Assembly (NCBI GenBank): GCA_011369465.1
Contig: DRQG01000020.1
Span: 1 to 46,292 of the forward strand
Reading direction: 5' to 3'
DNA length: 46,292 nucleotides
Source: Caldithrix abyssi
Lineage (GTDB): Bacteria > Calditrichota > Calditrichia > Calditrichales > Calditrichaceae
Made by a program: the position numbers and the translations under genes. The notes under the pieces are model-generated. The model ran no database searches. It saw nothing but the letters and a program-made list of their open reading frames with translations, and had not been told where the DNA came from. Of the stretch, positions 1-46,292 are shown in pieces. Within the stretch, counting starts at the first letter, position 1; every line of letters starts with the position of its first letter.

Positions 1-312
1 AAATTGCTCATCTCTCTGGGTATCGGCACTCTGGCCGGAATTATTGATGTGATTCCCATGATTGTTAAAAAACTGGATATATATGCCAACATTTCGGCTT
101 TTGTACATTGGGTGGTTTTGGGAATCATCATCTCCTATGTACAGATGCCCGTGGCGCCCTGGTTTAAAGGACTGATCATAGCGGAGCTCTCTGCGCTGCC
201 GATCATCATCATCGTGGCCAAGGAAGATAAAAAAAGCATTCTTCCGATTGTAATTATGTCGGCTGTATTGGGAATCGGTGTTGGCATCCTGACCGGGGAA
301 TTTGCTGTATAA
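1..312 (+). CDS. Small multi-pass membrane protein, 5' end cut by window edge
   Basis: The open frame runs from the first base of the window to a TAA at 310-312, about 103 codons. It is probably the 3' part of a gene that starts upstream, although a TTG at position 4 could act as a start. The product is strongly hydrophobic, with about four membrane segments: an opening LISLGIGTLAGIIDVIP segment, a VVLGIIISYV segment, a LIIAELSALPIIIIVA segment and a C-terminal IVIMSAVLGIGVGILTG segment. Short charged loops (KEDKK) separate them. I do not recognise the family; the sequence only supports an integral membrane protein. It faces the DUF427 gene convergently across about 100 bases that contain one REP-like repeat. 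Confidence 0.6.
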   Translation, partial: KLLISLGIGTLAGIIDVIPMIVKKLDIYANISAFVHWVVLGIIISYVQMPVAPWFKGLIIAELSALPIIIIVAKEDKKSILPIVIMSAVLGIGVGILTGEFAV

Positions 313-357
313 ATCCGTAACGCAGTCATTCTTCCATTTTTACCCGGCGTACATGGT

Positions 358-416
358 TCGACGTAGTTCGACAAGCTCACTACAGGACTCACCAGGACGC
401 TTTTAAGGCCTGGACA
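358..416. repeat. Degenerate GTTCGACAAGCTCA repeat between convergent genes
   Basis: The stretch contains TTCGACGTAGTTCGACAAGCTCACTA-like sequence, the same core (TTCGACAAGCTCA, reverse TGAGCTTGTCGAA) that recurs near 22,040-22,260 and 39,201-39,472. It lies between two convergent genes, the usual place for REP-type repeats. No T-rich terminator was seen. Confidence 0.5.
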
Positions 417-419
417 GTG

Positions 420-701
420 TTATTCTTCCACTTTAACGCCATGCCAAAAGGCGATATACCCTTTTATGGGCTGGGCCGCTTTGCTGGGTTCAGAATAATA
501 CCAGGCCGCGTTTTTATTCACTTTGCCGTCAACGATCACATCGTAATACGAAGCGGTTCCTTTCCAGGGGCAAACCGTGTGTAGAGAACTTTCCCGAAGA
601 TAAGCCGTATTCACCGTTTCCGGCGGGAAATAATGGTTATTTTCGATGTTGACGGTGTGATCGCTTTCTGCAATAATTTTTCCCTTCCAAATGGCTTTCA
701 T
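420..701 (-). CDS. DUF427 domain protein
   Basis: A 93-residue protein with the compact DUF427 (NTP_transf_9, PF04248) layout. It begins with a KAIWKGKIIAES strand, then NHYFPPETV, a central TVCPWKGTASYYDV block, and a WYYSEPSKAAQPIKGYIAFW block ending near the C-terminus. The PWKG and AWYY/P.....I.GYIAF blocks are what I recognise. The family is widespread, small and beta-rich, and its biochemical role is unsettled, so I give no function. The ATG at 701 follows AAGGAAA on the minus strand at good spacing. The protein is full length for the family and stands alone: its neighbours face away from it or toward it on the other strand. Confidence 0.85.
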   Translation of the reverse strand: MKAIWKGKIIAESDHTVNIENNHYFPPETVNTAYLRESSLHTVCPWKGTASYYDVIVDGKVNKNAAWYYSEPSKAAQPIKGYIAFWHGVKVEE

Positions 702-955
702 TGTATTTCCTTTTCTTGTTATGGAACCATTACTTAAGTAATCTATGACGAATAAAACGTTTTTTCTTTACAAAATTATGGATATTGATCCGGTTTATGG
801 TATTGTTTTTTTCTTTAATACACTGAATGGAATGATTATATTTATGTGGTTGCCCGGGGTTTTCGCAGGCTGTACAAATTTTTAGTTCAGCAGGCGCAAA
901 ACGTATCGATGGATTTTGTATTTTCATTAAAACTCTAAAATGCGAGGCTAAGCCA

Positions 956-1459
956 GTGAACATTTATCCGTTTGTTTTCCTGCATGCGATCGTATTGATC
1001 GCTGTCGGTGTAAAATCCAATACAAATGAAATGCGCGGAAAGCAGCAATACGTATCAACCAATGAGCAAACTTCGGCTGATTCCTTGTCTTTTTTACCGG
1101 AGGGAACGGTTATATTCAAAAAAACGGCTAAAAAAGTGTATTGTTTTCTGCCAAAGGATACCATTGTACAGGGTGTGCTCTGTCGCGGGGGTGATCACGA
1201 CTGGATGACCGAGTTCTACTATAACGGCAAGTTGGCTCAGGCCTGGCTGGGCCGGGATGAGAAAATCCAGGGCATACCCTGTATGAAGGCCAGCTTCTGG
1301 ACGGAAGTTTTCGGCAGCAGCGCCAGGGTACTCTTTTACGAGAACGGCCGGCTAAAACAATGTAAATTAGCCGAGGATTTGACCATCCAAAAACAGAAGT
1401 TCGAGAAGGGCGATGTCATTTATTTTGACCCAAACGGAAAATTGATAAAGAAAAGATGA
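956..1459 (+). CDS. Secreted protein with F-x-NG-K-L hairpin repeats, unknown function
   Basis: 167 residues from a GTG start preceded by GAGG nine bases upstream. The first 20 residues are hydrophobic (YPFVFLHAIVLIAVGV) and look like a signal peptide or anchor. The rest contains a recurring unit: EFYYNGKLAQAWLG..., VLFYENGRLKQCKLA... and VIYFDPNGKLIKK. Each unit is an aromatic strand, an NG turn and a K/R-L strand, followed by a segment of the type L..D..IQ...... This resembles MORN-like or YwqK-like beta-hairpin repeats seen in secreted proteins, but I cannot place it in a named family. The neighbouring genes give no functional clue. A role in surface interaction would be a guess. Confidence 0.6.
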   Translation: MNIYPFVFLHAIVLIAVGVKSNTNEMRGKQQYVSTNEQTSADSLSFLPEGTVIFKKTAKKVYCFLPKDTIVQGVLCRGGDHDWMTEFYYNGKLAQAWLGRDEKIQGIPCMKASFWTEVFGSSARVLFYENGRLKQCKLAEDLTIQKQKFEKGDVIYFDPNGKLIKKR

Positions 1460-1711
1460 CTTCCTGAGAGGTGCTTTAGATCGATAAATGGAAGTTCTGG
1501 CGGAAATATCTATCCCGATGATTGGGGCCATTCGCCAAAATGTTTCGCGCTGGTTTATTACCATTATGTCTGTCCCAATACCTTGATTTTATTCCGGGCA
1601 TTCCTTATAATAATTGACATATTGCCTGCCATGTGTTTGCATTGCATATACTCAAATCGATTGGTTACAAACAATGATGGCCCGTTCAAATCCATCATGC
1701 GGAGAATCTGA

Positions 1712-2602
1712 GTGAACCGACCATTAATAATAGTGCTGCTTCTATTACCTGCATTTCTGCATGCTCAATCCGCGCTGAAGACATTTCAGCGTTCCCTGGC
1801 CTTTTCTTCCCGGCAACAAAAAAATATGCTGTTCTTCGCAGATAGCACAGAATCTCCGCCGGATAGTATGCGATCAGCCAAAGCGCTTCAAAAAGATAAA
1901 TCATACCTTGTTGTCAGCGGTTTCCCGGAACAGGCTCAGGTTTTTATGAACCGCGATAAAATGTTGCCCGGAGATACCCCCCGAAGTATACGCACCGGAA
2001 GGTGGGTTTTGGGGACAATACCGGTGCATAGAACAGAGCTTCCTGCGGGTGTTTATAACGTGGCGGTTTCCAAAAGCGGATACGAAAGTCAGTCTTTTAA
2101 ATTGTGGCTAAAACCGGCGGAAACGACAAAGCTTACAGTTACATTGAAACCAAAGTCCAGAACAAAAGCCCTGGCCTATTCTCTTCTCTATCCGGGAGCG
2201 GGGCAATTTTACTCCGAACGGAATCCGGCCGCAATAGCTTTTATGGTTTTAGAAACCTGCGCTCTGGCGGGAATCGCCCTTTCCACGAAAGAACTTGAAA
2301 GCAAACTGATAGAATTTGATGATGCCCGTTACCGGTACAGGGCAAATATCGATCTTCAACTCATGGATGATTATTACGCTGAGGTGGAAAGTAAATACGC
2401 TCAGGTGAAGGATGTGGAAAGAATCCGCGATAATTTCATAATAGCGGCGGTTTCTGTGTATGTTTTAAATTTGATGGATGTTTATCTGTTTTGGCCTTTT
2501 AAACACCTCAAAGTGCAACCCTCTGTCCATTCAACCGGTAGTATCTTTGACGGTAGTCCGAAAGCACCGCGATGGGCGGTTCGGCTTTCTTTCGCCATGT
2601 AA
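1712..2602 (+). CDS. PEGA-domain / DUF5683 envelope protein
   Basis: 296 residues starting at a GTG with GGAG seven bases upstream. Residues 1-18 form a signal peptide (PLIIVLLLLPAFLHAQS). About residues 65-147 form a PEGA domain: YLVVSGFPEQAQVFMN, a LPAGVYNVAVSKSGYESQ block and a KLTVTLKPKS end. From about residue 150 the segment ALAYSLLYPGAGQFYSER followed by hydrophobic stretches matches DUF5683, which usually has a G.GQFY motif and membrane segments. There is a likely membrane segment near 165-190 and another near 242-262 (FIIAAVSVYVLNLMDVYLFWP). Such proteins sit in the envelope of FCB bacteria. The role is unknown. It is the first gene of a tight three-gene group. Confidence 0.75.
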   Translation: MNRPLIIVLLLLPAFLHAQSALKTFQRSLAFSSRQQKNMLFFADSTESPPDSMRSAKALQKDKSYLVVSGFPEQAQVFMNRDKMLPGDTPRSIRTGRWVLGTIPVHRTELPAGVYNVAVSKSGYESQSFKLWLKPAETTKLTVTLKPKSRTKALAYSLLYPGAGQFYSERNPAAIAFMVLETCALAGIALSTKELESKLIEFDDARYRYRANIDLQLMDDYYAEVESKYAQVKDVERIRDNFIIAAVSVYVLNLMDVYLFWPFKHLKVQPSVHSTGSIFDGSPKAPRWAVRLSFAM

Positions 2603-2622
2603 ATTTAAACTCAGGGACAGAA

Positions 2623-3939
2623 ATGAAAATAATTTTCCCTCTGATTATTTCTTGCATAGTGGCATTACACGGATGTGTGGAAGTACCGGACGGAATTGAG
2701 CGGGATAATATATTTGATCCCAAAGCGCAATTTGACGATGAGCCTCCGTTGGCCGCGTTTACCGTCAGCCCGAAGGAAGGTAATACTTGGCGTACCACTT
2801 TCACTTTCGATGCCTCGGCTTCCAAGGAAAAAGAGCACCCCGAAGCATTGCTCTATTACCGCTGGGATTTTAACGGAGACGGAGTATGGGATACGAAGTA
2901 CTCGTTAAAGAAAAAGATCCGCTTCAACTATCAGTATGTATTTGACATTCTCTGCGGCCCGGTCACGGTTTACATGGAAGCCTTCGGGGCGCGGGGCCTT
3001 ACCGCCATCGACTCGCAAAGCATCTATCTCTACTTCTACCCGGAAGCGGAATTCGACTGGAAAATTGATTTGGATAGGCCGGACTATATATACTTTGACG
3101 CTTCTCTCTCAACAAATTGTGATCCGGAAGATAAATACCTGTTGTACAGATGGGATACTAACAATGATGGCGAATGGGACAGGGGCTATAGTGAGAATCC
3201 TTTATTGGAAATGGAGTTTCCAAACAGCGCTTTCTGGACGGTTAAATTACAGGTCAAAAACAGATACGGATTGGAATCCACCATTGTGAAACAGTTTCCC
3301 ATTTATGATGTGCTGGCCGACAACAAACTTGTGGCTTTCTATTCTTTTGACGGGAATGCGAATAACATGATAGGTGATTCATTGCACGGCACGGTTCACG
3401 GCGCTTCTTTAACGGAAAACCGCTTCGGCAAGCCCAACAGCGCTTACTATTTTGATGGCGTGGATGATTATATTGACATGGGATCCAATATCGCACTGAA
3501 ACCGCAAAAGTATTTCACCATTTCTTTCTGGTTTAAAGCCGAGGCATTGGATCAACCGCTTTTAACCAGTAACTACATGGAAAACGAAGACCGTTACGGA
3601 TTTTATTTTTATGTTGACAAGTATGGGATGATAAATTTTTATATATATAAATATTCTTCCACGGCGCCGCATTACGATAGTCCCCGTTTAGTACCCGATA
3701 AATGGTATCACATAGTTGGTGTTAAAGGCGACATCTATTCACACGTTTCCATCTATGGAAGCAAATATGATACTTATGCGAGAGAAGGGGGTATTCAATA
3801 CAAAAGTCGGGGATCCGATGCTTTTAACATAGGCCGTGTTAAAGGCAAGTATTTCAAGGGAATTATTGATGATGTTATCATCATCAATAGAGTATTATCC
3901 GTAAAAGAAACAGATGTTCTGTATCATCTGAGAAATTAA
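2623..3939 (+). CDS. Lipoprotein with PKD domains and a LamG/concanavalin-like domain
   Basis: I place the start at ATG 2623, giving 438 residues, because it has AGGGA just upstream and begins a perfect lipoprotein signal (PLIISCIVALHGC, lipid site Cys18). The frame is open further upstream, but only through the end of the previous gene. Two PKD-like domains follow: one with FDASASKEKE and YYRWDFNGDGVWDT, the second with FDASLSTNCDPED and YRWDTNNDGEWD. The C-terminal half is a LamG-like jelly roll (LVAFYSFDGNANNM, NSAYYFDGVDDYIDMG, FTISFWFKAE and a final GIIDDVIIINRVLS). These domains bind carbohydrate or protein at cell surfaces. It lies 20 bases after the PEGA gene and 2 bases before the LVIVD gene, so the three are probably co-transcribed. 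Confidence 0.8.
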   Translation: MKIIFPLIISCIVALHGCVEVPDGIERDNIFDPKAQFDDEPPLAAFTVSPKEGNTWRTTFTFDASASKEKEHPEALLYYRWDFNGDGVWDTKYSLKKKIRFNYQYVFDILCGPVTVYMEAFGARGLTAIDSQSIYLYFYPEAEFDWKIDLDRPDYIYFDASLSTNCDPEDKYLLYRWDTNNDGEWDRGYSENPLLEMEFPNSAFWTVKLQVKNRYGLESTIVKQFPIYDVLADNKLVAFYSFDGNANNMIGDSLHGTVHGASLTENRFGKPNSAYYFDGVDDYIDMGSNIALKPQKYFTISFWFKAEALDQPLLTSNYMENEDRYGFYFYVDKYGMINFYIYKYSSTAPHYDSPRLVPDKWYHIVGVKGDIYSHVSIYGSKYDTYAREGGIQYKSRGSDAFNIGRVKGKYFKGIIDDVIIINRVLSVKETDVLYHLRN

Positions 3940-3941
3940 CC

Positions 3942-6233
3942 GTGTTTATTTTATTCGCCTTTAAATACGAAAGTTTGATAAGAATAAACAGGGGCATTAA
4001 GCTCGTATTGGTAATCTCTCTTCTGGGGGCGAGCCTCTTTGCTCAGAATATTCCCGTATCGGAGCACACCGTACCGCTGCTGGCAAACGATTTACCTGAA
4101 ACTTCTTCCGTGAACGATTCCTCAAATAGTCTGGCTCTGATAGGACGATGGGGCTACGGTTTAAATTATGCTTCTTTTATTCAGGATAAGTACGCTTATA
4201 TTGGCAACGGCGCGGTTTTAAGCATAAGAGATTATAAAAGTAAAAAAACTCTTAATGAAGTATTGATGGAAAGAGTTATTACTACCATATATGCCAATGA
4301 GAATCTGCTGTTTGTCGGTGATAAAAAAGACGCGCTGCATCTGTTTGATATTTCGATTGCGGATCAACCCGTTAAATTGTCCACTCTTTTTGTGCCGGGC
4401 GGTTCTTCCGATAACCGGATACGTGATATGCAGGTTTACAACGGCTACCTGTATGTGTCCGTTTTAGATAGCGGAATTCTGATATTTGATGTCAGTGATC
4501 CTGTTGCACCGTCGATTATTGCTACCATCGAAACCCCGTTTCCGTGCGAGCGATTTGCTATCAGAGACAGTATTATCTATATCAGCGGCAGAAACAGAGG
4601 ATTGTTTGTGTATGATATCAGCGATCCTGCGCACCCTTTTTACCGGGACGACCTTCAGTTAGGACCGAACCATTCAACAGCGGTGTACGATGTGTATGTT
4701 TATAAATCGTATGCCCTTCTTGCTTCCGGCGGAAGTGGTCTCAATATTGTGAATATTGCAAATCCCGATTCCGTTTACTTTGTTACCCGATTCTCTTCTA
4801 CGGCCAAAAGCTTTTCGGGAGAGTATAACCGACTGTTTATAGTGGACGGCGATAAGGGAGTGGATATATGCAACATCCTGTTTTTACCTGAATTACACTG
4901 GATAGGCCATATCGAGAAGAAATACTCCACGACAGACGCCTATGTTGCAGATAATGTATTGGTGACCACAGACCCTTATTGGGGCAGTAAAATTTATGAT
5001 GTGAGATATATCAGCGATCTCAAGATTATCGATTCTTTGCGAACCGGTGGTATTGCCCGGAGGATTGCTGTTCGTGACAGTTTTTTGTTCGTAACCAACG
5101 GCCAGGCTGGCGTCTTTATTGTAGATGTGAAAGATCCGGCGCACCCTGAACGCATCAGCCGGATAAAAAGCAGAGATTTTTGTTGGGACGTGGATATTGA
5201 CAGTAATTTTGCTTTTGTTACGGACTACAGGGCAGGTATAAGTATTTACAATATTGAGGATATGTATAATCCTGTAGAAGTGGCCCGAATCGAAACATAC
5301 AAAAACATAGATTCCGACGATATCGTGGCCAGGGAAACCTTCATAAAAGATAATTATTTGTACATTGCCGATGCCAGATCAGGCCTGCGTATTTTTGATA
5401 TTTCAACCGCTCAGAATCCGGTTGAGATCGGTTCCAACTCCCAATATCGCGGACTCGTGAGTATATTTGTAAAAGATATCGGATTGTTCGTACGAAAGCG
5501 CCTGGCTTTCACAGCCCGGGGAAAACGCATTACCGCGTTTGATGTGGATGACCCCGGCAATCCCAGCTTCTATAGATTGGCATTGTACAGGGAAACGAAA
5601 GGATACCAGCAGCAGGTTGTAGCCGATGAAAATTACGCATACTACGCCTGCGATTATTCCGGAGTGGAAATTATTCCGTTACAGTCATCATCCAACCATA
5701 AACAATTTTTGACAGGCGGACCGGCCAAAGGGCTTTGTTTGGAGGAAAATACCCTTTACGTTGCCAATGGCATCTCAGGTGTGGTAGTGTATGATGTAAA
5801 AAACAAGGAAAAAATCAAAAAGACAGGGTATTATGTGGGGGGAGACAAAGCACTCGGCATTACCGTACGTGATCAGTATATATATGTGGCTGACAATGAA
5901 GCCGGGTTTTATATTCTGAAACAGAACCAGCAAAACCTGGCGACAGAAAACAAAACATTTGTCCTATACCAAAATTATCCGAATCCTTTTAATGCTGGTA
6001 CAACCATACCTTTTTATGTAAAAAGGTCTGCTGTGTTGACCATAGACCTTTATAATATTTTGGGTAAAAGAATCCGCCGCATCACTAAAGCTAATTATTA
6101 TCCCGGTTATTACCAACTGCAATGGGACGGATTAAACGAAGATGGAACGCCGGCAAGCTCCGGGCTCTTTTTTGTCCGCATATTTTCCGATGACGCCCTG
6201 CAATCTACAAAAAAAATTGTACTAATTCGCTAA
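3942..6233 (+). CDS. LVIVD-repeat beta-propeller protein with T9SS type A sorting domain
   Basis: Up to 763 residues from GTG 3942, which lies two bases after the previous stop. TTG 3975 would give a cleaner signal peptide (IKLVLVISLLGASLFAQ), and no clear Shine-Dalgarno decides between them. The body holds many LVIVD-type repeats, each with a strand like LYVSVLDSGILIFDVSDP followed by P..I..., at least eight in all. These are typical of surface beta-propellers. The last ~90 residues start with LYQNYPNPFNAGTTIPFYV and end KKIVLIR, the T9SS type A C-terminal sorting domain with a FlgD-like Ig fold. The protein should cross the outer membrane through T9SS and be anchored or released. The T9SS machinery itself is not in this window. 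Confidence 0.85.
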   Translation: MFILFAFKYESLIRINRGIKLVLVISLLGASLFAQNIPVSEHTVPLLANDLPETSSVNDSSNSLALIGRWGYGLNYASFIQDKYAYIGNGAVLSIRDYKSKKTLNEVLMERVITTIYANENLLFVGDKKDALHLFDISIADQPVKLSTLFVPGGSSDNRIRDMQVYNGYLYVSVLDSGILIFDVSDPVAPSIIATIETPFPCERFAIRDSIIYISGRNRGLFVYDISDPAHPFYRDDLQLGPNHSTAVYDVYVYKSYALLASGGSGLNIVNIANPDSVYFVTRFSSTAKSFSGEYNRLFIVDGDKGVDICNILFLPELHWIGHIEKKYSTTDAYVADNVLVTTDPYWGSKIYDVRYISDLKIIDSLRTGGIARRIAVRDSFLFVTNGQAGVFIVDVKDPAHPERISRIKSRDFCWDVDIDSNFAFVTDYRAGISIYNIEDMYNPVEVARIETYKNIDSDDIVARETFIKDNYLYIADARSGLRIFDISTAQNPVEIGSNSQYRGLVSIFVKDIGLFVRKRLAFTARGKRITAFDVDDPGNPSFYRLALYRETKGYQQQVVADENYAYYACDYSGVEIIPLQSSSNHKQFLTGGPAKGLCLEENTLYVANGISGVVVYDVKNKEKIKKTGYYVGGDKALGITVRDQYIYVADNEAGFYILKQNQQNLATENKTFVLYQNYPNPFNAGTTIPFYVKRSAVLTIDLYNILGKRIRRITKANYYPGYYQLQWDGLNEDGTPASSGLFFVRIFSDDALQSTKKIVLIR

Positions 6234-6411
6234 ACCATAGACGCATTGTGGGTTCAGTAGCGGGTCTTTGTTTTGCGAAGACATATCAAATTTCATCTTA
6301 ACCTTCCTTTATTGATTTTTGTCGGATTAAACCTTAACATATCGGTGGCTAAAAAAGTGAACGATGCTTTAGCCCTCCCTTGTTTCAGTTCCAGAAAACC
6401 GGGAATCCCCT

Positions 6412-9360
6412 ATGAAGAATATACTCATTTTGTATGCGGCAGGGCTTGTTTTTTTAGCGGCCGTATGTACCGCCCAAAACAGCCCGGCCGATTACGTTGA
6501 CCCATTTATCGGCACCGGCGGGCACGGGCACACCTATCCGGGCGCCACGCTGCCCTTCGGTATGGTGCAGCTCAGTCCCGATACGCGGCTGGAAGGCTGG
6601 GACGGCTGTTCGGGGTATCATTACAGCGATTCGATCATTTACGGTTTTTCGCACACCCATCTCAGCGGCACGGGCATTGCCGATTACTGCGATATTCTGT
6701 TCATGCCTTCCAGCGGCCGCTATTTCCTGAATAACGGTTATAAACAAGGGCCGGATAAGGGTTATGCCTCGCGCTTCCGCAAAGAAAGCGAAAAGGCCGC
6801 GCCGGGCTGGTATGCCGTGCGTCTGGATGATTACGACATCGACGTGGAACTGACGGCCACGACGCGGGCCGGTTTGCATAAATATATTTTTCCGGCCGGC
6901 AAATCGGCCTACGTCATACTCGATTTAACCCATCGGGACGAAGTGCTGGAATCGAGTTTCCACCAGATTAACGCCTACGAAATAGAAGGCCTGCGCCGCT
7001 CGCGTTCCTGGGCCAAAGATCAGGTAGTCTATTTTGCGGCCCGCTTCAGCCGTCCGGTAAAAAAATTAATGCTGGCCCAGGATGATTCTATCCGCGAAAA
7101 TCAAACCTCGGCGGAGGGTAAAAACATTAAAGCGGTTTTTGATTTCGGCCGATGGAACGGCGCCGAACCCTTGGAGATTAAAGTGGCCATCTCTGCCGTG
7201 GATGCGGATGGGGCGCGCAAAAATCTGCACAGCGAACTGCCCGGCTGGGACTTTGAGGCGATTAAAAAAGCCGCCCGCTCAGCCTGGAACAGGGAACTGG
7301 GTAAAATCGAAATCGATGCGGACGATAGCACGAAAACCATCTTTTACACGGCATTATATCATACTATGGCAGCGCCCAATGTATTTATGGATACGGACGG
7401 CCGCTACCGGGGAACGGATTTCAAAATTCACCGGGCGGACGATTTTACCAATTACACCGTCTTTTCGCTGTGGGATACCTACCGCGCCGCGCATCCTTTG
7501 TACACCATTCTCGATCAAAAGCGTACCAATGATTTTATCCGCACGTTTATTCACCAATACGAGAACGGTGGGCTGCTGCCGGTGTGGGAACTGGCCGCCA
7601 ATTACACCGGCACGATGATCGGTTATCACGCGGTGTCGGTCATTGCCGACGCCTGGCTGAAGGGCATCCGCGATTACGACGCCGCGAAGGCCTTTGAAAC
7701 GATGAAACACAGCGCCATGCTCGATCACCTGGGACTGGACAGCTACAAACGGTTGGGGTATATCCCCGGCCATCTGGAAGCGGAATCCGTTTCCAAAACG
7801 CTGGAGTACGCCTATGACGACTGGTGCATCGCCCAAATGGCCAAAGGTTTGGGCCGGGAGCAGGACTATGCTTACTTTTTGCAGCGGGCGCAGTCCTATA
7901 AGAATTTATACGATCCTCGGAGCGGCTTCATGCGTCCGAAATTGCACGGTATGTGGAAACATCCCTTCGATCCTGCCGAAGTGGATTTTAATTACACCGA
8001 AGCCAACGCCTGGCAGTATTCCTTTTATGTGCCGCAGGATGTTTCGGGCCTGATGGAACTGATGGGCGGGAAAAAACGTTTCGCCGCCCGGCTGGACAGC
8101 CTGTTCAGCGCCAAACCGCAAACCACCGGCCGCCGTCAGGCCGACATCACCGGGCTGATCGGCCAGTACGCCCACGGCAATGAACCCAGCCATCACATGG
8201 CCTACTTGTATAATTACGCCGGAAAACCGTGGAAAACCCAGGCTCTGGCGCGCCGTATTTTAAGCGAAATGTATTCCACCCGACCGGACGGTTATATCGG
8301 TAACGAGGACTGTGGGCAGATGTCGGCCTGGTATGTGTTGAGCGCGATGGGCTTTTATCCGCTGACCCCGGGGGACGGACTCTATGTTATCGGCAGTCCC
8401 GCTTTACGGCAGGCGCGTATTCATCTGGAAAACGGCCGAACATTTACGGTCAAAGCGGAAAACCTGACCGCGGAAAACAAGTACATTCAGTCGGCCCGAC
8501 TGAACGGCAAACCATACAACCGCTCCTATCTTTCTCACCAAACCCTTATGAACGGCGGCGAGCTGGTGTTTGTAATGGGACCGCGTCCAAACAGGCAATG
8601 GGGTACGGGGGAAGGGCGGATGCCTGTCTCGGTCATCAACGAACAACCGATTTTGCCTTTGCCCTATACGGATGTAAAAAAACGTTTGTTTAACGGAAGC
8701 GTAACGGTCGGCCTGCATCACATCGTTCCCGGTGCCCGGATTTATTATGCCATTGGTGAAGATTCCACAAAGGAGAACTTCCGGCTTTATGAAGCGCCGC
8801 TTAAAATCGATAAAAGCGCCACAATTTATTTTTATGCCCGTAAGAACGGTCTGCGATCGGGCACCGAGCGGCTGGATTTGCTGCAGTTTCCGGAGGGCCG
8901 CAGCATTCGATTGCTCACCCGGCCGGGCAGTCAATACACCGCCGGCAGCGATTCCGCATTGATCGACGGCATCTTCGGCGGCGATGACTTCCGCAACGGT
9001 TCCTGGCAGGGCTATGAGGGCATTGATCTGCAAGCGGTTGTCGATTTGGGAAAGCCTACTCGTATTACACAGCTTGCGGCTAATTTCCTGCAGGATATTA
9101 ATTCCTGGATTTTTATGCCCCTGTATGTTGAATTTTACGCTTCCGACGACGGCGTACGGTTTCATCGGTTAGGCCGGGTGGATAACGCAGTGCCGGCAAA
9201 TCAATGGGGCCGCATCGTTCGGGCATTTACTCTGCCGGTTACGGCGCAGACGGTACGGTACGTGAAGGTTGTCGCAAAAAACCGCGGCCTGTGTCCCGAC
9301 TGGCATAAGGGCCGCGGCGGAAAGGCCTGGATATTTACGGATGAAATAACCATAAAATAG
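6412..9360 (+). CDS. GH92 alpha-mannosidase with C-terminal CHB_HEX-like and F5/8C-like domains
   Basis: 982 residues with a signal peptide (ILILYAAGLVFLAAVCTAQ). Family GH92 is clear from DYVDPFIGTGGHGHTYPGA and FGMVQLSPDT at the N-terminus, then GFSHTHLSGTG, FSLWDTYRAAHPL, HGNEPSHH near residue 588 and GNEDCGQMSAWYV near 632. GH92 enzymes are Ca2+-dependent exo-alpha-mannosidases that invert configuration and trim alpha-1,2/1,3/1,6 mannose from N-glycans or mannans. The GH92 core of about 740 residues is followed by a short chitobiase C-terminal-like segment (about 765-825) and a discoidin/F5-8C-like domain (about 830-980) that may bind glycan. The next genes are a sugar symporter and, beyond a mobile-element region, a beta-mannosidase. 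The linkage preference cannot be read from the sequence. Confidence 0.93.
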   Translation: MKNILILYAAGLVFLAAVCTAQNSPADYVDPFIGTGGHGHTYPGATLPFGMVQLSPDTRLEGWDGCSGYHYSDSIIYGFSHTHLSGTGIADYCDILFMPSSGRYFLNNGYKQGPDKGYASRFRKESEKAAPGWYAVRLDDYDIDVELTATTRAGLHKYIFPAGKSAYVILDLTHRDEVLESSFHQINAYEIEGLRRSRSWAKDQVVYFAARFSRPVKKLMLAQDDSIRENQTSAEGKNIKAVFDFGRWNGAEPLEIKVAISAVDADGARKNLHSELPGWDFEAIKKAARSAWNRELGKIEIDADDSTKTIFYTALYHTMAAPNVFMDTDGRYRGTDFKIHRADDFTNYTVFSLWDTYRAAHPLYTILDQKRTNDFIRTFIHQYENGGLLPVWELAANYTGTMIGYHAVSVIADAWLKGIRDYDAAKAFETMKHSAMLDHLGLDSYKRLGYIPGHLEAESVSKTLEYAYDDWCIAQMAKGLGREQDYAYFLQRAQSYKNLYDPRSGFMRPKLHGMWKHPFDPAEVDFNYTEANAWQYSFYVPQDVSGLMELMGGKKRFAARLDSLFSAKPQTTGRRQADITGLIGQYAHGNEPSHHMAYLYNYAGKPWKTQALARRILSEMYSTRPDGYIGNEDCGQMSAWYVLSAMGFYPLTPGDGLYVIGSPALRQARIHLENGRTFTVKAENLTAENKYIQSARLNGKPYNRSYLSHQTLMNGGELVFVMGPRPNRQWGTGEGRMPVSVINEQPILPLPYTDVKKRLFNGSVTVGLHHIVPGARIYYAIGEDSTKENFRLYEAPLKIDKSATIYFYARKNGLRSGTERLDLLQFPEGRSIRLLTRPGSQYTAGSDSALIDGIFGGDDFRNGSWQGYEGIDLQAVVDLGKPTRITQLAANFLQDINSWIFMPLYVEFYASDDGVRFHRLGRVDNAVPANQWGRIVRAFTLPVTAQTVRYVKVVAKNRGLCPDWHKGRGGKAWIFTDEITIK

Positions 9361-9371
9361 GAAAGCTTCGT

Positions 9372-10814
9372 ATGACGGCAGAAAAACAGAATTACGGCAA
9401 AGCGCTTGTGGTGCTCACCAGTCTCTTTTTTATGTGGGGATTCATAACGGTGTTAAACGACATCCTGATCCCTTTCCTCAAAAAGATGTTCGAACTGAAC
9501 CGCTTTGAATCGATGATGGTGCAGTTTGCTTTTTTTATGGCCTATTTTATCGGCTCACTGGTTTATTTTATTATCTCGGCGCGGCGGGGCGACCCCATTT
9601 CCAAAATCGGTTACAAAAACGGCATTATCGCCGGTCTGCTTATTTCGGCGCTGGCCAGCGTGATGTTTTACCCGGCGGCGCATTTTAAGGTGTTCGGATT
9701 GTTTTTAACCGCCCTGTTTATCCTGGCGCTGGGATTTACCCTGCTGCAGATTGCCGCCAATCCCTACGTGGCTCTGCTCGGCCCATCGGAAACCGCATCC
9801 AGCCGGCTGAATATGTCGCAGGGATTTAACTCGCTGGGCACCACCCTGGCGCCGGTTTTCGGCGGCTATCTGATCTTCCATTATTTTGCCAAAATGGGGC
9901 AGCCTTTGTTCAACGGGCATGGCCGGCCCATTCTGACCGATTCGGGTGAACCGCTATCGGCGCTGGGCGTGCAACTGCCATATCTTATTTTTGCATTGAT
10001 TTTCGTTTTACTGGCGGTGCTGATTAAATTCACCGCCCTGCCCAAATTTTCCGGTTCGGCCAGCATACAGAAGGGGGCAGGCGCCTTAAAACATCGCCAT
10101 TTGGTTCTGGGTATGGTAGCCATATTTATGTATGTAGGGGCCGAGGTGAGCATCGGCAGCGCTTTTATCAATTACGTGGGCGAACTGCTGGGTTACCCGG
10201 AAATGGAAGCCAAAAGCTTTCTGGCTTTTTACTGGGGCGGGGCGATGATCGGCCGTTTTCTGGGCGCTATTTCTTTAAGCGGGTTGCCGAAACAAAAAAA
10301 ATACGTCTATATGCTGCTGGCTTCAATGGCCACCTTTCTGCTCATTTACGGTATAGTTTATATGGAAAGCGGCGGCGCATTTGCCTTTGGCCGGGTGGCG
10401 CCGTTCATTCTCTTCCTGATACTCAACTATAGCGCTTTTTTACTGGGCAAATCGCTGCCCGGACGCACGCTGGCCGTTTTTGCTTCCATCGTTATTATCC
10501 TGCTCGCTCTGACGCTTATAGCGCAGGGGCAGGTCGCCTTATGGACGATTACCGGCATCGGTCTGTTCAATTCCATTATGTGGTCCAATATCTTTACGCT
10601 GGCCATTAAGGATTTAAAAGAAGATACGGCGCAGGGCTCGTCTTTGCTGGTGATGATGATTCTCGGCGGAGCGATTATTCCCATTATTCAGGGAGCCGTA
10701 GCCGACGCTTTAAACGGCTATCATTATTCCTTTTTTGTGCCGATTATCTGTTACGCCTATATTTTTTTTTACGGGTGGAAAGGCCACACGGTCAAGGAAG
10801 CGGCGGGAAAATAA
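9372..10814 (+). CDS. FucP/GluP-type sugar:H+ symporter (MFS)
   Basis: 480 residues, about 12 membrane helices. FFMWGFITVLNDILIPFLK at the N-terminus, QFAFFMAYFIGS, the long LGFTLLQIAANPYVALLG block and SRLNMSQGFNSLGTTLAPV are signatures of the FHS family (fucose/glucose/galactose/mannose:H+ symporters: FucP, GluP, and similar MFS mannose carriers). It begins 12 bases after the GH92 stop with AGGAAAG upstream of the ATG, so the two genes form an operon. The neighbouring mannosidases suggest mannose as the substrate, but that is inference; family members also carry fucose, glucose, galactose or N-acetylglucosamine. It acts in the inner membrane, bringing in the hexose released by the upstream enzyme. 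Confidence 0.88.
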   Translation: MTAEKQNYGKALVVLTSLFFMWGFITVLNDILIPFLKKMFELNRFESMMVQFAFFMAYFIGSLVYFIISARRGDPISKIGYKNGIIAGLLISALASVMFYPAAHFKVFGLFLTALFILALGFTLLQIAANPYVALLGPSETASSRLNMSQGFNSLGTTLAPVFGGYLIFHYFAKMGQPLFNGHGRPILTDSGEPLSALGVQLPYLIFALIFVLLAVLIKFTALPKFSGSASIQKGAGALKHRHLVLGMVAIFMYVGAEVSIGSAFINYVGELLGYPEMEAKSFLAFYWGGAMIGRFLGAISLSGLPKQKKYVYMLLASMATFLLIYGIVYMESGGAFAFGRVAPFILFLILNYSAFLLGKSLPGRTLAVFASIVIILLALTLIAQGQVALWTITGIGLFNSIMWSNIFTLAIKDLKEDTAQGSSLLVMMILGGAIIPIIQGAVADALNGYHYSFFVPIICYAYIFFYGWKGHTVKEAAGK

Positions 10815-10824
10815 GCTGTATGTG

Positions 10825-10859
10825 TAGACCTTCCAGGTCTTCGAGACCTGGAAGGTCTA
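10825..10859. repeat. REP-like perfect hairpin, 16-bp stem, TCG loop
   Basis: TAGACCTTCCAGGTCT is followed by TCG and its exact reverse complement. It lies 10 bases after the symporter stop and could act as a factor-independent stop or mRNA-stabilising hairpin, but no T-run follows. The same core (AGACCTTCC...GGAAGGTCT) recurs at 10902-10934, 11723-11754 and 13465-13505, and its half-site occurs inside both transposase copies. Confidence 0.85.
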
Positions 10860-10901
10860 AAGGGCCTGGTATTACTATGGATACTACACTATTCATAACA
10901 G

Positions 10902-10934
10902 AGACCTTCCATATCTTTTAAACCCGGAAGGTCT
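10902..10934. repeat. Degenerate REP-like hairpin upstream of the RAYT gene
   Basis: 9-base arms AGACCTTCC and GGAAGGTCT are separated by 15 bases. It is a decayed copy of the 10825 palindrome, and the pair brackets the space immediately before the transposase start, as in BIME arrangements around RAYT genes. Confidence 0.7.
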
Positions 10935-10949
10935 GAAAGAGATGCATAA

Positions 10950-11657
10950 ATGAAAAACGCACTTGTACCGTTGGTATCCGGTCATTTTTATCATATTTAC
11001 AATCGGGGTAACAACCGGGAAAACCTTTTTTACCGGAAGGAAAATTATATCTATTTCCTCGTTAAATATGACGCCTATTTAAATGACTATTTGGACACTT
11101 ATGCGTTTTGTCTGCTACCAAACCATTTTCATTTGTTGGTGAAAGTAAAAGACCTTTCGGCCCTTGAAATCTCTAAAGGCGATTTCAGTTCAGATGGAGA
11201 TGAAAACGACAATGTAAGAAAAAAAGACCTTCCAGGTCTCCGATACCCCGGTGAAAGCGATGCCATCCCTCCGAGGGATGGCATCGCTTTTACGGATTCC
11301 ACTATATCCCAACAATTCCGTAAATTCTTTATATCGTATGCTCAGGCTATCAACAAACAACAAAACCGCATTGGAAGCTTGTTCCAAAAAAACTTTAAAC
11401 GAATACGTGTGGATAACAAAAAATATCTGACTAATTTGATTTATTATATCCACGCTAATCCGCAAATCCACGGTTTAATCGATGATTTTCGTAATTGGCC
11501 ATACAGTTCGTATCCGAAAATGCTTATAGCTAAAAAATCACATCTAAAAAAAGAAGAGGTTCTGGAATTGTTTGGCTCTTTGGAAGAATTTAAAATCTAT
11601 CACGCCGCGGTGCAGGATTTGAAGCGCATCCGGGGGCTGTTGTTGGAAGAAGAATGA
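10950..11657 (+). CDS. REP-associated tyrosine transposase (RAYT, Y1_Tnp/IS200-like)
   Basis: 235 residues. The HUH-type Y1 transposase fold is shown by GHFYHIYNRGNNRENLF at the start, LLPNHFHLLVKV (the HUH pair His59/His61), and a helix FISYAQAINKQQNRIGSLF carrying the catalytic Tyr130. The C-terminal YYIHANPQIHGL and WPYSSY blocks are typical of RAYTs, which nick single-stranded REP hairpins. The linker between the HUH strand and the Tyr helix (about 69-119) is unusual: it is encoded by palindromic DNA, including a 17-bp perfect stem at 11254-11290. All catalytic residues are present, so it may be active. REP-like hairpins flank it on both sides, and a truncated copy lies 1.2 kb downstream. 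Confidence 0.9.
   Translation: MKNALVPLVSGHFYHIYNRGNNRENLFYRKENYIYFLVKYDAYLNDYLDTYAFCLLPNHFHLLVKVKDLSALEISKGDFSSDGDENDNVRKKDLPGLRYPGESDAIPPRDGIAFTDSTISQQFRKFFISYAQAINKQQNRIGSLFQKNFKRIRVDNKKYLTNLIYYIHANPQIHGLIDDFRNWPYSSYPKMLIAKKSHLKKEEVLELFGSLEEFKIYHAAVQDLKRIRGLLLEEE
11225..11290. repeat. REP half-site plus 17-bp perfect hairpin inside the RAYT reading frame
   Basis: The self-complementary half-site AGACCTTCCAGGTCT (11225-11239) is followed by AAAGCGATGCCATCCCT (11254-11270), a CCG loop and its exact reverse complement (11274-11290). A third, weaker inverted repeat (TGAAATC...GATTTCA) lies just upstream. All of it is read in frame. Confidence 0.85.
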
Positions 11658-11966
11658 GTAGATATGTCAAGCAGGAAGCTCTTTGGTAGATGATAAGGTT
11701 TTTATGGTATAAGCACTCTTGCAGACCTTCCAGGTTTTGTAGACCGGAAGGTCTAAATACAGCAGTAAATAGATATGTAAAGTTTAGTAATGGTATGCGG
11801 AACTGTTAACCTGTAAAAATTTAGAATATTTTGGGCCTTTGCGAGTTATTACCAATTTATTTAGACATAGGTCTTATAGAAATAACTAAAGGGAACTAAA
11901 TACTGAATCCGTCCTTTAAGATGATAATATATTTTTATAACCAATTCACAATAAAAAGGTCGTCTT
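11658..11966. repeat. Gene-free gap with one REP-like hairpin (11723-11754)
   Basis: The gap between the transposase and the ion-channel gene. Bases 11723-11754 form another copy of the REP-like hairpin (AGACCTTCC...GGAAGGTCT). The remaining ~200 bases are AT-rich and presumably hold the channel promoter, but no convincing -35/-10 pair was picked out. No small reading frame with a ribosome-binding site was seen. Confidence 0.7.
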
Positions 11967-12779
11967 ATGCAAGAATATTCTCAATCCTCCTGGCGGCTAC
12001 GCCTGCATACCATTATTTTCGAAGCCGACACCAGGGCGGGTAAGGTTTTTGATATAGCATTGATCCTCAGTATCATTCTCAGCGTTATTGTGGTTTTGCT
12101 GGACAGCATTGCTGCCGTGAATAGCAAGTACGGTGATACGCTTCTGGCCCTGGAATGGTTTTTCACCATTTTGTTTACAATTGAATATGTTTTAAGAATC
12201 ATTTCGGTGGGCAGTCCTCTTCGCTACATCACAAGTTTCTTTGGTGTGATTGACCTTTTGGCTATTTTGCCTACTTATCTCAGCGTTATATTCCCCGGCA
12301 GTCAGGTGCTCATGGTGGTTCGCTTGTTGCGGGTGCTGCGCATTTTCCGCGTTTTGAAGTTAGCCAAGTTTCTTGGAGAATCTGTGCAGCTTATGCGGGC
12401 ATTAAAGGCCAGCCGGCGCAAGATTACGGTGTTCCTGTTTTTCATTCTGACCATCGTATCCATAATGGGGTCTGTGATGTATCTGGTTGAAGGAGCGGAA
12501 AACGGCTTTACCAGTATTCCGCGCAGCATCTACTGGGCCATTGTTACCCTTACCACCGTCGGTTACGGCGACATTTCCCCTCAAACGCCGTTAGGCCAAA
12601 CCATCGCCGCCATTATTATGATTCTTGGCTATGCCATCATTGCCGTTCCGACCGGTATTGTGACCACCGAGATGGGTAAATCCTTTAAAAGCGTCAGCAC
12701 GCAAGCCTGTCCCAATTGCAGCGCCGAAGGACACGATGCGGACGCTGTACATTGTAAATACTGTGGGGCGAAGTTGTGA
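11967..12779 (+). CDS. Voltage-gated potassium channel with C-terminal zinc ribbon
   Basis: 270 residues with the six-helix ion-transport layout. S1 is at about 27-48, S2 at 58-78, S3 at 90-108, and S4 at about 119-134 with regularly spaced arginines (RLLRVLRIFRVLKLAK). S5 is at 153-174, the pore helix at 187-197, the selectivity filter TVGYGD at 197-202, and S6 at 210-232. The filter is the canonical K+ sequence. The cytoplasmic tail ends in two cysteine pairs, CPNC (248-251) and CKYC (263-266), a zinc-ribbon-like knuckle in place of the RCK or coiled-coil tail of many prokaryotic K+ channels. An AAGG lies upstream of the ATG. The gene lies between two copies of the RAYT transposase and has no obvious link to the sugar genes on either side. 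Confidence 0.9.
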   Translation: MQEYSQSSWRLRLHTIIFEADTRAGKVFDIALILSIILSVIVVLLDSIAAVNSKYGDTLLALEWFFTILFTIEYVLRIISVGSPLRYITSFFGVIDLLAILPTYLSVIFPGSQVLMVVRLLRVLRIFRVLKLAKFLGESVQLMRALKASRRKITVFLFFILTIVSIMGSVMYLVEGAENGFTSIPRSIYWAIVTLTTVGYGDISPQTPLGQTIAAIIMILGYAIIAVPTGIVTTEMGKSFKSVSTQACPNCSAEGHDADAVHCKYCGAKL

Positions 12780-12829
12780 TATTTGTTCAAGAACAGATTT
12801 TTAACGGTACCATTCCACTTCCGGGTGAG

Positions 12830-13375
12830 ATGAGATTATATCATTTCCATCTGCCGGTAAGGGTAAAAGATATTTCGGCCCCTGAAATCTCTAAAGGCGA
12901 TTTCAGTTCAGATGGAGATGGAAAAGACAATGCAAGAAAAAAAGACCTTCCAGGTCTACGAGACTCGGGTGAAAGCGATGCCATCCCTCTTAGGAAGGAT
13001 GGCATCGCTAACACAGATTCCATTATATCCCAGCAATTCCGTAAATTCTTTATATCGTACGCTCAGGCTATCAACAAACAACAAAACCGCATTGGAAGCT
13101 TGTTTCAAAAAAACTTTAAACGAATACGTGTGGATAACAAGAAATATCTGACTAATTTGATTTATTATATCCACGCCAATCCGCAAATCCACGGTTTAAT
13201 CGATGATTTTCGTAATTGGCCGTATAGTTCGTATCCGAAAATGCTTATAGCCAAAAAATCACATCTAAAAAAAGAAGAGGTTCTGGAATTGTTCGGCTCT
13301 TTGGAGGAATTTAAAATCTATCACGCCGTGGTGCAGGATTTGAAGCGCATCCGGGGGCTGTTGTTGGAAGAATGA
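12830..13375 (+). pseudogene. 5'-truncated second copy of the RAYT transposase
   Basis: From about 12,840 the sequence repeats the second half of the RAYT gene at 10950-11657. The in-frame match starts at the HUH block (YHFHLPVRV versus NHFHLLVKV) and runs to the same C-terminus. From ISQQFRKFF to the end the two proteins differ at a single position that I can see (Ala/Val). The first ~58 residues of the fold are missing, so the HUH domain cannot form and the copy is most likely inactive. The reading frame stays open from GTG 12776 (overlapping the channel stop) or ATG 12830, so a shortened product is possible. The linker carries the same palindromes, with a slightly altered loop at 12974-13009. 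Confidence 0.8.
12974..13009. repeat. Hairpin in truncated RAYT copy (13-bp stem)
   Basis: AGCGATGCCATCC and its reverse complement GGATGGCATCGCT surround ten bases. It is the counterpart of the 17-bp hairpin at 11254-11290 in the intact copy; the inner stem and loop have diverged while the outer 13 pairs are intact. Confidence 0.8.
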
Positions 13376-13378
13376 AGT

Positions 13379-16054
13379 ATGGAAAAATTTATTTATAGGC
13401 AAATACGATTGAAGCGATTCCATCCCGCCTGTTCGTATTGGAATCGCTCAGAAACAGATCGAAATAAAAGACCTTCCGGGGCTCAAAGACCCGGAAGGTC
13501 TTTTACCGCAATTATCTTACTCATTTTAACTTTCATATCTGCAGGAAACGGTCAACCCGCTCCGCAGCAAAAATCCGTCCTCTTCCAATCCCTCGATGCC
13601 GCCTGGCAGTTCCGGCAGGCGGGCAAGACTCACTGGTATCCGGCGCAGGTGCCCGGCACGGTGCACACCGATTTGCAAAACATCGGTTTAATCCCCGATC
13701 CTTTTTACGGGCTAAACGAACACGATCTGCAATGGATCGAAAATGAAAACTGGGTCTATCGCGCCCGTTTTAATGTGAATGACGAGGTGTTTAAACGAAA
13801 ACACATCGATCTGGTTTTTAAGGGGCTGGATACGTATGCAGAGGTGTATTTGAACGATACGCTCATCTTAAAAGCCGATAATATGTTCCGTACCTGGCGG
13901 ATCGATTGCAAAGATTTGTTAAAGAAAGAGGGCAATATCCTGCGCATCCTGTTTCGCTCGCCTCTGCAAGTTAACCGGGCCAGGCTGGACAGCCTGCCTT
14001 ACCAGCTACCTGCCGGAAACGACCGCTCGGCATACAAGGTGAGCGTATTCACCCGCAAAGCGCCGTATCACTTCGGCTGGGACTGGGGGCCGCGTTTTGT
14101 AACCTGCGGAATCTGGCGGCCGATTGAAATAAACGCCTGGGATGCGGCCCGGATCAGCGATTTCCAGATTTACCAACAGCAGGTAAACAACAAAACCGCT
14201 ATTCTGAAAGCCGTGGCGGAAATCGAGGCTGACCATCCGGCGGACATGACCATTCGGTTTTTTAACGGTGGAAAGTCAGCCGGCCGGCAAACCGTTGCCT
14301 TGAAAGCAGGGAAGAACCGCATCGAGCAATCGATTCGGATACATAAACCGAAATTGTGGTGGACCAACGGTTTGGGACAGCCGCATTTGTACACGTTCTC
14401 GGTTGAAATCAACTCGGAGAAGCAGATCCTTGATAGGCGTTCCGTCCGTTTCGGCATTCGTACGATCGAAGTGGTACAGCAGCCGGATTCGGTAGGGAAG
14501 AGCTTCTATTTTAAACTGAACGGCATTCCGGTTTTTATGAAGGGCTCCAACTACATTCCGCAGGATAGTTTTCTGCCCCGGGTAAGCGCCGGACGCTACC
14601 GGGAAATCATCCGTTCCGCCAAAGAGGTCGGCATGAACATGCTGCGGGTTTGGGGCGGCGGCGTTTACGAGGATGATTTGTTTTACGACCTGTGCGACGA
14701 AAACGGCATTCTGGTCTGGCAGGATTTTATGTTCGCCTGCAGCATGTATCCGGGCGATTCCGCCTTTATGGCCAATGTGCGGCAGGAAACGCTGGATAAC
14801 GTACTGCGGCTGCGCAATCATCCTTCCCTTGCTCTGTGGTGCGGCAACAACGAAATGCAGATCGCCTGGGAACGCTGGGGCTATCAGAAAACCTTTGGCT
14901 ACAGTCCGGCCGACTCAGCCAAAATTTACGGCGATTATCTGAAGCTGTTCCACGAGCTTCTGCCGCGGATGATACAAAAATACGATCCCGGTCGTTTTTA
15001 CTGGCCCTCTTCGCCCAATTCCGCGCCGGGCGGCTGGGCAGAGGAAGCGGCCAGCGGCGATTTACACTACTGGGGCGTGTGGTGGGGCAAAGAACCGTTC
15101 TCTGCCTACGAAAAATATGTGGGGCGCTTTGTCAGCGAATACGGCTTTCAATCCCTGCCGGCCTATTCCACTATTGAACGTTTTACGCCGGACAGCGCCC
15201 GCTATCTGGTTTCCGCCGCGCTCAAATCGCACAATAAACACCCTGTCGGTTTTGAAACCATCGACGAATACATGCGCCGTGATTTCAAAGTTCCGCGAAA
15301 TCTGAAGGATTATATGCTGGTCAGCCAGATTTTGCAGGCCGAAGGGATGAAGACCGCCATCGAGGCCCACCGCCGGGCCAAACCGTACTGCATGGGTACA
15401 TTGTATTGGCAGCTTAACGACTGCTGGCCGGTGGTCTCCTGGTCGGGCATCGATTATTACGGCAACTGGAAGGCCTTCCATTATTATCTGCGCCGCCTTT
15501 ATGCCCCGGTGCTGATCTCTCCGGTATATAAAAACGGACGGCTGGACGTCTATCTCGTATCCGATTTAAAGAGTGATAAACAAGTAAGGGTGAAATGGCA
15601 GTTGATGGATTTTTACGGCAAAATTTTGTGGAACAAACAAACGGAAATCGTCATGCCGGCCAATAGCAGCACCGTATCATTATCCAGCCCTTTCGATATC
15701 ATATTAGCCGAGAGGGACAGCGCGCGTGTATTTTTGAATCTGGAAGTATATGCGGCCGACAGCCTCTTAGCGGAAAACAATCTTTTCTTTACCAAAATTA
15801 AAAATTTACGTCTTCCAAAGGCGCATATTTCTGTTGAAAAGAAAACCGTAAATAACCGTTCTGCGCTGGTCATACGCAGCGATGTACTGGTAAAAAATTT
15901 TTTTATTGACTATACCCCTGATTGCGGCGTATTTTCTGATAACTATTTTGATCTGCTTCCCGACAAATCCAAAACGATTTGGATAAACCTGCCCGATACA
16001 GGAAAAGTTTTTGAAAAAAACAAATTGAGGTTCTTACCTGAGTTTTTACGGTAA
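13379..16054 (+). CDS. GH2 beta-mannosidase, N-terminus encoded by repeat DNA
   Basis: 891 residues by the ATG at 13379. It is recognised as GH2 beta-mannosidase from VPGTVHTDLQNIGLIPDPFYG and NWVYRARF, APYHFGWDWGPRFVTCGIW, MNMLRVWGGGVYEDDLFYD, WCGNNEMQIAWE (acid/base Glu492) and FVSEYGFQS (nucleophile Glu587). It releases beta-linked mannose from the non-reducing end, for example from the Man-beta-1,4-GlcNAc core of N-glycans or from manno-oligosaccharides. A hydrophobic signal segment (TAIILLILTFISAG) lies at about residues 43-56. The ~42 residues before it are encoded by two palindromes. Only ATG 13379 and TTG 13409 can start the frame ahead of the signal segment, and both are in repeat-associated DNA just after the transposase remnant. 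The catalytic part looks intact. Confidence 0.93.
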   Translation: MEKFIYRQIRLKRFHPACSYWNRSETDRNKRPSGAQRPGRSFTAIILLILTFISAGNGQPAPQQKSVLFQSLDAAWQFRQAGKTHWYPAQVPGTVHTDLQNIGLIPDPFYGLNEHDLQWIENENWVYRARFNVNDEVFKRKHIDLVFKGLDTYAEVYLNDTLILKADNMFRTWRIDCKDLLKKEGNILRILFRSPLQVNRARLDSLPYQLPAGNDRSAYKVSVFTRKAPYHFGWDWGPRFVTCGIWRPIEINAWDAARISDFQIYQQQVNNKTAILKAVAEIEADHPADMTIRFFNGGKSAGRQTVALKAGKNRIEQSIRIHKPKLWWTNGLGQPHLYTFSVEINSEKQILDRRSVRFGIRTIEVVQQPDSVGKSFYFKLNGIPVFMKGSNYIPQDSFLPRVSAGRYREIIRSAKEVGMNMLRVWGGGVYEDDLFYDLCDENGILVWQDFMFACSMYPGDSAFMANVRQETLDNVLRLRNHPSLALWCGNNEMQIAWERWGYQKTFGYSPADSAKIYGDYLKLFHELLPRMIQKYDPGRFYWPSSPNSAPGGWAEEAASGDLHYWGVWWGKEPFSAYEKYVGRFVSEYGFQSLPAYSTIERFTPDSARYLVSAALKSHNKHPVGFETIDEYMRRDFKVPRNLKDYMLVSQILQAEGMKTAIEAHRRAKPYCMGTLYWQLNDCWPVVSWSGIDYYGNWKAFHYYLRRLYAPVLISPVYKNGRLDVYLVSDLKSDKQVRVKWQLMDFYGKILWNKQTEIVMPANSSTVSLSSPFDIILAERDSARVFLNLEVYAADSLLAENNLFFTKIKNLRLPKAHISVEKKTVNNRSALVIRSDVLVKNFFIDYTPDCGVFSDNYFDLLPDKSKTIWINLPDTGKVFEKNKLRFLPEFLR
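13413..13505. repeat. Two REP-like hairpins over the beta-mannosidase 5' end
   Basis: The first hairpin has arms AGCGATTCCA (13413-13422) and TGGAATCGCT (13439-13448). The second has 15-base arms, TAAAAGACCTTCCGG (13465-13479) and its exact reverse complement (13491-13505). Both relate to the palindromes inside the RAYT gene but appear in the opposite order. They are translated as the N-terminus of the beta-mannosidase frame. Confidence 0.85.
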
Positions 16055-16135
16055 TTAAAAAGAATTGTCACATCTGTTTTCTATCCGAAGGGAAAAATTT
16101 TTAACCGGGTTTCTTTAAAATAAGGAAACGCTGCA

Positions 16136-18364
16136 ATGTCCATTGTAAAACAATTCTTATATTCATTGTTTTTTATGGTTAATGTAATACTTGCGCAATC
16201 TTTTTTTACACTACAAAATCATTCCTTTTACGGCACAACGAGTGTCGTCCGTTTCGACAGCACATTTAGCAGAGCATATTCGCTCGCCGGAAATACGTTT
16301 GTTTCCTATAACCTGTCGGACAGCATCTTCTCCGAGATTTTCCACTTTGATTTTACAAACCACTCTATTTTCACGATGTTAGCATACTCAGCCGCCGATT
16401 CTCAGTATATTTATGTCGTATCGGAGGATAAGCTGTTCACCTATCAAATAGGCGAACAGGAAATTGTTCTTTTAAACACGAGTACACTGCCGGACAAGAT
16501 GGTTATCGATTGCGGTGGTAGGGATGTAATGTTGATCGACGATGGAAAACTTTTTGTTGCTTTGCGGGAACATATCGGCGTTTACGATATTACTTCCGCC
16601 GGCGAACCCGTTCCGGTTGATACGGTTGCCGTAAATGGCAGAATGGGGGCGCTTGCCGCTGATTCGCTATATTTATACGCCGGAGTTATGGAATCAACCG
16701 AACACAGCATTTATTTGTTCGATAAAGATAGACTGATTTTGACAACAAAAATAGATGTATCACAGGCGGATATGTATGACCATCCCATAGACAACATAAT
16801 ACCGGAAGGGCATCGAATTTTTATAACATTTTCCGCCCATATTTTCGAAATTGACGCTGAGAATCCGCATCAACCCGTCGTACGGGAAATGGATGTGGAA
16901 TTTTCAGATTATAGTAGCAGCGAAATAAGTGTATATAACGATAGTTTGTATTTTTATGACGGCGTATCGCATGTTTTAAACATATACGACGTTGCCATTC
17001 CTTTTCAAAGTCGTTTTGTAACATCGGATTATATGTTGGACCCGCTCTGGCTAGTACGATCCTGCCCCGGCAAAGAAGGTAGTATGATTATTTCGACGGG
17101 GCATGGCGGAATTCAGGTTTTTTCGCTGGACAACCATAATAAATTACAAAAGATTGCAAGTTCAATCCCCACTTCCGGATACTTGAAGCATATTAGATAT
17201 TATAATGGGAATTTATTTTTAACGGATGACAAATTAGGCCTTATTCTAACCCAGGTGGCGCCAAATGGAAAACCCTTGTATCGGTCTAATTTTGAGGCGA
17301 TGGGCAGGGATTTTCATATTCATCCGGAGGATAGTAACATTGGCTATTTAACCACCGGTGCTTATAGCGTCGGAGGACTCTATGCTTTAAATATTAATAA
17401 CGATTTTTCAATAGATTCCTTAAGTTTTTATGATACGGACGGTGGGGCTTTGAAGTTAACAATCCATTCCGGGGTTGCTTATTTATGCTCGACGCGGGAA
17501 AGCGCTCTTCTGATATTTGACTTGAAAAACCCTTCCCGGCCGGAATATAAAGGAATCTTTAAAACACCGTCTACCCCCAGGGCTTTAAAGATCAGGGATG
17601 ATAATGTCGGTATCTTAGCTTTTAGCGGGATAAGTAAGAGTGGACTTTCATCTATTGACTTAAATGATCCACTTCATCCTGTTGCTTTGGATACGCTTTA
17701 CTTAGAGACACACTCGGTAAGCGATGTGGATTTTTACCAGGACTATGCTGTTGCTCTGGGGTTTAGCGGCGGTCTTTTTATGATTGATATTTCGGATTAT
17801 TCAAACCTGAACTTGGTAAGCACATCCGATATAGCAAGCGGAAGAAGTATTGAAGTGAACGGTAATTTTGCTTTTATTTCCGGGTGGGAAATAGTCGCGG
17901 TATATATTAAGAACATTCGGAATCCTAAAGAGGCCGGTAGATATAAACTTTTTAACACCGCCACATTTTATAATAATATTGGTGAGGACCTGGAAGTAAG
18001 AAACGACACGGTTTTTGTAACCAATGGGCCGACGGGTGTATATGTCCTGCACTATGATTCAACGTTGCTAGCTATAAATTCAGATAAGGAAATAAAAACA
18101 GAGCAATACAGACTTTACCCCAACTATCCTAACCCGTTTAACCCGAGCACCACGCTCTCTTTTTCTTTACCTCAAAATGAATTTGTTAGCATGAAGATCT
18201 ATGATATAAGCGGGCGGGAAGTGCAAACGCTGATAGAGGGGTATGTGCAAAAAGGACTGCATAAATACAGTTTTAATGCGGAAAATCTTGCGAGCGGACT
18301 GTATATTGTTCGTTTAAAAGCAGGAACTTATTCTGCAAGCCGTAAAATTATTTATTTGAAATAA
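16136..18364 (+). CDS. Second LVIVD-repeat protein with T9SS type A sorting domain
   Basis: 742 residues from an ATG with AAGGAAA upstream. A signal peptide covers about residues 1-20 (FLYSLFFMVNVILAQS). The body is a series of LVIVD-type beta-propeller units, for example VFSLDNHNKLQKIA, LLIFDLKNPSRPEYKGIF, LSSIDLNDPLHPVALDT and LFMIDISDYSNLNLV. The last ~85 residues are a T9SS sorting domain: LYPNYPNPFNPSTTLSFSL, YDISGREVQTL, LASGLYIVRLKAG, ending KIIYLK. It resembles the protein at 3942-6233 in architecture but is clearly a separate, diverged sequence. It should be exported to the cell surface. It follows the beta-mannosidase by 81 bases on the same strand; whether it takes part in glycan capture is unknown. 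Confidence 0.87.
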   Translation: MSIVKQFLYSLFFMVNVILAQSFFTLQNHSFYGTTSVVRFDSTFSRAYSLAGNTFVSYNLSDSIFSEIFHFDFTNHSIFTMLAYSAADSQYIYVVSEDKLFTYQIGEQEIVLLNTSTLPDKMVIDCGGRDVMLIDDGKLFVALREHIGVYDITSAGEPVPVDTVAVNGRMGALAADSLYLYAGVMESTEHSIYLFDKDRLILTTKIDVSQADMYDHPIDNIIPEGHRIFITFSAHIFEIDAENPHQPVVREMDVEFSDYSSSEISVYNDSLYFYDGVSHVLNIYDVAIPFQSRFVTSDYMLDPLWLVRSCPGKEGSMIISTGHGGIQVFSLDNHNKLQKIASSIPTSGYLKHIRYYNGNLFLTDDKLGLILTQVAPNGKPLYRSNFEAMGRDFHIHPEDSNIGYLTTGAYSVGGLYALNINNDFSIDSLSFYDTDGGALKLTIHSGVAYLCSTRESALLIFDLKNPSRPEYKGIFKTPSTPRALKIRDDNVGILAFSGISKSGLSSIDLNDPLHPVALDTLYLETHSVSDVDFYQDYAVALGFSGGLFMIDISDYSNLNLVSTSDIASGRSIEVNGNFAFISGWEIVAVYIKNIRNPKEAGRYKLFNTATFYNNIGEDLEVRNDTVFVTNGPTGVYVLHYDSTLLAINSDKEIKTEQYRLYPNYPNPFNPSTTLSFSLPQNEFVSMKIYDISGREVQTLIEGYVQKGLHKYSFNAENLASGLYIVRLKAGTYSASRKIIYLK

Positions 18365-18553
18365 ATATTAGGATAGGCCCGAATATGACTGTTAAAAAGA
18401 AGAAATGTCTAAAATCAGAATATTAGAACGTTTATTTTTACTATAATCGATTGTAAAGTCCGAGAAAATGAATATGGTTCGGAGCCCAAAAAAGCACCGT
18501 TGTATGAAAATCCTTAGAATATCGTGAGTAAGGATAACAACGAAAAATGAACT

Positions 18554-19582
18554 TTATTTAGTTGGTTTTTCTTCTTCTGCTTCCGGTTCGTGATCCAATC
18601 CCAGCTTCAGGCGTACCTTACCGATAATTTCTTCATACATATCCGGGTTTTCTTTAAGGAAGCGCTTCACGTTTTCCCGCCCTTGCCCCAAACGCGTTTC
18701 GTTGTAGGAAAACCAGGTGCCGGATTTCTGTATAATGTGATGATTCACCGCCTGATCAAGCACATCGCCTTCTTTGGAAATGCCCTGCGAATACATAATA
18801 TCGAACTCGGCTTCGCGGAAGGGAGGCGCCAGTTTGTTTTTGACCACCTTCACCTTGGTGCGGTTACCCACGCTTTCGCCGGCTTCTTTAATGGTGGCGA
18901 TACGCCGGATATCCAAGCGGATGGATGTGTAAAATTTGAGGGCCCGCCCGCCGGTGGTGGTTTCCGGATTGCCGAACATAACGCCGATTTTTTCCCGCAC
19001 CTGATTGATAAAAATAACGCTGGTGTTGGATTTGCTCACGGTTCCGGTCAGTTTGCGCAGCGCCTGGGACATAAGCCGGGCCTGTAACCCCATGTGCGAA
19101 TCGCCCATTTCGCCCTCGATTTCGGCTTTGGGAACCAGGGCGGCTACGGAATCCACCACAATCACATCCAGCGCTCCGCTGCGTACCAGCGTTTCCACGA
19201 TTTCCAGAGCCTGCTCGCCATTGTCCGGCTGGCTGACCAGCAGATTCACCGTATCCACGCCTAATTTTTTGGCGTAGATCGGATCCAGGGCGTGTTCGGC
19301 ATCCACAAAAGCGGCTAAGCCCCCGGTTTTTTGCGCTTCGGCCACAATGTGCAGGGCCAGTGTGGTTTTACCGGATGATTCCGGCCCGTAAATTTCGGTG
19401 ATGCGCCCGCGGGGAATGCCGCCAACGCCAAGCGCCGCGTCCAACGAAATGGATCCCGTGGGAATCACATCCACGTCCACTTTAGCCCGGTCACCCAGAC
19501 GCATGATGGCGCCTTTGCCGAAATTACGTTCAATTTGCGTTACCGCTACGTCAACCGCGCGGTTTTTATCCTGATTTTCCAT
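18554..19582 (-). CDS. recA: Recombinase A
   Basis: 342 residues, the usual RecA length. Walker A is GPESSGKT at 66-73, and Walker B lies in [12 protein letters not shown]. Loop-1 and loop-2 regions are recognisable ([22 protein letters not shown] and the block after [17 protein letters not shown]), as is the [14 protein letters not shown] stretch. The C-terminal tail is acidic ([12 protein letters not shown]), as in most bacterial RecA proteins. It forms ATP-dependent filaments on single-stranded DNA for recombination and SOS signalling. It is the last gene of a minus-strand series pgsA-pgpA-cinA-thpR-recA. No strong Shine-Dalgarno precedes the ATG. A 7-base inverted repeat at 19597-19627 lies just upstream and might be an operator. 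Confidence 0.98.
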
Positions 19583-19596
19583 AGTTATGTGTCTTT

Positions 19597-19627
19597 ACTA
19601 AAGGTGATCGTTTTAATTTACTTTAGT
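19597..19627. promoter_or_regulatory. Inverted repeat upstream of recA, possible operator
   Basis: ACTAAAG (19597-19603) and CTTTAGT (19621-19627) are exact reverse complements separated by 17 bases, ending 15 bases upstream of the recA start. It resembles neither the E. coli nor the Bacillus LexA box. A regulatory role is inferred only from position and symmetry. Confidence 0.3.
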
Positions 19628-19684
19628 GCGCATTGAAGTCGTCGGTTTGTCAATAACGCTGCCTCCAATCAATTTAACACAATA

Positions 19685-20260
19685 TCAAATAGTGTGCAAA
19701 GGATATTTTTGCAGCAATTTGTATTCCGCCCCGGATGGTTTGAGGATGCTTTGCATCAGTACAAAGGATTCGACCTCGAATTGAAATGTCCGGAAGGGAT
19801 TTTCCTCCGCCCAATTCCACAGCCGGTCAAAGTCCGCCGGCGTTTTTACCCGGCCCAATGTCAGGTGCGGTGAGAAGCGCCGGTTCTCTCTTTCGAAGCC
19901 GAGCGGTTCGAGCTGTTGTTCCAGTTGCTCAAAAAGCGAATAAAGCGGTGTGCGGGGCAGACTTTCCACTCCCAGCCAGAATACGCGTGGTCGGCGTTTA
20001 TTGGGGAACGCGCCAAAGCCTTCCACTCGTATCCCGAAACCGTCCACAGAAAGGGGATTGCTCAACAAGGTCGTAACCAGTTTATCTACCCGTTCCGGCG
20101 GCTGATTACCCATAAATTTCAAAGTAATGTGCAATGCATCGCTTTTTACCCATTTGACTCCGGAAGCCTGCTTTTTTAACTCCGAAAGGAACGCTGCGAT
20201 CCGTTCCTTTAGCTCAGGCGGCAATTCGATAGCGAAAAAACAACGTATGTTCCGGCTCAT
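19685..20260 (-). CDS. thpR: RNA 2',3'-cyclic phosphodiesterase (LigT/ThpR, 2H family)
   Basis: 191 residues with the two H-x-T motifs of the 2H phosphoesterase superfamily at the expected spacing: LHITLKF (His44/Thr46) and PHLTLGR (His132/Thr134). The opening RCFFAIELPPELKERI and the middle VEGFGAFPNKRRPRVFWLG are typical of bacterial ThpR. The enzyme hydrolyses 2',3'-cyclic phosphate ends of RNA and was first known as a 2'-5' RNA ligase; its physiological role is unclear. It lies between cinA (39 bases upstream) and recA (102 bases downstream), a pairing common in bacteria. The ORF is complete, with its stop at 19685. Confidence 0.93.
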   Translation of the reverse strand: MSRNIRCFFAIELPPELKERIAAFLSELKKQASGVKWVKSDALHITLKFMGNQPPERVDKLVTTLLSNPLSVDGFGIRVEGFGAFPNKRRPRVFWLGVESLPRTPLYSLFEQLEQQLEPLGFERENRRFSPHLTLGRVKTPADFDRLWNWAEENPFRTFQFEVESFVLMQSILKPSGAEYKLLQKYPLHTI

Positions 20261-20299
20261 AAAACCTCGGCTCCCAATTCCACCGGTCCACGCTTCCGG

Positions 20300-21544
20300 T
20301 TAAATATTCAACAGTAACCGCCGTAACATTTCCAATCCGGCTACGGCGCCGCGTTTTTTGTTGATAATGCGGTCGGTGCCGAAATGAAATTTTCTCACGG
20401 CTGTTTTTTGTTTATACCTGGCAGCAATATAACACAGACCAACCGGTTTGCCGGGTGTGGCGCCTGTAGGGCCGGCGATTCCCGTGGTAGCAATGGCGCA
20501 ATCACTCGCAAAATGTTCCTGAACGCCGCTTACCATTTCCAACACGGTCTCTTCGCTAACGGCGCCGTGGCTGGCCAGCGTTTTTTCCTGCACGTTCAAC
20601 AGGCGCATTTTACTCTCATTGCTGTAGGTTACCGCTCCGCCCAAAAAATAACGCGAACTTCCCGGCACATCCGTGAGCATACTGCTCAACAGACCTCCGG
20701 TAAAACTTTCGGCTACCGCAAGCGTTAGGTTTTTTTCAACCAGAATTTCGCCGAGCCGTTCTTCCAGCTCTATTTGCCGGTCGGTGAAAATGTATTTGGC
20801 AGCCCGTTCCTCTACGGCTTTAACAAACTGTTCAAGCCTGTGGATATCTTTTTGCTCATTGCTGATCAAACGGAAGCGCAGATCCACGCCGATATGGCGG
20901 GGCAGGAACGCCACCTGGCAGTCCGGGTACAAATCGAGGATATCCTTTAACCGTTCGTACAATTTGGCCTCCGCGATTCCGGTGGTGCGCAGCAGTCGAT
21001 TGTGCACTTCAGGCAGGCGAAGTTCTTTAGCCAGAAAGTCTGTGATAAAACTTGAGGTGATGTATTTCATTTCTGCGGGCACGCCGGGCATAAAAAAGAA
21101 ATACACGCCATTCTTTTGCAGCAGTAAGCCGGGCGCGGTGCCCATCTTGTTACGGATGATACGGGCGGCCGCGGGCACCAGCGCCTGATCGCGGTTGGCC
21201 CGGTTTAAATCCACGCCCCGCGTACGTAAAAAGTTTTGCACGTCTTCGAACACTTCGGCATTAAATACCATTTCTGTTTGGAAAAATTCGCAGATAGTTT
21301 TCTTGGTAATGTCATCGGGCGTCGGTCCCAGCCCGCCGGTTACCAGTACGGCTTTGGCGCGCTTCAACGCCGTATCCAGAGCATGCATAATGGCGTCGTG
21401 TTCATCGCTGATTGTGGTAACCCAACCGACCGGCAAACCGATACGCATTAATTCCTGTGAGATATAGCTTGCGTTGGTATTAATCGTATATCCGGCCAGT
21501 ATTTCATTGCCGATGGAAATAATTTCCGCTCTTATGGAATCCAT
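20300..21544 (-). CDS. cinA: CinA: competence/damage-inducible protein with nicotinamide-nucleotide amidase domain
   Basis: 414 residues in two domains. Residues 1-170 form the MoaB/MogA-like (COG1058) domain: AEIISIGNEILAGYTINTNA, VLVTGGLGPTPDDITKK and FFMPGVPAEMKYI. Residues from about 255 form the CinA C-terminal (PncC-type) domain: LAVAESFTGGLLSSMLTDVP, GAVTYSNESK, and ATTGIAGPTGATPGKPVG. The C-terminal domain deamidates nicotinamide mononucleotide, and the N-terminal domain hydrolyses ADP-ribose-type pyrophosphates in studied members, so the protein works in NAD recycling. Full length for the family. The ATG lies inside the end of pgpA (13-base overlap), so the two are translationally linked. 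The pgsA/pgpA-cinA-recA order is widespread. Confidence 0.96.
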   Translation of the reverse strand: MDSIRAEIISIGNEILAGYTINTNASYISQELMRIGLPVGWVTTISDEHDAIMHALDTALKRAKAVLVTGGLGPTPDDITKKTICEFFQTEMVFNAEVFEDVQNFLRTRGVDLNRANRDQALVPAAARIIRNKMGTAPGLLLQKNGVYFFFMPGVPAEMKYITSSFITDFLAKELRLPEVHNRLLRTTGIAEAKLYERLKDILDLYPDCQVAFLPRHIGVDLRFRLISNEQKDIHRLEQFVKAVEERAAKYIFTDRQIELEERLGEILVEKNLTLAVAESFTGGLLSSMLTDVPGSSRYFLGGAVTYSNESKMRLLNVQEKTLASHGAVSEETVLEMVSGVQEHFASDCAIATTGIAGPTGATPGKPVGLCYIAARYKQKTAVRKFHFGTDRIINKKRGAVAGLEMLRRLLLNI

Positions 21545-21999
21545 GTAAATACACCGCTAAATATGATGAGTTGTATCGTTACATTAGCGTAAATCCCTGC
21601 CAGCGCGTCATCGCTCATCACGCCCCAGCCCCCCGCGAGGTTTTGTAGTTTATCTATGGGATACGGTTTAAAAATATCAAATAATCGGAAAAAAAGAAAG
21701 GCCGCCGCGAGCACGGGCATCGTTTTGGGCAAAAACAGACAGGCTATCCATTGACCCACCAGCTCATCAATAACGATGAGCTGAGCGTCCTTTCCTTTTT
21801 CTCTTTCAATAAAAGTAGCCGAAGCTGCGCCTGCAAAAAACAAAACAAAAGATAATACCAACAGAACCCAGCCGGAGGAAATAAAAAAATAGTAAAACAG
21901 TACGGCAAACAAGCTTCCGGCCGTTCCGGGGGCTTTGGGAAAATAGCCGCTGCCCAGTACGGTTCCGATGATGTAGGCCAGGGTTTTTTTTAAATGCAT
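21532..21999 (-). CDS. pgpA: Phosphatidylglycerophosphatase A
   Basis: 155 residues starting at ATG 21999, which has AGGATC just upstream. The frame stays open for 36 more codons 5' of this, but that part is encoded by GTCGAAG-type repeats and has no family match, so I leave it out. Family motifs are GSGYFPKAPGTAGSL, VIDELVGQW, FFRLFDIFKPYPI and GVMSDDALAGIYAN (the GxMxDDxxAG motif), with three or four membrane helices. PgpA removes the phosphate of phosphatidylglycerol phosphate, the step after PgsA, in the inner membrane. The pgsA gene lies upstream on the same strand, so two consecutive enzymes of phosphatidylglycerol synthesis sit together, separated by a repeat-rich gap. Confidence 0.95.
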   Translation of the reverse strand: MHLKKTLAYIIGTVLGSGYFPKAPGTAGSLFAVLFYYFFISSGWVLLVLSFVLFFAGAASATFIEREKGKDAQLIVIDELVGQWIACLFLPKTMPVLAAAFLFFRLFDIFKPYPIDKLQNLAGGWGVMSDDALAGIYANVTIQLIIFSGVFTWIP

Positions 22000-22314
22000 G
22001 TGATCCTGACGTTTATTTGGATTTGTGTATTTTGTTTCGTGCCCTGAGCTTTGCCTGTCCCGATTTATCGGGGTCGAAGGGAACATCGGCTTCGACAAGC
22101 TCAGCATTCGCTTGTACGTACCCTGAGCTTGCCAAAGAGAACTATCGGCTTCGACAGGCTCTGCCTCCGTTTATGCGTCCCCTGAGCGTATCGAAGGGTG
22201 ACCCTGACGGTCGGATCTGTCGGGATCGAAGGGTGAACCTGCCTGCCCCGATGAAAGGGTAGCCAAAGGAAACGCCGGCCTCTGTTTTCCGAAAGCCTGA
22301 ATACTCCGGTTACC
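22000..22314. repeat. Repeat-filled gap (GTCGAAG/CTGAGC type) between pgpA and pgsA
   Basis: Several imperfect copies of CCTGAGC...TCGAAGG and its reverse CTTCGACAAGCTCAG occur between about 22,042 and 22,260, mixed in orientation: CCCTGAGCTTTGCC, GTCGAAGGGAACA, CTTCGACAAGCTCAGC, CTTCGACAGGCTCTG, CCCTGAGCGTATCGAAGG. The arrangement would fold into nested hairpins. No gene is supported here; the open frames reflect the repeat. Confidence 0.75.
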
Positions 22315-22926
22315 TCAATCGTCCCTCTCCAGTTCCTTAAATAACCGCTGCCATAAAGCGACCAGATGCTCCCGGTTTACAATCAAATATTGAATGCCGC
22401 TTATTGTGGTAAGTAGTACCACCACGGAAAATAATAACGTTGTCCACAGCAGCCAGGGGTTTTCCGCATCCGCAAGGTGAATGGAAGGAAGCTGTGGAAA
22501 ATTGATGTAAACCAGAATGGCAAAGGTGGCGAACATCTGCAAAAAAGTTTTCCATTTGGCAAGAACACTGGTGATAATCGGTTTTCCGATGGAAAGGGCA
22601 AAGCTGCGTAAAAAGGTGACAATGGCGTCACGAATAACTATAACGAGTATCATCCACCAGAAAACCAGATCCTGAATGGCAAAACAAACCAGAACGGTCG
22701 AAATAAGTATTTTATCCGCCAGGGGGTCCATAAACTGTCCCCAGCGGGTAATCAGGTTAAAACGCCGGGCAATGTACCCGTCGTACCAGTCGGTAAAAGA
22801 AGCGACAAAAAAGATGATGGTCGCAATGAGCGTACTTTCCGCTTTCCCCTGCAAGAAATAAAAGGCGAACAGCGGTGTGAGCGCAATGCGGATTAGAGTA
22901 AGTTGATTTGGTATCGTAAAATTCAT
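22315..22926 (-). CDS. pgsA: CDP-diacylglycerol-glycerol-3-phosphate 3-phosphatidyltransferase
   Basis: 203 residues. The CDP-alcohol phosphatidyltransferase signature is complete: Asp46, Asp49-Gly50, Ala53-Arg54, Gly63, Asp67, Asp71, read from FTDWYDGYIARRF and WGQFMDPLADKIL. The N-terminal MNFTIPNQLTLIRIALTPLF is typical of PgsA and guides the start at 22926. Four to six membrane helices. It transfers phosphatidyl from CDP-diacylglycerol to glycerol-3-phosphate, making phosphatidylglycerol phosphate for PgpA. Other members of this fold use serine or inositol, but the length, N-terminus and context favour PgsA. It is the first gene of the minus-strand housekeeping series and is divergent from nqrA. 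Confidence 0.93.
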   Translation of the reverse strand: MNFTIPNQLTLIRIALTPLFAFYFLQGKAESTLIATIIFFVASFTDWYDGYIARRFNLITRWGQFMDPLADKILISTVLVCFAIQDLVFWWMILVIVIRDAIVTFLRSFALSIGKPIITSVLAKWKTFLQMFATFAILVYINFPQLPSIHLADAENPWLLWTTLLFSVVVLLTTISGIQYLIVNREHLVALWQRLFKELERDD

Positions 22927-23056
22927 ACCGACCGGACTAGTGTCATTAATGTTTATTATAAATCTTTTAATTTAATGAAGGTTAGCATTTGTTGCCAATA
23001 AATTGTTGTCATTGGGCGGAATTGTTCTTATTATCGCATTATCCCGCGGAAAACTC

Positions 23057-23085
23057 TTGTTAAAAAAAGGCAGCATAAATATTTT
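23057..23085 (+). promoter_or_regulatory. Possible promoter of the nqr operon
   Basis: TTGTTA (23057-23062), a 17-base spacer and TATTTT (23080-23085) give a sigma-70-like arrangement about 125 bases upstream of nqrA in an AT-rich divergent gap. Each hexamer matches the consensus at four of six positions. This is a weak prediction. Confidence 0.3.
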
Positions 23086-23208
23086 GTAAATAATAATAAC
23101 TTTTATTAAATTTTGTTCTTTGTGAAGTATGTTACATAGTCGTTTAATAAACCGACAACATTTATTTTCAGAAAAAGAAATTATAATCATATAAGTACAG
23201 GGATTCCC

Positions 23209-24573
23209 ATGGCTGATTTCAATTTGAAGCGAGGATACGACATTCCTATTGAGGGACAGGCGGAAAAGAAATTGACCGTATTACCCGCACCTAAAAAGGC
23301 GGCTGTGCAACCGCTTGAATTTCGCGGTTTAAAGCTGCGGTTGCTTGTGGCGGAAGGCGATACCGTTAAAATAGGCACGCCTTTGCTGGCCGATAAAGCC
23401 AATGAAAATATTAAGCTGGTTGCGCCGGTTAGCGGTACGGTTGCGCAAATTATTCGGGGCGAACGTCGGCAATTGCAGGCCATTGTTGTGGAAAACGATG
23501 GAAAGGATGCCGCCGAGGTAGTGGGGAAATGGACTGCGGACGAAGTGAAAAAGTTATCTGCGGATGAAATCAAAACCCGGTTACTTAGCGGAGGTATGTG
23601 GCCGCATATTCGTCAACGGCCTTTCAATAAAGTAGCCAATCCGGCCGATACGCCGCGGGATATTTTCATATCCGCTTTTGATACCGCGCCGCTGGCAGCA
23701 GATCCGGCATTTTTATTGGAAGGGGAAGAAGAAGCCTTCCGGATCGGTTTGGACGCACTTGCCGGAATGACCGGCGGCAAAGTGCACCTTTCCCTCAACG
23801 GCGCTTTATCCGCACAGCCTTCCGTTTTTGCCAACGCCAGCGGTGTGGAAAAGCATTATTTTTCCGGGCCGCATCCGGCGGGTAACGTGGGCGTGCAGAT
23901 CCATCACATTGCACCTTTGCAGAAGGATGATCTGGTCTGGTATATACAGCCTTATGCCGTGGCCTTGATCGGCAAATTCTTTTTAAACGGATTTTTTCAG
24001 AATGAGCGGATTGTGGCGTTGGCCGGTAGTTCGTTAAAGGAAAGAAGCTATGTTAAAACCATCGTCGGCGCGCCGATCAGTAGCCTGATTCCGGAAAAAA
24101 ACATTGTGGATGAGCCGGTTCGCTTCATAAACGGCAACGTGCTGACCGGACGTAAAACCTCTTTCAGCGGATACCTTACTTTTTATGATTACCTTGTAAC
24201 CGTAATACCGGAAGCAAAAAAAGAACGCAAGCTGCTGGGGTATTTTCGGCCCGGCTTCAACCTGCCCAGTTTTTCAAAAACCTTTCTTTCCGCGCTTATA
24301 CCGGGCAAGAAATTTAAAATGGATACTTCGTTGTTCGGGGGACACCGCGCTTTCATCCAAAATGAAGAATATGAACGCGTTCTGCCAATGGACATTATGC
24401 CGGTGCAATTGATGAAAAGTATTCTGGCGGAAGATTTTGAAGAAATGGAGGCGCTGGGCATTCTGGAACTGGATGAGGAAGACGTAGCCCTGTGTTCATA
24501 TATTGATCTTTCCAAGAATGATTTCGGCGCTATTTTGCGTAAAGGATTGGACCTGATCGAACGTGAAGGATAA
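23209..24573 (+). CDS. nqrA: Na+-translocating NADH:quinone reductase subunit A
   Basis: 454 residues. It opens with FNLKRGYDIPIEGQAEK, followed by a biotinyl-lipoyl-like segment (VAEGDTVKIGTPLLADKA, VAPVSGTVAQIIRGERRQL), both standard in NqrA. FISAFDTAPLAADPAFLLEG, HPAGNVGVQIHHIAPL and CSYIDLSKNDFGAILRKGLD complete the match. NqrA is the cytoplasmic subunit associated with the quinone-binding region of the Nqr complex. An AGGGA precedes the ATG. It is the first gene of a six-gene operon in the order nqrABCDEF; presence of NqrA separates this complex from Rnf, which lacks it. Confidence 0.97.
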   Translation: MADFNLKRGYDIPIEGQAEKKLTVLPAPKKAAVQPLEFRGLKLRLLVAEGDTVKIGTPLLADKANENIKLVAPVSGTVAQIIRGERRQLQAIVVENDGKDAAEVVGKWTADEVKKLSADEIKTRLLSGGMWPHIRQRPFNKVANPADTPRDIFISAFDTAPLAADPAFLLEGEEEAFRIGLDALAGMTGGKVHLSLNGALSAQPSVFANASGVEKHYFSGPHPAGNVGVQIHHIAPLQKDDLVWYIQPYAVALIGKFFLNGFFQNERIVALAGSSLKERSYVKTIVGAPISSLIPEKNIVDEPVRFINGNVLTGRKTSFSGYLTFYDYLVTVIPEAKKERKLLGYFRPGFNLPSFSKTFLSALIPGKKFKMDTSLFGGHRAFIQNEEYERVLPMDIMPVQLMKSILAEDFEEMEALGILELDEEDVALCSYIDLSKNDFGAILRKGLDLIEREG

Positions 24574-24614
24574 GAAAAGGCTTGTAATTTAAAATAAACC
24601 CAAAGGTGGATAAA

Positions 24615-25820
24615 TTGAGAGTACTGGAAAAATTGTTTGACAAATATCGACCACAGTTCGAACGCGGCGGAAAGTATCATAAATTATACCCCTTGTTCGA
24701 AATGATGGATACAATTTTGCTGTGGACCAACGCCCGCACCGAAAGCGGCCCGCATGTGCGTGACGCTCTGGATTTAAAAAGGTTTATGATGATGGTTGTG
24801 GTGGCCTTGTTACCGGCAACAATCTTTGGTATTTATAATATTGGTTACCAGCACTATCAGGCTGTTGGAGCCTCCGTAGGCAGCGGGGAAATGTTCGAAT
24901 TCGGATTGATCAAGTTTCTGCCGATCGTTATTGTCTCTTATCTGGTTGGCGGTTTCTGGGAAGTGTTGTTTGCCGTGGTGCGCAAACACGAGGTGAATGA
25001 AGGCTTTCTGGTGACCGGATTGCTCTTTCCTCTGGTTCTGCCGCCAACTATTCCTTTATGGCAGGTGGCTGTGGCCATCAGTTTTGGAGTGGTGATCGGT
25101 AAAGAAGTTTTTGGCGGAACGGGAATGAATATTTTAAATCCGGCCTTAACAGCCCGCGCTTTTGTGTTTTTTGCTTATCCCGGAAAAATTTCCGGCGATA
25201 AAGTATGGACGGCGATTGACTCGGCCAAAGATAAACTGGTGGATACATTTACCGGCGCAACGCCTTTGCTGGTGGCCTCCAACACGGAAGCGGGCAGTAC
25301 AGCGGTGCAAACGCTCAACCATGCTACGCAACAGTTTGCCAATGTACATTACGGTTTCTGGGATATGTTTTACGGGTTGATTCCCGGTAGCATCGGCGAA
25401 ACCTCCACGCTGGCGATATTAGTCGGAGGGTTGCTGCTGATTATTACGGGAGTGGCCAGTTGGCGGATCATCGTGGCGGTGTTTGCCGGCGGATACGGTA
25501 TGGCCTGGCTGATGAATATTCTGGCAGGGCCCGGTTCCGGTGGTATGTTTACGCTTCCGCCGCATTATCATCTGGTTATGGGGGGCTTTGCCCTGGGTGC
25601 GGTGTTTATGGCCACTGATCCTGTCTCCGCCTCGCAAACCCGGGCAGGCAAATGGATTTACGGTATATTGATCGGTGTGCTGGCCATTTTGGTGCGCACC
25701 GTTAATCCGGCTTATCCGGAGGGCATGATGTTAGCCATTCTGTTTATGAATATTTTTGCGCCTTTTATCGACTATTATGTGATAAAGGCTCATCTCAAAA
25801 GGAGGTTAAAACGTGCATAG
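24615..25820 (+). CDS. nqrB: Na+-translocating NADH:quinone reductase subunit B
   Basis: About 401 residues from TTG 24615, chosen because AGGTGG lies five bases upstream. GTG 24606 is in frame and would add three residues but overlaps that Shine-Dalgarno. A hydrophobic protein of about ten helices. The covalent-FMN motif is present: FTGATPLL, with Thr216 (Thr219 from the GTG) as the expected phosphoester site. Also seen are LVGGFWEVLFAVVRKHEVNEGF, VVIGKEVFGGTGMNILNPAL and FMATDPVSASQTRAGKWIYG. NqrB carries FMN and riboflavin and forms the main Na+ path and ubiquinone site in the membrane. Its 3' end overlaps nqrC by eight bases. Confidence 0.97.
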   Translation: MRVLEKLFDKYRPQFERGGKYHKLYPLFEMMDTILLWTNARTESGPHVRDALDLKRFMMMVVVALLPATIFGIYNIGYQHYQAVGASVGSGEMFEFGLIKFLPIVIVSYLVGGFWEVLFAVVRKHEVNEGFLVTGLLFPLVLPPTIPLWQVAVAISFGVVIGKEVFGGTGMNILNPALTARAFVFFAYPGKISGDKVWTAIDSAKDKLVDTFTGATPLLVASNTEAGSTAVQTLNHATQQFANVHYGFWDMFYGLIPGSIGETSTLAILVGGLLLIITGVASWRIIVAVFAGGYGMAWLMNILAGPGSGGMFTLPPHYHLVMGGFALGAVFMATDPVSASQTRAGKWIYGILIGVLAILVRTVNPAYPEGMMLAILFMNIFAPFIDYYVIKAHLKRRLKRA

Positions 25821-26541
25821 TAACGCATATACATTTCGGTTTGCCGCTACGGTGACCATCGTATGCAGCGTCCTGTTGGCCGGCGCCGCTACATTGCTCA
25901 AACCCCGGCAAATCGAAAATGAAGAACTGGATAAAAAGAAAAATATTCTGGCCTCGGTCAATATCCGCCCCGCCGAAGGCGAATCTTTCAGTAGGCAAAA
26001 GATACAGGAATTATACAGCAAATATATTAAGGGCGTTGTCGTGGATGATCAGGGAAATATAGTAGAGGGAAAAACGCCGGATGATATCGATCCTAAGACG
26101 GACACGGGTTTATACCCCCTGTACGAATATATCAAGGATGGTCAACCGCAGGCGCATATTTTGCCTGTTTCCGGCAAGGGATTGTGGTCAACCATCTACG
26201 GTTATTTGGCTCTGGATACGGACTGTTCCACCATCAAGGGCATCACCTTTTACAAACACGGTGAAACTCCCGGTTTGGGAGGCGAAATTTCCAAAGACTG
26301 GTTTACGGCCAATTTTGTTGGGAAAAAGATCCGTGATGCTGAGGGCAATCTGGTATCGATTCAGGTAGTTAAAGGGAAAGTACGGGAAGGCGATCCGCAA
26401 GCCTACCATGAAGTGGACGGCATCAGCGGCGCCACACTCACCGGTCGCGGGGTAACCAATTTTCTCAGAAGCGAATTAAAAAAATATGAACCATTTTTGA
26501 AAAAAATGACAGAAGCGGAAGGGGGACATATCAATGGCTAA
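25813..26541 (+). CDS. nqrC: Na+-translocating NADH:quinone reductase subunit C
   Basis: 242 residues from a GTG with an excellent AAAGGAGG upstream. There is one N-terminal membrane helix ([20 protein letters not shown]), then a periplasmic FMN-binding domain. The flavinylation motif is [12 protein letters not shown] with Thr208 as the FMN-linked residue; [11 protein letters not shown] and [14 protein letters not shown] are further family blocks. FMN would be attached by an ApbE transferase, which is not in this window. It overlaps nqrB by 8 bases and nqrD by 8 bases, implying coupled translation of the membrane subunits. Confidence 0.97.
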
Positions 26542-27202
26542 CGATGTTCAAACCGCAGAGATCAAAAAACCCAGGGAAAAAATGTTTTCCAAAAAAAACC
26601 TGCGCGTTCTAAGAGAACCGTTGAGCGATAACAATCCTATTACCTTCCAGGTGTTGGGGATATGTTCGGCATTGGCCACCACGGTTCAGGTGAATACAGC
26701 GCTGGTTATGACCTTAGCGGTTACTTTTGTGCTGACACTATCCAATGTATTTATTTCACTGTTGCGTAATAAGATACCTTCAAAGATTCGTATCATTGTA
26801 GAACTGGCCGTTATCGCCACATTGGTAATTCTGGTCGATCAGATACTTAAGGCCTACCTGTTTGATATCAGCAAACAGTTAAGCGTGTTTGTCGGTTTAA
26901 TTATTACCAACTGCATTATCATGGGGCGGGCGGAAGCTTTTGCCCTGCAGAACAAACCCTGGCCGTCATTTTTGGACGGATTGGGCAATGCGATGGGGTA
27001 CGGTTGGATTCTGCTTGTGATCGCTACCGGGCGGGAGATTTTGGGCAGCGGCAGCTTTTTCGGATTTCAGATCATCCCCCAGGCGCTGTATCAGGCTGGT
27101 TACGAAAATATGGGGCTTATGGTGCTTTCGCCCGGCGCGTTTATCTTGCTCGGCCTGCTTGTTTGGGTGCAGAGAACCATTACCAAAACGGTTCATGAAT
27201 AG
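26534..27202 (+). CDS. nqrD: Na+-translocating NADH:quinone reductase subunit D
   Basis: 222 residues with six membrane helices. The two half-channel cysteines are present: Cys44 in [12 protein letters not shown] and Cys127 in [17 protein letters not shown]. Together with the matching pair in NqrE these bind the intramembrane iron centre. [20 protein letters not shown] at the start is a reliable Nqr/Rnf D signature. The N-terminus has a basic ~25-residue extension ([14 protein letters not shown]). The ATG lies inside the last codons of nqrC, after GGGGG-rich sequence. Confidence 0.97.
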
Positions 27203-27219
27203 GAAGGAGGCAGCGCATT

Positions 27220-27837
27220 ATGTTAGAACATTATCTGAGTCTGTTTGTAAAAGCGGTTTTTGTAGAAAATATCTTGCTGGCCTTCTTTCTGGGTATGTGT
27301 TCTTTTCTGGCCGTATCCAAAAAAGTGGAAACGGCGGTCGGTTTGGGACTGGCGGTTACCTTTGTATTAACCATTACCGCGCCCACCAACTGGTTTATAC
27401 ACGAATACATTTTAAAGGAAGGCGCCCTGGCCTGGGCCGGCGAGCAATTTGGCAGCGTGGATTTAAGCTTCCTGAATTTTATTACTTTTATCGCTACCAT
27501 TGCCGCTATGGTACAATTAGTGGAAATGGTTATTGATAAATATTCACCCAAACTGTACGCGGCTCTGGGCATTTTTCTGCCGCTTATCGCTGTAAACTGC
27601 GCTATTTTAGGCGCTTCGCTCTTTATGGTGGAACGGGAATATACATTAGGCGAATCGGTTGTATTCGGTTTCGGTTCCGGTATCGGGTGGTTCCTTGCCA
27701 TTGTGGCCATGGCTTCCATCCGGACAAAAATACGTTATTCCAACGTACCAAGTGGATTAAAAGGTTTGGGCATTACCATGCTGATTACCGGCCTGATGTC
27801 CATGGCCTTTATGTTATTTTCGGGTATTCAACTTTAA
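27220..27837 (+). CDS. nqrE: Na+-translocating NADH:quinone reductase subunit E
   Basis: 205 residues, six helices, paralogous to NqrD in inverted topology. Motifs: [19 protein letters not shown] with Cys27, and [18 protein letters not shown] with Cys127, the two iron ligands; [19 protein letters not shown] and [17 protein letters not shown] are also typical. GGAAGGAGG lies upstream of the ATG. All four D/E cysteines are intact, so the intramembrane iron site should form. Confidence 0.97.
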
Positions 27838-27853
27838 ATTGAGGGGATAAATT

Positions 27854-29080
27854 TTGGGTACATTAGGGATTATCGGGCTTAGCGCCGGTGTTTTTACAGG
27901 TACAATTCTCATCCTGGTAGCCATTCTTTCGTATGCGGAAACAAAATTGGTTACCAAGGGGAAGGTAAAGCTTCTGATCAATGACGACGAGGAAAAAAGT
28001 CCGGAAGTGGAAGCGGGTACCAATCTGCTGGCTACTCTCACAGAAAACAGTATTTTTCTGCCTTCGGCCTGTGGCGGACAGGGCACCTGCGGAATGTGTA
28101 AATGCAAGGTACTGGAAGGCGGCGGCGATGTGCTGCCCACGGAAGAATCGCATTTAACGCGCGCGGAAGTCAAAGAACATGTTCGTCTGGCCTGCCAGGT
28201 AAAAGTAAAAACCGATATGAAAATTGAAATTCCGGATGAGATTTTCAATATTCAGAAATTTGAGTGCACGGTACGCTCCAATAAAAACGTAGCCACTTTT
28301 ATTAAGGAATTGATACTGGAACTGCCCGAAGGCCAGCATTTAAACTTCAAAGCGGGAGGCTACATCCAGATTTATATCCCGCCGTACAGCTTGTCCTTTA
28401 AAGAGTTTGATATTGAGGAACAGTACCGGCCGGACTGGGATAAGTACCATTTATGGGATTTGAAAGCCCAAAATGACGAGGAAATATTCCGGGCCTATTC
28501 CATGGCCAATCATCCGGCGGAAGGAGATATCGTAATGCTCAATGTGCGTATCGCCACACCGCCGCCGGGCACGGACTATCCACCGGGTATATCTTCATCG
28601 TATATCTTCAATTTAAAACCGGGCGATAAGGTGACCATCAGCGGGCCGTACGGTGAATTTTTTATCAATGAGAGCGATCGCGAAATGTGTTACATCGGCG
28701 GGGGAGCCGGCATGGCGCCCATGCGCAGTCATATTTTTCATTTATTCCATACGCTCAAAACCAAACGCAAGGTTACTTTCTGGTACGGCGCACGGTCCAA
28801 AAGAGAAATGTTCTATGATGAAGATTTTAAAAATATAGCGGCAAAATTTCCCAATTTCAGTTACAATGTTGCGCTTTCCGAACCGCTGCCGGAAGATAAC
28901 TGGGACGGCCCGGTAGGCTTTATCCATCAGGTGGTTTACGAAAATTATCTGAAGAACCATCAGGCTCCGGAAGATATTGAATACTATATGTGCGGTCCCC
29001 CCATGATGATCAGCGCCGTAAACAATATGCTTTATAATCTGGGCGTGGAAAAAGAGATGATCTATTACGATGAATTTTAA
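27854..29080 (+). CDS. nqrF: Na+-translocating NADH:quinone reductase subunit F
   Basis: 408 residues from a TTG start preceded by GAGGGGA; no closer ATG precedes the conserved N-terminus. One N-terminal helix (residues 5-27) is followed by a [2Fe-2S] domain with Cys73, Cys79, Cys82 and Cys114 in [15 protein letters not shown] and RLACQV. The FAD-binding region has [12 protein letters not shown], and the NAD(H)-binding domain has [34 protein letters not shown] and [13 protein letters not shown]. NqrF takes electrons from NADH and starts the chain through FAD, the [2Fe-2S] centre, the intramembrane iron and the flavins. It is the last operon gene, followed directly by a terminator. Confidence 0.98.
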
Positions 29081-29083
29081 AAC

Positions 29084-29112
29084 AAAGCGGGTGCAAAGCC
29101 CGCTTTTTTTAT
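29084..29112 (+). terminator. Intrinsic terminator of the nqr operon
   Basis: AAGCGGG (29085-29091), a 7-base loop and CCCGCTT (29099-29105) run into a tract of seven or more T. It begins four bases after the nqrF stop. This is the clearest factor-independent terminator in the window. Confidence 0.9.
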
Positions 29113-29206
29113 ATTTTTGGTTTTTTTAAAGCTGTCACCTTTCTGATTGATGGTTTCGGTAAGACGGTTAGCGAAAACCTGGCCGCAATCCACCTACATC
29201 CCCTAC

Positions 29207-29270
29207 CTTCGGCGAAGGGAGGGGCGTAGCGTGGCGCCGGTGTGGTTTTAACGAATTGGGGTGGGTTGTC
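29207..29270. repeat. 64-bp direct repeat, copy 1
   Basis: It begins CTTCGGCGAAGGGAGGGG and ends ATTGGGGTGGGTTGTC. It matches 29683-29746 with only a few differences. The copies lie either side of the MITE-like element. Confidence 0.85.
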
Positions 29271-29471
29271 CGGTGGGATTCCGATCCCGCCCGGGCGGGA
29301 CGGAATGACGTAACCAGTTATGCTGAACCCTGGCCTGACGCCAGGACAGGCTTGTTTCAGCATCCTATGTCTTAAGGTGGGATTCCGAATCAAGTTCGGA
29401 ATGTCAGCGCGAGACCTTGATTTATATGAAGTGTGCCGGTTTACGACCACAACCCACCCCCGTCCCTTATC

Positions 29472-29681
29472 TCAGGCTGTTGCAGTTTCTATATAAAGGC
29501 GCTAAAGCGCCTAAAAAATAGGGAAATAATTTTTTGACCCCGACTTAAAAGTCGGGGCTATTTAATTATTTTTAATAAGCTTATAAATTTTTGAATAGCC
29601 CCGCGCTTTAGCGCGGGGGGGACAGTAATCCAACAAATCATGGGGCTTTAGCCCCAAATTCCCTATTCTGCAACAGCCTGA
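29472..29681. mobile_element. MITE-like element with 14-bp terminal inverted repeats
   Basis: TCAGGCTGTTGCAG at 29472-29485 is the exact reverse complement of the sequence at 29668-29681, bounding about 210 bases with no coding capacity. ATCT occurs immediately outside the CAGG/CCTG ends (29469-29472 and 29681-29684), a possible target duplication. Inside are four short hairpins, each with a two-base loop: 29497-29512, 29538-29557, 29599-29618 and 29642-29655. A non-autonomous element mobilised by an IS transposase elsewhere is the likeliest reading. Confidence 0.65.
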
Positions 29682-29682
29682 T

Positions 29683-29746
29683 CTTCGCCGAAGGGAGGGG
29701 CATAACATGGCGCCGGTGTGGTTTTAACGAATTGGGGTGGGTTGTT
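29683..29746. repeat. 64-bp direct repeat, copy 2
   Basis: Second copy of the 29207-29270 repeat, beginning CTTCGCCGAAGGGAGGGG directly after the right end of the MITE-like element. Confidence 0.85.
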
Positions 29747-29999
29747 CGTCGGGATGCCAGCTGCAGATCTTGACATTTACGCATATTTTGTAGCCGATTA
29801 AAGTGATCTGCTTAATAAACCTGCTTTTCCTTCCATTATATATTCCCATACTAATATACAAAATTGATTTGAAAACAAATTTAAGATATAGTAAACTCTG
29901 TATTTGTAATCTTGAAAAATTATATTTAGCTGAAACAACGCCGACAATTTACCGTATTAAGCTAAGCATTCATTTTAAAAATTAAACGACGGAGTCATC

Positions 30000-31112
30000 A
30001 TGCGTAAAACTTTCTTTGTTTACTGGGTTATTTTTCTGTTAGCGACGGTCACCTTATGGCAATGCGGCGGAAGTCCGGAAGGGAAAAGAAAAGCTCCCGG
30101 GGCGGATAGTCTTAAAAGCGAAATGCGCCGGGATAGAATGAAAAAAGAAGAACAGGAAAAGGTCCCGGTAGAGGTGGCCACCGTAAAAAAAGGCGATATT
30201 TCCAATTTTATTTTACTCAGTTCCAACCTGGAAACGGAAATTATGGCCGACGTCTATTCACGTATTCAGGGCATTGTTGAAGCCATCCATAAAGAAGAAG
30301 GGGATTATGTAAAAAAAGGCGACCTGCTGCTCACCCTGGAAGCCAAAGAGTACGAATTAGCGGAAAAAAAGGCTAATGTGGAACTGCAGAGACAGCAGAA
30401 CAATTATAACCGTTTAAAAGCAATGCATGATAAAAATCTGTTAAGCGATGAAGAATTTGAAACAGCCCGTTTTGCTCTGGAAACCGCCGAAATCCAATGG
30501 AAAGAAGCCCAGCTCAATCTGGATTATACGCTCATCAAGTCGCCCATTAGCGGGAGGATCGGCGAACGGCTGGCCAAAATAGGCCGGCGTATCCAGCCCA
30601 CCGACAAACTCTTCTCCGTTGTTAATTATAACGAAATGATCGCTGTGGTTTACGTTCCGGAAAAGAACCTCGGCCAGTTAAAACTGGGACAGAAAGCCAT
30701 TGTTTATTCCGACCATATTCCCGGAGAAACTTTTGAGGCATGGATCAAACGGCTCAGCCCGGTGGTTGACCCGTCAAGCGGTACGTTTAAAGTAACGGTT
30801 GGCGTTCGTAATAAAAATAGTAAACTTCGTCCGGGTATGTTTGTAAATGTGCAAATCATCGTGGATACACACAAAGACGTGGTGCTTATTCCCAAAACAG
30901 CGATTGTGTACGAAAACGAATACATGAACGTGTATATCGTACGTGACGGGATTGCCCATAAAATTCGTTTAACTCCCGGATTTGCCGATAACGAAAAAGT
31001 GGAATCGTTAAAAGATATCGTTCCGGGCGACAAAGTGATCGTTATCGGACAGGCCGGTATGAAAGACAAAACTCCCGTAACGGTTGTCGTTGAACGGCAA
31101 GAAGAACAGTAA
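30000..31112 (+). CDS. RND efflux periplasmic adaptor (HlyD/AcrA family)
   Basis: 370 residues. The N-terminus is a signal peptide with a cysteine at residue 22 (LLATVTLWQC), possibly a lipoprotein although the residues before Cys are not a standard lipobox. A charged linker leads to the adaptor fold: a lipoyl half (SRIQGIVEAIHKEEGDYVKK), an alpha-helical hairpin at about 105-175 rich in E, K and Q, the second lipoyl half (YTLIKSPISGRIGERLA), and a beta-barrel/membrane-proximal part (GTFKVTVGVRNKNSKLRPGM, VLIPKTAIVYENE). It bridges an inner-membrane RND pump to an outer-membrane channel. CGGAG lies before the ATG. It is followed 42 bases later by two pump genes; no outer-membrane factor or regulator gene is present. 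Confidence 0.92.
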   Translation: MRKTFFVYWVIFLLATVTLWQCGGSPEGKRKAPGADSLKSEMRRDRMKKEEQEKVPVEVATVKKGDISNFILLSSNLETEIMADVYSRIQGIVEAIHKEEGDYVKKGDLLLTLEAKEYELAEKKANVELQRQQNNYNRLKAMHDKNLLSDEEFETARFALETAEIQWKEAQLNLDYTLIKSPISGRIGERLAKIGRRIQPTDKLFSVVNYNEMIAVVYVPEKNLGQLKLGQKAIVYSDHIPGETFEAWIKRLSPVVDPSSGTFKVTVGVRNKNSKLRPGMFVNVQIIVDTHKDVVLIPKTAIVYENEYMNVYIVRDGIAHKIRLTPGFADNEKVESLKDIVPGDKVIVIGQAGMKDKTPVTVVVERQEEQ

Positions 31113-31154
31113 TCGTTTATTGACAGGAACGGATAAAGAAGAGAAAAACGGATT

Positions 31155-34100
31155 ATGAAAGATAAACCACAGCTCAGGACGAATTTTTTCAATTTTACCA
31201 CCGAGCGGCCGGTTGCCATCCTGATGGTGGTGATTGGCGTGTTTGTGTTCGGATTAATATCCTACCAGCAGCTTCCCCTCAACCTGATGCCGGATATGAG
31301 TTACCCCAGTTTAACCGTACGCACCGAATATCTCGGCACCGCTCCGGAAGAGATCGAAACCACCATATCACGGCCCATCGAACAGGCCTTGGGCGTGGTG
31401 GATAACCTGGTCTCCATCAGTTCCGTATCCAAGGCCGAGCAATCGGATGTGATCCTCGAATTTACCTGGGATACGGATATGAACAAAGCCACCGCCGATG
31501 TACGGGAAAAGCTGGATCAGGTGTTCTTACCGCAGGAAGTGCGCCGCCCGATCATTTTGCGTTACGATCCCACATTAGACCCGATTATCCGCATAGGTTT
31601 GTTCGGCGACGCCGGTTTGACCTATTTACGTTATCTGGCGGAAGAAGAGATTAAACGTGCCCTGGAAACCGTGGAAGGCGTGGCTGCCGTAAAAGTAAAA
31701 GGCGGGTTGGAAGAGGAAATTCGTGTGGAATTGAACGAGCAGAAAATGACGCTCATCGGCATCGATATACAAACTATTAAAGCGCGGCTGGCAGAGGAAA
31801 ATGTTAACCTGGCCGGTGGAAATCTGAAGGAAGGCGAAACCGAGTATCTGGTACGAACCCTGAACGAATTCAAAACTATCGACGAAATACGTAATGTGGT
31901 TGTGGGGCGCTGGAACGGGGTGGATATTAAAGTTCGTGATATCGGTAAAGTGTATCGCACCAGTAAAGAACGCGAAATTATCACTCGAATCGACGGAAAA
32001 GAAAGTGTTGAGATAGAAATCTACAAAGAAGCGGACGCCAATATTGTAGCCGTGGCCAAACGAGTAAAAAATAAACTGTACGGTACGCCGCAACAAAGGG
32101 CTTTCGTCCGTAATCTGGAAAAACGTACTCAAAAGGAGAAGAAAGAAACGGCCAGGCGTGTATCGCCCAGAGAACGCCGGCGCGAGGCCATGCTTAAAAA
32201 AAGCATGACAAATTTTCTAACCTATGGTCTGCCCGAAGGGGTTCATATCGAAACACTTTCGGATCAATCCATCTTTATTGAAAACTCAATTAATGAAGTG
32301 AAAAGCACCGCCATTATGGGCGGTATTCTGGCAATTATCGTGCTGTTTGTATTTCTGCGTCGGCTTGGCCCAACCGTCATCATCGGTTTATCTATCCCTA
32401 TTTCTATTGTGGCTACCTTTGCCCCGATGAAGATGTTCGGTGTGTCGCTTAATATTATGTCCCTCGGCGGATTGGCCCTGGGTATCGGTATGTTGGTGGA
32501 TAATTCCATTGTTGTATTGGAGAGCATCACTCGTTGCCGTGAGGAAGGGGATGGCCTGATCCGGGCCACCTTACGCGGCGTTTCCGAGGTGGGCGGCGCG
32601 GTTATCGCTTCCACCTTAACCACTATTGCCGTTTTTTTCCCCATTGTGTTTGTGGAAGGCGTTGCCGGACAGGTTTTTGGCGATTTGGCCTTAACCGTTG
32701 TTTTCTCTTTGCTGGCTTCTTTGGCTATAGCGCTCTTCCTTATACCGATGCTCTCTTCGCGAACGAGCGAAGCCTTTATGAAAGGTGTGGATAGTAAATC
32801 ATTGCCCGAAAAATACGTTTTACGATTTGATATCCAATCGGAAATTGACCGCTTCACAAAGGATAAAGCTCCGTCTGTTATCTCAAAAATAGTTCAATTA
32901 TTCCGGTTGTTATTCAAAACAACCTTAAGCTGGCTGTGGAAATCCGCGCAAATTTTTCTATCCTTCTTTTTTGTCCTGTTTAAAATGCTGCTGCTGGTTG
33001 TTGGCGTTTTTATCCATCCGCTAATGGCGCTGGTGCAGGTGTTTTATAAAGAACTGGAATACGGAAAGCGGATTAAAGCATTTGCTCAAAAGGTGAATGT
33101 TCAATTTGTGGAAGAGCTGTGGCCCGGGTTTCAGGAATTCAAATCGGTGGAAGCGGTTTACAGCAGATTTGCCGGTTTACGCGATCAAATGAACGGTCGT
33201 TCGCGCATTGTGAATATTTTCTGGTTTATTGTCCCCTTATACGAAATCAAATCCGTCTATTTTGTGTTTGAATTTTTAATTTACGCGCTTCTGGAGTTCA
33301 GTTTTCGCTTGTTCCATGCTTTTGCTGTTTTCATCGGTACATTTATTATGTTTGTGGTCTTGATAAGTCGATTGTTATTTGCTTATCCGGCCAGGTGGCT
33401 GGTTTCTCTGTTCGATTTGGGTTATAATTGGGTGGAAAAATCCTATCCGAAGATGCTTACCAAATCTTTAGAGAAAAAATATACGGTCTTAGGGGCAGTT
33501 CTCATTGTTTTTTTGGTAACTTTATTCGGCATCGGACCGCGCTTAGGCAGTGAATTGATCCCCGAGGTGCATCAAGGCGAGTTTTACGTGAACCTGACTA
33601 TGCCTGTCGGTACGCCGGTGGAACGTACCGATAAGCGTGTGCTGCCCATTCAGCAAAAAATTACCGCCTTGCCGGAAGTAGCCAAAGTAGCTTCTGTTTG
33701 CGGAACGGATAAAAATGCCACAACCGACAGCGAACAGGGCGAGCATACGGCTAAACTTACCGTGACCCTTAAACCTGTTTCCAATGTAGAACGGATGGAA
33801 GAACGGGTCATCGCCAAAATTCGCAATATCCTTAAAGAGTATTCCGGGTTGGTGGCCAATATCTCCCGGCCGGCTTTGTTCAGTTTTAAAACGCCGGTCG
33901 AGGTGCATCTGAAAGGCTATAACCTGCGCGAGCTGCAACGCCTGAGCCATGAATTAGAAGACCGCATGAGTGAGATTGACGGATTGGTGGATGTTAAATC
34001 GAACATCCAGCGTGGTAATCCCGAAGTGCAGATTTATTATGATCGGCAGCTTATTTCGCGTTACGGTTTAAATATTCTTAACGTGGCTTCCATTGTGCGT

Positions 34101-34994
34101 AATAAAGTGCGCGGCGATGTGGCAACAGAGTTCAAGGAGCAGGATCGGCGCATCGATATCCTGGTGCGGCTGCGCGATCAGGATAAGGAAAGTATAGACG
34201 CCTTAAAACGGATCATCATCAATCCGCAGGCGCCCATTCCCATCCCTCTGCAATCCGTCGCCGAAATACGTGTGCACGAAGGACCGTCGGAAATACGCCG
34301 CGTGGATCAGCAGCGAACCGCCGTAATAACCGGTAACTTATTGCCCGGAGCCAACCTGAACGAGGTAAACCAGGCTGTGTTCGAAGAAATACAAAAATTG
34401 GATTTACCCGACGGCTTCGGCTACGAGCTGGCCGGGCAAAACAAGGAAATGGAAACATCGTTGAACAGCTTGATGATGGCCCTGGCGCTGGCTATCTTTC
34501 TGGTCTATATCGTTATGGCTTCGCAGTTTGAATCGCTGATACATCCCTTTATTATTATCTTTACCATACCCCTGGCGATGATCGGCGTGATTATATTCCT
34601 CTATCTGCTCAATATTCCCCTGAGCATCGTAGTCTTTTTAGGTATGATCATGCTGGCCGGTATTGTGGTAAACAACGCTATTGTACTAGTGGATTATATC
34701 AATCACTTGCGCCGGCAGGGTATGGAAATAACCGAGGCCATAGTTCAGGCCGGTAAGGTACGGTTGCGCCCGATTTTGATGACAACCTCAACCACTGTGC
34801 TGGGCTTGTTGCCTATGGCCATTGGCCTGGGCGACGGCGCCGAAATTCGAACGCCGATGGCTATTACCGTGATTGTCGGTTTGCTCTCTTCCACCATTCT
34901 TACTCTGGTGGTTATTCCGACCATTTACTACATTGTCTCTCAAAAAAATCTTCCTCTTGAACAGACGGCAACAGCCGGGGGAGAAGACAAGTGA
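31155..34994 (+). CDS. RND efflux permease (AcrB/HAE1-like) with large hydrophobic insertion
   Basis: 1279 residues, about 240 longer than typical AcrB-like pumps. Family blocks are clear: FNFTTERPVAILMVVIGVFV at the N-terminus, SYPSLTVRTEYLGTAPEEIE, the TM4 motif GMLVDNSIVVLES (one aspartate, as in many HAE1 relatives rather than the DD pair), FVEGVAGQVFGDLALTVVFS, GSELIPEVHQGEFYV and VVNNAIVLVDYINHLRRQG. Two extra segments stand out. One is a very basic stretch at about 311-357 just before TM2 (KEKKETARRVSPRERRREA). The other is about 541-770, between TM6 and TM7, where several hydrophobic helices replace the usual short cytoplasmic linker. It overlaps the next pump gene by four bases (GTGA), so the two are translationally coupled. 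The substrate cannot be read from the sequence. Confidence 0.93.
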   Translation: MKDKPQLRTNFFNFTTERPVAILMVVIGVFVFGLISYQQLPLNLMPDMSYPSLTVRTEYLGTAPEEIETTISRPIEQALGVVDNLVSISSVSKAEQSDVILEFTWDTDMNKATADVREKLDQVFLPQEVRRPIILRYDPTLDPIIRIGLFGDAGLTYLRYLAEEEIKRALETVEGVAAVKVKGGLEEEIRVELNEQKMTLIGIDIQTIKARLAEENVNLAGGNLKEGETEYLVRTLNEFKTIDEIRNVVVGRWNGVDIKVRDIGKVYRTSKEREIITRIDGKESVEIEIYKEADANIVAVAKRVKNKLYGTPQQRAFVRNLEKRTQKEKKETARRVSPRERRREAMLKKSMTNFLTYGLPEGVHIETLSDQSIFIENSINEVKSTAIMGGILAIIVLFVFLRRLGPTVIIGLSIPISIVATFAPMKMFGVSLNIMSLGGLALGIGMLVDNSIVVLESITRCREEGDGLIRATLRGVSEVGGAVIASTLTTIAVFFPIVFVEGVAGQVFGDLALTVVFSLLASLAIALFLIPMLSSRTSEAFMKGVDSKSLPEKYVLRFDIQSEIDRFTKDKAPSVISKIVQLFRLLFKTTLSWLWKSAQIFLSFFFVLFKMLLLVVGVFIHPLMALVQVFYKELEYGKRIKAFAQKVNVQFVEELWPGFQEFKSVEAVYSRFAGLRDQMNGRSRIVNIFWFIVPLYEIKSVYFVFEFLIYALLEFSFRLFHAFAVFIGTFIMFVVLISRLLFAYPARWLVSLFDLGYNWVEKSYPKMLTKSLEKKYTVLGAVLIVFLVTLFGIGPRLGSELIPEVHQGEFYVNLTMPVGTPVERTDKRVLPIQQKITALPEVAKVASVCGTDKNATTDSEQGEHTAKLTVTLKPVSNVERMEERVIAKIRNILKEYSGLVANISRPALFSFKTPVEVHLKGYNLRELQRLSHELEDRMSEIDGLVDVKSNIQRGNPEVQIYYDRQLISRYGLNILNVASIVRNKVRGDVATEFKEQDRRIDILVRLRDQDKESIDALKRIIINPQAPIPIPLQSVAEIRVHEGPSEIRRVDQQRTAVITGNLLPGANLNEVNQAVFEEIQKLDLPDGFGYELAGQNKEMETSLNSLMMALALAIFLVYIVMASQFESLIHPFIIIFTIPLAMIGVIIFLYLLNIPLSIVVFLGMIMLAGIVVNNAIVLVDYINHLRRQGMEITEAIVQAGKVRLRPILMTTSTTVLGLLPMAIGLGDGAEIRTPMAITVIVGLLSSTILTLVVIPTIYYIVSQKNLPLEQTATAGGEDK

Positions 34995-37900
34995 CTGAAA
35001 AAAAAGTAAATCTTGTAGATAAAATAACGCCTTTGCCGAGTTTAGCCTTAAACAGGCCTATCACAGTATTGATGACGCTGTTGGCCATGCTGGTCGTCGG
35101 CTTTCTGGCTTATTCCCAAATCTCTATCGATCTTCTGCCGGCGGGCAACACCCGACCCTTCCTCGGTGTATGGGTGCCGTATCCCAATGCGAATCCCGAA
35201 GAGGTGGAACAGTTTATCGCCCGTCCCATCGAAGAAGTAGTGCGTACTATAAAAGGTGTGGAAACCGTTTCCACACGCAGTTTTACCAACGGTACCTGGG
35301 CTTTTATCCGTTTTAACCAGGGTACGGCAATGGATGTGGCCTACAGTCAGCTGCGCGATCGTATGGAACGGGTGAAGATCGACCTTCCGGATGATGTGGA
35401 ACGCATCTTTATCCGTAAATGGAGTGATGATGACAGCCCGGTGATGTGGCTGGCGTTGATACCCAGCGAACCGGTGGAAGACCCGTATTATCTAACCGAA
35501 CAACTGGTTAAGCGGCCTTTGGAACGGATTGACGGCGTCGCCAATGTGGAAATTTGGGGAGCCGATGAGAAATCCATTCAAATACTGGTTAACCAGGATG
35601 CGGTAAAAAGCTATAAAATCAATTTATATGATGTAATTGAAAACCTGCGCCGGGATAATTTTGCTATTTCTTCCGGGCATATCCGATCCGGAGGCCAAAA
35701 AATTTATGTACGTTCGGTGGGGAAGTTCAAAGCCCTGGAGCATATCCGCAACCTGCCCATCCGCGGCACCAACATCCTGCTTAAAGATATCGCGGAGGTT
35801 CGCTATGACGTTCCCGATCAAACCCAGCGCTGGATACAGCGTATTGACGGAAAAAAAGCCATTCAGATTGGCGTGTTCAAGGAGTCTATAGCCAATACGG
35901 TGGATATTTGCCGGATGGTGGATGAAAAAATCCACAACGAGATAATGAAAGACAGCCGGATGGCCAATTTTAAAACCGAGATTCTCTTCAATCAGGGCAA
36001 GTACATTGTGGAATCGGTGGATAATCTTAAAAAAGCCGGCATGTGGGGTGGATTTTTCGCCTTCCTGGTATTGTACTTTTTCCTGCGCCGCTTCCGTATG
36101 ACGCTTTTATTAAACATTGCCATCCCTTTATCCATTGTGGCCAGCCTGACAACCATGTATTTTATAGGTTGGTCGTTAAACATTGTTACCATGATGGGAT
36201 TAATGATTTCCATCGGTATGGTGGTGGATAATTCCATTGTGGTTCTGGAAAATATCTATAACAAAAGAGCGCAGGGTTATGATATCCGAGAGGCCGCCGG
36301 CTACGGCGCCAGCGAGGTCTCTTTGGCTGTTACCATGGCTACATTTACGACCATCGTTGTTTTCCTGCCGCTCATTCTGATGAACGACAATGTAAATTTC
36401 CAGTTTTACATGATGCGTATCGGGCTGCCGGTAATATTTTCCCTGCTGGCCTCGCTTTTTGTGGCCATGGTTTTCATCCCGTTAATGGCTACAAAGGTGA
36501 TCAGTAAACGACAAGTAAAAGAACCAAAAGCAATTTATTATCTTAATGGAAAATATCAAAACACCTTGCGCTGGGTGTTGCAACACCGCCTGCAAACCAT
36601 GCTCATCTTGGTGGCCATATTGGTTTCTACCGGGATGATTATGAACAAAATCGGCCGGACAGATAATATGGAAGGCAATATTAATGATTTTCGGTTAATG
36701 ATCGATTTGCCCGATAATTATACATTGGAAGAAGCGGGGAAGGCTGTTAAAGCGATGGAGGACACCATCCGGGCGAAAGAAGATATCTACAAGATCAAAA
36801 CAATTGACGTACGCTACCGTAAAGATTTTGCCCGGATTAATGTGTTTTTGCAGGAAGAAGAGCCGGAAAGCTGGTATGAAGTATTATACAAAGGTTTGGT
36901 AGGCTTATTCGGCATCAAAAGTGAAAAAAGAATGAGCCGGGACGAGGTGCTGGCCGATGTAAAAAAACGCCTGCCCAAATTTTCCGGAGTGAAGATTCGG
37001 ACCTCATGGCGGCAAAGCGCCAGCGAAAGTGATGCTTCGCTGACCATTAATCTATTGGGCGATGATACCAACCGCTTAGCCGAGCTTTCCAAAGAAGTGG
37101 AACGCCGCTTACGCCGTATTCCGGAGATTATCAGTATCGAAACCGACCGGGAAACAGGCGTTGATGAAATCCGGCTGGTTATAAAAAGAGAACAGGTCCA
37201 GAAATACGGCATCAACCCGCGGGTTATTTCCGGAACGGTTATGTACGCATTACGGGGCATCCAGCTTCCCAAATACCAGACCGATGAAAAAGAAATCAAT
37301 ATGACAATCCAACTGCGGCCGGAAGACCGTAAAAACCTGCAGCAGTTAAAGAATATCACCTTTTTTACCCGCAACGGAAAAGAAGTGCCTTTGGCCGCTT
37401 TGGCAAACTTTACCGTGAAAAAAGGCTTCGGCGCTATTCACCGGGAAAACGGCAAAACCTTTTTAGCCATAAAAGTAAACACCACGGTGGATAATATGCA
37501 GGCCATTTATAAAAAAGTGGATCAGGTAATGGCCGGATTCAAAATGCCCTACGGTTATTCATGGAACAAGGGTCAACGGTTTATGCGCATGCAGCAAAGC
37601 GGGCAGAGCCAGATGTTTGCCATTATTCTGGCTATTACTTTTGTATTTCTGTTAATGGGTATTCTTTTCGAATCGTTTGTTCTGCCTCTGTCTGTGATCA
37701 TGTCCATACCGTTTGCTTTTGTGGGCGCCTATTGGATATTGTTCATAACGGATACAACAATGGACATGATGAGTCAAATCGGTTTTGTCATATTAATTGG
37801 TATTGTGGTAAACAATGCCATTGTCCTTATCGATATGGTGAACCGGCTGCGCAAAGTGGGGTATAGCCGTTTTGAGGCCTTGATTGAAGCCGGGAAGAAC

Positions 37901-38167
37901 CGTTTCCGGCCCATATTGATGACCGCTTTTACGACGATCGGCGGACTGATACCTATGGCGGTCGGCAACACAAAAATGATCGGTATTCCCTATTCGCCAA
38001 TGGGGCGCACCATTATCGGCGGACTGGTCTTTTCAACCTTTGTTTCATTGATCGCCGTGCCCTGGGCTTATACGCTTTTTGATGATATGCGCAATTATTT
38101 TCGACGCCTGGTCAGCGGTGTTTTAGTCAAAAAAACCGCACCGGCTCCAGAGGCCGATACGGTTTAA
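34991..38167 (+). CDS. Second RND efflux permease (AcrB/HAE1-like)
   Basis: 1058 residues, ordinary RND length, starting at GTG 34991 inside the stop of the first pump gene. Motifs: LALNRPITVLMTLLAMLVVG, DLLPAGNTRPFLGVWVPYPN, NPEEVEQFIARPIEEVVRTI, TM4 GMVVDNSIVVLENIYNKRAQ, and TM10-11 IGIVVNNAIVLIDMVNRLRK. Two six-helix halves with large periplasmic loops are evident. It is clearly diverged from the first pump, so this is not a recent duplication. A single adaptor with two unlike pumps recalls the MdtABC arrangement, where two RND subunits form a mixed trimer. Whether these two assemble together is inference. It ends 17 bases from the convergent trxB gene. Confidence 0.93.
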   Translation: MTEKKVNLVDKITPLPSLALNRPITVLMTLLAMLVVGFLAYSQISIDLLPAGNTRPFLGVWVPYPNANPEEVEQFIARPIEEVVRTIKGVETVSTRSFTNGTWAFIRFNQGTAMDVAYSQLRDRMERVKIDLPDDVERIFIRKWSDDDSPVMWLALIPSEPVEDPYYLTEQLVKRPLERIDGVANVEIWGADEKSIQILVNQDAVKSYKINLYDVIENLRRDNFAISSGHIRSGGQKIYVRSVGKFKALEHIRNLPIRGTNILLKDIAEVRYDVPDQTQRWIQRIDGKKAIQIGVFKESIANTVDICRMVDEKIHNEIMKDSRMANFKTEILFNQGKYIVESVDNLKKAGMWGGFFAFLVLYFFLRRFRMTLLLNIAIPLSIVASLTTMYFIGWSLNIVTMMGLMISIGMVVDNSIVVLENIYNKRAQGYDIREAAGYGASEVSLAVTMATFTTIVVFLPLILMNDNVNFQFYMMRIGLPVIFSLLASLFVAMVFIPLMATKVISKRQVKEPKAIYYLNGKYQNTLRWVLQHRLQTMLILVAILVSTGMIMNKIGRTDNMEGNINDFRLMIDLPDNYTLEEAGKAVKAMEDTIRAKEDIYKIKTIDVRYRKDFARINVFLQEEEPESWYEVLYKGLVGLFGIKSEKRMSRDEVLADVKKRLPKFSGVKIRTSWRQSASESDASLTINLLGDDTNRLAELSKEVERRLRRIPEIISIETDRETGVDEIRLVIKREQVQKYGINPRVISGTVMYALRGIQLPKYQTDEKEINMTIQLRPEDRKNLQQLKNITFFTRNGKEVPLAALANFTVKKGFGAIHRENGKTFLAIKVNTTVDNMQAIYKKVDQVMAGFKMPYGYSWNKGQRFMRMQQSGQSQMFAIILAITFVFLLMGILFESFVLPLSVIMSIPFAFVGAYWILFITDTTMDMMSQIGFVILIGIVVNNAIVLIDMVNRLRKVGYSRFEALIEAGKNRFRPILMTAFTTIGGLIPMAVGNTKMIGIPYSPMGRTIIGGLVFSTFVSLIAVPWAYTLFDDMRNYFRRLVSGVLVKKTAPAPEADTV

Positions 38168-38184
38168 AGAAACAGACAGCCGAT

Positions 38185-39111
38185 TTAGCGTTGGTGGATG
38201 TATTCGATTGCGCTTAAGGCGGCGATGGTACCGTCGGCCACAGCGGTAGTGACCTGCCGATATTTTTTGGCGATTGCGTCACCGGCGGCAAAGACGCCCG
38301 CAACGTTGGTGGCGCGGTCTGCGTCCACTATAATTTCTTTGCGCTCGTTCAGTTCCACAATCCCCTCAAAAGCTTCCGTATTAGGCACATAGCCGATAAA
38401 AATAAAAGCGCCGTCAATGGACATCTCACTTAGCCTGCCGCTGGGTATATGTCGGATGACGGCTTTCTTCAAAGAAGCATCACCGCGGAATTCGGCGACC
38501 GTTGATTCCATAATGAAATCGATCTTTTCATTTTTCTGCGCCTCTTCCACTGCGGTGGGATAGGCCTGAAAGTGGTCAAACTCGTGTACGATGGTTACTT
38601 TGGAAGCGTAGGTTGTCAGCGACACGGCTTCCTCCAAAGCGGAATTACCACCGCCCACTACAATGATTTCTTTATCCTGAAAAAAATCGCCATCGCAGGT
38701 GGCGCAATAAGAAATACCATTACCCTGATAGGTATCTTCACCGGGAACGCCCAGTTTACGCGCCCGTCCGCCGCTGGCAATGATGACCGCTTTGGCCTTA
38801 AATATGCCTTTCCTGCGCACTTCAACACGTTTTTCTTTTCCGCTGATATCAAGTTTCTCAATACGGGCATTGGCGATAATCTCACATCCGAATGATTTAG
38901 CCTGATTGGCCATTGTGCGGGACAACATATAACCGTTGATATGTTCCACGCCCGGATAGTTGGCGATTTCGTGGGTCAGCACCATTTGGCCGCCTACGGT
39001 ACCTTCGTTCAGAATCAGGGTGCGCATTTTGGCCCGGGCGGCGTAAATACCGGCGGTTAACCCGGCTGCGCCGCCGCCTAAAATGATAATGTCGTACGAG
39101 TTCTGTTCCAT
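38185..39111 (-). CDS. trxB: Thioredoxin reductase
   Basis: 308 residues starting at ATG 39111, which has CAGGAAA upstream. The longer open frame adds 18 residues before the FAD-binding motif and is not supported. FAD site: DIIILGGGAAGLTAGIYAAR. Redox centre: ISYCATCDGDFF with Cys136 and Cys139. NADPH site: EIIVVGGGNSALEEAVSL. C-terminal FAD block: VAGVFAAGDAIAKKYRQVTT. It transfers electrons from NADPH to thioredoxin-type proteins in the cytoplasm. An atypical thioredoxin-like gene lies upstream on the same strand, separated by about 390 bases of repeats; the pairing suggests it is a partner. A ferredoxin-dependent or diflavin variant is unlikely given the intact GxGxxA NADPH motif. Confidence 0.95.
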   Translation of the reverse strand: MEQNSYDIIILGGGAAGLTAGIYAARAKMRTLILNEGTVGGQMVLTHEIANYPGVEHINGYMLSRTMANQAKSFGCEIIANARIEKLDISGKEKRVEVRRKGIFKAKAVIIASGGRARKLGVPGEDTYQGNGISYCATCDGDFFQDKEIIVVGGGNSALEEAVSLTTYASKVTIVHEFDHFQAYPTAVEEAQKNEKIDFIMESTVAEFRGDASLKKAVIRHIPSGRLSEMSIDGAFIFIGYVPNTEAFEGIVELNERKEIIVDADRATNVAGVFAAGDAIAKKYRQVTTAVADGTIAALSAIEYIHQR

Positions 39112-39498
39112 CTGTATTTCCTGATTAAAAAGTATTTGTAAAACCACAGGGGGCACAGAGGACACAGAGAATTATTTTGATTTAATAATCCGGTACTGTT
39201 ATCCTGAGCCAGCCTTCAATGTAATCCTGAACGGAGCCTGCCCCGACTTGTCACGGTCGAAGGATGACGCGCCTTTTGATTTTCACCACCGCGTCATAGT
39301 TCGACGGGTGGTTCCTGAGCCTGTCGAAGGGCTCACCATGACGCTACATTGTCATCCTGAGCCCCGTCGAAGGATGACACGCTTGTGATGTTCACCACCG
39401 CGTCATAGTTCGACGTGGCTCACTATGACGCTATATTATCATCCTGAGAAATGTCGAAGGATGGCATGCCTTTGTGGTGCCCTCCGCGGTTTAAAATG
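39112..39498. repeat. Cluster of GTCGAAGGATGA repeats between thioredoxin and trxB
   Basis: No gene is supported. From about 39,201 to 39,472 there are at least four copies of ATCCTGAGC...GTCGAAGGATGAC-type sequence. An exact 25-base repeat begins TTCACCACCGCGTCATAGTT and occurs at 39282-39306 and 39391-39415. The cores are complementary (TCATCCTGAG versus the reverse of GTCGAAGGATGA), so hairpins can form. Confidence 0.8.
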
Positions 39499-39849
39499 TT
39501 ATTTATTTTTATCGAAATGCTCATCCAGGATTTCGGTAATTTGATCCATGCTTTGCAGGCTGCTGGTGGCCTTAACCACTTTACCGTTTTTATAATACAC
39601 CGTGAAAGGAAGCCCCATAAAACCCGCGCATTCCGGTAAATTGCGGATGACATGAGCGTCAGGGAGATCAAACTCCATATCGGCAAATTTAACATGCGGA
39701 TATTCTTCTTCCAGCTCTTCCATGGCGGCGTAAACCGGCACGCACATCGGTCCCATGCGTCCACAGCAGATCATCACATTTTCATTTTCGGCTAAAATTT
39801 TATTGTAATCGTCTTCCGAAAGTACATGAGTAAGATTGGTTTGTAACAT
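39499..39849 (-). CDS. Thioredoxin-fold protein with atypical CX6C active-site region
   Basis: 116 residues. The thioredoxin fold is suggested by the opening helix and strand (LSEDDYNKILAENENVMI), an active-site-like loop, a helix AAMEELEEEYPHVKF, a strand with ADMEF, and the cis-proline region GFMGLPFTVYYKNGKVVKA (Pro81). In place of WCGPC the loop reads CCGRMGPMCVPVY, with Cys28, Cys29 and Cys36, so the nearest pair is C-x6-C rather than C-x2-C. A further Cys74 lies before the cis-proline. AAGGA precedes the ATG. It is probably a redox protein served by the neighbouring trxB, but the changed active site means its activity may differ from classical thioredoxin. Confidence 0.75.
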   Translation of the reverse strand: MLQTNLTHVLSEDDYNKILAENENVMICCGRMGPMCVPVYAAMEELEEEYPHVKFADMEFDLPDAHVIRNLPECAGFMGLPFTVYYKNGKVVKATSSLQSMDQITEILDEHFDKNK

Positions 39850-39959
39850 GGCAAATCCTTTTTGTTTGGTTAATATTGAAATTCGAACGGTATTATAGAT
39901 GAAGGCAGGGCGGGAAAGTTACAATCGAATGAGAAAATAGAGGAATGTATGCAGAGGAC

Positions 39960-41183
39960 TCAGGCCTTGAAGAGCCGTCGCAAAAAATGCGGCGTTAAAC
40001 CGAGCTGAATCAGCAATCCAAATAAGACCACGCCGTATGTAATGGATTGGATGGTGAACCAATAGTCCAGAGAAAGCGGCAGCGAAAGCGCCAAAGCAAC
40101 GGCAATGGCCCCTCGGTTACTACCCCAAAAGAGAATATGTTTATCCGCTTTGTTGAGCTTTTCCCGGACAGCAAAAAAGTTGAACAGCGGAAATACACCG
40201 TAAATACCGATGGCGCGGGCCGCCATAACGGCTATAATTCCGATGAGCATGGCTAACCAGCGTTCTGTAAACATGGCCGGAACAATGCTTATGCCCACCA
40301 ATATCATAACCAGGGCATGCGCCAGATGCGCCAGAAACGACCATAAATGAAAGAGCGTGTCCTTCTCTGAGCTTTCGGCTTTGGAATCGTAAAGAAGATT
40401 TGAAATAATGCCCAATGTTAACAGCGTCATAACGCCGGAAACATTAAACACGGTTTCCGAAAGAATAAAACCGGCATATACGGTGATGAGTATCAGAAGC
40501 AATCGCTCCGACTGTCCCTTTACCAGACGAAAAAAGAGCCAGAGGATTAATCCGCCCGCCAGGCCCGTAAGGATCCCGCCGAAAAAAAGCAAAAGAAAAT
40601 GAGACAGGGCGTCGCTCAAATGCCATGATGATTTCGACCCGAGAGCAAAATTCATTACCAGTCCGTAAATAAGGATGGACCCGGCATCATTGAACAGGCT
40701 TTCACCTTTGATCAGAAGAATCAAACGCTGCGGCGCTCCAAATTTTTCACAAAAATGCAGTATCTCCTCCGGGTCGGTGGCGGATAGAATGGTCGCAGTA
40801 AGGAAGGCGGCTGCCCAGGGAAAACCCTCGGAAGAGTCAATGCCGTCATAGAGCAGGGCAGCGCTAATGAGCAGCATAATCAGGAAAACCGGTATAGACA
40901 GAATCAGGATACTAATAAGATGGCGCATCAATGCGCGTACATCCAGCTCCAGAGCGGCGGTAAACACCAGGGCGGGTAATATCATATAAAAGGCAATGAA
41001 ACGAAAATTGAACCAGCGCAGACCTAAATCGTAGCCGGAAGAAGAAATCCACAAAGCGGCGAGGAATCCGACAAGCAGATACCACAGGCTGGACGGAACG
41101 TGAAACCGTTGAAATACCGCGGCCAACACCAGCCCGCTGAATAAAAGCAAAGCAAAGAAAAGAATTTCATTGGGAACGGTCAT
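39960..41183 (-). CDS. Cation/proton antiporter (NhaP/CPA1-like)
   Basis: 407 residues with about 12 membrane helices and almost no soluble tail. Motifs of the sodium/hydrogen exchanger family: [40 protein letters not shown] (the helix with the ion-binding aspartate, [10 protein letters not shown]), [20 protein letters not shown] (GESLFND) and [19 protein letters not shown]. The GESxxND and SATDP blocks support CPA1/NhaP-type antiport. The ion (Na+, K+ or Li+) is not readable. Its ATG overlaps the stop of the upstream aconitase-family gene by four bases with GAAGGAA as ribosome-binding site, so its translation is coupled to that enzyme, an unusual pairing. Confidence 0.88.
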
Positions 41184-43150
41184 GAAGATTCCTTCAACTG
41201 CGCCTGCACCCAGTTTTCCAATCCGGCAGCTTTGATAATTTCCTGGGCGGCCGTACCCACCGGAGCGAAAGGATAGCGTTCGTCCCCGACTTCAATAACG
41301 GCTTCTTTAAAAAGGATGCGCGCCGTAATCCCTGTCCGCACAGTCAGTTTCTCCGTGCCGAAACGTTTTTTCAGCATATCGATAAAAGGCGGGCAATCGA
41401 TGGTCAGAAAACCGTTGTTGATGGCGTTGCGTTTGTAGGTTTCGCTGAACGACCCGGCGATAACCAGCGGCAGGCCGCGATATTTAAGAGCTGTGGCCGC
41501 CTGTTCGCGCGAGCTGCCCGTGCCGAAATTGTACCCTCCGGCCAGAATATCGCCTTTTTTAACAATTTTGCCGAATTCCGGGTCGTAGTTTTCCATCACC
41601 ACTTCGGCTTGTTTCTCGGGCGTAATGTCGTCCTGATAGGTGTATTTACCCGGATAGATGCCGTCGGTGTTCAGATTGTCCTGAGGGCAAAAAATAATCT
41701 CGCCCTTGATTTCCTGCGGGAAGCCCTCGATGATGGAAACCGCAGCGCCGCCCTGCGCCGCTCTGGAATTTTGGTGTACTTCACCCTGAGGCTCTATTTG
41801 TTCGACTTCAAAGGGCAGATCGATATAACCGGCTATGGCAGAAGCGGCCACCACGGCCGGAGAGGCCAGGTAGGCGTCCGCATTGGGCGAACCCATGCGT
41901 CCCTTAAAATTACGGTTGGTGGCTGAGATACCCACTTCGCCGTCTTCCAACAAACCGGCGCCCAAACCGATGCAGGGCCCGCAGCCGGGGGGCAGGGGGA
42001 TGGCGCCGGCGTCCAGCAAATTCCGCCAGTAATCGGCTTCTTCGGCTTGTTTTTGCACTTCGCTGGAGGCGGCGGCAATATAAAATTCCACACCCGGCGC
42101 CACTTTTTTCCCTTTAACCACTTCGGCGGCAGCGGCAATATCTTCCAAACGGCTGTTTACACAGGATACCAGATAGGCCTTATTGATTTGTACCTTTTTC
42201 TTACGGATTTCATCAACGGGCGTCATTACCTTTACGGTATTAGGGCCGGATACATAGGGCCGCACCCGGCTCAGATCGAAAACGATTTCTTTGGCATAGA
42301 AGGCGTCGGGATCGGTGGCGGGGATGTTCTGTTTCAACCGCTCGATGCGCTGTTTGTCGAGACGTTTTTCCTCATCTTCATCGGACGGCACACCGGCGGG
42401 ACCGCGTTTGGCCAAATAAGCGGCGCGGGCTTGCAGCCAGTCCAGCAGAACCCGGTCTACCGGAAACACACCGGCCAGCGCGCCCCATTCGGTGGTCATA
42501 TTGGCGATGCTCAACCGCTGGTCAATGCTGAGCGCAGCTACGCCTTCGCCGCTGAATTCGATGGCGTGGTTCAGCACTTCGTCGTGATTAAAATAGCCGG
42601 CCAAAGCAAGAATAACGTCTTTCCCGCTGACGCCGGGCCTTAATTGACCTTTCAGAATCACTTTGGCAACCGGGGGAATCTGCCACCAGGTACGGCCGGT
42701 GGCCCAAATAGCCGCCGCATCGGTGCGCACAATGGGCGTACCCAGACAACCGACGCCGCCGTACATATTGGAATGGCTGTCGGATGCGACCACCATCGTT
42801 CCCGGAAAGGCGTATCCCTCTTCAATCATAATCTGATGGCCGATGCCGCGGCCGGCAGGGTAGAAATCCACGCCCATTTCTCTGGCAAAGGCTTCGATTT
42901 TGGCATATTTCTGCACGTTTTTTTCGCTTTTATCCTGAATGTTATGATCCAGAGTGAACACCGGCTGGCGGGGATTGGCCATTTTGCTGGCGCCGATGGA
43001 ACGAAATTTGGGGATGACCGCTCCGGTATTGTCATGCGTCATTACGTAAGCCGGTTGAATGGTGATGTAATCGCCGCTGTGGACTTCCGTATTCTTCTCC
43101 AGGCCAACGGCAAATTGTTGCACTATTTTTTCAATCAGATTTTGCGCCAC
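41180..43150 (-). CDS. Homoaconitase-like (Lys4-type) aconitase-family hydro-lyase
   Basis: 656 residues from a GTG with AAGGAGA six bases upstream. Aconitase superfamily with the [4Fe-4S] ligands Cys330 ([11 protein letters not shown]), Cys390 and Cys393 (GCGPCIGLG), then [14 protein letters not shown] and the swivel-domain [13 protein letters not shown]. The distinctive blocks [94 protein letters not shown] and [13 protein letters not shown] are those I recall from fungal homoaconitase Lys4, not from mitochondrial-type aconitase or LeuC. Homoaconitase interconverts homocitrate or homoaconitate with homoisocitrate in 2-aminoadipate lysine synthesis; the enzyme here might instead serve as an aconitase. 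No other lysine gene is nearby. Coupled to the antiporter gene. Confidence 0.8.
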
Positions 43151-43326
43151 TATGTTCTCCTTCCTAAGATTTTTTTCTCAATTTAACAGCGGAAATCAAT
43201 TGGATGCAAATAAAGCGTAACCCTAAAAATGTTAGAATGTGGTAAGAAGATTGATTATATTTATATGGTGGTAGTATAGAAAAGATTGGTGATAACTGTT
43301 CGGCCGCGAAAAAAACCGGAGCAGCT

Positions 43327-44403
43327 TTGCAAGGGAAAAGTACATTAGCGGATTTTCTGATTAAAGAGTGGTTGCTGCTTGCTTCTGCCGCGGGCTTTCT
43401 GCTTACCTCATTGTACGTGGCCCATCTGCCTTCCTATTCTCTTGATGAAATAGAAGTTCTGGCCATTTTATTTACCCTCTTTGTTGCTGTTAAAGGTCTT
43501 GAACGCTGCGGCTTTATCGAAAATATTTCAAACCGGCTGGAAAAGGGTAAATGGATACCGCTTAAACTGGTGCTGGCCACCTTCTTCCTTTCCATGCTGA
43601 TTACCAACGATGCCGCTTTAATTGTTATCATACCGTTAACCCTGGCTTTAAATGTGGAAAGGAAGGATATACTTATCATCCTGGAAGCGCTGGCTGCTAA
43701 CGCCGGTTCGGCTTTAACCCCATTCGGAAATCCGCAAAATCTCTATATTTATTGGTTTTATCGTTTGAAGCCGCTCACGTTTATTACTGAAATCGCACCG
43801 TATTCTCTTGTTTTCCTTATTTTATTAAGTATAGCATCACTTCTGGTTAAAAACGAAAATAATATTTCTTCGCAAAAAACAACGGTTAAAATAAATAAAA
43901 AGTCTGCTGTCTATGTTATTCTGATTATTCTTGTACTGTTGGCCGTGCTGCGTCTTCTGCCTGTGACGGTTATCGCAGTTGTACCGCTATATGTTCTTTT
44001 GTTTGACCGGAAAAGCCTGCAGGTTGATTACGCACTGTTGTTCAGTCTGTTCTTCTTTTTCGGGCTTGCAGACAATATGAAAGCGTTACTTGCTGTGGAA
44101 GTAAGCCATTCCGAACATGTCTTCATATTTTCGGCGCTGGCCAGCCAGTTTTTGAGTAATGTACCGGTAGCTTTATTGTTTGCCAACTTTACAACAAAGT
44201 GGCAGGCTCTGCTTTGGGGAACAAATGCCGGTGGATTCGGCAGCCTGTTCGGTTCTATTGCCAATTTAATTGCCTACAAGTTGTATGTGAACCATAAAAA
44301 CATCAATAACAGCGCTGTGTTTACCATAAAATTTTTGGCATTGGGTTATATTTCGTTTTTTATCAGCATCGGGTTATATTTTCTTGTTAAAAATATAATT
44401 TAA
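43327..44403 (+). CDS. SLC13/ArsB-superfamily anion permease
   Basis: 358 residues from a TTG start with GGAG five bases upstream. Nine or ten membrane helices. Family-type blocks are FLSMLITNDAALIVIIPLTL, NAGSALTPFGNPQNLYIYWF in the first half and SNVPVALLFANFT and GTNAGGFGSLFGSIANLIAY in the second. The paired NDAAL/GNPQN and SNVP/NAGG motifs are the re-entrant substrate loops of the ion-transporter superfamily that includes SLC13, CitM, NhaD and ArsB. The protein is shorter than most (usually about 420). The substrate is unknown; small SLC13-family permeases of this sort are often annotated only as anion transporters. It stands divergent from the homoaconitase gene, and a larger SLC13 carrier follows 35 bases downstream. 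Confidence 0.8.
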   Translation: MQGKSTLADFLIKEWLLLASAAGFLLTSLYVAHLPSYSLDEIEVLAILFTLFVAVKGLERCGFIENISNRLEKGKWIPLKLVLATFFLSMLITNDAALIVIIPLTLALNVERKDILIILEALAANAGSALTPFGNPQNLYIYWFYRLKPLTFITEIAPYSLVFLILLSIASLLVKNENNISSQKTTVKINKKSAVYVILIILVLLAVLRLLPVTVIAVVPLYVLLFDRKSLQVDYALLFSLFFFFGLADNMKALLAVEVSHSEHVFIFSALASQFLSNVPVALLFANFTTKWQALLWGTNAGGFGSLFGSIANLIAYKLYVNHKNINNSAVFTIKFLALGYISFFISIGLYFLVKNII

Positions 44404-44438
44404 TCAAGTGGAAATTGCAGATAGAAGGGAAGAATAAG

Positions 44439-45944
44439 ATGTACACGTCACGACAGCGCTTCGGATTATTCCTCGGCCCGGTTTTGTTTTTACTCATCTT
44501 AATGCTGCCGCTTCCGGCCGGTTTAAAACCGGAGGGGCTGAAAGTGGCTGCGGTTACCATACTGATGGCCACCTGGTGGATAACGGAAGCCATTCCCATC
44601 CCGGCCACGGCCTTGTTGCCCATCGGCTTATTTCCCGCTCTCAACGTGATGAAATCCGGGGCGGCCACCGCTCCCTACGCCAATCATCTTATCTTCCTCT
44701 TCCTGGGCGGATTTTTTATCGCCATTGCTATGGAAAAATGGAAACTGCACCGCCGTATCGCCCTGCATACCATACGTTTGGTCGGCACCAGTTCGTCGCG
44801 CATCATCCTGGGATTCATGATTGCCACGGCTTTTCTTTCCATGTGGATCAGCAATACTGCCACCACCATGATGATGATGCCCATCGGTCTGTCGGTGATA
44901 AATAAGACGGTGGAACACATAAAAAAACACAATGTAAAGGGTATCGATACCACACCCACGCAGTTCCGTTTCGGGTCGGCGCTGATGCTGGGGATTGCCT
45001 ATGCCGCGTCCATCGGCGGCGTGGCCACGATCATCGGTACGCCGCCCAATACCATCCTGGTCGGTTTTATCGAAAAACTGTATCACCAGCAAGTCAGCTT
45101 CTCATTATGGATGGCCTTCGGTGTTCCGCTGGCTGTTATTATGCTGGCGATTAGCTGGTTTTACCTGGTGCGGTTCGCCCTGCCGCCCGAACTGAAAACC
45201 TTACCCGGCGGTAAAGAACATATTCTGCAGGAATTGAAGGAATTAGGTTCGATAACCAAAGCGGAACGGCGCGTTCTTATCGTTTTTGTACTGGTGGCCA
45301 TGGCCTGGATTATCCGCGGTTTTATCAAACTGGAAAATTTGATGATTCACGACGCAACCATTGCCATGCTCGGCGCCTCTTTGTTATTTGTTATTCCGGC
45401 TGATTTCAAAAAAGGCCGGTTTCTGCTGGACTGGAAATCGGCGGTGCGGGCGCCCTGGGATGTCATTATTCTTTTTGGCGGTGGATTGTCACTGGCCAAT
45501 GCCTTTAGCGTAACAGGGTTGGCGGACTGGATCGGCGGACGCCTCCATATTTTGCAAGGCATGCCGCTTATAATTATTATATTTGTGGTCATTATCGTAG
45601 CCATGCTACTCACCGAAGTAACCTCCAACACGGCTACCACCGCCATGCTGATCCCTGTTATGGCCGGTATTGCCGTTGGTATGGCCGTCCATCCCTTCGG
45701 ACTGATGATTGCAGCCGCCGTGGCGTCGTCTTATGCTTTTATGCTGCCCGTGGCCACGCCGCCCAACGCCATTGTTTTCGGTAGCAAGCAGATTACCATC
45801 CCGCAAATGATGCGCGTAGGCATAGTGCTGGATATCATCGGCAGCGTGTTGATTACTTTCTTTTTAATGTACGTTATCCCCTTGTTGTGGGGCATAAACA
45901 TGCATAGCATGCCCCAATGGTTGTCGATGCTGTTGCATCCCTGA
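44439..45944 (+). CDS. SLC13/DASS-family sodium:dicarboxylate symporter
   Basis: 501 residues from ATG 44439, chosen because GAAGGGAAG lies just upstream; a TTG at 44415 is in frame but has no such site. Divalent anion:Na+ symporter motifs: ATWWITEAIPIPATALLPIG, the first SNT block MWISNTATTMMMMPIGLSV, ASIGGVATIIGTPPNTILVG, the second SNT block LLTEVTSNTATTAMLIPVMA, and MLPVATPPNAIVFGSKQI. The two SNT/TP-PN motifs form the Na+ and dicarboxylate sites in characterised members. It probably imports C4-dicarboxylates or related anions using the Na+ gradient that Nqr would build. Eleven or so helices; full length for the family. Confidence 0.92.
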   Translation: MYTSRQRFGLFLGPVLFLLILMLPLPAGLKPEGLKVAAVTILMATWWITEAIPIPATALLPIGLFPALNVMKSGAATAPYANHLIFLFLGGFFIAIAMEKWKLHRRIALHTIRLVGTSSSRIILGFMIATAFLSMWISNTATTMMMMPIGLSVINKTVEHIKKHNVKGIDTTPTQFRFGSALMLGIAYAASIGGVATIIGTPPNTILVGFIEKLYHQQVSFSLWMAFGVPLAVIMLAISWFYLVRFALPPELKTLPGGKEHILQELKELGSITKAERRVLIVFVLVAMAWIIRGFIKLENLMIHDATIAMLGASLLFVIPADFKKGRFLLDWKSAVRAPWDVIILFGGGLSLANAFSVTGLADWIGGRLHILQGMPLIIIIFVVIIVAMLLTEVTSNTATTAMLIPVMAGIAVGMAVHPFGLMIAAAVASSYAFMLPVATPPNAIVFGSKQITIPQMMRVGIVLDIIGSVLITFFLMYVIPLLWGINMHSMPQWLSMLLHP

Positions 45945-46292
45945 TGTCATCTATGACTTCAGCAGAGCATAGCGCGGTTTCTTTTTGAAAAAGATACAGA
46001 GGCGCTAAAACAATTTGCCGATAAGGAAAACGTAACAGGGCATAGTGTTGGAAGTTCATTATTTCACTTCCGTTTGCCCGGTTATAGAAAATAGAAAAAT
46101 CATTGAAAAAGAAATAATAGTTTTCTATAATTAAGGTAAGTTTCGGTATAATTATAGTTGGGTGCTTTACAACAAAAGAAACAGTTGCCTTAATGCTCTG
46201 ATTTTTCATAATTAAGAATTTATATCATCTTGTTATTTCTTTATCAATAATTATGTTTTCGTTTGGCAAAATATAATTTTTATATATGTGTA
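45945..46292. other. Gene-free right edge, nothing recognised
   Basis: About 350 bases after the dicarboxylate carrier. The sequence becomes AT-rich toward the window end. I see no credible gene, RNA, repeat or T-tailed hairpin; the open frame on the minus strand overlaps the carrier's 3' end and has no family features. Confidence 0.5.

Follow-up and report, generated by a model that had tools for sequence, protein, structure and literature searches.

A Lys4-type homoaconitase of FCB bacteria: candidate enzyme of LysW-type lysine synthesis and of a proposed reverse homocitrate route

A gene for a single-chain homoaconitase of the fungal Lys4 type is present in Caldithrix abyssi, on a contig of 46,292 nucleotides analysed here over its whole length (the window). 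Lys4-type homoaconitase is an old, conserved bacterial family, and the supposedly fungal enzyme is common across a large bacterial superphylum, the FCB group. We think it somewhat probable that the protein is a reversible homoisocitrate/homoaconitate hydratase that serves lysine synthesis where a homocitrate synthase (HCS) exists and, more widely, a reverse route from 2-oxoadipate and CO2 to 2-oxoglutarate and an acetyl unit.

The homoaconitase gene (41180–43150, minus strand) encodes 656 amino acids and begins with a GTG codon that is aligned to ATG in relatives and has a strong ribosome-binding site (aggaaggagaacataGTG) ahead of it. One chain holds both aconitase domains, PF00330 and PF00694. 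The three [4Fe-4S] cysteines named in a preliminary description of this DNA are all there: the translated segment at 41972–42163 (minus strand) runs from C330 to C390/C393, and the three residues are invariant in 14 relatives from the phylum. The sequence blocks that the same description associated with eukaryotic homoaconitase also recur exactly. Specifically, the first block (11 residues; 42755–42787, minus strand) follows a pattern, ASDSHSN[MT]YGG, found in 85 of 90 bacterial relatives. The second (17 residues; 42671–42721, minus strand) differs at one residue from a sequence, checked by profile only, that we take to be yeast Lys4. The third (13 residues; 41627–41665, minus strand) lies in the small (swivel) domain, is identical to this yeast sequence, and fits the pattern TDGI[YF]PGKYTY seen in 87 of the 90 relatives; by analogy with LeuD and HacB, we take it to be the likely substrate-specificity loop.

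Within the window, the stop of the homoaconitase gene overlaps by 4 bases (ATGA) the start of a gene for a Na+/H+ antiporter family protein (39960–41183, minus strand; open reading frame and domain match), and the two are probably co-transcribed. Two transporters of the CitMHS/sodium:sulfate-symporter (di/tricarboxylate) type are encoded divergently at 43327–45944 (plus strand). In neighbourhood clustering neither these transporters nor the antiporter, which is a singleton, is a conserved neighbour of Lys4.

Family membership is established by profile. The window protein scores 895.7 bits on the NCBIfam equivalog model for homoaconitase, TIGR00139 (cut-off 529.9), which bears out the proposal of a Lys4-type enzyme in a bacterial genome; the runner-up model reaches 379 bits, under its own cut-off. 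Scores are far below cut-off for mitochondrial aconitase (177 against 825 bits), AcnA (136 against 945), AcnB (74 against 1287) and LeuC (188 against 560; the genome's LeuCD pair lies elsewhere, in the ilv/leu operon). The two-subunit homoaconitases (HacA/HacB, LysT/U) differ in architecture from this single chain, and their models score 295 against a cut-off of 550 (NF040615) and 88 against 230 (NF040604). The putative yeast sequence, used as a lead only, scores 1395.5 bits on TIGR00139 over its full length; aligned with the window protein, it shows ~57% identity across 683 columns. In a superfamily tree with this single eukaryotic row and long outgroup branches, the bacterial Lys4 proteins and yeast form one group (support 100/100), separate from aconitase, LeuC and a different hydratase of 607 residues. 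The yeast row falls outside the 33 bacterial rows (support 92/83), a placement uninformative on the direction of transfer and hence on whether, as the preliminary description suggested as one option, a bacterial lineage was the source of the fungal enzyme. Profiles and tree thus both uphold the earlier distinction of a Lys4-like protein from AcnA, AcnB, mitochondrial aconitase, LeuC and two-subunit enzymes. That an ordinary aconitase or LeuC was misread as a homoaconitase has next to no likelihood: the proteins have a superfamily in common, and the window protein shares ~27–35% identity with the LeuC and aconitase-type sequences examined, yet the scores and the 100/100 grouping rule this out. 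Contamination or recent transfer from a eukaryote is ruled out by conservation across the phylum, with 63–75% identity and in bacterial gene contexts. By these measures the window gene is a member of the Lys4-type homoaconitase family, and its product is predicted from sequence to interconvert homoisocitrate and cis-homoaconitate.

TIGR00139 scores exceed the cut-off in 29 of 40 Calditrichota genomes and one further copy is truncated at a contig end, giving the 30 Lys4-positive genomes counted below. Across bacterial and archaeal genomes at least 419 relatives were detected, from which 80 loci were retained for neighbourhood analysis. Identity to the retained relatives is 65–75%, and the named ones come from Calditrichota, Ignavibacteria/Melioribacter, Zixibacteria, KSB1, Marinimicrobia and unclassified Bacteroidetes, with a few from otherwise labelled bins. 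Named carriers among the at least 400 loci are FCB bacteria.

The genome to which the window belongs contains a cluster for an HCS-like protein, LysW, LysX, LysY, LysZ and LysJ. LysX (358 bits) and LysZ are over their cut-offs and LysW (57 amino acids) has an EDWGQ tail; the HCS-like protein is under its curated cut-off (340.9 against 413.6), as LysJ is under its own equivalog cut-off. LysK was not found in this genome by inspection. DapB, the one gene through which the DAP pathway was tested, is absent. At genome level this set, with DapB absent, corresponds to the LysW aminoadipate pathway and agrees with the different lysine route suggested in the preliminary description; the genome search proposed there, for homocitrate synthase, LysW/LysX and a separate aconitase, finds all of them, the first as an HCS-like gene. 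This same cluster has been reported in Caldithrix abyssi, with the remaining steps unassigned (Kublanov 2017, PMC5317091).

Three PF00330 proteins are encoded in the window's genome, namely a 755-residue aconitase, Lys4 and the LeuC of the ilv/leu operon, together with three PF00180 proteins: LeuB, a 343-residue IDH-like protein and a β-decarboxylating dehydrogenase, hereafter the module dehydrogenase. The HCS-like gene occurs in 11 genomes of the phylum, and 11/11 also carry Lys4 and the module dehydrogenase; in two nearly complete genomes with LysX (G025 and G026), the HCS-like gene and Lys4 are both absent. Because the other PF00330 proteins are an aconitase and LeuC, and all phylum genomes with the HCS-like gene carry Lys4, Lys4 is the strongest candidate homoaconitase for the LysW-type pathway. 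It would supply the homoaconitase step, with the linked dehydrogenase acting as homoisocitrate dehydrogenase, and so offers a candidate for a previously unassigned step of Caldithrix-type lysine synthesis. The resulting route would have a fungal-type front end and a Thermus-type back end. A moonlighting aconitase, also raised in the preliminary description, is disfavoured by the separate 755-residue aconitase and by the LeuCD pair in the leucine operon. In some archaea LeuCD serves lysine synthesis; by analogy it could do so here, which we count against the Lys4 assignment.

Lysine synthesis might be the only role of the enzyme, with genomes that lack HCS having an unrecognised homocitrate synthase or having lost the pathway recently. 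The LysW cluster of the window's genome and the occurrence of Lys4 in every phylum genome with an HCS-like gene fit such a purely biosynthetic account, which we nevertheless consider quite unlikely. The HCS-like gene is missing from 19 of the 30 Lys4-positive genomes of the phylum, some of these 19 being 95–97% complete and most also without LysX. Among 34 carriers from other phyla, 28 have no HCS-like match at ≥40% identity, yet Lys4 keeps an identity of 63–75%, and the lyases encoded in the operon would destroy homocitrate. Beyond what the preliminary description proposed, the gene is widespread in FCB bacteria, mostly without HCS and in a conserved operon with lyases, so that Lys4 perhaps has a second, catabolic role, which may be its primary one.

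The complete operon, found in 23 of the 80 loci, encodes a 390-residue module dehydrogenase, an HD protein, Lys4, an MmgE/PrpD protein, a CitD-CitE fusion and CitF; the HD protein lies near Lys4 in 52 of the 80 loci and MmgE in 50. In Calditrichota, the Lys4 gene stands alone. Among the 40 genomes of the phylum, 26 have both genes, 4 only Lys4 (all less than 90% complete), 1 only the dehydrogenase and 9 neither. The corresponding counts are 19/0/0/5 for genomes at least 90% complete, a perfect co-occurrence, and 18/2/0/8 at genus level; all are counts on related genomes, for which p-values are a guide only. In the window's genome, the dehydrogenase lies on contig C25 in a cluster with a TrmB-type regulator, a citryl-CoA lyase (289.7 bits, over the cut-off of 245), an HD protein and MmgE, and CitF was not located in this genome. 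Most Calditrichaceae share this type of cluster, often with CitF alongside. Mevalonate genes stand divergently beside Lys4 in two families; we set aside a functional link as ancient synteny, the module genes lying elsewhere in both.

Four acetyl-releasing lyase sets, unrelated to one another, accompany the Lys4 module. Besides the citrate-lyase-type genes above, other families have a CoA-ligase pair with citryl-CoA lyase, or an HMG-CoA lyase and a class III CoA-transferase with carbonic anhydrase, which in one family (f2) sits between the dehydrogenase and the HMG-CoA lyase. The hydratase varies as well. In Caldithrix (G001) and G036, the genes comprise the dehydrogenase, (HD), a different hydratase of 607 residues, CitDE and CitF. 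G037, the only dehydrogenase-positive phylum genome without Lys4, has in one row the dehydrogenase, HMG-CoA lyase, CoA-transferase and a two-subunit homoaconitase-family enzyme, which we read as a non-homologous replacement of Lys4; LeuA was not found in this genome. Dehydrogenase, hydratase(s) and acetyl-releasing lyase co-occur, and the constant core consists of a dehydrogenase, an aconitase-type hydratase and an acetyl-releasing enzyme, with parts swapped for non-homologous ones.

We infer the catalysis and direction of the module. Its core would amount to one turn of 2-oxoacid chain elongation in reverse, in general form 2-oxoacid + CO2 → X-isocitrate → cis-X-aconitate → X-citrate → shorter 2-oxoacid + acetyl. 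Where X is homo, lysine would be converted through saccharopine and aminoadipate to 2-oxoadipate, and the module dehydrogenase would form homoisocitrate from 2-oxoadipate, CO2 and NAD(P)H. Lys4 would convert homoisocitrate to cis-homoaconitate, the MmgE/PrpD protein or aconitase would convert this to homocitrate, and a lyase would release 2-oxoglutarate and acetate or acetyl-CoA. For this last step the candidates are CitDEF, citryl-CoA lyase paired with either CitF or a CoA ligase, and a CoA-transferase with an HMG-CoA-lyase-like protein. Such a route would run in the window's genome and in most other carriers. The reverse direction is likely because lyases take the place of synthases and because carbonic anhydrase is adjacent in one family (f2), as expected for a carboxylation.

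Several lines of evidence favour homo as X. The hydratase belongs to the homoaconitase family and its loop is conserved, carriers keep a separate aconitase and often a further IDH-like gene, and lysine-degrading genes are at hand. The module dehydrogenase scores best with homoisocitrate dehydrogenases among curated models (255–287 bits, against 222–245 for IDH, all below cut-offs) and has SPIV in place of the Ser-x-Asn substrate motif of IDH. Fungal Lys4 and LysF are limited to the homoaconitate/homoisocitrate half of the reaction, and at equilibrium homocitrate is strongly favoured (Fazius 2012, PMC3556520). The latter makes the reverse direction feasible; the former means that a second hydratase is needed, and a PrpD-like one is present.

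The main rival, which we regard as unlikely, is that the module acts on citrate, from 2-oxoglutarate and CO2 through isocitrate, cis-aconitate and citrate to oxaloacetate and an acetyl unit, as a reductive TCA-like or glutamate-fermentation branch with Lys4 as a second aconitase. Curated models do name the lyase parts citrate lyase or citryl-CoA lyase, and the CitF of one Calditrichota genome is over the curated cut-off for the citrate-lyase alpha subunit. The dehydrogenase resembles IDH, its best PDB match being one; we dropped PDB matches as a guide to its specificity because they are not decisive. The organisms have TCA genes and an anaerobic or facultatively anaerobic lifestyle (PMC5317091, PMC3534657), and G039, closed and only 92% complete, has Lys4 as the only aconitase-superfamily gene found. 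However, nearly all carriers keep an ordinary aconitase and many, the window's genome included, a further IDH-like gene; SPIV replaces Ser-x-Asn in the dehydrogenase; and the protein belongs, conserved blocks included, to a family whose fungal members prefer homoisocitrate over isocitrate ~20-fold (Lys4p) and ~4-fold (LysF) (PMC3556520, table 1). The lyase models carry the name of citrate, and the Lys4 family, the saccharopine linkage and the G037 replacement by a homoaconitase-family pair point toward homocitrate.

The MmgE/PrpD protein admits another reading, since its nearest solved structures include cis-aconitate decarboxylases: it might decarboxylate an aconitate-type intermediate, leaving the CitE-like part, which scores 166 bits with RipC, a lyase of the itaconate pathway, to cleave a citramalyl-type thioester. 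We hold this itaconate/citramalate-type route to be very unlikely. The MmgE similarity is remote and equal to that with an epimerase, and the CitE part scores higher with the CitE model (288 bits). Full CitD-CitE-CitF sets, moreover, are known to act on tricarboxylate-type substrates or citramalate. The MmgE/PrpD protein scores 87 bits on the PrpD model (cut-off 575), and several chemistries occur within its family.

Genes for the upstream steps of the proposed reverse homocitrate route are found in many carriers. In the window's genome, a saccharopine dehydrogenase gene neighbours that of lysine-ketoglutarate reductase (LKR), which matches human AASS at 2e-86. Of 48 carriers and relatives, 41 have saccharopine-dehydrogenase C-terminal domains, compared with 2 of 14 control genomes; saccharopine genes are also present in genomes without Lys4 (G025 and G031). 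In G073, an antiquitin-type aminoadipate-semialdehyde dehydrogenase, saccharopine dehydrogenase and LKR are encoded ~4 kb past the CitF of the operon. Antiquitin as a universal partner of the module is not supported: it is only weakly associated with Lys4 (p 0.05), and the gene was found neither in the window's genome nor in most of the Zixibacteria examined.

Taken at its widest, the proposal is that FCB bacteria run the fungal α-aminoadipate pathway in reverse, by carboxylation, Lys4 with MmgE/PrpD, and a homocitrate lyase in four interchangeable, non-homologous versions, and that fungal Lys4, possibly with its partner dehydrogenase, may descend from this module or share ancestry with it. 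We put this full version forward tentatively, as a serious possibility that falls a little short of probable. The open-licence literature searched contained no description of a homocitrate lyase or of such a reverse route. The proposal names a concrete gene set for lysine/2-oxoadipate degradation and bears on where eukaryotes got their lysine pathway.

Compared with fungal Lys4 and LysF, the window protein likewise unites both domains in one chain and has the three cluster cysteines and the signature blocks; it differs in being bacterial and without a mitochondrial leader, and its bacterial carriers mostly lack homocitrate synthase and have the gene in a lyase-containing operon. The window's genome resembles the LysW pathway of Thermus and Caldithrix in its HCS-like and LysW/X/Y/Z/J cluster without DapB, whereas its candidate homoaconitase is of the fungal single-chain type and encoded elsewhere in the genome, the Thermus enzyme having two subunits. 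Mammalian and plant saccharopine catabolism (AASS, ALDH7A1) is matched by LKR, saccharopine dehydrogenase and antiquitin homologues in many carriers; there 2-oxoadipate is oxidised to glutaryl-CoA, whereas here it would be carboxylated to homoisocitrate. The 2-methylcitrate cycle (PrpD with AcnD/AcnB) similarly uses two proteins, one of the PrpD family and one an iron-sulfur hydratase, for a single isomerisation, and citrate lyase CitDEF has counterparts in the CitD-CitE fusion and CitF. Unlike either system, the module adds a β-decarboxylating dehydrogenase and Lys4, and its similarity to PrpD is remote.

Mevalonate-pathway genes adjoin the gene for the single-chain homoaconitase Lys4 divergently at five loci from two Calditrichota families (L051, L056, L061, L062, and L064), the neighbors being mvaD, mevalonate kinase, HMG-CoA reductase, and IPP isomerase. 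In genome G014, a Cas9-like protein of 846 aa (L049:5017–7557) is encoded between mvaD and Lys4, with CRISPR-type genes adjoining it in the same interval. In the window, a Na+/H+ antiporter gene (39960–41183, minus strand) has a 4-base overlap with the stop codon of the homoaconitase gene; of the genomes examined, this is the only one with that arrangement.

In Caldithrix-like genomes, the hydratase position of the CitDE-CitF operon is taken by a 607-aa single-chain aconitase-superfamily protein, and these genomes retain Lys4 at another site. Both copies, at L141:8270–10093 (minus strand) and L156:7005–8831 (plus strand), score over the cut-off of the homoaconitate-hydratase family model. Small ORFs of the 23S-intervening four-helix-bundle type recur as insertions between genes of the Lys4 operon, as do GxxExxY-type ORFs, both at varying positions (L066, L079, L088, L130, L133, L140, and others).

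The LysW-X-Y-Z-J clusters of L050 (genome G025) and L054 (G033) lack homocitrate synthase and perhaps serve ornithine/arginine instead. Between LysY and LysZ, the LysW cluster of L044 contains a class II glutamine-amidotransferase-like ORF (5792–6493, minus strand), and a similar ORF fills this gap in L046, L048, L052, and L054; a LysK hydrolase could be expected in this slot.
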